Below, in pieces: positions 1 to 64,000 of a DNA stretch of 64,000 nucleotides (positions are counted from its first letter, which is position 1; each line of letters starts with the position of its first letter). The translations under genes were made by a program, and so were the position numbers. The notes under the pieces are model-generated. The model worked only from the letters and a program-made list of their open reading frames with translations, was not told where the DNA came from and did no database searches. Location: assembly GCA_964036195.1 (NCBI GenBank), contig OZ038458.1, forward strand, positions 19,109,832 to 19,173,831. The letters are read 5' to 3'. The stretch comes from Sphaerolaimus hirsutus. Taxonomy: Eukaryota; Nematoda; Chromadorea; Monhysterida; Sphaerolaimidae.

Positions 1-163
1 TGGCAATTTCCTGCTCTCTATTTAAAAAACGGCCCAGGACATCTACACGTAAAAAGCCATGCGAGCCCCTCCAATTTTTTTCATCCGTTTACCTCCCGGA
101 AGCCCTCCAGCCGCCCTCCAAGACTACTCATGTGTCCGAGATCTCAATCAACATACCTACCCT

Positions 164-363
164 NNNNNNNNNNNNNNNNNNNNNNNNNNNNNNNNNNNNN
201 NNNNNNNNNNNNNNNNNNNNNNNNNNNNNNNNNNNNNNNNNNNNNNNNNNNNNNNNNNNNNNNNNNNNNNNNNNNNNNNNNNNNNNNNNNNNNNNNNNNN
301 NNNNNNNNNNNNNNNNNNNNNNNNNNNNNNNNNNNNNNNNNNNNNNNNNNNNNNNNNNNNNNN
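164..363. other. Assembly gap (200 N)
   Basis: A run of exactly 200 N, the same length as the second gap at 22017-22216, so it is a placeholder length and not a measured one. The right edge lies 5 bp before a palindromic MITE (369-563), a likely cause of the assembly break. Open frames that cross the N run are meaningless. Confidence 0.99.
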
Positions 364-368
364 TCTCT

Positions 369-563
369 GGGGGCAGTCCCAAGCCCTGTAAAGTGTAAAG
401 TAAAGTGTCAAACGTAAAGTCAAATGCAAAGTAAAGTGTCAATCAAAACAAAAAAGAAAAGATTTTATTACTGAACTTTGCATGACAATTGACAGTTTAC
501 TTTGCATTTGACTTTACATTTGACACTTTACTTTACACTTTACAGGGCTTGGGACTGGCACCT
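369..563. repeat. Palindromic MITE, introner-like family (copy 1)
   Basis: The two arms are inverted repeats. The left arm reads GGGCAGTCCCAAGCCCTGTA and the right arm ends CAGGGCTTGGGACTGGCACC, with tracts of AAAGTGTCAAA type in between. The outer end contains AG-GTGCC, usable as a splice donor, and the inner end contains a TTTACAG acceptor-like string. It is the same family as the element that forms intron 3 of the L54 gene (9307-9482). No gene was recognised around this copy. Confidence 0.8.
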
Positions 564-1376
564 GGTGAATTCTCACCTGCTCTATGCGAGTGAAGCCAAC
601 CTCTAATGTAGAGAGTGTTCCATTTTTCACCCCTAACGGGTTACATGCTCACGGTTTTCATCTATAATGCTCTGTTTTACTTGCTAAAACATACGGTTTT
701 CAAGCCCCAGACCAGACATGTTTTGCATGCCAAATTGATGTGACACTTTTCATCCCAGAGTATAACAGTTAACGTGCCAAAGTATTATGGTTTACAAGCT
801 ACAGACATGCCAAAAAATACCGTATTTCTCCTGATAGAAGGGTGCCCTCCTATTTTTTCATCAACTTTTTTACCCTCCCTTCTATTGGAGTCCGCTCTTT
901 ATTTTTTTCACCATTTTTTCAGACATTTTTTTCAAGTTCAGCCAACATATTACAGGGTATACTCAACAGTCGTTATTTAGCATAATTTGAAACAATTTAT
1001 AGAATTCAATAAAATAACAACAATAACCACCATATCACAATTTTGTGTACCTAATTTTCATCATACAAAATGAGTGTCAGTGCTTACAGCAGTTTATTGA
1101 AGACCCGCCCCTCTATTAGAAGATATACAGTATGCCACATTTAATGTAAAAGAGTAAATTGGCACAAAACACATAACTTTGGCTTGAAAAGTGGCATACT
1201 CATAGCAAGTAAGGTGTCATACTTTGGATGAAAACTGACACAGTAGAGCAAGTAAAATGTCACACTTAGCTAGTAAAGTGACACAGAATGACATGTAAAG
1301 CGTGAGCATGTAAACCGTACGGGATGAAAAGTGGAAATCGCTCCTAATGAACCCGCGCCCCACCAATCGAACTTAC

Positions 1377-1504
1377 CGGAGCGCGTCAGTAATCCGCACA
1401 GGTAGATTGAATCTCTTGTCGTCCCTCCGCTCGTCCGACATGTCGGCCGAGCAGCACACGATCGCCGCCATGCACAACAAGCCAACCGCCAGCGGAGCAT
1501 TCAT
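1377..1504 (-). CDS. First coding exon of an unrecognised secreted peptide precursor
   Basis: Reading leftwards from ATG at 1504, the exon encodes 42 residues starting MNAPLAVGLLCMAAIVCCSA. A hydrophobic h-region followed by small residues before an Asp-rich stretch is a typical eukaryotic signal peptide. A charged segment with a Lys-Arg pair (RRDDKRF) follows, then a strong donor (CCG|GTAAGT) at 1377/1376. The following exon would lie below 1376; none was found, and the 200-N gap may hide it. A short N-terminus with dibasic residues suits a peptide-hormone or small secreted protein precursor, but I recognise no family. Seen: signal peptide and donor. Inferred: secreted gene. Confidence 0.45.
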
Positions 1505-1582
1505 TGTTGCTTGTTTTATTAAATGTTAAGCAAGCTGCTGGCTGAAATGAATGGCGGCTATAAAATTCCGTACTCATGTGAT

Positions 1583-2151
1583 CAGAGTTGTTGAAATTAC
1601 TGGACTTTTTCAAAGTATATGTACCTATATGTAAAATACTTTTTTACTCACCGCTGAGTACAGAAAATGTAAAAACTTGTTTACTAGTCCTCATAAGTGC
1701 ATGTGTAAAAAATACGTTTTCCCAGGGAAATGTAAAAGTGAGTAGGTACCTTTTACCCAGGAAAATGTAAATGAGTGAACGTGAAAAGTGAAAGTACTGG
1801 AAATATTTTTCTTCACAGAATGTGAAAAGTGTGTACTTTTTCATGTAAAATGTAAAAGCGACCACTTTTACATGTGAAAACGATTTTTACACTGGAATAT
1901 GTCATTTTAAAATGATAATTATTAAGTAATTTCTACAGGAAAATGATACGATTTCTTCAAGGTTTAATCATTTTAGCAACAAAAAATTGCAATTTGTAAT
2001 GTCTGAAATACATTTTGTGTGCACGTGTACTCTTCAAAAGTACTCGTACAGGTGAGTACAGGTACTTTTTTAAAGTATATGTAAATGTATTTACGTAGTA
2101 CTCGAGTATGTGTATTTTTCGAGTAAATGTAAATACACTTTAACAACTGTG
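1583..2151. repeat. hAT-like MITE of the CAGAGTTGTTGAAA / TTTAACAACTGTG type
   Basis: The terminal inverted repeats resemble those of the 3964-4988 element (CATAGTTGTTAAAA). The interior repeats GTAAAAGTGAGTA / TTTTTACTCACC-type words with GTAAATGTAAATAC tracts. No convincing target-site duplication remains (CATGTGAT against TATGCGAA), so it is probably an older copy. Confidence 0.6.
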
Positions 2152-3963
2152 TATGCGAAGCGTGAGAAACGGCTGTTCCGATGGATGATTGCTTTTGTGC
2201 GCTTTTGATGTAGTTTTTGCATGTGTATGGCACACGTAAAAGCGAGACAGGAGTGTTGAGGGAGGGTGGAAAATACAGTTTAGCAGATTTTGGAGCACCT
2301 CAGTGGCTCGCTTGTGTAAGTTGGAGGCGATTAAAGAAAATGTGTAAAAATATTTGTCGGATCTGCCTTTTATGATCCTTCACTTTATTAGTACTTTTCA
2401 ACCCTGAGTTTTTGCGGTTCTGTGTTAGCAATATGTATATCATCACCATTTTCGCAGTGCAACCGCAATTTTCCTAAACTACTGTATTTTGACAGAATGT
2501 GCTCGAGGTAGATATTAAGATTTTATAGCTTAAAAATTTGCTAGAGCAAATGGTGTAAGTAGCCGAAAATTTCAATGTTTTATTTGTATTTGACAGCATG
2601 CACCACTACCAAACCCCTGCTGGAAGACTGTTGAGGCATAAAATAGACACCGTATATCCTCGAAAAGACCCCCGGGGATTTATTTTTCAATCGGTGTTTT
2701 TGAGGGGGGAGTTATAAAATGGGGGGGGGGGAATTTTTCCTCAGAATTACATAATGTATATGTTGTCACTGTCGTAGGCTAATATTCTTTTGTATTTTGC
2801 ATTTCACACACTGCACTGCATTTCCAGCCCAGGAGCCAGATTTGATTCTCGAGTAATGGGCCCTACACGCCAGACAGAATAAAATATGCGAATAAAACGT
2901 TTTTCGTGCAGATTCTATGGCTTTCGCTCGACCAACTCAAGAAAACATCGAATCACAAGGCTTTCCCTGTCAATCTGCCAAACTTTTCTTTTTTTTGAAT
3001 TTGTAGGGTGCATTACTCACGATTTTGTATGGCCGTGCGTGCATTTCTTTATTTTTACTACCGTCAGGTTTCGGCTGTAGGGTAGATGAGCGCACTTGAC
3101 TTTACAAAATCGCGAGTTATGCAAGTAGTGCGCCCTACAAAATCCAAAAAAGAAAAGTTTGGCAGATTGCCAGGGAACTTTCCGACAGCAATATCAGACA
3201 TAAATAGAATGAATACGATATCGCAAAGACATTGCGATTCAAAGTTTCCTCGAATTTATGTATTGAAATTCACAAAATCTGAATGAAAAACGTTTTATTA
3301 GCACACCGCATTTTGTCATGAGTGTAGGGCGCATTATTCGAGGATTAAATCTGGTCCCAGGTGTAGCTATATTTAGCCTGTCTGGCGTCATTGATTGTTT
3401 TTTTAAATTGACCCAACGTATTTTCCAGCTGTGACAGAGGGGGGGGGGGGGGGAGTTATTCAAGTGGGTTATTTTTTCATCGAAATTTTTGAGGCGGGAC
3501 TTATTCAAGAACGAGGAGTTATTCCGAGAAGGGGAGGGGTTATTCAATGATATACGGTAGCTGTGGAGAAATATGATGTTTGTTCAATGAAGTTGAAAAC
3601 AAGATAATTCGGCCAGATACTGAAATTTGTCACAGCAATAAGCAACGTTAACATATGCGAGCAAAACGAAGCTTCCCCACTCTTTATGAAAAATTAATGA
3701 AGCCTCATTATATTTAGGTAAATAATACATTTTATGAAAAGTTAGATATGTTTTCGCTAATGTATACATAATGAGCTTTGCTCAGAATGTTACAGTAATC
3801 TGATGAATAAAGTCATGTTCCAAATTCTGCATGCCCGATTTTTTCATAGTTAAGCCTGTCTACTATGCTGAAAAAAGATTAATTGTTGGGACACTATTCA
3901 GAAGATGGATGGTATATTTCCGTGCAGTGTGCAGCCCGTATATTTGCACACCCTAGTGGTATG
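2152..3963. other. Gene-free stretch with fragments of GGGGG-TTATTCAAG and GGGCGCA-type repeats
   Basis: No coding exon with splice sites was recognised. The stretch holds two related sequences in inverted orientation (about 2880-3100 and 3085-3345, sharing AATAAAACGTTTTTC and CCCTACAAAATC words). It also has G-runs with TTATTCAAG/TTATTCAATG at 2690-2740 and 3430-3556, ending in a TATACGGTA motif. These match other palindromic repeats of the window. Confidence 0.5.
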
Positions 3964-4988
3964 CATAGTTGTTAAAACGTATTTACGTTTACTCGATAAA
4001 TACGTATACTCGAGTACTGCGTAAATACGTTTACGTTTTCTCCCGAAAAAATACCGGTTCTCACTTAATCACGTACTTTTACGCGAGTACACAAAAAGTA
4101 ATTGAGAAAATTTTTCTGGGGTGCATAAAAAGCAAAACCCACTCAAACGAATTGAAACGGTTGCAATGATGGCAGCGGAAATGATACAAGTCACGATAGG
4201 TTAGGAAAGCGACAACTCTCGCTTATTTTTTTAATACTCATTTTACTTCTTCCTAGGTACAAATCGATAAAATTCTTGCTTATACGTTTTCTCTGAGTAA
4301 AAACACTGGTATTTACGTTTACTCACCTTTTACGCAGCGTAAAAGTAAAAAAATTTACGTTTTCTGTACTCAGGGCTGAGTAAGGTTCGAACGATATGAC
4401 TTTTCGATATTTTTTTCTGAAATGGATCGATATTCGATATTTTCGATTTTGCAATTTGCTTTTGGTATAGCAAGGCATATTTCAAGTGGCATATTGTATT
4501 TTCATGTGGTTGCATGGTTAATCATCTCTTTACTGAAATGTGAATGGTACAAGTGATTTTAAAAAGGTTTACATCAGTCAAAAGTAGAAAACCAAGAAGA
4601 AAAACATGATGAATCAAAGTGTATTAGGAAACAACAATTGGTAGATATTACAGTTCATACTTATAACCAGATTGTCCTATAGATGTTGCCAAAAATAGCA
4701 TATCAGCATTTTCAGGCTTAAAATTTAGCACTCCAACAAAAATGACATTATAAATATTGTACTTTTACTCATCAAATAAAATACTTTAAGTAAATCAGAT
4801 CAATCACAAAGACCTCAAAATGAAAATAAGAACTTAAATTAGGGACCAATACAGGTTCAATATATCGGAAAAAATGGTAGATATTCGATATCGATACGAT
4901 ATATCGTTTGAACCCTAGGGCTGAGTAAAAATAAAATACTTAACGTTTACGTTTACTTTGAAAAAGTGCAGTACTTTTAACAACTGTG
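3964..4988. mobile_element. hAT-like non-autonomous element with 8-bp TSD, carrying a nested element
   Basis: The ends are CATAGTTGTTAAAA and, inverted, CACAGTTGTTAAAA, flanked by an exact 8-bp duplication GTGGTATG at 3956-3963 and 4989-4996. The interior iterates CGTTTACG/TACGTTTACTCG words. A second element (4381-4917) sits inside it, so this one is older. No transposase frame is visible. Confidence 0.8.
4381..4917. mobile_element. hAT-like MITE nested inside the 3964-4988 element
   Basis: Ends TAAGGTTCGAACG and CGTTTGAACCCTA are imperfect inverted repeats flanked by the exact 8-bp duplication GGGCTGAG (4373-4380 and 4918-4925). Both ends carry iterated GATATTTTCGATATT / GATATCGATACGATAT tracts. 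It is non-coding. The duplicated flank belongs to the host element, which proves the order of insertion. Confidence 0.85.
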
Positions 4989-5618
4989 GTGGTATGGAAC
5001 ACTCCACCTTATGACGTTGTTGAAGTTAAGAAAGTTCCAAAGCGAAAAAGAATACTTATTTCGATATGGCTGGGTGAGAGTAATTTCTACTGTTTAAGAC
5101 TATAAATATTATAAACTTTTTGTCAAGCTTCATGCGGACTAAAATAAAATGTTTGGCGTGAAAGCGGCTGATCTATCAAACGTTTGTTGCCTGTGTTGCA
5201 AATTTAGCAAATTTGCTGATTAAAAAACAACACGAAATTGAGTGAGATCGATGATTTAAAGCCAGAAATGTAATTAGCAAAGTGAGCAATTCCCAACGTT
5301 GCATCGTTTACCGAACAGTTTGCCATCTATTCCGAAAAGCAACACTTAGGTATTTCTGCCCCAACGACAAAAAATCCATCAGAAAATGTTCACGCAAAAT
5401 ATCAATTACCAGTGATCACGACAAGAATTTAAATCAGATTGAAAATGCAATAGAAAAGTGCCGGCCACTTTCGAGTGCAGAAAAAACAATATGGCTATTT
5501 ATACATGGGAAATGAGAGGCGTGAAATTCGAAATCTGATATCGTGATACAGCTGTGAAGGTGCCATAAATTCTAACGACGTGTCATTATACACAACCGGG
5601 GCAATAAAAAGTGGCATG

Positions 5619-7373
5619 TAGGGTTGGGGCGATATATCGTATCGAATATAGGATATCTACTACTTTTTCATATTGAATATCGATAATGAAAATTTTGAAA
5701 AATGTCGAATATCAATATCGACCATTTTTCCGATATATCAAACTTGCATTCTGGACTAATTGAAAGTTATTTATTTTTGACCTAGTTGCAATTGAAATGC
5801 ATTGTAAATATTGTCTGTACTTTATTTTAGCAGATAGTAAAACTATTTACAATTTCAGGGTTGTTGCTGTGTCCTTTTGATATATTTATTTTCATAATAA
5901 CATAATCATGACATTCATCATAATATAATATACAGGGGTGGGCATCTTCAGTTACCGCTGGGAAAATGCGATAGATTGAGCTACGGTTGAGCTATCAGAA
6001 TGAAATTTTAACACAATGGAGTAGACTCCATAGGACACCTATTCTGAAGTTTGCAACCCAAACGGCCACATTTTGGGTGAATTGTGGAACACACGGTTTT
6101 TAGTGTAATTTTGTGACTTGGCGTCACCCATAGGATAAATCGAGGGTGGCATTTGAGGGGGGGGGGGGTCATCGGTCGTTGGTGTCGTCCCATTCTGTCG
6201 TACATCGGCCGATTTTGATGCCCTTTGAGTATGTTGTGGTCGGGGCTACTACCAAATTCTTTTTTTACTCGAATAGTCCCCCAGTCCCGAGATAAGGGGG
6301 GTGAAGTCACAAAATTACACTAAAAACTGTGTGTTCCACAACTCCTCCAAACTGTGGCCGTTTAGGTTGCAAACTTCAGCATAGGTGTCCTATGGAGTCT
6401 ACTCTATTGTGTTAAAATTTCATTGTGATAGCTCAACTGTAGCTCAAGCTATCGCGTTTTTCCAGCGGTAACTGAAGATGCCCACCCCTGTATTTTCAAT
6501 TTTAATTTCATTATTCAGAAGTGATATGGCAGATTTCAGTGAGTGTAGACTATACTGTATTTACAACGTGTAACACACAGTGGATGTTTCCTTCACTAGC
6601 AAAATTGGCAATGTGGTATTTTGGTGAACAAGCCTCAAGTGTTTGTTTGAAATGCTCATTTATCTGGGAGCTGGGAATATTTATGACTACCAGAAACCAG
6701 AAAAGTCTTATATGCCGCTGCTTTGCAAAAAGCCCTTATGCAATTGGGATACAAGTAGGGATGCAAAAAAATCTGTTTTTATGAATCCATTTCAAAATAA
6801 ACAACATATTTTAAATGAAAACTTTAAAAAATAAAACAGTTATTACAAAATCTCCCAAATGTGGTATACTGGAGAAACAGAATGCTATGCTATGAATTAT
6901 ATTTACCATATTTTGATGAATAAGGTCACAAGAAAAGTTGTGCACCAAATTTACCCAAAGTAGGAGCAATGCGATGTGATGAGAAAAAAAAGTTTAGGGT
7001 GGAACTCATACAACCACCGTCACCCAGTGCCCGTGGGAAGTTCCCAGATTGATTGTCAGTGATTTATTGTCAGTGACCGCGCATCGATCTAAAAACCCAA
7101 TGAACCTAATATAAGTTTGTTTGTTTATTAATGTATGTTTGTTCTATTACATGCCTCCACACAATTTTATGGATACAAGTCATTTCTGCAAAACATCCTG
7201 TGCAAAATTTCTGCCCTGAACCAGAAGCAAAATATCGATATCGACCAAACGAATATTGAATTGAATATTACATTGATTATCGATATCGAGGGCCCATATT
7301 GTATCATATCGATATCGAACTTGACAAGAAAAGGTCGATATCGATATCGATAAGTCACATCGACCCAACCCTA
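5619..7373. mobile_element. TAGGGTTGG-type hAT-like element with GATATCG iterations
   Basis: The ends are TAGGGTTGGGGCGATATATCG-like on the left and CGACCCAACCCTA on the right. Flanking octamers are GTGGCATG (5611-5618) and GTGGCCTA (7374-7381), 6 of 8 matching, so it is an old insertion. Both subterminal regions repeat GATATCGATATCG. It was later invaded by the palindrome at 5933-6490. Frames within it show no conserved domain. Confidence 0.7.
5933..6490. mobile_element. Long palindromic MITE with CAGGGGTGGGCA ends and TA duplication
   Basis: The left arm CAGGGGTGGGCATCTTCAGT and the right arm ending ACTGAAGATGCCCACCCCTG are inverted copies of about 190 bp around a roughly 180-bp core. TA flanks both ends (5931-5932, 6491-6492). 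The arms also share AACACAATGGAGTAGACTCC. It lies inside the 5619-7373 element, so it is younger. A TA flank suggests a Tc1/mariner- or PIF-type mobilising enzyme, although CAGGGGT ends are also seen in hAT elements. Confidence 0.75.
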
Positions 7374-7381
7374 GTGGCCTA

Positions 7382-8496
7382 TGCACTAGGAGCGCGCGCA
7401 GCCAGCTACCACTTACGGCACAAACAAAGTAATTTATCTGCAACTCGGCCGGCGTTCGCTGTGGCGTGCGCAAGCAGTGATTACGTGGCCGCAAGCACTC
7501 AACCGGAAAACAGCACATAAACTTGCTCGATTCGTGAAAGCAATATCGAGCTATTTACAGTGGGAGACGAATGGTAGGCCGGGCTGAGTGGCGCCACACC
7601 CGCTGGATGTCAACTGAATTCGTGTCAACTAAATTTTTAGTGAATTGTGTGATGTCAACCTTCTTTTTGATAGACCATAGTTTATTTTACTTCATGAGAC
7701 TTAATTTTCATTGCTTCGTTTACGTGGGATGCTTTTAAGATTTTGTTGTATTATTTAGTTGACACAAATTTGCGACGTCAACTAGCGTGAGTGGGCCCAA
7801 TAAAGTGTAGCTTATGTTTTCGCTCAATGTTTATAAAACGCACTGTATTTTCGAATGCTGAGGTTTTGCTGGAAGTAACGCGTAGCCTAGTAGGTGAATT
7901 TTCCAAGTTTTCATATCCAGGGTACTTCCACAGTCAATGCCACTGCGGACATACTGCTCATTGCATTTATAATGGTTACTTTTGTGCAAAACACCCATTA
8001 AACGGATAGTTATCGCCAAGGTTTCAATGCATTGCAAATTAAGGTGATTTCCCTTTGTTTTGAACAACAAGAAATCGTGCAAAGCTTCACCTAGACTCAA
8101 CAATATAAATACCAGAACAAGACTTATGTTCATCACAATAAAATATCTAGTCGTAAAACTGCTTCACTCGCCTAATCACATCGGCGGGCGTTGGCTGCCT
8201 GCCCTGTCTATAAATTATATCCGACCCGCCACTTTTGTCATATTGCAGCCACCAGGAACGACTGTGGGCTCGTTGGCTCATCGGTTTTTGATATCTGAAT
8301 TTGGGAGTTGCGAATCTGGGATTTGAAAAAATGTCTTGTGGTAGCAGAGGATTTTCACGTGTTTTTTTTCCGAGGCATATGCGGCACCATTTCGGAGTAT
8401 CCAGTGCGTGGCGTCAAACAGAACACGCACATATACCGAAACCAAAAAAGCAAATACCATTTGCCTGAATAATCCCCCACCTTGAAAAATCTCACC
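7382..8496. repeat. Spacer containing a GTCAACTAG-type inverted-repeat element
   Basis: At about 7605-7795 the sequence runs from TGTCAACTGAATTCGTGTC to GCGACGTCAACTAGCGTG. The same words recur at about 52515-52742, 22890-22935, 50885-50935 and 55853-56060, so this is a dispersed MITE family. I found no coding exon in the rest of the stretch. Confidence 0.5.
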
Positions 8497-8954
8497 CAGG
8501 GGTAGGGAAGGGGGGGGGGGGGGTTGGGGGGGGGGAACCCCCCAAACCGCGCAGCTATCTATCTATCCCGGAGGCAAAATTTTGGGCTACTATACCCTAA
8601 CCCCCCCCCCCAATCGGCCAGCTATCTATCTATATGGAGCGATTTTTGAGAAACTATACCCTAATTTTCGCTCAAAATCGCTATTTTTCATACCTTTATA
8701 TAGATTTTCGCCTCCAAAATCACTAGTTCATGCGTCTAACTGCCTATTTTCAGCTATTTTTAGTATTATATATCCTTATATACCCATTTTCAGCCATTTT
8801 TCACCTGCTTTTAGCGATTTTTCTTCTTTTCTTCCCTTCTATGCCTATATATTGAACCCCCCCCCCCAGAAAATTTTTTCAGTTATCTATCCCTCCGGAG
8901 GAGCGATTTGCTATCTATCCAACCTCCGGAGGGTCAAAATCTAGAATACCCCTG
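8497..8954. mobile_element. CAGGGGT-type hAT-like MITE
   Basis: It begins CAGGGGTAGGG and ends AATACCCCTG, with near-identical octamer flanks ATCTCACC (8489-8496) and ATTTCACC (8955-8962). The interior holds G/C homopolymer runs plus repeated CTATCTATCTAT and AATCGCTATTTTT words and a terminal GAGGGTCAAAATC box. The same boxes occur in the 21908-22457 copy and in fragments at about 18950-19350, 47630-47900 and 62940-62985. Confidence 0.75.
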
Positions 8955-9228
8955 ATTTCACCCCTTCAATAATTGACCCGTTAGATGAGTTGAAAAAAAT
9001 GATTCCCCTCGAAAAATCACCCATTTAGACATATGGTAAATTTTCTGCATCCAATTTGAACAAAAATGGCATATTTTGTGAAACGAGTTGATAGAAATAT
9101 GCTTGCAATTTCTGATGAAATAATAGTTTCTCACTTGAATAATACCTCCCCAAAAAAGTCTGATGAAAGAATAATTCCCCAAGCTAGGTAATTATTCAAG
9201 GAAACACGGTTTAGAGAGTAAAATTCAC
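8955..9228. repeat. Inverted repeat of the AATAATTCCCC / TTATTCAAG family
   Basis: The sequence runs from TTCAATAATTGACCC to GTAATTATTCAAGGAAACAC and includes words such as CATTTTTGTTCAAAT and GTTGATAGAAACATGC-like strings. These recur almost word for word at 42868-43136 inside the transporter gene. It is a dispersed non-coding palindromic repeat. The last exon of the L54 gene should lie in or left of this stretch but was not recognised. Confidence 0.5.
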
Positions 9229-10396
9229 CTGTAATATTCTCGTCTGTAGCGCCGCCAAAACAACCAGCCATCTTTATCCGGGTCCAATTCTTCTGCGCGT
9301 TTCGGCCTGGGCAGTCCCTGACCCTGTAAAATGCCCTGTAAAATGTCATGCAAAGTGTCAAAAGTCACGTAAAATGCCCTACAAAATGGTAACTCGGTTG
9401 CCATTTTGCAGGGCATTTTACGTGACTTTTGACACTTTGCATGACATTTGACAGGATATTTTACAGGGTCTGGGATTGGCACCTGCCCAGCGACAGTTCC
9501 CAAAGCCAATCGGGATAATCGCTGTCTTCACCCAGTTTTATGTCGGATCCTACAGTATTATTTAAATACCACTGTATAAAGATTTAAGATACAGCAAAAT
9601 TACTGTTCTGATTGTGCAACCAGAAAATGAATTTATTGGTTTAGATATGCCAGGGAAAAGATTGTTATAAAATGTCTGAAAGAAAATTCTTTAGTTTTTA
9701 ATAGATTATCAAAAACACACTACATCATAAAAAATAAAAGGTGAACTACTCTGACGCTTCACAAGGAGTGCAGCGCCAGATTTTGCCATCTGAAATTCAT
9801 GACTAGTGATGTCAAAGCGCCAAGGCGCTAGTGCCGCGAAATAGAGCGCCGTAGTGACTCCTGGCGACTCCTGGAACCCCTGGCACTCTTTCCATCACTA
9901 TTCATGAGAATAATTTTTAAAAATTTCCATCGAATTTACTCAGCGCAAGAAAATATTGCTTGGCAATCAAGCAAAATACATCACTAAAATTCGTATAAAA
10001 TATAAACAAAGTAAAAATCGAAAAACTAACCATCCTTCATGTAATTTATACAGCAGTAGTCAATAATTCTGTCCACATCTGTGCTCACGTAACTTTTGTA
10101 ACTTTTATCCGGCAAATCTTCGGCTGGTGGAGGTACGTAATCTTCGTTTTTGCTGCTGCCTGCAATCAAACATTTATTTGGAGTCAAAAATGGATGAATC
10201 AATGATCTTAACAAGTTGTACCTAAACGATACACTCTTGGCACTCATCCAAACATGATTAAATAGTCATTTCCTAGAGGAGTAAAATAAATGACACTGAA
10301 CTCACACGGCCTGCAGACTAAAGATACCCGCTTCCCGACGGAACGCAAACGTCCAAGGTTTTTTATTGTAAGGGATCGTGAAATGATTTGATTCAT
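9229..10396 (-). CDS. MRPL54: Mitochondrial large-subunit ribosomal protein mL54 (3' end not found)
   Basis: Structural protein of the mitochondrial ribosome. Exons on the minus strand are 10396-10306, 10159-10031, 9549-9483 and 9306-9229, with all phases consistent (121 codons). The N-terminus, MNQIISRSLTIKNLGRLRSV, is Arg/Ser-rich and acid-free, as expected of a mitochondrial presequence. The family signature follows: DSDYPDWLWELSLG, then AEELDPDKDGWLFWRRYRRE, matching the L54 pattern (EYPEWL...EELDP...YWRRLRR). The basic C-terminal tail normally after this is on a further exon I could not place (open in phase 2 at the GTGAAT donor below 9229). Intron 3 (9307-9482) is entirely a MITE, and intron 2 carries another small element (9804-9900). 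It is divergent from the HINT3 gene. Confidence 0.85.
9307..9482 (-). mobile_element. Introner-like MITE that constitutes MRPL54 intron 3
   Basis: On the minus strand the intron starts GTGCCAATCCCAGACCCTGT and ends GGGTCAGGGACTGCCCAG. These are the two inverted ends of one palindromic element whose arms carry TGTCATGCAAAGTGTC-type tracts. The exon bases just before the donor (CTGGGCAG) are the reverse complement of the last intron bases (CTGCCCAG). Spliced phases join ...LSLGR with PKRAEEL... exactly as the L54 family requires. The element therefore supplies both splice sites and leaves no other intron sequence. Relatives are at 369-563, 19980-20254, 24892-25012, 32141-32288, 44434-44588, 50302-50619 and elsewhere. 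Confidence 0.85.
9804..9900. mobile_element. Tiny TAGTGATG-type MITE (97 bp) with GGCGCC motif
   Basis: The ends TAGTGATGTCAAAGCGCC and CTTTCCATCACTA are inverted and flanked by TTCATGAC (9796-9803) and TTCATGAG (9901-9908). The interior repeats GGCGCTAG/TGGCGACTCC. It lies in MRPL54 intron 2. Longer relatives are at 15480-15637 and 45592-46522. Confidence 0.75.
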
Positions 10397-10581
10397 TCCA
10401 GTAGCGAAGATCTTCTCGTCTCAGAAAAACAGTTACGAAACAAAAATATTTGGAACGTAAGTTGCATAAAAGTTATGACTCGGTAAGCACGTTTAAGTAA
10501 TTGTCTCTCTTCAAATTGTGACGTAAAGTTGGACGTGTGCCAATATTTTCAAAAAAGGAGACTTGATAAAGACCCGTGGGA
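10397..10581. promoter_or_regulatory. Divergent MRPL54 / HINT3 promoter interval
   Basis: The 185 bp between the two oppositely oriented start codons must contain both 5' leaders and both start sites, unless untranslated exons lie elsewhere. No TATA box or other named element stands out. A compact head-to-head arrangement suggests a shared bidirectional promoter, which is an inference. Confidence 0.5.
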
Positions 10582-12194
10582 ATGGCTTCTGCGCCTCCCG
10601 CTGAATGCCCATTTTGTCGGATTTCCTGTCAGGATGAAACTGCCGATAATAAACAGTCTAAATTATTCAGCGTTAATTCAATGTTACCACTTCCTGCACG
10701 TTTTATCACAAATTCACCATAACCCATGTAATTTTCAGGATGACAAAGTTTTCATAGTGGAAGACATTGCTCCCCACTCAAAACATCATTATTTGGTCAT
10801 TCCAAAAGAGCACCTACCCAGCGCCAGCCAACTCACTTCAATACACAAGGATATTGGTTAGTTCTAGTTTTTATTTTCTTTCTTAGTCCAACGAACGTTC
10901 GAACGTTTAGCTGAAAATTGCAGTGTGTGATGTGTGTCATTGTAAGTCTTATCACACACAACTTGATATCTTGCTGAAGATAAAGTATCGTTAATGTGTT
11001 TCATGCGTAGCTATTTACACTTGGCAAACTGTATGCTTTGCGAAAATTCTACTGTAATTTAATGAATCAAGTCATGAAAATATTTAGTTTCTGAAAACCA
11101 ATTTCTGATCACATCAATCAAATTTTAATGCCATGTAAAGTGTACGTTCTGTGGATAACAAACCTTTTTATTCACCCTATAACGCAGTTGAACACATGCA
11201 CAAAACGGGAATGGATTTCATAAAGCAAAGAGTTGAAATTGAATCTTCTAGTTTCGACTCCAATGAATTGAGGGAAGGTTTCCATTTTCCACCATTGGTT
11301 TCTGTACCGCATTTGCATTTGCATTTGATCTATCCCGCCAATGAAATGGCATGGATTTACAGAAATTTGGTATTTCGTCACACCAGATTTTTTCGATCGG
11401 TACGTTAATTTGGTATGTAGAAATTAGGGTTGGCCGATGTTTTTTTTAAACGTTTTTAAAAAAAAAAAATGTTTTTTTTTATAAAAAAACATGACGTCCG
11501 AAATGTTTTTTTAAAAAAAAAAAACATCGACCGAAATTTTTAGTACTAAGCACTAGGTATTTTGCAAAATTTTTGTGCGCAAACGCGCAATTTCACACAC
11601 AAATTGACATTGGTGGTTGTTTTCATTGGTTTTGTGGCATTTTTAGTATCAAAGTATCCATTTCTATGTGCTACCATGGGTTAATAAGCCGTCATATGTT
11701 GCTGTACTATATACTATTGAGGTAATGTGCTTCCATGTACCTCAACAGTGTGTAACTTCACTCCCAAAGTAACAACCTCCTTTTATAACCTTGTTTGATC
11801 ACTATTCTGTGCCAAACTTTACCTGAAGTCACAAACATTCGACTATAAGGCAATATACGAACGATATGTCGACGAAAAATGGATATTTTTGACACAAATC
11901 ACCACTTATAATGCTTGCTATCCCATGGCTCCACAGCCATTATATGTTCATATATAACATCAGAGTATTGCCACTGTCTGATATACCTATATATGTTGAC
12001 ACAAGGTCATATCTTGGAGCTTTAAAAAAAAAACGTTTAAAAAAAACAAACGTTTTTTAAAAAACAAAACGTTTTTTTTTTTAAACATCGAGTTAAAAAA
12101 AACGTTTTTTTTTCCAACCCTAGTAGAAATTTTTATTTTTGAAAATTGGTGTCGAATTTTTGTCCAGGTTGATGACGTACTACAACATTTGTGA
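10582..12194 (+). CDS. HINT3: Histidine-triad nucleotide-binding protein 3-like (HINT3)
   Basis: HIT-superfamily nucleotide phosphoramidase/hydrolase. Exons are 10582-10671, 10739-10856, 11188-11399 and 12168-12194, all GT-AG with matching phases, giving a complete 148-residue protein. An N-terminal CPFCRI motif is followed by FIVEDIAPHSKHHYLVIPKEHL, the conserved first half of the HIT fold. The catalytic triad, HLHLHLI, is in exon 3, about residue 116. The last exon contributes only VDDVLQHL, like the short C-terminal helix of HINT3. Human HINT3 is somewhat longer. I chose ATG 10582 because it directly precedes the ECPFC motif in frame. Intron 3 carries a hAT-like MITE (11425-12122). Aprataxin-type HIT proteins are less likely because there is no extra domain. 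Confidence 0.88.
11425..12122. mobile_element. TAGGGTTGG-type hAT-like MITE in HINT3 intron 3
   Basis: It begins TAGGGTTGGCCGATG and ends TTTTCCAACCCTA, with a perfect 8-bp duplication GTAGAAAT at 11417-11424 and 12123-12130. Both ends are built from AAACGTTTTTAAAAAA iterations in opposite orientation. The core shows no open frame of note. Confidence 0.88.
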
Positions 12195-12446
12195 TGTTTC
12201 ACACGGAGAAAAATGATTTACCTGTGGAAATATTCTGTGATTCTGAAATATTTGGTTGCTATTTAGGTAGCTAGGCTGCATATTCACTTTTCTATTCACG
12301 CGTCAGTGTGATTTAATATCTAATTTTTTAAAGGTTGTGATTTATAATTTAAAAGTCTTGGTTTGAATGTGTTGAACGATACGTACACAATGAATGTTCT
12401 AGTTTAAATTATTTCTAAAAATAAAATCGTTTGCCATCGTGTGGGA

Positions 12447-13522
12447 TAGGGTTGGGGAACCGACCCGAACCGAACCGAGCACTATTTTGTAGCCGAGAAC
12501 CGAGAACCGGAACCGAGCTTGAGAACCGAACCGGAACCGAGAACCGACACTTATACCCGGAACCGAAGTAAATACCCAAAAGAACCGAAATTTTCTGGGA
12601 ATCTTAAAGTTTTTAAACAGCGTTTTTTCAACACCTACATTTAAACCTTTAAACAGCAGCTGAACATATTGGTGCATGTTCAGAATTGCAAAATTCATCT
12701 GTTTGCAAAATGATTGCGCGGGAGCGTGTAATTTCACATATACTCCAGCGAAATTACACCTTACGATGAAATCTACCATATCCCACCTGAATAAAAGAAC
12801 AAACATAAAAAAATTTCATCATATTTTTCAAATTGCTTTGATAAATATGATGAAATTTTTTTATGTATGTTCGTTTATTCAGATGGGATATGGTAGACTT
12901 CATTGTAAGGTGTAATGTTGCTGCAGTATACACATTATTACTGGTAGTAGTTTTCATTGGTTTTGTGGCAGTTTTAACTGTAGTTGGCAAGTTATTTATG
13001 TTTGTACTCAAAATAATACGCGTACTCACTCGCGTACTACATAAATACATTTACGTTTCCTCCAGAAAAAAAGACCAGTACTGATTTACTCGTGTACGTT
13101 TTGAAAGTACGCGAGTACAGAAAACGTATATGTTTGCTTTTACACTTTTTTTAAATACCACTATTATTATAACAACTCTGATTTCTGCATTCTACCATGA
13201 ATTAATAAGCTGTGATATGCTCCTGTAGTATGAAAAATCCAACCAATGTACTTACACATGTAAACTTGGGTATATTGTTTTTCTGTTGTTCAGCCGATTA
13301 TTACCCGATACCCGGTTATTTTATTACCCGATACCCGGTTATTTTATTACCCGGAACCGAAATTTTGATCATTTTAGAACCGAAAGAACCGAACCGGAAC
13401 CGAGTTTAAGCACCGAACCGAGAACCGGAACCGAAAATTTTCAGGAACCGAGAATCGATATTCGAACCGAAATCTTTTGGAACCGAGAACCGGAACCGAA
13501 AATTTTGAAATTCCCAACCCTA
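12447..13522. mobile_element. TAGGGTTGG-type hAT-like element with AACCGG iterations
   Basis: The ends TAGGGTTGGGG and TTCCCAACCCTA are flanked by an exact 8-bp duplication GTGTGGGA at 12439-12446 and 13523-13530. Both subterminal regions repeat GAACCGGAACCGA/GAACCGAGAACC. A different MITE is nested at about 12745-12930. The element fills most of the HINT3-GALK2 spacer. Confidence 0.88.
12745..12930. repeat. Nested palindromic MITE (ATTACACC / GATGAAATCTACCATA family)
   Basis: The left arm GAAATTACACCTTACGATGA and the right arm ending AAGGTGTAATGTTGC are inverted around TTTCATCATATTT...AAATATGATGAAA. The same arms occur at 34783-34974, 23981-24140, 17716-17890 and 26972-27020. It lies inside the 12447-13522 element. 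Confidence 0.7.
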
Positions 13523-13608
13523 GTGTGGGACTGCAACTTAACGCCCATTTATTTTCATAAATTGGCTGCTTTAATTTGATTTTTCTGTATAATTTTGTTA
13601 TTTGCAGC

Positions 13609-16600
13609 ATGGCAGACAGTTTCAGCGAGTTTCAGGAGCTGGCATCCACTTTCAATTCTGTTTTCAAGATAAAAGCTGAATATGTGCTGAGATGTCCGGG
13701 CCGCGTTAATCTGATTGGTTGGTTGTTATTTCAGTGCACTCGATCGGCCAATTTTCTTTTTTACATCACGTTTTTTTCGTTCTCTTGCCTTTGCTTGAAT
13801 TTTTAGTTTAATTGTTATTTTATTAATTTTTTGACTTTTCTCCAAAACTCGACCAATTATGATTGAGAAGGTTTTCTGTCCATTCGCTTGGACACGTTTG
13901 GACTGTGCTTCCTTTTCGACATGACATTACACTATACGAATGCGGTGCCAAATTTAATTTGGCACTGTTCCAACTGTCAACTAACCTTCCAATCTGACAA
14001 TACGCAGGCGAGCACATCGACTACAATGGTTATGGAGTGCTGCCAATGGCACTGGAACATTGCGTTCGGGTGGCTGCAGCCAGTGTAGATGACCCTACGG
14101 GGAGGAAATTGTGTCTGAGGAATGTGGATGAAAAGTACAGGTTGGTGATCATGGAAGGGCAGTGTTTGGGCTAGTAGAACCCCGTGACCAATTTTACCCG
14201 GTGCACAAGTAGCAATATCTGGTGCCAATGTAGACCCAGTGCTTACGTACGGCCTCCGTACTTGAGCACTGGGAATTCATGGGCACTGCAGGGGTTTAGG
14301 GTGGGGATTACCCCCCAAACACTCCAGCAATCTACATATCTATCTATCCCTTATTCCTTCTTTCCTTCGAAAGCTTGGAAAACCCTGTATATTGAACCCC
14401 TGCGAACCCACCTCCAAAAACAACAAGTATACACATGATTAGTGATGGAATGACGCCATTTGAGGGCGCCAAAGTTCGCCGCACCACGGCGCCTTTTTCT
14501 ACTTTTGCTACTTATGCACCGGTGCAGGGCCGTTTTTAAACCCCTTTTTAGAAACAGTTTAAAAAACGAAGGGGTTACTAAAAACGTTGTTTAAAAAAAG
14601 TTGGTGATAGAAATTTAGTACTTTCTGTAAAGAAAAGTAAATTTTGGATGCAACTATTGGAGCGTGGCATCTCGCTCTTAGCTTCAGATAGATATTTGTT
14701 CCGTCATTATTGAGATGTTTTCGCACAGTTCTTTGAAAAACCTCTGCTACAAAAAATACACCATTTTCATTTCACATCTCAGGCCGTTCGAGTGCCCCGC
14801 AAGCAGCGAAATTCACATTGACGTCACAACTGGTCATTTATGGCATCATTATTTTCTGTGCGGCTACCGTGGCGTAATGGCAGCGCTGCCTGATCAGAGG
14901 GCGCCTGGTTAGAGTTCAAACTGTACTGACTTTTTGATATCGATACAAATACTGGCTTCAAGTTTTTTGATACCGATAGTGTTACTGATACTGAAAAATC
15001 ACAAAAGAGCCTGATCACATTGACTAACCAAATACCCTAAGCTATCGCTTTTGCATTTCAAAGAATTTTTATATATAATTTGCGTGTCAAAATCAAAGCC
15101 GAAGTCTTCAAAATTTAGCATTACCTAGTACTCAAATATTTTCGAGGGCACTCAAAGGACACAAAAATCTTCAACTGTCATTAGTTGAAATTCCAATTCA
15201 TCTCCATTCTCCAGGGTATCTTCCATGACATTTTACATTTGACAAGATCTGAAAGTGGCACCAGAACCCCCCCCCCCCAACCCCCCTCTGCACCCCCCCA
15301 GGCATGTGCGCGTTGGTGAGCGGCAACGTGCCGCCGTCGGCCGGCTTATCCAGCTCGTCGGCCCTCGTGTGCGCCGGCGCCCTGGCCACCCTGCGCGCGC
15401 TAGCTGGTTCGGGTTGGGGTGGACTTTTGCTGTGTAGATTGATTTTGTGTAGATTGATTTGATGTGGATTGTGTCAGGGTGAGTGATGGAAAAAGCGCCA
15501 GGACTTTGGCGCCTAGCGCCATGGCGCTTTTACGGACACAAGCGCCAATGACGCCAGAACAAAATGGCGTTTTTTTCCTGGCGCCGCGGAAAAATATGCC
15601 CAAGCGCCAGCGCAATGGCGCTGTTCCATCAGTAGTCGGGGCAGTAACTTATTCTCAACGTATTACCCCGAATAAATCCGGTGGTTATTTTTCTTGTCAG
15701 GATTTCGTAACTGGGGACAATTTTTGTCGGAATTTTCCCGGGTCGGAATTTGTCGGACATTCACTACGATTTTTGGCCGTACATACGTAAAATATACCAT
15801 TATTTGGCTACCGTAGCTGTACGGCATGCGTTGGGGAGTGGTTATTTTTATCACTTAAAAATTTTTCAAGGTAATAAAAATAAAACAAAACAGGAATTCT
15901 TACGGCATCTACTTAAATAAAATAGTTTCCCAATACCCTACAACCCCTTCCAGGCCCCGAAAAGGACCCTTTTACCCTTCTGGATCGGGCCGCCTTAGCC
16001 GACGTGTGTGCGCGCAGCGAACGTTTCGTAGGCACGCAGGGGGGCGGCATGGACCAGGCTGCATGCTTGCTAGCTAAGCAGAGATATGTGAGTTGGTGGA
16101 GGCAAATCAGCAGAATTCCTGATAGAAAGATAGCTGGCCGATTTGGGGGTCCACCCCCCCCCCCCCCCCATTGGAAACCCTTGTCCTAAGGTCTCCGCGT
16201 AAATAACTTTATAACTACAGTGTGCGCAGATATTTTGCTTTGTATGCGGCGGTCAGCGTAAGCTCCGCCCACTTTCGTGTAAATGCCCACTAGCGCTAAC
16301 CCCAAAATCACGAACGTTCCGTCAGGCTCGCCTTTTTTTGTGTGTGAGCTCAATAAGGACAGTTAAATTTCTACGATTTTTTACATCTGACAGAGAACGC
16401 ACATAATTTTAGCCCCCTGTGCGTACGCTCGACCCACAATTCCCATTTTCAAGCGCGTGGTGGGCCTCGAAAGGTTCGTAAAAATCACAAGTTTGTATAT
16501 GGAAAACGGGGCGCGCGGCCGGGCCAAAATTCGCGTGCAGTTTTAAGATGTAGGCTGGCGCGAGTGCGCGGAGTAACAGTGGCACTTGGGTCGGTGCCAA

Positions 16601-18932
16601 TACGCACAGGAATTTCTGCGCACACTGTACAGTATGTTTTTAACTGCAGCTCAGGATGTAGAGTAGTGTAGACACCCCCCCCCCCCACCTTGTGCAGGCG
16701 CTGCGCATCGACTTCAATCCGTTGCGCACGGCGCCCGTGCAGCTGCCCTCCGGCGTGGTCTTCGTGGTGTGCCACAGTCTGGCCGAGCTGAACAAAGCCG
16801 CTACAGGACACTTCAACACCAGGGTGGCCGAGTGCCGCGTTGGCACCAAGGTGTTTTTGGCGCTGTTTTAGTGTGGCATGTCTTATAGTGCGGGGATGAG
16901 AGTTTCCCTTTCCATCCGAACTTAATGATTTAATTATTAATTGTAAATAGTGATGAGAAATATACCTTTTAGAAAAATTTGCTTTGCAAACAGGATTCTG
17001 ATACCGAATTCCAACAACTGTCGGGATTTTACAGTCTCGACACCGATATTACAGAGCACCAGTCCCGGTCCCAAAAACACCCAGTTCCTTTTGAACACCA
17101 GTGTCTATTTTGTTGGGTGTCGCCAAAAGATGGCCTTCTTCAGAACGGTGTTTGTGTTTAAGCTATACTTTTTGCGTGTTGTCTTGCCGCTGTACTTTTT
17201 CATCATATCTTCATTTTATTTGTCTTGACGAAGTGTACATAACTTCTGTACAAAAATCATTTATACAAGTGCTTTTTTTACAGGTTTTAGCGGCCAAGCA
17301 AAAACTCGATTGGCGAAAACTGCGCCGGCCGTCTGAAGTTCAAGAAAAATTGGGTTACACTTTGGATGAAATGGTTGAATTAGTGAATAAGGAATTGCAC
17401 GAGGCCCCCTACAACATTGTTTGTTTTTCACTATTATTTTTTGTTGAAAGTTGAGTAAACGATTTGCAAAAAAAATGGCTATTTGTTCAGGAGGAGGTTT
17501 GCCAGCTGCTAGACGTTACTCAAAACGAACTAATGGACATGTGTCTCACTGAAAACACAAAGGATTTGAAGGTATTTGAGCTGTGCCGCCGCTTGCGTCA
17601 TGTTTACAGTGAAGCTGGCCGTGTGGAGAAATTTTCAAAGGTATGTGAAAAACCACATGACACTGACAGGATACAAGTACAAAAAATCTAAAGTAATGTG
17701 ATAAACTTCTTTTTATCCGGCGGACATCACACTTAGTATGGAAACCTACCATTACCCATCCGATAAATGGACCAAAAACGGACCAGTTTTTCACCACAAT
17801 ATTCCGTTTTTACTATGGAGTAATTAATTACAAAATTTATCTCAAGATTTTATTCATTTAATTATGGTAGGATTCTGCGCAAAGTAAGCGCTTCCCGATC
17901 GTTTTTATGGCTGTATAATTTGTGGCTTGTGTGGTCTCAAGCTCGGAAGTCTCTGATGTCACTTGTGTCACTCATTCATTTCATTCTCAAGGCTGCGTCG
18001 GACACAACGAGCCCGCCAGATGCAGTCATCGCAAAACTTGCAACGTTGATGAACCAGTCACAGGTGAGCTACTGTGCCGTTCATAAATAAGTAAGCAAAT
18101 GTCGATCAGCGAAAGTACTGGGGGAATTTTTCTGTTGGGGATTTATTCAAGGGGGTGGTTTTCTCGTCAACATTTGTTATAATTCTTGTTGTTGCGCACG
18201 CTGCAGCGCATTTGCGTTAGGTGAGGAGATAGTGTTTTTTACCATACCTTTTCCGCCCATCACATAGGGGGGGGGGAGTTTTTCTCAGAGGTGGTATAAT
18301 TTTTCCTCACTATAATCTAGGTTTTATCAATCTCCTTATTCTAGGATTTACGGTAGGCTACACCCACAATCACACACAAACCCGAATTCTCACCACTCCC
18401 TCCAGCTGAGCTGCAACCAGGACTACTCGTGCAGCGGCGCCGAGCTCAACGAGCTGTGCGCCGCGGCGACCGCCCATGGCGCCGGTGCGCTCGGTGCCAG
18501 GCTCACCGGAGCCGGCTGGGGTGGCTGTGTTGTGTGTTTGGTTAAGGCGCAGAGGGTTGATGAGTTTGTGAAGGAGATTGGTCAGAGGTTTTATAAGGTG
18601 GGTGGAGTTTGGTTTTGTTTAAATGTGTTGTTTGCTGGGGCCGGTCACTCAATCACCTAGCAAAATGATCGGTGAATTTGTTAAATGTCACATTCAAGAA
18701 GTTTTTCTCTACATTTGACCAGGGAATTGACATTTTCCGCCAATATTCTGCAGAGTGCGGGACTGGCCTATGCTGATTCTGTGGTCATACCCACCTAGAG
18801 ATGAACGATGTAACTACTAGTTGTTTTTTTTTGTGACTGCAGAAAACCCCCGAGCGATGGGCGCGTTACGAAGCGGGACTGGCTGTTTTTGCTACTCAAC
18901 CCGCCCCTGGTGCACTCGTGAACAACCTTTGA
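13609..18932 (+). CDS. GALK2: N-acetylgalactosamine kinase / galactokinase 2 (GHMP kinase)
   Basis: Phosphorylates the C1 position of GalNAc or galactose with ATP; cytosolic. Eleven exons: 13609-13717, 14008-14140, 14783-14907, 15302-15406, 15954-16087, 16698-16850, 17284-17418, 17491-17640, 17992-18063, 18406-18597 and 18843-18932. They sum to 1398 nt (465 aa), the expected length, with every phase consistent. The galactokinase signature [22 protein letters not shown] spans exons 1-2. The GHMP ATP-binding motif [13 protein letters not shown] is in exon 4, [15 protein letters not shown] in exon 5, and the C-terminal GHMP motif [14 protein letters not shown] in exon 10. It ends [14 protein letters not shown], like GALK2. 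FNPLR in exon 6 and the overall pattern favour GALK2 over GALK1. An acceptor just before ATG (TTTGCAG|C) implies a 5' UTR intron. Confidence 0.93.
14289..14404. repeat. Fragment of the CAGGGGT-type MITE in GALK2 intron 2
   Basis: CAGGGGTTTAGGGTGGGG at the left, CTATCTATC in the middle and TATATTGAACCCCTG at the right match the ends and interior boxes of the 8497-8954 element. The flanks were not resolved into a duplication. Confidence 0.5.
15222..15261. repeat. Half copy of the introner-family MITE before GALK2 exon 4
   Basis: CATGACATTTTACATTTGAC, then AAGATCTGAAAGTGGCACC, matches one arm of the introner-like family. It lies 40 bp upstream of the acceptor of exon 4 (15302), separated from it by a C-rich run. 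Confidence 0.55.
15480..15637. repeat. TGATGGAAAAAGCGCC element, GGCGCC iterations
   Basis: The left end GAGTGATGGAAAAAGCGCC and right end GCGCTGTTCCATCAGTA are inverted. The interior repeats GGCGCC/AGCGCCATGGCGC. It belongs with the TAGTGATG family (9804-9900) and lies in GALK2 intron 4. No clean duplication was seen. Confidence 0.6.
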
Positions 18933-19979
18933 GATATTTGAAATACATTGATAGTACTGTACAAATCTGGGATTTTGTGGATTTGGAGCCCCGCGGGGGT
19001 TCATATAGATGTAAATCGGATAGATAGCGGAACAAATTTTTTTGGGAGGAGGGTGTTCGCGGAGGTTCAATATAGGCTTTTCGAAGGTATAGAAGGAAGA
19101 AAGAGAAAAAATCGCTAAAAAAGGTGAAAAATAGGTATATGAGAATTATATAGTACACAAATGGCTGGAAATGGGCAATGAAACACATGAATCAGCTATT
19201 TTGAAGGTTGATACCTATAAAAAAGTTTCAAAATTAGCGATTTTGAGCGAAAACAGGGGCAAGATTTCTCAAAAATCGCTACAGATAGATATATGGATAT
19301 GGGGGGTAAACCCCCCCCCCCCCAACCCCCTACTATAAACCCCTCGTCAATCATTTTTGAGGATTATAAATTTAGTCGACACGTAAACAGTAGGTCTGAT
19401 TGGAGAAATTTGTTGCATTTTATCGAAAATAGTGTTGCAGAAATTTTCTATTTTTACTGGTCCAAAATTTTCCGTCTTTATTTAATTGTTGTTGATTGTT
19501 TTCAGGGGTTATCGGTGCCTTTTACATTTTATGCTCATTGGTTTTTACCAAATCATACTAGTGACCTGTTGTACAAATAATACACTTCGAAATTCCATAT
19601 CATTCTTGCACGGTTGATTATTTTCCGTTTAGCGCCTTATCTCCAACCTTGACACATTCCAGCTATGACAAAAATAAAAGTGTTAAAAACCGTAAAATTC
19701 GAAAATACTCCAGAAGTTTAGTTTGTCATTCGCCATCCCAATGGGTTTACATAAATATTCAATAATCCCCGGCCCGCGCTGCGGCCCTACTGCATTGTTT
19801 TTCTTTATTAAAATACTACACATCAATTTGATTTCACCGCCTGGACCCGCCCGATCAAACCACGTGCGTTTGCGCTGTTTATGTTTACGCATCGGCGCCG
19901 TGTTTGCTGTGTAAAGTGCAAACGTGTATTTAAGAAGTTTGTGCCGCGCTGCGCGACCCGCAAACACTTTGTTTACCTG
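18933..19979. other. GALK2-COASY spacer with a degenerate CAGGGGT-family element
   Basis: No exon was recognised. About 18950-19350 carries GATTTGGAGCCCCGCGG, AATCGCTA, GGAAATGGG and GATAGATATATGGATATGGGG boxes of the CAGGGGT MITE family in reverse orientation. AT-rich DNA with AATAAA-like strings follows (about 19575 and 19672) and may hold the GALK2 poly(A) site. Confidence 0.45.
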
Positions 19980-20254
19980 GTACCACTCCAGGCCCTGTAA
20001 AGTGTCAAATGTCATGCAAAAGTTGCGTAAAAACCGTGTAATGGCGCCGCAGGCCTGTATAGATAGTTAATTTTACACCATGGCACTTGAGTTACTCTTG
20101 AGTGTGATGCTTTAAAAAAAATTTGTTGTGTTGTTATTAGTTGACATTGAGTTGACTCGAATTTGCTATGTCTGGGCCCAAAATGGCCCTAATAAACCTC
20201 GTTTTGACACTTAACTTGACATTTGACATTTTACAGTGTCTGAGAGTGCCCCCA
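19980..20254. repeat. Introner-family MITE abutting the first recognised COASY exon
   Basis: The left arm GTACCACTCCAGGCCCTGTA and right arm GACATTTTACAGTGTCTGAG...GCCCCCAG are the inverted ends of the introner-like family. The interior holds a TTGACATTGAGTTGAC piece of another MITE. The right end stops at CCCCCAG, directly against open coding sequence of the CoA synthase, so the element end could be used as its splice acceptor. Confidence 0.65.
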
Positions 20255-23200
20255 GCAGTTCGTATTTTCTACCACCGTCCAAGCCCGTTCAATCAACTCG
20301 AATTTGTCGCGACTCGTTCAGCTCGAAGCACCTGGCGCGGCTAATCGTCATGTCGTCGGCGGTCGCTGCCGCAGCGCTGGTGGTCACCAAGCGGCACAGT
20401 TTGTCTGCCGCTGGCATCGACACCCTTTATAGGCGGGTGTTTGAGAGACTGCCCTCTGGGTGAGTATAGTGCGAGTGGTTTTTTGTGGTTGGTGTGACTT
20501 AGGCCCTGCACACACTAGTTGGCAGCGACGCCAAATATCGGCTTGTTATGGTCCCATTTAAAAGTCTTGCTGACTAGTAACACTACGCATTATTGTATTT
20601 ATTTACATGTAACGCAAAACTTAAATGAATGTGTATATGTACGGCAGTATTTTTTTTCAAAACTACATTTTGAAACATGACTGAACGCTTTTGCATTTGA
20701 ATGTTGTCGTCGTGGCTGAAACCCGGTGCCCGTGACTCATATTTACCCGGTGCTCATGTAAGCCCGGTGTCCATGTAGACCCGGTGCTCATCCTATGCCT
20801 AAATGGGGTTACGGTGAGCACCGGGGGGGGGGGGATATGGCGGTGCAGCACCGCGGATTAGCAGCATCGGCTTACACATCAAGAGTGTGTGCCGACGGCC
20901 GCAAGATCGGCAAACATCAAACACAAAGGATGTTCATCAGCAACCTTTGAATTGGGATGGGAACCGGTTGACATTTGGTGTCGTTGGCAACGAGCTGTGT
21001 AAGGAGGGCCATTGGTGCACATTAGTAGCTGGGTATTTCGATGCTAAATTTGCACCCATGACCGTCGCATTGGTATCGCTACACTAGTACGCTCATTGTT
21101 CATTGATAGTTGACCGATTTCACTAAGGTTTGTCCAATTCAAATTTCAGAAATTGCCGCCTGTACATCGCATTGGATATGGAATCGCTGGCTGATCCGTC
21201 CGCATCTTGCTGTTAGTTTGATAAACAGTTTGTAGTTCTGGGGCGCGCGCGAGAAAATAAGTCTTCGGACGAGTTGACAAATTTTGGAATGTCAATTTTA
21301 TAAAAGGACGCTATTTGAGACGTTGCCGTTCCTTTCGTTGCTTGCCTATGGTAGATGAGTACGTAGATATTTTTTATGCGTCAGTTACGTTTTAGTCTTC
21401 GGACTGAGCTCGTTACAAAGAATTGTGCCGTATTTTTTATGAAAAATGTATGTAAAATTGTTGACGATTTTACTCGGTGTGAGCAATGTAATGCCGCGAG
21501 AGAGAAAATGAGAATTTTTCGGGTTTTTCAATTATGGTGAATTTCATTGTAAGCTGATCGGTCCGTTCGTCCAGTGTACCATTAACATACTGAAGTGGCA
21601 TTTAAACGGGAATAACATGAACGTGAAATATGTTTTTTTCCATAAACAATCAACCCTAAAATCGATGAACTGTGATCCGTGAGGGGTTCGTGGTGACATT
21701 CGTAGGCTCCACCTCATGGCGCCAGTGGCGTTGACGCTAGCGCGAAAAATCGCTGCGTATGTCTTTATGCCTTATATAGCTTGAGTGACACCTTTTTTAT
21801 CTCCCTCAGATGCGATTTTTAGTAAAGTAGATTTTGATTTAAATTAATATACCATATTTTAAAGCGATTATCGACAATCACCAACAGTCACTACATATGA
21901 TAAAATCCAGGGGTTTCCAATGGGGGGGCTCCAAACCCCCAACCCCCCAACCCCCAACCCCCCAACCCCTCCGGCTCCAACCCCCCCCCGGCTCCAACCC
22001 CCCAAACCCCCCCCCCNNNNNNNNNNNNNNNNNNNNNNNNNNNNNNNNNNNNNNNNNNNNNNNNNNNNNNNNNNNNNNNNNNNNNNNNNNNNNNNNNNNN
22101 NNNNNNNNNNNNNNNNNNNNNNNNNNNNNNNNNNNNNNNNNNNNNNNNNNNNNNNNNNNNNNNNNNNNNNNNNNNNNNNNNNNNNNNNNNNNNNNNNNNN
22201 NNNNNNNNNNNNNNNNCGATTATCGACAATCACCAACAGTGACTACATATAATAAAATCCAGGGGTTTCAAATGGGGGGCTCCAACCCCCCCCCCGGCTC
22301 CAACCCCCCCCCCCGGCTCCAACCCCCCCCCCCGGCTCCAACCCCCCCACCCCAAACCCCCCAACCCCCCCCAACACCCCCCCAACATCTATCTCTCCGG
22401 TGAAGCGATTTTCTATCTATCGAGCCCCCCAGAGGGTCAAAATCCTGTAGACCCCTGATAAAATCTCACTACACCCAGCCAACGGCCTGGACGACGACTG
22501 GCGCAACAGCCTAATCGACTACGCGTCCTTTGTCTACGCCGACTCGCAGTTGAGCACGCACTTGGCGGCGGGCGGGCGGCCCGACGTCGACGTGAGGCTC
22601 CTGGCGCAGTTCATGAAGCCAGGCCAAAGTTCAGCTTGGCCACGCTGTGTGGCGTCGGGAAGAGCGGGGTGGAGGTGGTTGGTTTGGGGGGGGATTTGGG
22701 TGGGTTTTGGATTGGAATTTGGCAAAGTCGGAGTCGGGATCGTTGTCTGGATAGGCATCGGGAATGTAAAATGTCGTGATTCGGAATCGGGAATCCGTTT
22801 CAACCACATAGTGGTTGTGTGTGTTTTTGAAAAGCAATGTGGCCCGATCCATTTTCTAATTTCAACCGGTCACTCTATCAACCATTTTTGCCCTAATGGG
22901 CCTACATCGCAAATTCGTGTCAACTCAGTGTCAATTTAAAAAAAAAAATTGTCAAGCATCACACTTAGCAGAAACAGTGAAAATTAAGTGTCAAGATGTA
23001 AATAAAATTAACTATGCTATACCAGACAGGAAAATTGAAATCACATCATACACTAAAATTCAATTGATATCCAGCGTGTGTGGCGCCAATCATTCAACCA
23101 TTCGCCTTCCACCCACCAAAAAAGTCCACATCCCAACAATCAACCCCCGCCCCGCAGCCCGAAGAAGCCCTCACCCCGCGTCCAATAAAATGGCTGTACT

Positions 23201-26200
23201 TCGACGGCTGCACGGCTCCGCCCACTATGGTCGATGAGGCCAACGAAATGGGCATCGACGTCGAATGTTTGCGCGTTTGCCCGCCGGAAATGCAAGAGCC
23301 TAAGGCGGGTGGATTGAGGAAAAGGCCTAGTCAGTCTGAGTTGCTACCGCCGCCTGTTGTGGAGAGGGGCATAGTTTTGAGTTGGTTTTGAGCGGTTGTT
23401 GTTGTTGTTTTGTTTTTTTTGTTGGGGGGGGTGTTAATTAGAGAGTTTTTGTGTTTTGAATTTTGGGGATAACTGTATTGTGATTTGCACCACCAATCTG
23501 AAGTCGTCGAGTTAACGATGTGGGACGGTGCCTGGATGGCAAAAATTATCTTACTTGGCGTCATTTGCGAGCTGGGGGGGCCTAAATTCTGATCATGTTA
23601 GCGCCACACTCTATTATGTATAGAGAAGTATACGAATGTATACATTCGTTTTCACTGGAACCCCTCAAATTCGCATCAAGTAAATAACTAAAAATAATGA
23701 AATGTAAAAATCGAAAAGTTACAATTGAGCCCTCGAAGGGTGCGGGACTAGTTCGTGACCTCGTGACACCAATCCCAACCCAAATCACCCCGCAGAGGCA
23801 ACCCCATAGCCTCGGTCCCTGGCGTTGTAATCGGGGGCACCTTCGACCGGCTGCACAACGGGCACAAGATGCTGATCACCACCGCCGCGCTGGTCGCCAC
23901 CGAGCAGTTCACCTGCGGCGTGACCGACGGCCCCGCCATGCTCGCTAGTGGGTTTGACTTTGGTTGAAGGGTATATGGTATACTCGGTCGACATCACACT
24001 TAGTATAGAAACCTACCGTAACCCATCTGAATAATGAACCAAACATTATAGTTTTGTATTATAATATTTCGTTTTTACTATGGAATCATTTATTACGAAA
24101 TTTATCACAATTTTATTCATTGAATTATGGTAGGATTCTGTACACACTTTGCGGTCGCCCGAGTATTTTTAGTTTTTAGAGTTTTAAGAATTTTTTGGAT
24201 TGAAGTGGATATTGTGGCGAAAAATTGCAGCCAAAGTTCTGTGGGAACTGATCGATCCTGTGGAGACCCGAGTGAAGAATGTGATGGAGTTTGTGCACGA
24301 TATCGACCCGATTCTGAGGTGAGTTACAAAGTATTAAAATCATTTTAGAAGTGAGAAGTAAGAAGTACAAACCGAAATGAAATTAGGAGTGTGAAATAAA
24401 AAAATGAAAAAAATTAGAAGTGGGAAGTTAAATGCCAGGTAAAAAGTTAAAAGCGACGTCGATTTAAAACTTGAAAGAAAGTGAGAAATTAAAGAGGAAA
24501 GTTAAAATTATACTTCGTTTGTAACTGTCTACTTATCATTTCACTTAACACTTCTAAATTTACTTTTTCAAACTTTTCTCAAATACTTTTTACTCACTTC
24601 GAAAGTGTTTTTTTTACTTCTCCACTTACGGAATTGGCACCTGTTGCTTCTATCAAATAAGCAAAATACTCAATGATTCACAAAAAACTGACACCCACCC
24701 CCTCGCAGCCTGAAAGTGGTGCCAATCACTGACATGTATGGGCCATCTATCACTGATACAAACCTACAGGTTATTGTTGCCACCTGCGAGACTGCTGAAG
24801 GTGCGGACAAAGTCAATGTTAAAAGGGAGGAAAATGGGGTTGGTGCCAATAACCATTTGATTGAATTCACGGAGCAGTTCTGGAACCTATTAAGCCAAGA
24901 GTGAAATGTCATGTAAAATGTCAACCAAAATAAAAATGGTAAATATTACTAATTTTTTTGTATGACATTTTACAAGACATTTGACACATTACACGGTGCG
25001 GGACTAACACACTGGTGACTTGTTGACGATCGCAATCGGTCAACCTAGTCTAGCAGTTAACTAATCTGTTCATCGGTGTTTGGAACAGCATTGAATTTCA
25101 CCGATGGTCAACTAATACACATTGGTCAATCAATCACTAGTTACAACACTTTTAACAATTTATTAAATGCCAACTATCCCCAATCAGTTGTGCCACCTGC
25201 GGCCGTACGTGATCGGTTTGGCTGACGATTGCGGCCGCCAAGACATGAGCGAAGATTTCAAAGTGAGCTCCTGGAAAAGTCGCAGGGACATGCTCGGCAC
25301 CTTGTTGCGTCCGGTGAAAGTCCGGGTTAGATATTTTTTACGGGTTTTTTTTCGCTTTTATTTATTGTTGGCAATGGACATTGGATTTTACTACTTTTTG
25401 GCAAAAATGAACGTGTTTGGTAACGCAATCGATCTAGTGCGGGTTTTTTGACATTTGTTTATTGAACAAAAGATTTTTTTGTTCACAGCGAGCTTGCAAC
25501 TTAGTTAACGCGGATTGTTTGAGTTAAATATAACTTTTGTTTCCTCACAAACCGTTCCTGTTTCCTGGATCAAAAACAAGCAACTGAATCGAATTGTCGC
25601 TCAACCATACTCGAATACTGAATAGGACGATTAATCGTACCGAAAATATTAGAGTAGAGCAATTTTCCAGCATAAATATCAAATATCGACGTCGAGTATA
25701 TTTTAAGATATCTCAGGAGCCGTAGCAGAACAAAAACATCACATTTTCCTCTATAGTCCACTAACAGGACGGTGCCCTATTCCGCATTTTGGCCTATTTC
25801 GCATTTTGGCTCATCCCGCACATTTAGCTGCCCATCCCGCATTTTGGCCTATCCCGCATTTTGGCCTATCCCGCATCTTGCCGGTGTAATGTGCGAGATA
25901 GGCAGTGTGCGTGATGGGTTTGTGTGCGGGTTAGGCCAAAATGCGGAATAGGCCAAAATGCGGAATAGTTCACTCTTGGTATGGAACTCCCCATGTGCGC
26001 CGCACGTGCAAATCACACGCGACGCATGTCAATTGCCCCCCCATACTTAATTGCTTATCCGGACGGACAGCTAAATAGATAAACGGCTAAATAATGATAA
26101 AATTAGGAACGTAGATACGATGTTGATGCCGTTCAGATGCATTACAAATCAACATTGTTAATATTGATTTAAGTTAAATCAATATTGATTTAAGACGTTG

Positions 26201-28787
26201 AGCTTAGGCATGCACATTGTGGCCTGGAATTTCCTGAAAAATTCAAAAAGTCGTTTTGGAGTTTTTAATTTTCGAATTTTTTGATATTTTTGAAAAATGA
26301 ATCGATTTTTATGCGTTTCACCTCGTGATCAAAAATTCGAAAAAGCCAAAAAAATGGAAAATTCAAAAATGTTTTCAAATTTTCAAATCTTTGTTTTGCC
26401 ATCGTTAGTGAATACTGCAACCATTTTTATGAACATGTTTTGCACCTGCGTCTATAAATATTCGAAGTTGTAATGAGGAACTCCAAAAAGACTTTTTGAA
26501 TTTTTCAGGGAATTCAAGGCCACAATGTGCATGCCTAAGCTCAACGTCTTAATTTAACTTAAATCAATATCAACAACGTTGATTTGTAATGCATCTGAAC
26601 GGCATCAACATCGTATCTACGTTCCTAATTTTATAATTATTTAGCCGTTTATCTATTTAGCTGTCTGTCCGGATAAGCAATTAAGTATGGGGGCAACTGT
26701 GGGGGGGGGGGCAATTGACATGCGTCGCGTGTGATTTGCACGTGCGGCGCACATGGGGAGTGCCATACCAAGAGTGCACTATTCCGCATTTTGGCCTATT
26801 CCACATTTTGGCCTATCCCGCACACAAACCCATCACGCACACTGCCTATCTCGCACATTACACCGGCAAGATGCGGGATAGGCCAAAATGCGGGATGGGC
26901 AGCCAAATGTGCGGGATGAGCCAAAATGCGGAATAGGCCAAAATGCGGAATAGGCATGCGCCCACTAACAGCACACTTTACAATGAAATCTACCGTATAC
27001 CATCTGAATAACGAAACAAAAAGTTTTTTTTTGATCAAATTAGATTGCTTTCCATATGGGTGAATTCAGTGCGCGATTTTTCACGTAACCTTATTTATCG
27101 AAATGTGGTCAATAGTTTGTTTGCATAGCGTTCAATCTCACAACTGTACCCAAAATCCCTTGCCAGGCGGCCTTCGGTCCGGGCCGGTACATAATCGGTT
27201 TGACGGGCGGCATCTGCAGCGGCAAGACGCACATCGCCGGCGACCTGCGCGAACTCGGCGCCAGGGTGATCGACTGCGACAAGATGGGCCACCAGGCGTA
27301 CAAGAGTGGCTCCGAGTGCTTTAATAGGTCTTTTGGGGCGGCGATTTTGCTATATAGATGGGAATCGATTCAGTGTGCTGGTTGTCTTGAGGGTTGGAAA
27401 TATAAGTCTAGCTAAACGATTATCGAGAAGCATCCTGTTGAAACTCCCAAACTGAAACACCCTAATTTTCAAATTCAATTAAAAAACTGAAAATTCGGCT
27501 TGCGAAATATCAGGGCAGAAATTATATTTTTTGAGCATTATTCCGAGCGTGCACGTGTTTTCCATCAATAACTCAGTTTCTTCCTGGCGCAGGGTGGTCG
27601 AGCGATTTGGTAATGATGTTGTAGATCCAGAAACTGGTGAAGTTGACAGACAGAAACTCGCTTTTACGGCATACTCATCACCGGTGAGTGAAAAAGGAAC
27701 TTCTCGTTTTTTTGCTGATTTTCAAGGTTTTTTGCTATTTCTGTTTTTGTTTTTGTTTTAGAAAGGAATGGGCGATCTGAGCAGCATCGTATGGCCGGAA
27801 ATTTGGAAGGCCGTCACCGAAACAATCACGCACGCGCCGGAAGGTAATGCGTAGTTCACGTTGCTAGTACGCACGCTAGTTGACAACTGAAATTTGACAA
27901 ACTTATGGCTGTTTTAAACTCAAATGCATTTAAAAACGCGTTAATCAGCTTAGGAAATTTCGGTTGTCAACTACGGGCTGTAATGTGTCAGAACGGATAA
28001 ACAGAACTCTGTCTCGATCATTTTGTCCACCGCCATATACAGCACACATTTAGTTCAACTTCTATCATCCTAGCCACAAAAAGCGAGACAAAACCAATCG
28101 TTTTTCAACCACAGATGAGCACGTGTGGGTGTTAGACGCGGCAGTGCTCTTGGAGGCTGGCTGGCACAGGTATTGTGACGAAATTTGGACAGCCGTTGTG
28201 CCGGCGCACGAAGCTGTGCGAAGGTTGAAGCAACGTAATGGACTCACTGAGGCGCAGGTGCGGCGGCGGGTCTTGATAAATATTTACCTGCGACCCCACT
28301 TTAGTTTGGCTCTGTGCCATTACGTATGTAAACCCATCACGCAAGTTAACTAAAATGCATGTAGACGCGGCCCAGCATGCTTAAAATATGCATCAAAACA
28401 CATGACATAGTGATTCTAAATCTATCAAATGTGACAATCTATAAAATTATATAGATGGTTGGGCGGTTTGGGGTTGGGTTACCTGACAGAAAAGCCAATC
28501 AAAAAATGTAAGCAGCTGAAAAGCGTTCAAGAAACCTTGAATAATCACCATCAAAACTCATTGTAGGCAGCATCTCGGCTGGCCGTTCAAACAGACAATT
28601 GTTCGCGGGTGGCCGCGTCCCATGTCGTGTTCACATCGATTTGGCCCAGGGAGCAGACCAAAATGCAGGCATGTGTTGTTTTTGTTTTCGGTCATTTATA
28701 GTGAACTGAATGAGTTACTGTGTTATTTTTATTCAGGTGAAACGTGCCTGGGGCGACTTACATCGCCGACTGTCCGAACAATTTTGA
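20254..28787 (+). CDS. COASY: Bifunctional coenzyme A synthase (PPAT + dephospho-CoA kinase)
   Basis: Last two steps of CoA synthesis: 4'-phosphopantetheine to dephospho-CoA to CoA. Exons: 20254-20459 (candidate ATG 20350), 22479-~22620, 23158-~23320, 23796-23947, 24231-24318, 24709-24838, 25188-25313, 27167-27327, 27593-27683, 27762-27843, 28115-28257, 28567-28668 and 28737-28787. The PPAT nucleotidyltransferase motif GGTFDRLHNGHK is in exon 4, then VPITDMYGPSITD and EDFKVSSWKSRRDMLGTLLRP. The DPCK P-loop GLTGGICSGKT is in exon 8, DAAVLLEAGW in exon 11, and the protein ends in a short basic helix, WGDLHRRLSEQF. From exon 4 to the stop all phases agree. Exon 1 (phase 2) does not fit exon 2 (phase 1), and the 2-3-4 junctions are not settled. 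The last intron has a GC donor (CAG|GCATGT). Confidence 0.92.
21908..22457. mobile_element. CAGGGGT-type hAT-like MITE with internal gap
   Basis: It begins CAGGGGTTTCCAATGG and ends AATCCTGTAGACCCCTG, flanked by ATAAAATC at 21900-21907 and 22458-22465 (8-bp duplication). The interior tandemly repeats CCGGCTCCAACCCCC and ends with CTATCTATC and GAGGGTCAAAATC boxes. It contains the 200-N gap. Its right flank ends only 13 bp before COASY exon 2 (22479). Confidence 0.75.
22017..22216. other. Assembly gap (200 N) flanked by duplicated sequence
   Basis: The 60-odd bases before the CAGGGGT element (from CGATTATCGACAATCACCAA at about 21866) and its first ~25 bases occur again immediately after the gap at 22217-22285, with a few mismatches. 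The gap edges therefore overlap. The two sides are probably two alleles or two unmerged contig ends, not distant sequence. Confidence 0.9.
23981..24140. repeat. MITE of the GTCGACATCACACTTAGTAT family in a COASY intron
   Basis: TATACTCGGTCGACATCACA, AGAAACCTACCGTAACCCATCTG and the rightward ATTGAATTATGGTAGGATTC boxes match the copy at 17716-17890 in a GALK2 intron and, more distantly, 34783-34974. It begins about 35 bp after the exon 4 donor. Confidence 0.55.
24892..25012. repeat. Introner-family MITE in COASY intron 6
   Basis: GTGAAATGTCATGTAAAATG on the left and TATGACATTTTACAAGACAT then CACGGTGCGGGACTAACAC on the right are the family arms in inverted order. The intron donor just upstream (GGG|GTTGGTGCCAAT) also resembles the family terminus GTGCCAATCCC. 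Confidence 0.6.
25768..26961. mobile_element. Fold-back transposon with ~500-bp inverted arms in COASY intron 7
   Basis: About 1.2 kb made of two long inverted arms that meet near 26270-26480. The outer parts iterate CCGCATTTTGGCCTATCCCG. The inner parts share TAGATACGATGTTGATGCCG and a GGAATTTCCTGAAAAATTC / GAATTTTTCAGGGAATTC pair. A 10-bp direct repeat CCACTAACAG flanks it at 25758-25767 and 26962-26971. Long arms and a 9-10-bp duplication are typical of Mutator-like or Foldback elements. No transposase is present. Confidence 0.85.
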
Positions 28788-30316
28788 AACGTGTTTTTTT
28801 GGTTTGGAATTGATTGTGCTAGTTTTTGTCGATTTGTAATCGGAACCCCCATTTTATGCTGGGTTCATTTAACCTCAAAGTGATAAATTCTCCAAAAAAT
28901 GTGTTTTTTTGTACAGAAATTTATACCCAATTAAATTACATACAAATGTCACTGCGGACGTGTTCAAATCCTGACATCCGAACATCTTGTTATTTCTGCT
29001 TAATTTTCCTTCAGTACAAGATTTGAGGCGTCTACTTCTAAAAGTCGACAAGTCCAAAATATGAAAATTCCGAGTTAGGCCCGGAAACGCCATCTGGGAC
29101 TACTTCCGCACATTTTTTATCATTTTCCATAAATTTTTCGACCACACATGGCAATTTTGGAGAAAAATGCAAAAATTTCGGGCAAGAAGTCGACAAGTCC
29201 ACTCAGTTTAGAGCAAGAAGTCGGCAAGTCCATCCTCTTCGTCCTTTTTTATGGAAAAAATAGCAAGAAATGTGATATGTCCGTCATGGACAACTCCTTC
29301 TAAAAGTCGTCAAGTGCATAAATTTCCCATAAGGGAGGAGCAACGCGGGCCGGAACAACAATGTTCTTAAGTGCAAGAAGGCGACAAGTCCATTTCCCTC
29401 CCAAAAACAGTTTTGCTCTAACCGAATGGAAGTTTATGGACACCCCATTTTTCACATAAAGGTTGAGAGCAGGGGCTGAAAATTTGACACTTTATTGTCA
29501 ACACATGGAACTTAATGGAAAGCATGAGAGAGCCAAATTGGACACGCACCACGGGCCTGGAATTGCGATCGGAAACTTAAAATGCGATTTACTCAAAATC
29601 ACATTTTGTGGACTTGTCGACTTTTAGAAGTAGAGGCCACATTTATATTTCGTCGGAACACTAGCGTATGAACTCGGGTTCCATATTATTTTAAATACGT
29701 GTACACTTTCTATTTCTTTGGCCAACTTTTGCATTCATCGACTTTTTGCACTTTTTGTTTACGCTGCTCACGCGCAATCAACTGCTTTTCATCTGCTCAC
29801 CCGAACAGCTGGCAATTAGCGAAGGTCGTTTCGATACTCGTATGAGTTTTGGTTAACCAATTGGCTTGAAATTCACACTCACATGGCCACTTCACCTAAT
29901 TGCTAGAGGGATGCATTACTTTTGTGTCTGAAGTGCGGCGATTGCCAATAGATTTTGACGAATAATTTACCAATCATGTGCCGAACCCTGTCAAGTGACA
30001 CATTTCAGGTGGAGTTTCAGATTTCACACTCAGACAAATAATTTCAAATGTCGTGACAAATCGCAGTAATGTTTCAGATGCCCTGTAAGCAGATTGCAGT
30101 GAATTTCAAACATTGTCTAGAATTTATCAGTTGGTCGTATTTGGAACTGGCCCCAGTTTATGGTACCAATTCAGCTGTGAAACATTTATTTATTCGTCAT
30201 ATTTTCACACCCTATCACAAATTCAATCCACCGAAACATGTAAAGTCAATTACACACATCTATATGCAAATACTAATAAATAAAAAAAACCCATTAAAAT
30301 GCCACCACACAGCGCT
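28788..30316. other. COASY-secreted gene spacer
   Basis: Convergent 3' ends would meet here. It holds the 29031-29634 repeat. Otherwise it is AT-rich with no exon I could support; frames at 28826-29026 and 30069-30332 have no splice partners or recognisable domains. Confidence 0.5.
29031..29634. repeat. Inverted-repeat element iterating AAGTCGACAAGTCCA
   Basis: The left end is TCTACTTCTAAAAGTCGACA and the right end the inverse, GACTTTTAGAAGTAGA. Between them the word AGAAGTCGACAAGTCC recurs at least five times with variation (for example 29184, 29216, 29380). It is non-coding. A target-site duplication was not found. Confidence 0.7.
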
Positions 30317-32996
30317 TCATAACATCGTGTAAAATGTCGCAAAAATAACAGAACCCACAAAATGCCCAAAAAATCTATGCCAGTGCAAAAATGTGTTGCC
30401 GCTGGACGCAACCGCAGTGTGAATGAGCTCTGGCTGTTTCTCCGTTTCCGTTTCCGTTCGTCTGGTCGTGAATATTTGTAGCTGTGCGGTGGTCAGTGTG
30501 CTTTGGGTGGTGGTTGCGATGTGGGCTGGCTCGCTGTGACTTGTCCTGCTTGGTGATAGTGTCGGCCATGCTGAGAGGTGGGGGAAGTTTGGATGGTTTT
30601 GGACTAATTTCACGCAGGATATTTAGTTCAGTGTGTAAGTACGCCCTGCAAGCATCTGCACTTGTAAGCATACATTCAAGGTATTGTCAATCCTCGTGTG
30701 TTGCCACACGAAAACGGATTTTGTTTAAACCCGATATACCCGGGTATTTGTACTTACGTTTACGTTTTCTGAAAATACCATTACGCTGTGATTAGGGTGT
30801 CAAATTTCCGTTTTCCGCAGGCAAATTTTTTCCGTTACGTTTTCTGGCTGCTGAAATTTTTTCCGTTTCCGTTTTTCCGGCTCATTTTCCGTTTTCCGGC
30901 TAAATTTTCAGTTTTTCCACTTTTTTTCCGTTTTCCGCCTCAATTTCCAGTTTTTTTGCCTTTTTTTCATTTTCCACCTCAATTTTCCATTTTCCGCCTC
31001 ATTTTACCTTTTTCTGGCTCAACTTTCTGTTTTCTGATCAGCCAAACTGGTAAAAATCCATGCAGATTGCCAATGATGTAAAAAAATTTCTGTTTCCAGC
31101 AAAATTACTGCAAATTTTTTCCACTTCCAGCAAAATTTCAGCAAACTTTATCCGTTTTCCAGCAAAATTTCAGCTTTCCAGTTTTTCCATTTCCGTGCAA
31201 ATTTGATTTTTCCATTTCTGTTTTTCCGGCCTCTTTTTCCGTTTTCCGGCCGCTGAAAAATTTTTGCCATTTCCGTTTTCTGCCAAGTGCAAAATTTTTT
31301 CCGTTTTCCGGCCACTGAAAAAAAATTTCCGTTTCCGTTTTCCGTAAAAAAATTTTTTGACACCCTAGCTGTGATACGTTTTCCTGTGGAAAACGCTGGG
31401 TAATGGAGAAATCGTAAAAATCGTAATGCAACTTGTAAAATGAAATTTTTCTCTGTTGACACAACATTCAACATTTGAATACGCCATTCCCCATTGGAAT
31501 AATGAACATCTTTATTTATTATACCTAGGAACTCAATGAACTTCCCGCTATACAGTTTGTGCCCAAAAAAGTCTAAAAATGAGCGTGTATAGCATGTCAG
31601 AAATTGCTTAAATACCTGCATGCCTGTCAAAGTGAGTGACGTAAAGTAGCACTGACCCAAACAAACTTAGTGTCGTTCAATTACTCTAACTTCATTGGAA
31701 GCGCAGTAGTTGATTGACTTACTACAAGTGTAGTAAGTTCAATCAACTACTACAGAAGGAATGAAATGAACTATGAATGGAATCTATCATATGAAATATT
31801 TATTTTGGCTGAATTTAAAAAATCTAACTGGAAGAAAATTGTACGACACGTTTAATTGTCTCAGTAGTTTAATGTTCCAATTCAATCCCACCCACCTGTG
31901 GCAGCGGCAGTATTTCTATCAATTGGCCTGGTGCCAACTGTGGTGCTGGCCTCAATTGGCCTGGTGCCAGCTGTGGTGCTGCTCCTGGTGCTGGTGCTGG
32001 TGCGCGGCGCCATGTTGGCCGTCTCCACCGTGGGCCGGCTGGTCGCCGCCGGCTGCGTTCCTTCTGGAGGGCCGATTTGTTCCAGCAGACTAGGTGGTGT
32101 GCTGCGTTTTGGTTGGGTTGTTTGAGTGGAAGTTTTCAAGTGCCACTACTCCCAGAGCCTGTCAAATGTGACTTGGCAAAAGTCATGTAAGATTGCCTGT
32201 AAAATAACTAGAAAATTAACCGGTCATTCAACACTTTTACACGACTAGACATTTCGCATGACATTTTACACGGTCGTGCAGTTCACCTTGTCATGCACAC
32301 ACAGCGCAGCTTTTCCCAAAGCTTTTCCACATCCAAAAGCGAGTCCTTTAAGTTGTAGTTACAGCATAACGACAAATAAAATGTGAAACGACAAATTCAG
32401 TTTAAAGATATCGTTCCCTCAGTTTAAAGATATCGTAGAATTCAGTTTAAAGACGCAAGAAAGCTTAAAGATATCGTTCCCTAAATTGACAGGTTAAAGC
32501 ACTAACCAATATCTACATTGTGTCCAAAAAATATTCAAAAAGCTGCAGTTCTTATTGAGATCTAAATTTTTATCAAAATTTCGCTGTTTGCCGACAATAT
32601 TTTCATCGGAGTTGTTGACCAATAGCGAAATTGTGATTTAAAATTTATATCTCGGGAACCACTTGAGTTTTTTTGATGATTTTTGGACACGCTAATAGTG
32701 GTCAGCGCTTTAGGTAAACCTGTCAATTTGGGGGGTTGACATCTCCGGGCGTTCTCGCATATTCGAAATTTGTCGAGACATCCCACCATCACTCACAACG
32801 GCTCCAAACTGGACGTCACCAACGGGGGCAACATCATATCATCTTCATCGAGCAAACTCTCCACCTGCACGTGCATGCCATCCAAGTTTCCATTGTCTTC
32901 ATTTATTTGTCCTTGCGGCGTGGCAAAGACTAGAACGACTTGATGTAGACAAGTTATTATGGGCAGGAAAATGTGCAGTAAAAGGTTAGGGTCCAT
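30317..32996 (-). CDS. Unrecognised Ser/Thr-rich secreted protein (tentative 3-exon model)
   Basis: Minus-strand exons are 32996-32797, 32101-31896 and 30603-30317; the phases (2, then 1) fit and the product is about 230 aa. Exon 1 starts MDPNLLLHIFLPIITCLHQV, a clear signal peptide, then an acidic stretch (LLDEDDMM) and a strong donor (CCGTT|GTGAGT). Exon 2 follows GCAG and is Thr/Ser/Pro-rich with an 11-residue repeat (STTAGTRPIEA, STTVGTRPIDR), which suits O-glycosylation. Exon 3 has a weak acceptor (AAATTAG) and ends in a hydrophobic tail, HFVGSVIFATFYTML, possibly a membrane or anchor segment. I know no homologue. Exons 1 and 2 are better supported than exon 3. A hAT-like MITE lies in intron 2 and an introner-family copy in intron 1. 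Confidence 0.42.
30793..31367. mobile_element. TAGGGTGTCAAA hAT-like MITE with TTTTCCG iterations
   Basis: The ends TAGGGTGTCAAATTTCCG and TTTTTGACACCCTA are flanked by the exact octamer GCTGTGAT at 30785-30792 and 31368-31375. The whole interior is variations on TTTTCCGTTTTCCGGC. Long apparent frames on both strands here are artefacts of this low-complexity sequence. Confidence 0.9.
32141..32288. repeat. Introner-family MITE beside exon 2 of the secreted gene
   Basis: TGCCACTACTCCCAGAGCCT, then GTCAAATGTGAC at the left, and GCATGACATTTTACACGGTC at the right, are the inverted family ends. It sits in the first intron of the 30317-32996 model, about 40 bp from the exon 2 acceptor. Confidence 0.6.
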
Positions 32997-33104
32997 CGAG
33001 TGAATGGTGTTTTTGTTGGTTTAGTTGTTTTGATCTGAGCTTTGGTTGATATGCTGTGTTGTGTTAGACTATGAAGTCGAATTGCTTATGTTAAAATACC
33101 ACTA

Positions 33105-33968
33105 GTGATGGTAGATTCCTGATGGTAATCCGCTCAGTGATAATCTGTACAGATGGTAATCCAATTGAGATGACCATCCATACATAATGGATTACCATCT
33201 GTACAAGATAGATTACCATCAGTACATAGTGGTGAACATCGTGATGAACACAAAAAAAATATGGTAACTGTACACCCATCATGAAAAATCAACATAACTG
33301 ACAGCTAATGGAATGCACAATAGATCAGTTGGTATGTATTTATACATATTGATACATTCAAAGTAATTTGCCTGCTAATCCTATGGATGGTAATGACTGT
33401 GTGTGCAACAGACACTTTAAGATGCCAGTGATTGAGGCATTTCTGTCAGTTTGATTGATGTTTCCTTGTGTAGTAGTTGATAGAACTTACTACAAAACAT
33501 TGCAGTATTTAGAATGGCTTGTATCGCACTAAATATGTGTTTGCACTTGTCAACATCTGCCTTATAATAGTTGACAATACTGTACTAATAATCACCTTGA
33601 AATTTTACATTTCAAATAGTTGTTGCCTTGAATATTCTCCATTGAATGCACATTTCAGATGACTAAATATACCTATGAATTAATCAGTGTGTCAACTTGC
33701 TTGCACTGACCTACTTGACCACTAATTATGTTGACAGTGTTCTAATGACATACACTTGATAGGTGTGGGAACAAACAGATGCAAAGTACATTTAAGGTTA
33801 CCATCAGTACAGATCAGATTACCATCCATACATGAGATTACCATCCATACATATGAGATTACCAACTGTACATGGAAAAGTTATGCATATTTTGCCCTGT
33901 AGGATTACCATCAGTACATGAAGGGGGATTACCACTGCAGAGATTACCATCAGTACCCTCCCCTAGTG
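33105..33968. repeat. Element iterating GATTACCATC(C/A)(A/G)TACAT
   Basis: The left end (CTAGTGATGGTAGATTCCTG) and right end (GATTACCATCAGTACCCTCC, then CCTAGTGATG) carry clusters of the GATTACCATCAGTACAT word, inverted between the two sides (about 33107-33235 and 33795-33955). The central ~550 bp is unique AT-rich sequence. The structure matches the other iterated-terminus elements. Confidence 0.7.
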
Positions 33969-34203
33969 ATGTGAAGGCACCGGTGCTGGGCACCGAGGAG
34001 CACCGGTGCTGATGAAGTGCCATTGCACTTTTCAGAGGTGCCCCTCTGGTACCGGCGCCATCTTTTGGGCATGGCACCGATACCAGTGCGGTGCGGTGTT
34101 ATTTTTTGCCGGTGCCAAAGGTGCCAAGTGACCTTTCTAAGGAATGGCAGAGGTGTCAGTGCGGTATGGTGCCGTATTTCCCGGTACCTTTAACATCATT
34201 GGT
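33964..34203. repeat. TAGTGATG-type element with GGTGCC iterations
   Basis: It runs from TAGTGATGTGAAGGCACCGG to GGTACCTTTAACATCATT, with GCACCGGTGCTG/GGTGCCAAAGGTGCC words inside. It is a shorter relative of 45592-46522. It directly adjoins the GATTACC element, so one probably inserted beside or into the other. Confidence 0.6.
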
Positions 34204-34782
34204 TACAACTTAAAATATGTACCTACGTAGTAGTTACGATACGGCAAAAACATAACATTCAAACAAATGCATGGATGTAATGGTCGATCTGTTTGAAGTA
34301 CCCCAAATAATAACGCAAACTGCCTACATATCATTATAAATTTGAAACAGGACGCTTGTTTCTGGTCATTATTTTTTATATGACCAGAACCATTTTTGTT
34401 TTATTATACTATCTATTACTATCCAAATAGTATTTCAACGTAAACAATGCAGTATAGTATAATGGTGAAAGTATATAAAATATGTTTGTAGATAGATACC
34501 TACATGTGCACCTTGTGTTTACAAAACATTTTTCGCTGAATAGCTCCAAGCTCAACTGGCGATTATGGTCTGGGGAATATGTAACTACGTGTTTTACCTG
34601 CTGGTGCAAGCTTTTTTATTTCATGAAGTAATAAAGCTAGGAGAAATTGATTAAGCATATTTACGACGGTCGGTAAATTTTTTAGTACCCAAGTTCACGC
34701 ATCATTCGAATGTTCGGTATTAGTCATAGTTATGAAATATATAAACAATAAATCATCACAGAAAAATGTTCAATTTTTATAT

Positions 34783-34974
34783 GTACACTCGGCGGACATT
34801 ACACCTTACAATGAAATCTACATATCACATCTGAATAAAAGAACAAGCATAAAACTTTTTTCATCATATCTATCAAAGCAATTTGATAAATATGATGAAA
34901 AAATTTTGATGTTTGTTCTTTTATTCAGATGGGATATGGTAGATTTTATAGTAAATTGTAATGTCGCTGGAGTA
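34783..34974. repeat. Palindromic MITE, ACTCGGCGGACATTACACC family
   Basis: ACTCGGCGGACATTACACCT and the inverted AATGTCGCTGGAGT end a near-perfect hairpin whose loop region is TTCATCATATC...GATATGATGAAA-like. It is the intact version of the copy nested at 12745-12930. Confidence 0.75.
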
Positions 34975-36363
34975 TACCTACATGTTTTACGTTTTCGCTT
35001 TTAAAGAGCGCAAAATGAATACTGACGGTATGGAGTCAGTGAAGTATAACTCATTCATAACGCGGCAGTTGAATATGTGCATACATAACTAAAATTTACC
35101 CTGCTGTTTTCCAAGTTGGGAGAAAGCTTTTTTAATAGAATTTTGGAACGAACTGGGGAAGCATAAAAAAATTTCGGATCGTTTTTTTGCGCAATTTCTT
35201 ACAAAACGTCAGCTTAATGATGAAAATATTCATTTGGCATACAAATTTTTTTTAATGTTTGGATATGTGACACCATAAAAATGCATAGGATCTAATTTTC
35301 GCTGCCATGTCACCTTCACATTTATTTTTTTGCATAAATAAATACCTATCCACACTATTTACATCACTCCACTGTAAAATAACATCTCATATCCAAAATG
35401 GCCGCACGAAAGAACACTTGAACCAATTACTATGCACTTTACTTTGACTTGACCATTCGCGGCGCGCGTATTCACAAAAGTCAATTTCAATTGAAATGGA
35501 TTCCGCAAAAAATGGAACAGTTGCCGCAAATTTGGCTTCGTGCTACAAGTGACGGTCACGGCTGTGGATTATACTTTTTGCGAGTCGTCGGACAGACTTG
35601 ATTTCAGGGGATTTCTGCTGGATTTCAATTGTTTTCAGTTGATGTTTTTTTGTCAGGGGAAAAAAGTCACCATTAATTTGCTGAAAAAGCAACACTGCTC
35701 CGACTGGGTACATTATCATGTACATCATCATCATCATCACACATGATGTACCTTATTCCAGACGGGGGGTATTTCGGGGGGGGGGGGGGGGGCTATTTTC
35801 TCCTCAGTTCGAAAAGACCTAGGGGGTATTTCGAGGGGGATTGTTTAAGGGGGTGGGGTATTTCGAGGGAGTGTACTCGTCGCTTTATTATTATCTCATC
35901 TCAGTTTCAATTTTACAGCATGCAATATTAAAGCTCACGTTTAACGAGGGTTTTATTCGAGGGTGCCTAGAGCTTCCGTGCCACCATCATCAACAATAAT
36001 GTTGGGCCGATAATTTTTTATAGTGCCCGTGAAAGGCGCGAAGTGAACAATATCGCATATTCGGCGACGCCAAATTCATCAAGAACCGGGCACTAAATCT
36101 TGTCGCCACCCCGGCGCCCCTGTTTTTGTTCAATATTTATGTAAGGCATAAATGACACATCCTAATGCACCGCACCGTCGAAATCCATCACTATTGGGCA
36201 ACTGGACACTTTTTGCAGTGCGAAAACAAACGCTGAAACAGACTTTTTCTGGTGCGGAGACTTCGAAAATCTCGGGGAAGACAAAAGGTCGACATGGGTG
36301 GAAAACTTATTTTATTTATGGACGTTGTTTCTGTTTGCATATTAATTTTAGGAAAAGTAATTA

Positions 36364-36794
36364 CCGTATTACCTCGAATTATCCCCCCCCTTGAATTAAC
36401 CCCCCCTCGAATTAACCCCCCTCAAAATGGGCTGGGGAAATAATAAACCACCCCTCGAAATACCCCCCCCCTTCGGAATGTTGTACGTCATGTACATAAT
36501 AAATACGTCATGTATGCAATGTACATGATGTATATTACTGTTAATTTGCATTGCAGCTACACATAGACTAGTTTGTGTAGCTATCTACGTTTTTATGTCT
36601 AAACATATCCTGTTTGGACACATTTATTACCTGTTTTGGGTATGCAAATGCCTACTATTTACTACGATCCTTACGAAAATTTCTGACGAAATAATAAAAC
36701 CCCCCCTCGAATAACCCCCCCCTCGAATTAACCCCCCCTCAAATTTTGCTGGCGAAATAATAAACCCCCATGGGGGTATTTCGAGGTAATACGG
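36364..36794. mobile_element. Palindromic MITE, CCGTATTACCTCGAATTA type, TA duplication
   Basis: Left CCGTATTACCTCGAATTATC and right GGGTATTTCGAGGTAATACGG are inverted, with TA on both sides (36362-36363, 36795-36796). Both subterminal regions iterate CCCCCCTCGAATTAA. It is related to 51934-52383. Confidence 0.75.
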
Positions 36795-38687
36795 TAGATT
36801 TATGGTCACTGGGAGTGCCACTTTGAAAATTTGGCGCGGTTTTAGTTTATACTGATTTTCATCTGAATTGAGGTGAAAATGAATTTGAAAATATGTTGAA
36901 AAGTCTCTGTCCGAAATTTCAATCGGCGCTCCACCGGCAGCAACTCGAACAAGTAATTAATTTTTATATGTATGTACGTATTCAAATGTTATCACCATCT
37001 CAAAGTGGATCACTTAAACATTCAAATTTCACTAATCAATGACAAATATTTTTAGACCAGACAAAATATCTTTACTTTAACTTGAAATCAACTCTGAAAA
37101 AATCTAGAAGTATCTAGAAGCAAAAGTAACCAGAATCAAACAGTGGTAAATATTTAATCCACCAAACATTCTGTCACGCAACTACAGGAAGTGGAAAAGA
37201 TTTCACAACTGGCCTGGACATGAGAGATTGGCACAGCTGGCATAAAAAATACGATAGATACACACACGCGCACATCACCCGTCTAATGAGCGTTTTTCAC
37301 CGACACACAACGATGGCAAATCCCCTGGAAAAAGTGTTCAATTGTGTGTGTTTTTCAAAATGATTTTTCGAATTTTGATTTTTTCCAAAATAGTTTTCGA
37401 ATTTTCGAAATAATAGCATTTTCGAAGTTTTCTTCTTACACTTTGAACAGATTCATATTTTGTTTTGCTACTTTCCAAGTTGTTACCGCAGACACATTTG
37501 CACATTTTTCTTCTGCTCTGCCCTACAAAAACACCCTATGTGATAGTGATGTTGTTAATTTTGTTTCTGTTTATTATATAAAAAAAATACACTCATTTTC
37601 AACCAAAAATGCTGAAAAATTTCGAAAACCTTTTCGAATTTTCGGATTTTTGTTTGCCATCGATACCGACATAACATGTAGTAGTTTAAGTGGACATCGA
37701 GTTACCTATCCAAAATGCATTGCAAAATGCCAAGTGGGCAATGTCTCCAGTCACGGGCGATCAGAGTTTCGAGTCAAAATTTTCATAGTTACTCATAAAT
37801 TTTGTCTCAGCTGTCCCCCTGTCGGAACAAAATTGATAATAAATATGGCGCACGCGTTGTAGACGTAAAATACCAAATGGGTTAGCATGCCTCCTACGTG
37901 AATCAAACAATGTTCAAAAGGGGAAGTTGTATTCAAGTGAATATAAAACCTACATTAATCTTCTCACAAGCCTGGTGCACCCTGTACGAGAACGAGTGTG
38001 TAATCTACCCGGCTGGCAAATGTCCGCCGTGGTCATAAATGTCTGATGGCTACTTCACAATTATGACCGAATTTAATAGTGCCGCGGCCAGGAAATAGTC
38101 TCGTGAACTACTTTTTTCGGTCTCTGGTCTCTTGAAATTTGAGAACACAGGAAGACATGAGAAAAAATTACCTGGAGGTAATTTTACTCGCTATTTTTAG
38201 CGCATTATATTTATTATCCACTTAGATTCACTTTTGCTGCTCCGGCACAAAAATTATGATATTTCAAAAAGTGGTAGTGATCTAAGAAATAAAACGTCTA
38301 AAAATATTTATATGGTGAAGAATATGGTTTTGACTACAGACGCTTTTTCTATGTTTGTGGCCCAAAGCCGTTCTAGAATTATCTAAAGCCCAAAAAAGCT
38401 CCTGTTTTTTTATCACTAGAGAGACAACCGGAACGCAGTGAAAATAGTGGAAAATGAACGACAAAATCTAGGCTACGCAGTGAGAAATATTTGTGTAGGT
38501 ACATACGCGATAGTCCACAATTATCTTGACATCTCATAATGGAGATGTTCCAAATTCCATTTGCGCCGCATAATTTTGACACCTTCATAATGGGGCTTCC
38601 GCAAAGACGCGCAGGTGTCATGCAATCTGACCAGACAAACAATTGGTGACACATCTGACAACTAGTGATAGTCACATACCTGGGGGT

Positions 38688-38870
38688 AGTATCACACTGT
38701 GTAAAGTGTAAAGTAAAGTGTGAAATTCCATGTGAAATGTCAATTAGAAGAAAAATTATTACTGAAATTTGCAGACATTTGACAAAATTTGTACTAGATT
38801 GACACATGACTCCAAATGACATATGACAATTTTATTAACACTTTATTTTATCAGGGCAGGCAACAAACTA
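38688..38870. repeat. Degenerate introner-family MITE
   Basis: GTGTAAAGTGTAAAGTAAAG on the left and the ATTTGACA / ATGACATATGACA / TTTATTTTATCAGGGCAGG strings on the right match the family arms. The termini are eroded. No gene was recognised around it. Confidence 0.45.
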
Positions 38871-40066
38871 ATCAAAATATTTTGCAAACATAGGTAACTA
38901 TGAGAATGCAGGCTTGTGTGCAAAAGTGTAGAAAAACATATTATAAAGTACTAAAAATTCTGACTGCTAATTTGGAAACAGGTTCTGACCGTTTGGAGTA
39001 ATCCTGTTAAGTCTAGTCACTTCAACCAAACAGTATCTCTGACAATAAAGTAAATTCTGTGTCATTGTATTTGGAAGAAAAGGTATAGTCTCCTTCCACT
39101 AGAACAAAAATTGAAGCCACTTCAGCCCCAAATAGGATAAATAAACAAACAAAGATGTGAAATGCATCCATATGTTAAATCAACCATCACTCCAAACTGT
39201 ACCATCAATATTGAATATTGTATCACATGAAAATCCATGACACTTGGGGTCGGTCACACCGCGGACCCTATCAAAAGTGTCGCATGCAATCCGAACCGGC
39301 AGAATAATGAGGTGATAATGAAGGTCGTTTCAAGCCTATTGATCATTTCGCACCACGCGCACCGGATTTCCACCATTAATTTCCCAGTGCATGTTCATTT
39401 GCAGTACACAGAGATAATCCTGATTTATTTTTCCCATTTTAAATTCACGTTTGGAGCGGATGCATGGTGGCAAACAGGTGTGAAATTGCGCTATTTGTTG
39501 GAATGAATGTGCAAAAAAATTATCACAGATTTGAGCAGGTGAAGAGCGTGTCAAACTGGCGTAAAATCAAGGAATGTAAAAAAAATATAGGTATACCTGT
39601 TATGTACTACTGATAAACGCATTGTGAGTAATGAACAAATAAATGTGCTTGGAGATAAATATATAAAAAAGTGAGTATAATACCTATACCGTATATTCAT
39701 GTATGGGCCCCAGGGGCCAAGGGTGTTATATTTTGTCAGATAACTTTTAGGGGAGCTATTCGAGTAGAATCGTTAGTAGGACGGAGCAGTTATTCGTGGG
39801 GAGTATTAGAAGTGAGACCCACTCAGGAATATACGATATAAAAATATAATTCTCGCATAGCCGGCCAAAACTCAACAAACATAGCAATACAAAGTTGAGC
39901 ACAAAATCTACTCCGTCTCACTAATTTCTTCATACTGCAATGCAGCTACGGGTCCATCGCAGCCAGTGATACGGGCACAGTACACATTGAAACGGACTGA
40001 AAAGTGTCAAAAAAATAATAAAATAATCTTCAAAAACTGTCAATTTTTTTCCTTCAGAAATCCAGA

Positions 40067-43000
40067 TTAAAATGTACCTTTTCCCCGGTTATAGGCGTCA
40101 CACTTATGCAGTGGATTTCGGCTGACGATAGGGTAGTAGCACAAAATTCCCAATGGGATTATCGCAGCGCCAATCAGGACCATATAGCCACCGGAACCGA
40201 ATGTTCTAATTGCGTTGACTAGAGTTATTCCAATCATTGCTAACAATATTGCCAGGAAAGAAAAATGTAGGATTAGGGGTACCTGGATTTGGGAAGTAAA
40301 AAAGTGCAAAATTTATTGCATTGTATTTAAAATGCTTTATTTATTTTAATTTCAAAGTTACCTTCACAGCCTTCTCATCAACAGGTATATTTTTTAGTCT
40401 GATAAAAATTATGGCCGAAATGCTGCCAGCATAGCATACCAATGAATTAAACACGGTGTAATTGATTAACCAGGCGATGTTTTGCGTCAATATGGGACTG
40501 AGACCGATAAGAATTCCCTGAGAATTTTTAAAAGGTGATTTCATTTGCTGTTATGATTTGGTAAGAGTTCAGACTAGAAAAGTTTGAAAAAGTCACACCG
40601 TCTCAACACCCCCAGGGAACTACGATATTAATCAAGAATTAACAAGTGCAACCACCAAACCACCCCAATTTCCCACCCAAAACCCGCACCGAAACCGGAA
40701 CCCACCCACACCAAAACGGCCGGTCTCGGTGCGTCGTGCTTGGTATTCACCAACTGCATAAACTCCGGTAGACAACCCTTTTCCGCCACAACCCGAACGT
40801 ATCGGGTAGCAGCGAATATGCTGGCGTTCAATGTGCCCAGGATGACCACGCACACCAGGATCGGCATGGCTGGCGCGAACCAATTCAGTGCTGCTGTGCT
40901 GAATTGCTGGGTGGGGGTGTATTGGGGGTAGGGTGGGAAATATTGTGTTTTGAAAGGTTTTGTGTGGGAGGATATTCTAGATGCCACTCAAAGAGCATGT
41001 AAAGTGCCGTGTGAAATGTCATGCAAAGGTGAAAAGTCATGTAAAGTGTAAAAAATCAATCCCGAACCCTTAAAAATTACCCGTATTTCAAACGGTGTTC
41101 GTTTCAAGAAGCATGTTGTGAATTAGATTCTATAGAAAGATAACAGCAACACTACAAAAGCATGAAACAAACCGTGACCACAGCTTCGCTGCCATGCACA
41201 AGCTGATTTGGAGTTAGCACTGATAGAAATGCAACATTCATCAATAAGTACACTGCGATGACGATAAATACACTCCCGGCACACGCGAGGGGTAGATTTC
41301 TGGGCAGGTGTGAAACGGATATTTAATTTTGCAAAGTTATAAAATGTTGAATGCCGTACATCCCCGAATGAGACCCAAGGGAAGTTATTATTTGTCAGAA
41401 GTTTTTTTTTTTGGGGGGGGGGAGTTATTCAAGGAGGAGTTTTTTTTGGGCGGGTGGAGTTATTCAAGGTGAGTTATATTTTTTTTCAGAACGTGTACTT
41501 TAATCATTGTAAATATGAATGCATTCCACCAGCTCATGTAATCCAGGTATTAAACAGTTCAACAACAACAAAAGCCAGGTGTTCATGCTAAAATTCATGT
41601 TCATCAGCATCCAAATCATTCAAATACACATTGAGGATACACATATCATACACACAGAGGAGAGTTATTCAGAGGGGGTATTTTTTCCTCACCTGGCCAA
41701 CATAGGGGGGGATTCAAGTGGGTGTTATTAAAGGGGGGGTTGTTATTCAAGGGGTGATATTCAGGGGGTGTTATTTAAGGGAGTCTTATTCAAGGATATA
41801 CGGTAGAAAGATATTATCACTTCTGTAAGTACCTATGCGGATCCTGAATGCCCTCCAATCCTTCAAGCAAATATTCCCAGCCGGAGTACGAGAAATAGCT
41901 GCTTAAAAAAGCGTCAATTACGTTTTGCGGCGACACCGTGATGTTGCTAAATGCTCCATCAAATGAGGCAGTTGAACCTGCGATTTATTCTATAAAATAA
42001 ATGTGTAAAAACACAAAATAAAAAGTAAATACAAACAATAAATCAATTATTTGAAACCGACTTTTAGCATTAAGCAATCAGCATTATAGTGTATAAATAA
42101 ATTTGGTTAAGTCATTTGAAAATGATTTCATAGATTGGTGGTGACTAAATGGTGAAAATTGATGTCAAACAGACACAAAAACAAAACCACCTTTGCACAA
42201 ATAAACCACACCGGTGACCACAATAACCATAATTGTAACCATTTTGGCGCTGGTCACGACAATCTGAACTTTGCTAGCATGTCGTCCAAGTGAATACAAG
42301 TTTAGAATTGTGAAGCAAACTGCAATGAGTGGAGAAATACAAATAGGTAGTATTTATGTGTTATGGCCAGAAACATCTACATAAATATTATTGGCGCAGC
42401 GCCAACTATGGTATTCACAGAGATTAATTTTGTGAGAGAGCGATATTGGCACAACAGTAAAAATAAGCTAGAGCAGTGAAATCTTTGTGACCTGACAAAA
42501 CACCTAAATACATGCTAATATCACGAGCGTAACTAACTCCCCGGTAAATATGAATGGTGAGAACCACCGCCAACTTTCAGCTGATGATATATACCCAAAT
42601 AGCTTAAAACCCAAAGACCTTTGCTTTAAAAATACTTTTACTAAAATCACTCACCCAACGATGTGTAAGAAATAACAAGTTTAAGTATCTCCATGCCCGA
42701 ATCAGACAATTTCTGCTCGTCAGCTAGCAAATTTTGCACAAAAAGCGACGCGTATTCACCCACGGACAAAATGATTGCTGTACTGCCAGCCACAGCGATC
42801 ACCATATAAATAATCAGTATCTGTGAGTGCATAAATTAGAGAAAAAGCAAGGAAAATTAGCGTATTGGCTTGAGTAATTCCCCTTTGAAAAATTCCCCCC
42901 ACCTATAAGAAGAGTAACTGAAAAATAATTCCCCCCATACGGCATATGATCAATTCGTTATGTACAATTTAAACAAAAATGGCATGTTATTCTGTTAAAA

Positions 43001-44155
43001 AAGCATGTTTTGTGGAATGAGTTGATAGAAACATGCTTTTAATTATTGACAAAAAAATATTTGCCCCTTGAATACTCCCCCCTCAAAAAAGTCTGACGAA
43101 AAAATAATACCCCAGGGGAATAATTCCAGCAAATATCGTACACAAAAAATCCGTTCAACCTAACGGAAAATGCTAGCGGCTTCCAGCCAACGTATGAGAC
43201 AAATGTAAAGTCGGACCCCGATTGTGGAATGCTTGTGCCCAGCTCCGAATAGCACAGTGCGCCTGGAAAAATTTGTTGCCACTTACGCACGTGGACAAAT
43301 GAAAAAATAGTCAGCGGTGGGAAAATTGACAAGTGAAAACGCTTGTCAGAAATTTATTAAGAAATAAGTCACCCGACCCAGGGACGTAGCCAGGATTTTC
43401 GAACGGGGGGGGCGGATTGTATACGGAGCCCGGCGAACGGGGGGGGCGGCGCCCCCCCCCTAAAATTTGACCGCTGTGATAAGGGAAGGGCGCCATGGCG
43501 CCATCGCCATTAGTAGGCGCCACGCCATGGCGCCATTGGCGTTGGCACTGGCGCCAAATACTGCTGTACATGTATGTATTTTACATACATATACAGCGAC
43601 GGGTACAGATTTTGTGTGCGTTTTTGTCCTAAACTATAGGTATCAATGAAAGATACTGTACGCCGCCGGAATGCGCGCTTGCGCGCAAAATTTTTCCGAA
43701 CTACCAACAAAATCGCTTTACGGAAACGCCATTTCTGGCATATTTTTTTGTCCAACCCGGGAAGGGGGGGGGGGGCGGCCGCCCCCCCCCGCCCCCCCCC
43801 CTGGCTACGTCCTTGACCCGACCAGTTATAGGAACATTTATTTATCACATAAATACCAGGTTCCCTCGTCACTTGGCTATGCGCAAAATGCAAAGTACTA
43901 AAATTACCAAAAGAAAGACATCTGAAAGCGTCGAGGCCCTCAAACCAGGAAAACCACACCCACCCCACCCCCCCCAAGAAAACCATTCCACAACCACTAC
44001 CAACCATTAACAGCAATTAGCCCAGCCAGTAACCACACGCAAAGACACAGTCCAACGCTCATGTTGACCTGGGCGAGCACGCTGCCGGGCGTGATGAAGA
44101 TGCCCGAGCCGACGATGCCGCCCACCGCGTACGCGAACGCCCCCGGCAGACCCAC
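40067..44155 (-). CDS. SLC7 L-type amino-acid transporter light chain (N-terminal exon missing)
   Basis: APC-superfamily plasma-membrane exchanger; light chains of this type normally pair with an SLC3 heavy chain. Minus-strand exons: 44155-44005, 43262-43165, 42820-42655, 42319-42191, 41977-41833, 41299-41173, 40906-40706, 40517-40362 and 40282-40067, all phases consistent, 462 codons plus stop. TM1 carries the family motif GGIVGSGIFITPGSVLAQ; ALCYSELGTSIPQSG, YFSYSGWEYLLEG, DPHRNLPLA and LTPNQLVHGSEAVV follow in the expected order. The C-terminal exon holds two helices. The LAT group (SLC7A5-A13-like) fits better than the 14-TM cationic transporters. The short N-terminal exon before 44155 was not found. 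Intron 1 contains a hAT-like insertion (43379-43815). Confidence 0.9.
42868..43136. repeat. AATTCCCC / TTCAAG palindromic repeat in a transporter intron
   Basis: GAGTAATTCCCCTTTGAAAA and GAATAATTCCAGC-type ends surround TGTACAATTTAAACAAAAATGGCAT and GTTGATAGAAACATGC strings shared with 8955-9228. It is a dispersed non-coding repeat. Confidence 0.55.
43379..43815. mobile_element. CAGGGACGTAGCC hAT-like MITE (copy 1)
   Basis: It begins CAGGGACGTAGCCAGGAT and ends CTGGCTACGTCCTTG, flanked by the exact 8-bp duplication ACCCGACC (43371-43378 and 43816-43823). The interior holds G/C runs, GGCGCCATGGCGCC words and a GCGCGCTTGCGCGC palindrome. It is in intron 1 of the amino-acid transporter gene. 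Confidence 0.9.
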
Positions 44156-44433
44156 CTGAGAGTGGGGTGCATTTGGTAGGGTTGCTGTTGTTGAAATGAG
44201 CGGTGGGCTTGGGAGTGTGTAATTACCGCATTTCCTCCGAAATACCCCCCCCCCACAAGGGGTTTAGTTTTTCAGAGTGATATATTTTGAGGGGGGTTTA
44301 TAGCGAACAACCACCAAAAAACTTACAAAACATTAATCCGACCTGATTTTCACGTTGAGCAACATATCCTTCGTGGGGCGGCGATACGACAGACATATTG
44401 AATAGTTTACGCTGATCTTGCGTTATATCAGAG

Positions 44434-44588
44434 GGCACTCCCAAACCATGTCAAATGTCATGCGAAGTGTCCAACGTAATGTAAAATGCCCTGTGAAATG
44501 GCAAACAGTTTGTAATTTTCTAGGGCATTTTGCATGCCGTTGACACTTTGCATGACATTTGATATTTTACAGGATCTGGGATTGGCAC
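44434..44588. repeat. Introner-family MITE upstream of the transporter
   Basis: GGCACTCCCAAACCATGTCA and the inverted TTACAGGATCTGGGATTGGC ends enclose TGTCATGCGAAGTGTCC and GACACTTTGCATGACATTTG, nearly identical to the arms of the MRPL54 intron element. It lies 280 bp 5' of the first recognised transporter exon, perhaps in its first intron. Confidence 0.75.
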
Positions 44589-46568
44589 CGGCGCAGTCCC
44601 TTTGTTAATTAAAATACACTCATTCAGTCGCCGTTTAGTGGATAAAATGTGGCATATTTTAGGTATTTGGTTTGACTGCTGACGTCTCAGTGGAAATCCA
44701 TAATTTTGCTGATGTAGTGTTGTCCATCGCATATTGAAGACAGACACACAGATAAATAAATACACACAAAAACAAAACAAATTTCTCATCTAAATGTTGG
44801 TTTTCATTTAATATCGCCGACACTGAATACAAAAATAAATGATAAAAAGTGCGGAAGTCGGATAAAAAGTGCAAATATGAATTTTGATAAAAGTAAAAGT
44901 CTTGCTCTCTAAAATTTTGCATCAATCTGCTAAAATGATATAAAATTTCGATGCAAAAAATCTAAAAAACTTATATACGCGTGGGACAGTTTATCAATTC
45001 TTCAATTGGTAGCATTGATAGGAAAACATACCTACTGTACAAAAAAATAATCTACCTACATTAAATACTTCAAAGTTCAGGTGTAAGATGTAAATACATA
45101 CTAAGTTATTTAGTGGGAATCTAATGATAAGGTAAGGTATTTAATAAATCTCAAATAATGTAATGACAACAATTTATAAAGTTACAGGTGATTTCAAGAA
45201 CACTTGATGCGGCATACTTAGCTTGAATTGAACCTTATTTGAAGATTGAATTTTTAGATGGAAGTAAATAGCTATCGAAATGATCAAATCATGATGGCGA
45301 AAATCGAAAGCTATCTAACCATTACTATTTGATTAAAATAAATACCTAGGCATTTGATTAACTACACCACCTGAGTATCATTTTAAACTCGAATGTCAGC
45401 CACTCTGCTAAACCCTGTTCAAATAAATGTCAAGATACTTGTACTATGTACTATCTGTAACTACATAAACCCCGTTTAAAAACAGTTATAAACTGGAGCC
45501 CAAATGTTATTTCTACATTCACCAAAAGCAACCAGAAAACCAATGCCAAAAACACACCAATTGCTTACACCCGCAAAAAATACCTAACCACTAGTGATGT
45601 AAAGGCACCTGGGCACCGGTGCCCCGGTGCTGGGCACCGAAGGGCACCAGCACCGGTGCTGGTGCGGTGCCATTGCAATATTCAGGGGTGCCATGCCGGT
45701 GCCATTTTTTCAGAATAGCACCGGTGCTGGTGCGGTGCGGTGCCATTTTTTTGCCGGTGCCAAAGGTGCTAGCACCAGGGCCAAAGTAAAAGGCACCGGG
45801 AAAGGCACCGGCCAAGGCTTCATGTGCTGTGCAATTTTGTCCGTAGTATGTGCTTATTCATATTTCAAAAAACAGCAATATATTTACCCAACCGTTTTTG
45901 CCTATTTTGTAAACCTCGCATCAAATAAATATACCTACTGTGAAATCCATTATACCCGATACGTGATCTGATCAGCGAATCTAAAATTTTGTTGAATTTT
46001 AAATCATTTTAATATTTTATATTTATCTTACCTTTTTGTTCAAAATTTGTTGTCAGTTTATGACAGAGATAGTTCCATCCTCTGTACAGCAACGACTCCT
46101 ATCAGTAGACAATAGTGGCTATGGACATTGTAGTGAATAAAATATTTTATCTTTCATTTGTGATCATTGTAATTGCTTCAAAAAATGTGATTGCCACATC
46201 ATTCTGATCATTTTAAGTGCTCAACCATCAAAATCGGTTGAAAATTCATGGAAATATGCACTTCCAAATGTGAGAGCACTGAGAAACTGCCGGATATTTA
46301 CTTCAGAAATTCCAGCCCGGTGCGGTGCCTTTCGGTGCTAGCACCGGCAACCCGTTGGTGCCCTTCGGTGCCGGTGCCATTTTTTCCAAAAGGCACCGGT
46401 GCCGGTGCGGTGCGGTGCCATTTTCTGGCCGGTGCCCCAGGGTGCCAGGTGCCCTTTTCATGAGTTGGCAAAGGTGCCGGTGCGGTGCGGTGCCATTTGT
46501 CCCGGTGCCTTTAACATCACTACTAACCACCTTATAAAGCCCCAAAGCGAGTAAAACGGAACTAAAAA
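44589..46568. other. Transporter-PEPCK spacer
   Basis: AT-rich sequence of about 1 kb with no supported exon is followed by the 45592-46522 element. It should contain the missing first transporter exon and the PEPCK 3' UTR; neither could be pinned down. Confidence 0.45.
45592..46522. mobile_element. TAGTGATG-type hAT-like MITE with GCACCGGTGCC iterations
   Basis: TAGTGATGTAAAGGCACC and GGTGCCTTTAACATCACTA are near-perfect inverted ends with an exact 8-bp duplication CTAACCAC at 45584-45591 and 46523-46530. About 200 bp at each end is made of GGCACCGGTGCCGGTGCGG variants, self-complementary within each arm. The core is unique AT-rich DNA. Confidence 0.9.
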
Positions 46569-49500
46569 TCACATTTCGGCGATGCGCTTTTCATAAGCCT
46601 CTAGTTCTTTGCGCACTGGCGCCGGCATGTCGGGGCCAATCTGAAAAAAGTTATTTCACGAAGTATGGCTATTCAAAAAATAATATGCCATTTTTATTCA
46701 AATTGGACAAAACAACTTGATTATATGATAATAAGGGGGAATTATTCAAGGGGGGTTATATTTTTCACACTAGTCTAACAGGGGGAATTATTTGAGGGGG
46801 GATTATTTAAGGGGGGATCTTTCAAGGGGGAATTATTCAAGCAATCACGGTATAAAGTTTTACAGTGTGAAAAAATCGAACCTGATTTTCGAACCACTTG
46901 CGCGTCTCAACAGCATCATCTTGCCAGTACTTTTTGGGCAGGCTGAAAAGTTCGTCCCAGTCAATGTCCTTCAATCCTGACAAGTCGATGCTCCCTGAAA
47001 ACATAATGGTATCTTTTGAGTTATAACAAACGTAAATACTCGGAAAACGGTTAACAGAAAGAGCGACTGATTAGAGGATGAATTTCTTAGTTGACTTAGT
47101 TACGGAATCGATTTCACTTCTACATTTACCGTGATTCCTATTTACTTATTATTTATTTTACTTTCGATAGCGGAAAAGAAAATTTCACTTCTGCGGAGAC
47201 TCGAGCTAATACTGTTAAAGCAGACATTTTCCATGTTCTTCCCCAACCTCAAAGCGAATCACAACAGCCATCATAACAGACACTGTATGTAAGAAACTAC
47301 GCGGCCGTACCTTTAGTTGGCACGATGCCAATGGCGCATTTCTCTCCAATCGAGTCATCCCCCTCCACGCGACGAATGATCCAGTCAAGCACGCGGATAT
47401 TATCACCAAATCCGGGCCACAGGAATTTGCCATTCTTCAAACGGAACCAGTTCACGTGGTAAATGCGAGGCACCTGTGGCAGTGAATTTCCTGAACGCCA
47501 AGGTTTAAAAGAAGCGGCAATGACGGATGCAAAAGAAATGGGAATAGAAATGGGCTGAGAAAACGAAAATAGAATGGAATGCGACTCCGACACATCTATC
47601 ACCTGCGTAACGTGGATGGGCTCCATAACAGTGTCAGGGGTCTCCGCTGGGGGTTTGGGGGGCGGTGTTGCGGGGCTTCAATCTATAGGCTTTTTCAAGT
47701 TCACAGGGTAGAAAAGGGGGAAAATGATCAATATAGGTGGAAAAAAGCTAAAAACATGTGACAAGGGCTAAAAATATGTATAAATTTAAACACATATAGT
47801 TAAAATGGTGATTTTGAAATAGCTGGAAACGGGCAATAATGAACATGAACTAGTGATTTTGAATGTGAAAATCAGTAAAAAGTAACCCCCAAGCCAAATG
47901 CAAGACCGCGCCCATATCTCACACAGCATTTACGAAAATATTATGACCAACTGACCTTATGCGGGGGCTTTTCCATGTCCAACCAGTGCTGCAGGTAGTG
48001 GCCAAAGTTGTAGCCCATGAACGGACGCATGGCGAACGCGTCGTGCATAACTTTGCCTACAGTTTGCTCCGCCGCGGCTGTGGCTTCGGATTTCAGGCAC
48101 GCGCCGACGAAAACACCGTGCTGCCAGCTGAATGTTTTTTTTTATTTTGGTGAATAGTGGGATTTGTGCAGCCTATTTGGGGACTTCCGTTCCAAAAGTT
48201 CACAAGCGCCAAATCCAGAAAAATCGAGTTAGGTGTGGATTCGACATCCACGTATAATTCTGCCCATTTTGGTAAAAAAAATCAGTGTTATAGTCCATTT
48301 CGTTCCCGAGATACAGTGGTACCATTTTTCAGAAAAATCACAATTTTCATATCGAAAGTGCACATATCCATCTCAGATCCCCTATGAAAAACCGAACTTT
48401 CATTTCGTAAGTGCACATATCCATATCGGACCACCGGAGTTTCATTTCATAAGTGCACATATCCAAAAAATAGTTTCATTTCCAAAAGTGCACGCGTGCT
48501 CCGGATCGCTCGCGAAGAGCCGGCCGGATTTCCCATACAAAAAAAAGTTTCATTTCCAAATGTGCATACGTGAATTTCCAAATTTATTTTGCTCTATAAA
48601 TCGAGTACGGGTATAAATATAGATATGAAAATTTAGGTTTGTGTACTTCTCGAAAAGGGCTTCTCAGTGGTGTTATTGGTTTTGCCCTGCGATGCACCGT
48701 TATGAAGTTATTTACATTTCAAGTTCAAATTTTCAAATTTACTGCTTATTTCGGGTGGTTTACAAAATATGACATAACTCCCAAAATATTTACCAGCCGA
48801 CAAAATTTAGGGACACAAAAATTGTAGACAAATGTCCGAGATATCTGAAAAGTGCAGGGCAAGCTTTGTCGCCCAAACATGGCGCTGCCGGGCCAGCGCC
48901 AAACTTTAAAATGCGATTTTTAAAAATCGAAAAATCTGGATATGTTAACTTTTGGAATGAAAGTCCCCATTTGGCTGGGAAGTCACGGTGAATCGGACAC
49001 AGTTAGGTGAAAAACCAGAGCGACGCAGATTTTGAGGGTGAAAATTGTAACAACCTGCCAGCCAATAGGAAAAATTTCACTGGCATATTTCACTGTGGAA
49101 TCAGATCAAATCATTCGCAACGATTCCATTTTCAAGGTGTGCAAACAGATCATTATTGCAAACAGATGCAGCACAATGACAAAAAACAAACACTGGCCCC
49201 CCCCCCACAAAAAACCCACCTAAAGCTCTCATAAACCAGGGGCACCCCAGTGGGTCTCCTCCCACCAAAGATGATCGCCTCAATGGGCACCCCACTGGGA
49301 TCCTCCCATTGGGGATGTATAATGGGACACTGTTCTGCGGGACAAGTGAATCGGCTGTTCGGATGAGCGGCTTTGCCCTCGTCGCCGATGTGCCACTTTT
49401 GGCCGAGCCAGGTGGTGATTTCGATCGTCTGGGTGGGGAATTGGTGTTTGAATATTTGGTTTTCAATTAATTTTAGCCTTGCCTATTGTGCAACAGGCTT

Positions 49501-52500
49501 AAAAATACCAGTAAAGCTCTCTCAAAGTACCACGCTAAAATTGGCGGTGCACTAGTACGCACAAATGCCGATTACGCACATTTTCCCGTTTTTTCACTTG
49601 ACACTTTTTCAAGTGATTTTCAGATATGAGTGAAGTGAAAAAACGTTGCGCAATGACATTAGTGAACTTTTTTCACTTCACTCATATCTGAAAATCACTC
49701 TAAAAATTGTCAAGTGAAAAACGGTGAAAAATGGCTATTTTTGACCATTTTTTCACTTGACACGTTTCCAAGTGATTTTGAGATATGACTGCAGTGAAAA
49801 AAGTTCAAAAATCACCGAAAACACAAGAGATACATTTTTTAAATAAAAATCTTATATTTATTTATATTTTCTCCAGGTTTTTCAGAGAGATTTAATTTTA
49901 TCTTATTTTGGGGGGAAATCTATGAGATAACATTAAATTAATTTGCTGAAAATAATCCTTTTGTGTACCATAACCCCCCAATCATCCAAACCCCACCCAC
50001 CGGGTCCTCAATTTCCTTCTCCAAACCCTCCCAATAATAGCACCCATCAGCAGTTTCAGCCACATTCGTAAAAATTGAATTCTTTTGAAACGTGCGCATG
50101 GCCATCGGATTAGTTTTCATGCTGGTCCCAGGGGCGACGCCGAAAAATCCCGCCTCCGGATTTATTCCATACAAGCGGCCGTCCTCGCCGAAACGCATCC
50201 ACGCGATGTCGTCGCCTGAAATTTTGGAGATTGGGAATGTGTGGAGATTTTGATGGTTGTCATGTTGAGTTACTTGAGGTTTGGTATGCAGATAGGGAGA
50301 ACTCACAGAACTGTAGAGTGCAAAGTGTGAAATGTCATGCAAAGTGTCAAAATGTAAAGTGTCAATTGGAAAATGTAAAGTGTCAATTGCAAAGTTTCAA
50401 ATGCACAGTGTAAAATGTCATGCAAAAATGTCATAAATACATAAATATTGCTCAAAAATTAGGTAGAACGTCAAGTAACAGTCAGTAAGTACAAATTTGT
50501 CAAGTGTCAGGCATTCCGTCAAAAGTTCAGTTTGAAAAAAAAACATATTTTTTATATTTTGATTGACATTTTACATGAAATTTCGCACATTACTTTACAA
50601 AATAATGCAAAAAACACACCAACACATCTGACATGGAACCCGGGCAGCGTAGGCTCCATCATGGCCAGGTTCGTTTTGCCGCACGCCGATGGAAAAGCGG
50701 CGGCCAAAAAATGCTCGGTGCCCTTGGCGTGGGTTACGCCCATGATCTGAGCGGGGTTGCCGGGGGATAAAAGATCCAAGATTGAGCATGGGAGGTTGCA
50801 GATTTTGATAGAAGTTCAAATCATGGGCAAATTTTGACCGGTGATTGATTCCAGATTCGGAACCCATGACAGTGAAACCATGGTGTGAATGGGCCCACAG
50901 TTGACATCGCAAATGACTGTCAACTGAATGTCAACAAAAAACAAACAAAAAAACAACATTTTTTAAGGGTCACACACTTAAATAACAAGAGCTATAAAAT
51001 GAGGTAAGTGTCACAATATGAAATTAACTACCGCATTTCCTCGAAATACCCCCCACAAAATGGGCCGTATGAATTAATATCCCCCCTCGAAATCGCCCCC
51101 CCCCCCAATTTAGTGTTAAGAGAAAGTCAATGACAAAATCTGCGGTTTATGACCCGGGCAAAGCATTACACACGTTAACAACAATAGTGTCTGTGGGCCC
51201 AACATCAATACTCCCAAAAGTAGCATCAAGCGTATCCGATCACCAAGGAATCGCAAACCTCCAAAAAGGCCAATCTTAATCACCCATCAACAGGGTTCAA
51301 ACGGGATTGACCTTTCGGGATCGGGATCGGGATTGGCATTTTTTCGGGATCGGGATTGGGGTCTTGGGATAGAGATTTTGGCCAATGTTTTGGTATCCAC
51401 AGTTATTCATAAAGGTCTCAAAACACTGTTGGATGCCAGAAACGTGGCATAAAATGAACGCTGGGGGTTTGCGTTCACATATTTGCATGCAAAAACATAG
51501 TTTTTTTCACTTTTGATAATTTCCACTCATTTTTCCGGGATCGGGATTCCGGACTTTGGAGTTTCTCGCCATCGGGATCTGAAAAGTTTCGGGATCGGGA
51601 CTGCTAAATCCTGGAATTTCACGGAATCCGGGACCGGGATCCCGTTTGAACCCTACCCATCAACCAAAACACCCACCAGCATGTGCTCAGCAAGCCAGCC
51701 TTCATCCTTGGCAATATTGGACGCAATTCTCAGAGCGAAGCATTTTTTGCCCAGCAACGAGTTGCCGCCGTAACCAGAGCCGAAAGACCAAATCTCTCGC
51801 TCAGCTGGTCTATGGGTGATTAGTACGCGGTCGGGGTTGCACGGCCAGTGGTTTACTACCTTGGCTGCGGGGGGGGGGGGGTATTTGGGTGTTGACTTGA
51901 GGGGTGTGCAGTTGTTTTTAAATGTTTTATATACCGTATTTCCTCGAAATACCCCCGGGGGGTTTATTGTTTCAGAGTGAGAATTTTGAGGGGGGGTTAA
52001 ACGAGGGGGGGGTATTTCGAGGGGGGGGGGGGTTTATTATTTCGCCAGAAATTTTTTGAAATCCCAGTACTAAAATGTAGTCTGAAACGTACGCAGACGT
52101 CGAAAAATGCAACAAAAATCGCCATTTATAAAACTCTAAAGACATTTATAAGTGTGTAGACGTACAAACACTGTTCTCACATAACAGAGTCATCGTTTTT
52201 AACGTGTATTCTGCATTGTCGGGATGACAAACCACAGCCTTTGTCATTTACGTTCTCTATACACTAAATTTGGGGGGGGGTATTTCGAGGGGGGGTTTAT
52301 AAGTTCATAGTGTCCATTTTGAGGGGGGGTATTTCGAGGGGGGGGGGGTATTTCGAGGGGGGGGGTATTTCGAGGAAATACGGTATCTAGTAATTATTCT
52401 TGAGATATAATTTATCTTATGAGATATGATTTATTATCTTTTTTCGATGAAGGATGCCGCCGCACCCCTCTCAAATTTTATTACTGCAGTGACGGAATAG

Positions 52501-55500
52501 AAAGACATCGAAATTCGTGTCAATTAAATCAAGCCAAATTTTGGTTAATAATGTATTTTCAGCATTTCTTATGTGTTAGACCACAGTTTATTTTATATCA
52601 ACTTTACTTTCAACTTACGACACTTTTTTTTCTTGTTTCTGTTAAGTTGAAAGTTTTTTTCTTGTTTCTGTTAAGTGTGATGCTTTTAAAATTCTTTGTG
52701 TTATTTAGTTGACAAGAATTTGCGATGTCAACTAGTGTGTGTGGGTACAAAGTGAACAAACATAAACAGGCTTCAATGCTGCAGGCGACACATGACATAA
52801 AGACTTATGATTCGAAAAGGGCAAAAAATGTGCACAATACTTTTCGACAGAATTCTTTGCAAGTTCCATACCTTAGCCGGGAAATGCGGGCCACGATCGC
52901 CCCATCCTAGACTAAGCCACCTTAAACATAAAACAACCCAAAACTCACTCTTAACCGGCCTGGGCACTCCAACCGAGTGAATGCACCTCACAAAGTCATC
53001 ATCGCCCAACACCTCCAACACCTGGGGGGAGATGCGAGTCATGACGCGCATGCACAGCACCACGTAGTTGGAGTCGGTCAACTGGATGCCGATCTTGGAC
53101 AGGGGCGAGCCGATGGGGCCCATGCAGAATGGGATCACGTACATCATGCGGCCTGAGGGGAGGGAGTTTGCTTTTGATGGGGTTTTTTTCAGGGTCCAAC
53201 GTTCGCATTGGATGAGTTTTGAGCGATTTTTTTATTTGGCAGGCACATTTGCACTTTTTTCTCATATTTTCGCTGCTCATTATTTACATTGTGGGCAGAA
53301 TCGTGATTGTGTTCGGATTTTCTGGTTCCGATTTTTACAGTTTGACCCCGGTTTGCATTGAAAATTTTCTGGGGGCTTTATCTGGGATTTAAAAATATCA
53401 TTAAAAAATATATAAAAAGTTTGTTCAAAATTCATATTTTCTCAGGATTTTCTAGTCTGATTCAATCAGGGACGTATCCAGGATTTTAAAGCGGGGGGGC
53501 GGCGGAGCCCGGCGAACGGGGGGGGGGGGGCTCAGCCCCACCCCTAAAATTTTGCCTTCAAAGTGACGGAATGACGCCATGGCGCCACACCATGCCGCAA
53601 ATGGCGTTGGCGCTGGCGGCAGAAACCGCTGTATGTACGTAAATTAAAAAATAACGTGCCTAGGGTAAAATGCGCGCTTGCGGTAAAAATTTTTTCGCGT
53701 GAAGGTAAAATATTTGATCCCAAAAGTTGCATTTCCTAGTTTTTTCCCAGTCTGACCCCGGAAAGGGGGGGGCTGCAGCCCTCCCCTGGACACGTCCCTG
53801 GATTCAATCATTTTTTTATTTTGAGAGATTTTCTGGGATTCAAAAAGTATCAGAAAATATAAAAAATACAACATTGATATTTATTTACATTTTTCCGGCT
53901 TGTCTCGAGAAAATTGATCTTATTTTTATTTCTTGGCGATTTTCTGACATTATATAAAATCATATTTTATCAAAATCGCCCATTTTCCAATCAGTGTCCC
54001 GAAGTCAGACATAACACCCAATCACGACTTACTTAAGTCCCCAGAACTCAGTCCCCTTGTTACCCCACTCATTACACAGTCCCCAGAAAATGCAAACATA
54101 AATACTGTTCTATGCTGTACTACATGCAGCGAGTGTATCGAAACACTTGTTGTTTACTCGCACAGCATCAAGCTAGCATAGACACAGTATACTAATCGGG
54201 TAGCCAAATAAAATTACTCGGTGCCGGTTTTGCGCATAAATATTTATCTGTAGGCAAACAACAAACTGTCGTACATTAGACAGGCATGTAAATAAATACA
54301 CTAATATTTAAGTTGTATCGACTTGACTGCAATTGCTGTGGCGTGCTACGAAATTTAGTGCTACAAAATAAGCTCGCATGTTTCTGTCTCACAACATTTT
54401 CATGCTAAAGTTTTTGTGTTCGGCGCGCACAAATATGAAACTGGGTTGGCTGGCAGTATGAGGGCAAGTCCTGTTTACTTGTTGGAAACCGTTCATTGCA
54501 TTTACGGATTTGCATGTTTAATTTTGCACATGCGAATTCATGTAGGTTCGCGCCAAGCGTAAAAAAATTCACCCCAACGGAGTCTACTGCATTTTTTCAA
54601 TAATGCCCAACTCAATTTCAAACGCCACATCCAGCCGGAAAAAAATGTCTCAAAAAATATCATACAGTGCAAATTGCAAAACCCCAGCCCCAGTCAATTT
54701 TCTCTCTGCTCATTAATCATGCACTGGGAAAATGCCGCGCAAACAAACATACGCGACAGTGGGCACTTTAAAGTGCATTTTCATTCAATATTTAGAACTT
54801 TATTTAGAGCGTTATCTGATGCAGGCTGGGAAAACTAGATTCCGCTAGCCCCGCTCACATTTCATCAGCGTCAACTGGCGCTGGCGAGTTAGGGCAAATT
54901 AAATAAAATACCTAAGCACACGTGGTATTATCCGGAAAAATATGTGAATTAGTAAACACAGACACACAGTTGGTTTTTTGTCTATTTGGAATAAGTCTCA
55001 AAATGTTCTGTCTTGCAGAGAACATCTTTTCTAGATGTATTTTTGGACAAAACAGTTGTTTTGGAATACCTGAGTAATAAGTGGAAAAAAATCTTTAACC
55101 AGTAAAGTGCCATGTAGAGCGTAAAATGAGCGGTAATATTTGACAAATACATGACATGAACTATTTTTCCAACATTTTACATGTACTTTACGTGACATTC
55201 CTGAGAGTATGGGACATGGCCCTGGTAAAAACAGACAGAAAGCTGGGACAGCGCCATGGTTAGAAAAAGACTGAGAAAAAACTATTGCAAGAATGCATGT
55301 GATTGTGAACGGTAAAGCGAACCAAGGTACAAAAATGCAGGAGAATTACATGAATTTTGGATTGTTCCACAATTGCAAGTTGAAAATGCAATTGATATAA
55401 AATAACAACATAGATTCAGACTCAAACTGAAAGTTAAATAAACAAACTGGTAGTTTATATTGATCCACGCATTTGAGGATTTTGGCCATTAACCTATCAC

Positions 55501-57102
55501 GTAGTGATGTTGAAGGCGGGGCAGGCCTGATACGCACATCTGCCCGTTACGCACATATGCCCGTATTTTCACTTGACACTTTTTCAAGTGATTTTCAGAT
55601 ATGAGTGAAGTGAAAAAAGTTCACTAATGTCATTGCGCAACTTTTTTTAACTCGACTCATATCTGAAAATTACGTCAAAAAGTGTCAAGTGAAAAAACGG
55701 GCATATGTGCGTAACGGGCAGATGTGCGTATCAGGCCTGCCCCACCGGAACCTATGCTGGACGCTGGTGCCCTTCGGTGCCAAGCACCGGGACACCGGTG
55801 CCCTCAAATCACTAGTCGCATGCCGAAATATAAGACAAAGATTGACCGGAATGGCGGCCCACACACTAGTCAACTGGTCCGTGTAAACTTGGATTTCGGC
55901 TTCACGTGTCGCAGAGCGGTCTCCAAATACATATGCGGCAATGTTGAAAAATAGACATTATGGTAAGTGCACTGGAAGATCGCTCTGCGATACGTGAAGC
56001 CGAAATCAGAGTTGACACAGATCAGTTGACACACGCGTGTCAACTAGTGTGTGGGCCGCCAATAAGTGACATTCAATAAAGCGACCCCACCAACCAGCCA
56101 TACATCCGGGAAACCTGGAATCTAATTCCTTCGAAAACTGCTGATTCGACATCCAATGGCCCATTTCCGGGTCGACGCCCGGCGGCGTGTGCACCACCGT
56201 ATCATGCCTGTTCGGCGTGACGATCCAAGTTTTGCTCTCGACGCGCGCCACGTCGCGCGGATCGGTGCGGCACAAAAAACAGTTCTCCAATTTCTCCAAC
56301 GGAGTCAAATTGCCGCGCTCCACCAATTTGTTGATGATTTCTTCGGCCTCGTGCGGAGATCCGTCGCAGATGTAGATGCCGCGCGGACGCATAAGCTCCG
56401 CCTTTTCGGCGACGAAACGTTGCACTTTCCAGGGGAGTTCGTGGAAGTCTCCCTGCGTGGATGCGGGCGGAGTTTGTGTTTGAGTGGATAACTTATACGT
56501 AATAGTGTATTTACTTCCATAGTGTTATGTACATTTACTATTTGTACGTTGACAGTTTGAATAATAATATGAATATCACTTTTTGTTGCCAAGATGGCAA
56601 CAGATGTGCATTAAGCCATTTTAAAATTGATTGTCGTTCAAAGACACTAATCAGACTGGTACAAGCATCGGGTGCTGAACAACACAAATCTTGCACGATC
56701 CGGTGAAAAAATTGCATGAATTTTAGGTGTCAGTAAAATGGAGCCACTGCTTATGGCGTACCTAATTCTGAACAGAAGAGCCACAGAGTCAATACAAGAG
56801 AACTTGAGCATAAGAGAGTCCTCCCCATGGGGGTAATCCAAGGGGTATTTTTCTGATATCGGTATTGTTCAAGGGGATCTATTCAAAAATACACGGCAGT
56901 GGCCAGTTTACAGATGCACACACACGTTTCACAATCACCTTGAGTAATCCCCACCCTGTAAGCCCACTGCCAGCACACAAACCTTGGCAATTGGCAAGTG
57001 TCCAAGCCTCTTGGTGACCACCTCATTGACCACATAAAAAGCGTCATCACTGATTTGCCGCAGCGACATCGAAGGGTGCGGCGGCAGCTGGTCCGTAGAC
57101 AT
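46569..57102 (-). CDS. PEPCK: Phosphoenolpyruvate carboxykinase, GTP type
   Basis: Converts oxaloacetate and GTP to PEP, CO2 and GDP; entry step of gluconeogenesis/glyceroneogenesis. Eleven minus-strand exons: 57102-56983, 56452-56095, 53152-52949, 51864-51677, 50746-50620, 50215-50001, 49428-49220, 48127-47956, 47473-47311, 46994-46882 and 46640-46569. Every junction keeps phase and the total is 646 aa, the family length. Visible motifs: [28 protein letters not shown] (metal/substrate region, ~254-273), P-loop FPSACGKTN (~308-316), [28 protein letters not shown] (R-loop, ~453-471), [15 protein letters not shown] and the helical C-terminus [12 protein letters not shown]. No basic presequence is evident after [10 protein letters not shown], which favours the cytosolic form. 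The introns host at least eight different MITEs. Confidence 0.96.
46733..46853. repeat. GGGGGAATTATTCAAG palindromic repeat in the last PEPCK intron
   Basis: Repeated GGGGGAATTATTCAAGGGGG / GGGGATTATTTAAGGGG words ending in ATCACGGTA occupy most of the intron between 46641 and 46881. They match the ~41400-41806 and 42868-43136 repeats. Confidence 0.6.
48169..48977. repeat. Element iterating AAGTGCACATATCC in PEPCK intron 7
   Basis: CAGCCTATTTGGGGACTTCC and the inverted GTCCCCATTTGGCTG ends, with TTCCAAAAGTTCAC / GTTAACTTTTGGAA next to them. Within, the phrase TTTCATTTC(C/G)(A/T)AAAGTGCACATATCC recurs about six times between 48350 and 48570. No target duplication was seen. Confidence 0.7.
49552..49745. 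repeat. Palindromic MITE, TTTTCACTTGACACTTTTTC family (copy 1)
   Basis: TTTTCACTTGACACTTTTTC then AAGTGATTTTCAGATATGAG is followed by its inverse (CTCATATCTGAAAATCACT, TTGTCAAGTGAAAA), preceded by TACGCACAAATGCC. It is very similar to 55518-55743. Both lie in PEPCK introns. Confidence 0.75.
50302..50619. repeat. Introner-family MITE filling most of PEPCK intron 5
   Basis: GTAGAGTGCAAAGTGTGAAA with TGTCATGCAAAGTGTC iterations on one side and ATTGACATTTTACATGAAAT / GCACATTACTTTAC on the other are inverted family arms. Together they take up about 300 of the 404 intronic bases (50216-50619). The splice sites here are not exactly at the element ends. Confidence 0.65.
51291..51655. mobile_element. 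CAGGGTTCAAACGGG hAT-like MITE with GGATCGGGA iterations
   Basis: CAGGGTTCAAACGGGATTG and GATCCCGTTTGAACCCTA are inverted ends with an exact 8-bp duplication CCCATCAA (51283-51290, 51656-51663). Both subterminal parts repeat GGGATCGGGATCGGGATTGG. It lies in PEPCK intron 4, 14 bp from the end of exon 4. Confidence 0.9.
51934..52383. mobile_element. Palindromic MITE, CCGTATTTCCTCGAAATACC type, TA duplication
   Basis: CCGTATTTCCTCGAAATACC and GGTATTTCGAGGAAATACGG are exact inverses flanked by TA (51932-51933 and 52384-52385). GGGGGGTATTTCGAGG is iterated near both ends. Partial relatives lie at 44224-44300 and 51031-51105. It is in PEPCK intron 3. Confidence 0.85.
52515..52742. repeat. GTCAACTAGTGTG-type repeat in PEPCK intron 3
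   Basis: AATTCGTGTCAATTAAATCA to GCGATGTCAACTAGTGTGTG, with ACCACAGTTTATTTTAT and TGTGATGCTTTTAAAATTCT shared with about 7605-7795. It is a dispersed MITE family. Confidence 0.55.
53467..53800. mobile_element. CAGGGACGTATCC hAT-like MITE (copy 2)
   Basis: CAGGGACGTATCCAGGATTT and CCTGGACACGTCCCTG with a perfect 8-bp duplication GATTCAAT (53459-53466 and 53801-53808). The interior includes ATGGCGCCACACCATG and a GCGCGCTTGCGG remnant. It is in PEPCK intron 2. Confidence 0.92.
55100..55223. repeat. Introner-family MITE in PEPCK intron 2
   Basis: CCAGTAAAGTGCCATGTAGA...AAAATG on the left and ACATTTTACATGTACTTTAC...GAGTATGGGACATGGC on the right are degenerate inverted arms of the family. Confidence 0.55.
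55518..55743. mobile_element. Palindromic MITE, TTTTCACTTGACACTTTTTC family (copy 2), nested
   Basis: GGGGCAGGCCTGATACGCAC and GTGCGTATCAGGCCTGCCCC are exact inverses; the arms continue with TTACGCACATATGCCC and the shared TCACTTGACACTTTTT core. The flanks (TAGTGATGTTGAAGGC left, ACCGGTGCCCTCAAATCACTA right, 55502-55814) are the two ends of a TAGTGATG element, so this copy inserted into an older MITE. Confidence 0.8.
55853..56060. mobile_element. GGCGGCCCACACACTAGTCAAC inverted-repeat MITE
   Basis: GGCGGCCCACACACTAGTCA and TAGTGTGTGGGCCGCC are inverted ends. Inner arms share TTTCGGCTTCACGTGTCGCAGAGC / GCTCTGCGATACGTGAAGCC. It ends 34 bp from the PEPCK exon 2 donor. Confidence 0.75.
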
Positions 57103-58125
57103 TTTTGCGGCGATTTTTTAGTGCAGGTTCTGTTTAGGTGACCTGTGTGTGTTTGGCATTGGGAGATAAATTTGGTAAGCGCCAAAAAGCAGTGTTAAGA
57201 ACACTAATGACAAAAAACGTCCTTCATGACAACATTTGAAAAACGCAAAACGCAGCGAAAAGTACCGGAAAAAACCGGTAATGATTAATTATCGCGGTTA
57301 AATATCTTTTATACGCAGCACGGTTAAATGTCTGGGGCCGATCCCAATCTGCTTTGAGTGACGGAAAAATAATAAGAAAATGAAAAGACAAGATGGAGAG
57401 TTTCACCACTGCGTGGGGCAAAATACAGATTAAACCTTATCATGGATTTTGACCTGTTTGTTTTTCTGCTGATAACGCACGCTTATGATATTTGATGTGA
57501 GAACGAGAATAGAACGCAAAGTCGTTTGCGTAAATATATTCTGGATTTACCGTAGTTCACTTTTATGTACAGGTTTCAATGTCACTTATTATTAGACTAC
57601 CGTAGTAAAATTTTCCAAAATGACAGTTCGCAATAAATTTCGCAAGCAATAAAGTGAAATTTCGTAATAAATTTCTAAATCGGGGCGGGGACCGGAGATC
57701 CTGACAATCAAGGTGATCCAATAAAATGGTTCACTCGTTCTCAGCTCTGACTACCGTAACTATATAAAAATGGTGACATCATGGTCCTTAGAATGACAGA
57801 AAAATTAGTGAGAAAACTTGATGAACTGATTGATGCCTACTTTCTTGGACGGCCCGAAACACATTAATTGCGTGTGATTGCGATTCGCAGCTATTGAAAC
57901 ACATTGAGCTGGCATTGCATAATGCGGTATATTGAAAAATGCAGACTTTCAGTATAATATAAGGGTCCAATAAGACTACATCCAGCCCGTTATTTCAGTT
58001 GAAAAATCGGCATTTCACTTCCAAAAGCCCAATGATAATGGCAGAAATGCCATCAAAATACACCGAAACCATTGGAAACGAATGTTCCTCAAAAATAAAA
58101 AAAAATAAAAAAGGCCGTAACCGCG
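57103..58125. promoter_or_regulatory. Divergent PEPCK / zinc-finger gene promoter interval
   Basis: Head-to-head start codons lie 1023 bp apart. The interval is one of the few long stretches here without a recognisable MITE. It contains AT-rich TATAATATAAGG at about 57953 and a TATATAAA string at about 57762, but I cannot assign a TATA box to either gene. No coding exon was recognised. Confidence 0.45.
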
Positions 58126-61100
58126 ATGGGGTCGCGACGGTCGCGAGTTTTCACCGATGAAGAGCGAGATCTAATCCTGCAAGCGTTTTACGACAACAAC
58201 CGCAGTTTATCAGCGGTGGCTCACGTGTGGCAGTCGTATTATGGCGGTGAAATTCCGGTGCCCAGCAAAATGGACACTTGGCGACTTGTGCAGCGGTTTG
58301 AGCGGGAAAATGGCGGTCCTAGAAGGCAGTCAAAACGACAAATGAGCGATGCGCATGTTGTGGCTATTCTCAAGGCTTATCAAGGTTGGTTGGCTATGAC
58401 TTTTCGGCTGTTTGATAGATTTTTTAAACCTTTTCTGCCCGCAGAAAATCCTGAATGCACGGCGGATGAAATTTCTGGAATGTTGCCCTTTGCAGTGGGC
58501 CCGGCGCAAGTTAGCAACGTATTGGAGAGCTGTGATATTGATATAGGAATGGTTGGTTCTACCCCTTTTGTTCGTGGAATTTATTTTATATTTGTTTTTT
58601 TTATATCAGCTATGGGTTTACATGTGTATAGTTTATTTCTGATCATACACCTGCACGTTAATTTCTACAAGACCCAGAAAATATTTCCCCGGAAATCAAA
58701 GTAGAATCTATCGAAAATCAAGCAAACTTGAATATAAAATCGTTTCTAAAAACCGAAGTATAACGCCCCGGATTTCAAAATCCAACCCGATCCTCACTTT
58801 CCCCAGGAAAACGGCAACGACCCATCGCAAATGGACGAGTCAGGCATCCGGGTCACCAGAAGCGTGTCCGCCCGTTCGGAGCAGAATGCCGCTGTTGCCG
58901 AACTTGAAAGGGTTGTCGTGGCACTGCGCCTTCAGCTACAGGTTGTGTTTAGGGGTGTCTCTGTTTGTTGTGCGTTTTTTGTTTGTGTTGTTGGGTTAGA
59001 GTTGATGTGGTGAACGTTTTTGGGTTTATTTGGGGGGGGGGTTAAACTTAACAGTTAAAAAAAATATTTTTAGAACATTAGCACAAAAAAAGCTTTTAAT
59101 TTTGACGCTAGCTGGTGTTCTGGTTGATAGCGGTTTGCTCCCAGGAATTTACAATGATAATTGAAAATATTCCCGGGGTTTCCATAAAAATGGTTCATAG
59201 CTGTTGAAGCGAAAAGGGATAAATATGATAGGCAGAAATAGAAAACAAGAAAATCACCGAAAAATGGGGTTGATGCATAAAAATCAGCGATTTTGAAGGT
59301 GCAAATGGGCTACACCTGATTTTAATCACACTAAGCTTTTCTGAACATTTATTATGACTGTTTTAAACAATTAATTGTTTAAAATATCCGCAGACATCCG
59401 AAGAATGGGCGCAGCGAAAGATCGAAAGTTTAAAGAAAGAAACCCGCCGGCAGCGTGCAATTCAAAAACTGTTGACTCCAAAATATGAATCTCTGAGGCG
59501 ATTAGCCTTGAAACATCACAAACGATCCGTAATTGCTCGACGGTACCCTAAGCATCATATCCTTGAGAAACAAGTGAGGTTTTACTTCTGGAATAGTTTT
59601 CCAACACAATCTGGGATATTTTTTGGTAGGGTATAAAGTTGGTTCCGGGGGCAGTGCGGCACTTACTAAGTGTCATGTTCCAAGCCAAATGAAACAGTGT
59701 CCAATGCCAAGTAGGGTTCAATGAAACGCATCACAAACAGATGTTGGGATTTTTCTGTTTGGACGCAGATCGCGACATCCCCATCGGTGATTAAAAATGC
59801 CACTCAGATTCTCAGTCCCGTTCGAATAGCTAGTGATAATTTGAAAGTTTATCTGATAACAGTGCGTTATTGCATCTGCATGAGCTATGGCAATTGGGGT
59901 GGCAGAACTTACCGTACCGTACCGCTTGTTGGATAAATTTCCGCACTGTTTACCGCACTTTTTTAAAATTTACCGTACCGTTTCCGTCAAAATTGGAGAT
60001 TTACCGTACCGCTTACCGCAAAATAGAAAATTTACCGTACCGTACCGTTTACCGCAAAATTGAAGATTTACCGTACCGTTTACCGCAAAATAGAAAATTT
60101 ACCGTACCGCACCGTTCACCGCAAGGCCGTACCGTCTGCCACCCTAATGGCAACAATAAACAATCTGCTTGCAAATAGAAATATTCGCTAAAATAACCTG
60201 CACTTGCAGGCAACGAAATCCCTCCCCGAGGAAACTGTAGCTGAAACAGAAACTGGCGAACTTTACAACCCATTCCAAGCGGACGTTTCACAATTTCAAC
60301 AAGAACCGCTCGTGACTACAGAGGAGCAGTATGTAGCCGAGAATGAGTATTGGGATGCGGATGTTAAGCCGGATATTGAAACGGTTGTGCCGCAGAAAAA
60401 GACACGGCGGAAAAAAGCTAGCACTAGGTCGGTCACGGTCTTGGAAAATTTAGTTCTCTTTTGTAGTTATGGCCAGAGTTTTTTAAAAATCTAAATAAGC
60501 ATCAAAACTAGTTTTTTTCTTCTAAAGGGGTTAAAATGGTTTAAAAAATAGGATGTTTAACAATTATTGTATTTTAATTCTCGTTTTATTTAAAAACTTT
60601 TGTATTTAACGACGTGGGTCGTTTAAAAACACATTTTTTCCACCCCTGCAGCTTCGAAAAAAATTATATAGCAGAAGTTTTTTCAAATATATAAGAAACA
60701 TTTTTGACCCTGCTAAAAAAACCTTTGAAAGTGGGGCTGCAAACTCAACCCGCAACACCTCATCCCAAGGCCGTATCCAGGGGGGGAGCGGGGGGGCTGC
60801 AGCCCCCTTCCCGGGGTGAGATGTAAACCCCCCGTAAATGTAAGTTTTAGTACAAATTTTTGCTGGTGTATACAAAAATTTTGCGCGCAAGCGCGCATTT
60901 GCCAACTAAACAGGGTACTTTCAGCATATCGATCCCATAGACACATATCCCTGAAAATGCACCCAAAAATGTCCTGTCGCTGTGTATGTACGTATATTTA
61001 CACACATTTACATCGGTTTCTGGCGCTAGCGCCAACGCCAATGGCGCCATTGCGTGGCACCTACGAATGGCGCCAGCGCCATGGCGCCATTCCGTCACTG

Positions 61101-64000
61101 TACATGTAAAATTTTAGGGGGGGGGGGAGGCTGAGCCCCCCCCCCGTTCGCCGGGCTCCGTAAACAAATAGCCCCCCTCTGAAAAATCCTGGTTACGTCC
61201 CTGCCTCATCCCAACAATCCAAAAAAACACCCTTCATTTCCCACAGAGGGGGACGTTCCTTGCGTCGATCATCCCGCAAACGCAAGGCGCCCCACGTAAT
61301 TCCACCCGCGTGGGCGACCGAAAAGCCAGCCACTGGAGAACAGACTTCCTGCGGCAAGTGCGGCAAGACTTTTACCTACAGCAATGCTGCCATTAGCCAC
61401 GAAGCGCGCTGCGCTGGGGGGAAAGGTTCGGTTTGGGGGGTAGTGTGAAAAAAACTAAAGTCGAGTTGTGAAAGTGTGGACCACAATGCGGATCTAGAAA
61501 TGGAATCTGTGAACAATGCGCGGTTTTTCTAAATTGGGTCGTGTATCGTATATCGGTTCTACAAATTTGGCGGGTATCGGATTTGGGTAGTAGAGTCGGG
61601 TTCGGGTTTCGGTTCCAGAAATGTGCGGGTATCGGGGTCGGGTCGGGTTCCCAACCCTAGTCAGCATGCATAGTGATTGGAGATTTTACGGTTTACCTCG
61701 GTGTACCGTAGCCTTTACCGCAATTTTCAAGATTAATCTTACAGTACAGTTTACCGGAATTTCCAAAATTTACCTACTCTTCACCCGTAAAAGCATCCTC
61801 ACCCCGCAGCGAAGCGCGGCGGCAGCAGCGGCACCAGCCGCGGCGGCAGCAAAGCGGCCGCCGCCGCCCTGCCGCCGGCCGCGTCTACATCGAAAAAGTG
61901 CACGCACTGCGGCGGCGAGTTCGCCGACAAGTACGAGCTGACGACGCACGTGCGCACCTCGTGCGCGGTGCTGCGCGCTCAGGGCGTGTACGACCAGCAC
62001 ACGTGCGACACGTGCAGTCGGACGTTTGCGAATGCGGCCAGATTGGCTACGCACAAGAAGAAGGATGAGTGTGGAGATGTGTTTTCTACTAATCCGAGTG
62101 GGTTGGGTTTTTTGATGTTGTTTGGTATTTAAGTATGTAACTTTTTGTGGAGGATACGGAATGAACAAATGGGAAATTGCACGATCGGTAAATTAGTAAC
62201 ACTATGCATAAAAAAAAAATTTTCATTCCTAAATGGATCTACAACTTGCAGTGGGGGTTGAAATATCTTAGAAATGTTCGAAGAAGAGAATTCTCATGTT
62301 TCACTCTTTTGAAAGCTGTCAATGACATGCCTCTTCCCACCCCTACAATGATTGACATATTTACATGCTGTGTTACACAGTTCTTCACGATGTGTATTTT
62401 GAATTTTTAGGGTTAGATAGATAAAAACTCCAGCGGGTTTTCAAGGTGTAGAAGCATTTTTTTTTATTAAGTTCATTGGTTCAGGGCGTAAGAAGGAACT
62501 ACACGACAGACTGCAAGAAATCAACCGTTATTACGAGTTCCACCCTATGAAATTAATCGCAATTTTTCTGATACTCGATATGCCGCTGCTCTCCATGATA
62601 TGTCGACATTGGTCTGAGTATGCCGTTGAAGTTTCCAAAGTATGCCGATAATAACGTGAGAAAATACCTACAATACAACCACTGGTTAAGTACTGGACTA
62701 GGACAGTTGATCACAAAATCATATTCACTGACATGCTGTTCTGATCCATTATTAGACCCATTTGACTGGTGCCTCACTTGCCAGATCGACACCTCTTCCA
62801 ACAGAGGTGCGGTGTGTCCTGTGAGACAAATATGCATCAATAATTTTAGACAGCATTTTGCTTGTCTAAAATAATGTCTAAAATGTCTAAAATAGGTATA
62901 TAACCACATAGTACAAAAATAGCTGAAAAGGGAATAAAACAAGTAATTTGGAAGGTTACCCCCAACCCCCATTCGAGACCCCTGTTTTACACACTCTACA
63001 ATTGGCACGTAGCCAAACCGATCCAAAACCCATTCCCAGGGGCGGGCCTGCTATGCTTCGGCTGCGGCGACGGGAAGCGCGTGCGCGGCAACCGCACAGA
63101 CTACGTGAACCACTGCGTCAAGATGCACGGCATCACCGCCACGGTTGAGACCAAAGAGTTCGATAACGAGGTCCAGTTTGAGAATTGGCGCCTCCAAGTG
63201 GAGGATGATGGAAATTTTCGGTTTTTGATTACTACGAATGTGGCTGATTGGGCCGATCCGGTTGTGAAGAGGTGAGTTTTTTTGTGTTATTTTTTAATTT
63301 TCATTTCTTGACTTTTTCTTATTTCTGCAGTTATCGATGCACTTATTCTGGACCTAACATTCCTAGTTGGAGGAGGCCCGGAGCACCGCCCAAAAACCCT
63401 GCAGTCTGTTAAATTTTTTAGTTATTGTGCTTGTGCGTTAAAATGTTGCGTTTATTCAAAATGACCACTTTGCACAGAGGCGGGAATACATTCTGGTGCC
63501 AAAAATGGGGACCGAGTGCCCGGCGTTTTTGCGCTGTAAAATCTACAAGAGTACTGGGTGGGTTTGGGTATTTGGCAAGCAAGTTTGGGGTTGCTCAATG
63601 GGTCCGTGTCATATTTTCATGTGATAACAACCTGAATACCTAAATTATCACTTAAAGATGTCACATGCGTGGAATTTTATCCCGGTATATCTATTTAAAT
63701 AAACACATAAATGACCCAAAGATTCTAAGACTACATTCCAAACATCATTTGCAATACGTTATCTCCCACAACTTCATATGAAATAAGCCCAAAAATATCT
63801 ACCCTCAAACCTACAGAAAGGTGTCCGCTCAATACTGCCTTTCACACGGCGGGCACAAATGCGACACCGTACTGAAAGAGCGTTTTGTCGCACCGCAAGT
63901 GGAACAGTACATTGCCGATTTGATGGACGCCGGCAGGTACACACCGTATGATGTCGATGGCATTGTCACTGCGGTTATTGGTCGGTTTTTTGGGGGCGGA
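58126..64000 (+). CDS. Transposase-derived DNA-binding protein with HTH and zinc fingers (runs off window)
   Basis: Exons: 58126-58384, 58445-58551, 58807-58941, 59394-59573, 60210-60427, 61247-61425, 61810-62097, 63040-63271, 63331-63403, 63478-63557 and 63817 to beyond 64000; all phases match. Residues 1-120 form a helix-turn-helix (FTDEERDLILQAF...TWRLVQRFERENG), like the DUF4817-type HTH found in transposons, then a second HTH. A helical, basic segment and an acidic linker follow. Three CCHC-type fingers come next (CGKCGKTF, CTHCGGEF, CDTCSRTF), then a CFGC...HCVKMH finger. Exons 9-11 encode a C-C-H-H module (YRCTYSG, TECPAFLRC, QYCLSHGGHKC), as in FLYWCH/FAR1-type WRKY-GCM1 fingers. Function unknown; nuclear DNA binding is inferred. 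The exon 9 donor (GCA|GTCTGT) is weak. Confidence 0.75.
59895..60146. mobile_element. TGGGGTGGCAGA hAT-like MITE with TACCG iterations
   Basis: TGGGGTGGCAGAACTTACCG and GTCTGCCACCCTA ends, flanked by ATGGCAAT (59887-59894) and ATGGCAAC (60147-60154). The interior is almost wholly TTACCGTACCGTTTACCGCAAAAT variants. It is in intron 4 of the zinc-finger gene. Confidence 0.85.
60766..61203. mobile_element. CAGGGACGTAGCC hAT-like MITE (copy 3)
   Basis: CAAGGCCGTATCCAGG and CCTGGTTACGTCCCTG with an exact 8-bp duplication CCTCATCC (60758-60765 and 61204-61211). The interior has GCGCGCAAGCGCGC and TGGCGCCAGCGCCATGGCGC. It ends 43 bp before the acceptor of exon 6 of the zinc-finger gene. Confidence 0.92.
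61520..61655. repeat. Fragment of a TAGGGTTGG-type element with GGTATCGG iterations
   Basis: GGGTCGTGTATCGTATATCG, GGGTATCGGATTTGGGTAG and the right end GGGTTCCCAACCCTA match the style of the 12447-13522 element, with yet another iterated word. TACCG-family debris follows (61680-61770). Confidence 0.5.
62098..63039. other. Intron 7 of the zinc-finger gene
   Basis: It starts GTGGGTTGGG and ends CCCATTCCCAG. At about 62940-62985 are CAGGGGT-family boxes (ACCCCCAACCCCCATTCGAG...ACCCCTG). A 157-codon minus-strand frame (62553-63026) is AT-rich, without splice partners, and I do not regard it as coding. Confidence 0.6.

Follow-up and report, generated by a model that had tools for sequence, protein, structure and literature searches.

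The window analysed here, a stretch of 64,000 nucleotides, carries on its minus strand a gene for mL54 whose coding sequence is interrupted by a palindromic element (Table 1). Read along the minus strand, the upstream exon ends with CTGGGCAG, the element starts with GTGCCAATCCCAGACC and ends with GGGACTGCCCAG, and the downstream exon resumes with GCCGAAACG. When positions 9307-9482 are deleted, ...DYPDWLWELSLGR is followed directly by PKRAEELDP.... The original prediction that this removal joins ELSLGR to PKRAEELDP in phase was borne out by solved mL54 chains, which match the joined frame with a best E value of 1.2e-8 and without a gap at the junction. Against the Pfam family Ribosomal_L37, the same frame scored 19.3 bits, below the family cut-off of 21.

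The removed segment is an inverted repeat whose arms are separated by a spacer of 3 nt. Its predicted RNA fold reaches -123.6 kcal/mol, against -41.1 kcal/mol (sd 4.1) for shuffled sequences, that is, about 20 standard deviations beyond them, and none of the 200 shuffles equalled it. Together with the family anatomy found genome-wide, these long arms uphold the proposal that the mL54 intron consists of one palindromic MITE copy, and the putative element-derived intron at this locus has the GT-AG form. A CAG triplet stands on both sides of the mL54 copy, which lacks two of the C's that usually terminate the element, and therefore the mirror symmetry between the exon end CTGGGCAG and the intron end CTGCCCAG is due to chance at this site. 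This symmetry had been read as belonging to the element, an idea that we abandoned: the common sequence of the other copies runs from GTGCCA to about TGCCCC, the exon-side CTGGG is absent from them, and nothing but the CWG triplets is common to both flanks.

Table 1. Positions of the mL54 features and of the further family copies within the window
Feature	Positions	Strand	Remarks
mL54 downstream exon segment, encoding PKRAEELDP...	9229-9306	-	reading and protein match
mL54 putative intron	9307-9482	-	GTGCCA...GACTGCC element (9310-9482) and 3' target-site copy CAG (9307-9309)
Hairpin arm 1	9312-9393		82 nt, 91% complementary to 9397-9478
Hairpin arm 2	9397-9478		pairs with 9312-9393
5' target-site copy CAG	9483-9485	-	final bases of the mL54 upstream exon
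mL54 upstream exon segment, encoding ...DYPDWLWELSLG	9483-9549	-	reading and protein match
Second family copy	367-561	-	CAG/CAG, uniform CCCAAGCCCTGTAAAGTG subfamily, beside an N gap
Third family copy	19980-20255	+	longer, CTG/CAG, begins GTACCA
Fourth family copy	44429-44588	-	left triplet CCG, right triplet CTG

The genome containing the window is made up of 762 contigs that total 348 Mb. We obtained 80 alignments from a DNA search and scored 40 of the 2,082 first-look candidates; the 39 scored copies other than that of mL54 were retrieved with about 2.5 kb of flanking sequence on each side (near-duplicate loci are present in this set, namely L014/L015 and L031/L038). In most retrieved copies the common sequence begins with GTGCCA, ends with TGCCCC and is flanked on both sides by C-A/T-G. 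Several copies have altered ends, such as L043, which begins with GAGCCA; this copy, with a GA donor and CAG/CAG triplets, lies in an open cysteine-rich frame. A pattern made of the two ends at a spacing of 142-172 nt matched the genome 1,888 times, against no match for a reversed-pattern control. CWG stands on both sides of 1,322 of these 1,888 copies, with the left and right triplets identical in 1,056 (5'/3' pairs: CAG/CAG 644, CTG/CTG 412, CTG/CAG 200 and CAG/CTG 66; odds ratio 20, p = 4e-114). Such agreement indicates a 3-bp CWG target-site duplication.

As expected for a MITE, the element is thus short, bears terminal inverted repeats and is bordered by a 3-bp duplication of its target. 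The restored target, based on 70 copies (69 retrieved copies and mL54), approximates CGACC-W-GGTCG, a palindrome centred on W, in which the commonest base outside the core reaches only 39-67% per position; 30 of the 70 copies had been selected by a CWG pattern. The target-site duplication of PIF/Harbinger elements is TWA instead of the CWG found here, and the palindromic 3-bp target of the hairpin family is a resemblance only. A very uniform subfamily (TCCCAAGCCCTGTAAAGTGTAAAG), of which the copy at 367-561 is an example, was seemingly active recently and occurs also among copies with unlike triplets. The viral contigs yielded no copy in a search with one 26-base pattern, and no Rfam match was obtained for the 64,000-nt window.

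For each copy, the element and one triplet were removed and the open reading frames across the junction were read. From 34 of the 69 retrieved copies, fifty junction-spanning frames were sent to Pfam, 30 of them in the sense of the element and 20 on the other strand; the frames had been picked by eye, and the first set was biased to the sense strand (8/10). A family above its cut-off was matched by 11 of the 30 element-sense frames but by none of the 20 opposite ones, and 23 of the 34 loci matched no Pfam family above cut-off (the sense loci L027 and L029 had matches under it). With mL54, conserved protein families are restored at 12 loci, and at each of them element and gene have the same orientation (two-sided p = 0.0005). 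The flanking triplets are CAG/CAG at mL54, an aromatic amino acid decarboxylase (L046) and a ligand-gated channel (L030); CTG/CAG at an AP-1/2 beta adaptin (L042) and Vma12 (L044); CTG/CTG at an OATP (L045), CNOT9 (L054), a mitochondrial carrier (L066), EFTUD2 (L057), a kinase-like domain (L061) and OSCP1 (L049); and CAG/CTG at a cation efflux protein (L069).

Restoration at these loci is precise. All 120 residues of the restored CNOT9 frame align without a gap to a solved CNOT9 chain, with the junction after residue 60; EFTUD2 gave a gap-free alignment of 100 residues, and the junctions of AP-2 beta and of the aromatic amino acid decarboxylase are likewise free of gaps. The Pfam match of the mitochondrial carrier passes the junction by 3 residues only. 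What characterizes introners, similar introns whose likeness reaches the splice sites, was therefore found at 12 conserved-gene loci with exact borders, as the introner reading of mL54 had led one to expect: hairpin-MITE copies coincide there exactly with predicted introns, and the genome search suggested together with that reading returned 1,888 exact-ended copies.

At two further loci, L012 and L039, the open reading frames appear to be coding antisense to the element, where the antisense start is GT (L012) or GG (L039); neither antisense frame had a match in Pfam. We considered whether GG-AG splicing of antisense copies could lie behind the CTG/CTG sites and discarded the idea, as all confirmed CTG/CTG copies are in gene sense. 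Scoring of codon usage was too weak to identify the coding strand and placed mL54 itself on the wrong one. The window also contains a PEPCK gene with several exons (about 49941-56524, minus strand). One of its introns (about 50216-50619) was rejected as a member of the family, being a GT-AG intron with merely degenerate family-like sequence within it.

The anatomy of the copies, their number, the duplication of the target, the exact restoration of conserved proteins and the gene-sense orientation are all read directly from the genome, and on these grounds we consider, with a probability of roughly 0.8, that the mL54 segment is an introner, namely a hairpin MITE that inserts at CWG, brings its own 5' splice site and uses the duplicated target as 3' splice site. 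According to this model, a non-autonomous, hairpin-forming DNA transposon would insert at CWG, often inside a palindromic target resembling CGACC-W-GGTCG, and duplicate the 3-bp CWG. In exonic copies that have the orientation of the gene, the initial GTGCCA would serve as the 5' splice site and the second CWG copy would provide the 3' one, so that excision would leave the coding sequence intact. The intron would then be of the GT-AG type after insertion at CAG and of the GT-TG type after insertion at CTG. That the element transposed, that the spliceosome removes it and that TG can be accepted at the 3' end are inferences of the model. The earlier proposal that transposon termini supply both splice sites would accordingly hold for the 5' site, which coincides with the element end, but not for the 3' site, which lies in the target-site copy.

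The TG ending is the most unusual consequence of this model. At 7 of the 12 restored loci the 3' triplet is CTG, which would require a TG-ended intron; none of the equivalent registers of these junctions ends in AG, and the register that starts with GT ends in TG. Among all CWG-flanked copies, the 3' triplet is CTG in 478 of 1,322 and CAG in the other 844. The CTG/CTG loci come from a sample of 20 of the 412 such copies, taken among the matches listed, blind to genes and leaving out the uniform CCAAGCC subfamily; a family was matched by 5 of the 10 copies tested from this sample. From the CAG/CTG class, 10 copies were retrieved and 7 tested, with one match. If left unspliced, the frames of the seven TG loci would meet a stop within the element in six cases, and that of CNOT9 would stay open with a shifted frame. 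Since the 3' splice site would be the duplicated CWG target, it is probable that this single MITE family seeded hundreds of GT-TG introns in the genes of one animal, whose spliceosome would accept UG 3' sites en masse, AG being favoured.

A less likely alternative, to which we nevertheless give some weight, is that only the AG-ended copies are ordinary introner introns, while TG does not act as a splice site in the others: these would be insertions that are tolerated or segregating, or their 3' splice site would be an AG close by, with a small change in the protein. Judging from the sites surveyed in PMC4176328, introns of the GT-TG type are seldom seen elsewhere, and copies with mixed triplets are AG-ended far more often than TG-ended (200 vs 66, p = 7e-17), an excess that also fits AG being the better acceptor under the introner model. 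At six of the seven TG loci the nearest in-frame AG lies 6-51 nt downstream, at the cost of that much coding sequence. In CNOT9 it lies 15 nt downstream and would yield a GT-AG intron, but its use would delete the residues VKTDE, which are identical in the solved CNOT9 chain, and at the mitochondrial carrier locus L066 the 75 nt downstream contain no in-frame AG. Moreover, CNOT9 and OSCP1 are each represented by a single genomic locus, which is the one interrupted by the element, and L045, the only one of the seven TG loci scored for age, diverges by 6.8% from the family consensus. The CNOT9 locus lies at G000 C1:10595475-10596452, the OSCP1 locus at C1:3591583-3592565 and the L066 locus at C3:3810358-3811350. 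Of the seven TG genes, the search for further loci covered CNOT9, OSCP1 and EFTUD2; the last does not provide a clean test of the TG ending, because additional partial loci exist in the genome. These extra partial EFTUD2 exons (G000 C1:20026704-20026904 and C13:19278921-19279103), with 95-100% identity, possibly belong to duplicated genes.

Hairpin-guided, non-spliceosomal removal has been suggested for the nonconventional introns of the euglenid type, and a similar reaction could be imagined for a hairpin stable enough to draw both ends of the element together, the more so with the noncanonical ends of the CTG copies. Hairpin introners are known, besides, in Amoebophrya (PMC7789003). An antisense copy would fold alike, however, and yet the 12 confirmed copies are all in sense; moreover, it is the sense end that starts with GT, whereas the opposite end usually starts with GG. 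We regard this explanation as improbable, and marginally more so is the excision of the copies from DNA during development, in the manner of the internal eliminated sequences of ciliates. Exact removal would in that case leave one target copy whether the triplet is CAG or CTG, and MITEs are a known source of internal eliminated sequences (PMC9942856). Such sequences may lie in either orientation to the gene, but the confirmed copies have a uniform gene-sense orientation that DNA excision does not need, and the known cases are from ciliates, whereas the genes restored here look animal. The orientation of the element thus argues against both DNA excision and a purely hairpin-guided reaction. Least probable of all is that an older mL54 intron merely had its content swapped for the element, creating no new intron there, since nothing but the element lies between the GT and the duplicated CAG of the intron, and copies at CWG sites in other genes have the same anatomy.

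Sequence variation at the ends of the copies was also inspected with regard to the introner model. The T of the donor varies in 48 of 1,370 copies, compared with 33 of 1,355 for a control base nearby; it is thus no better conserved than the control, and the comparison reveals no selection at the 5' splice site. Counted by eye, the donor variants are 31 GC, 15 GA and 2 GG in place of GT. The left and right triplets differ in 266 of 1,322 copies, well above the rates of change of the donor and control bases and more than a clean target-site duplication would produce, suggesting that the middle base is miscopied at insertion. An origin of CTG/CAG copies solely by T-to-A mutation was weakened, because CAG/CTG copies (66) are more numerous than the control base would suggest and because the uniform CCAAGCC subfamily is found, by eye, among the mixed copies.

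Introner families with terminal inverted repeats and short target-site duplications, in which repeated introns are alike up to their splice sites, have been described, with animals among the hosts (Gozashti et al. 2022, PMC9860276). The hairpin family resembles the introners covered there in its similarity up to the splice sites, its terminal inverted repeats, its short target-site duplications and the 5' splice site that it would carry. In a Chrysochromulina family, the introner provides its own 5' splice site and the 3' site comes from a 4-bp target-site duplication (PMC9860276); unlike it, the hairpin family has terminal inverted repeats and a 3-bp CWG duplication, and about one-third of its copies would end in TG. 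A TG-ended introner family was not found in a search of open-access papers, nor in the portion of PMC9860276 on which we draw. Like the hairpin family, the introner elements of Amoebophrya comprise hairpin introns with noncanonical ends, and short direct repeats flank them where exon and intron meet, but they have a broad range of ends and, in what PMC7789003 describes of them, no family-specific inverted repeats, whereas we are dealing here with a single family of fixed ends, starting with GT and ending with A/T-G.

Noncanonical introns at scale are found in other animals. The copepod Eurytemora affinis has many recent, lineage-specific introns with GA and GG donors (PMC5714493), a likeness in scale; there the unusual end is the 5' one and no transposon was reported, whereas in the hairpin family it is the 3' end that would be unusual. 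In Fritillaria borealis, most introns break the GT/AG rule and divergent U2AF paralogs read noncanonical 3' ends (PMC13326754), according to the portion of that work on which we draw; the phenomenon affects most introns in that animal, but a single transposon family here. Single human GT-TG introns, such as those of GNAS and TSPYL2, are the few sites of one survey (PMC4176328); they share the terminal dinucleotides with the introns predicted here, and that source, as far as it deals with them, describes no transposon family. Introners, noncanonical splice sites on the scale of an animal genome and single GT-TG introns are thus already known from these works, and the new point is a large predicted set of GT-TG introns.

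These predictions, drawn from genomic sequence, touch on two long-standing questions: how new introns originate and how strictly AG is needed at their 3' end. A 5' splice site from the element and a 3' site from the target copy would explain how an element of this kind can spread through coding exons. The family offers matched sets of predicted introns of young appearance, in which a single base (CAG or CTG) changes while the context stays the same, some of them in single-locus genes, and, if the model is true, these would form a natural series on the tolerance of a poor new splice site. Mass GT-TG splicing is the strongest claim made here, and a predicted one; should it hold, mobile DNA may create introns that bend the AG rule of splicing.

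The window contains other repeats as well. A palindromic element (TTACACCTTACAATGAAATCTACCATATCCC...), unrelated to the introner family, is present in two copies (12739-12930 and 34795-34965), and a further palindromic family (TTTTTTCACTTGACACTTTTTCAAGTGATTTTCAGATATGAG) also has two (49581-49807 and 55515-55746). In addition, positions 25776-26954 form a 1.2-kb self-complementary stretch with 82% identity to its own reverse complement.
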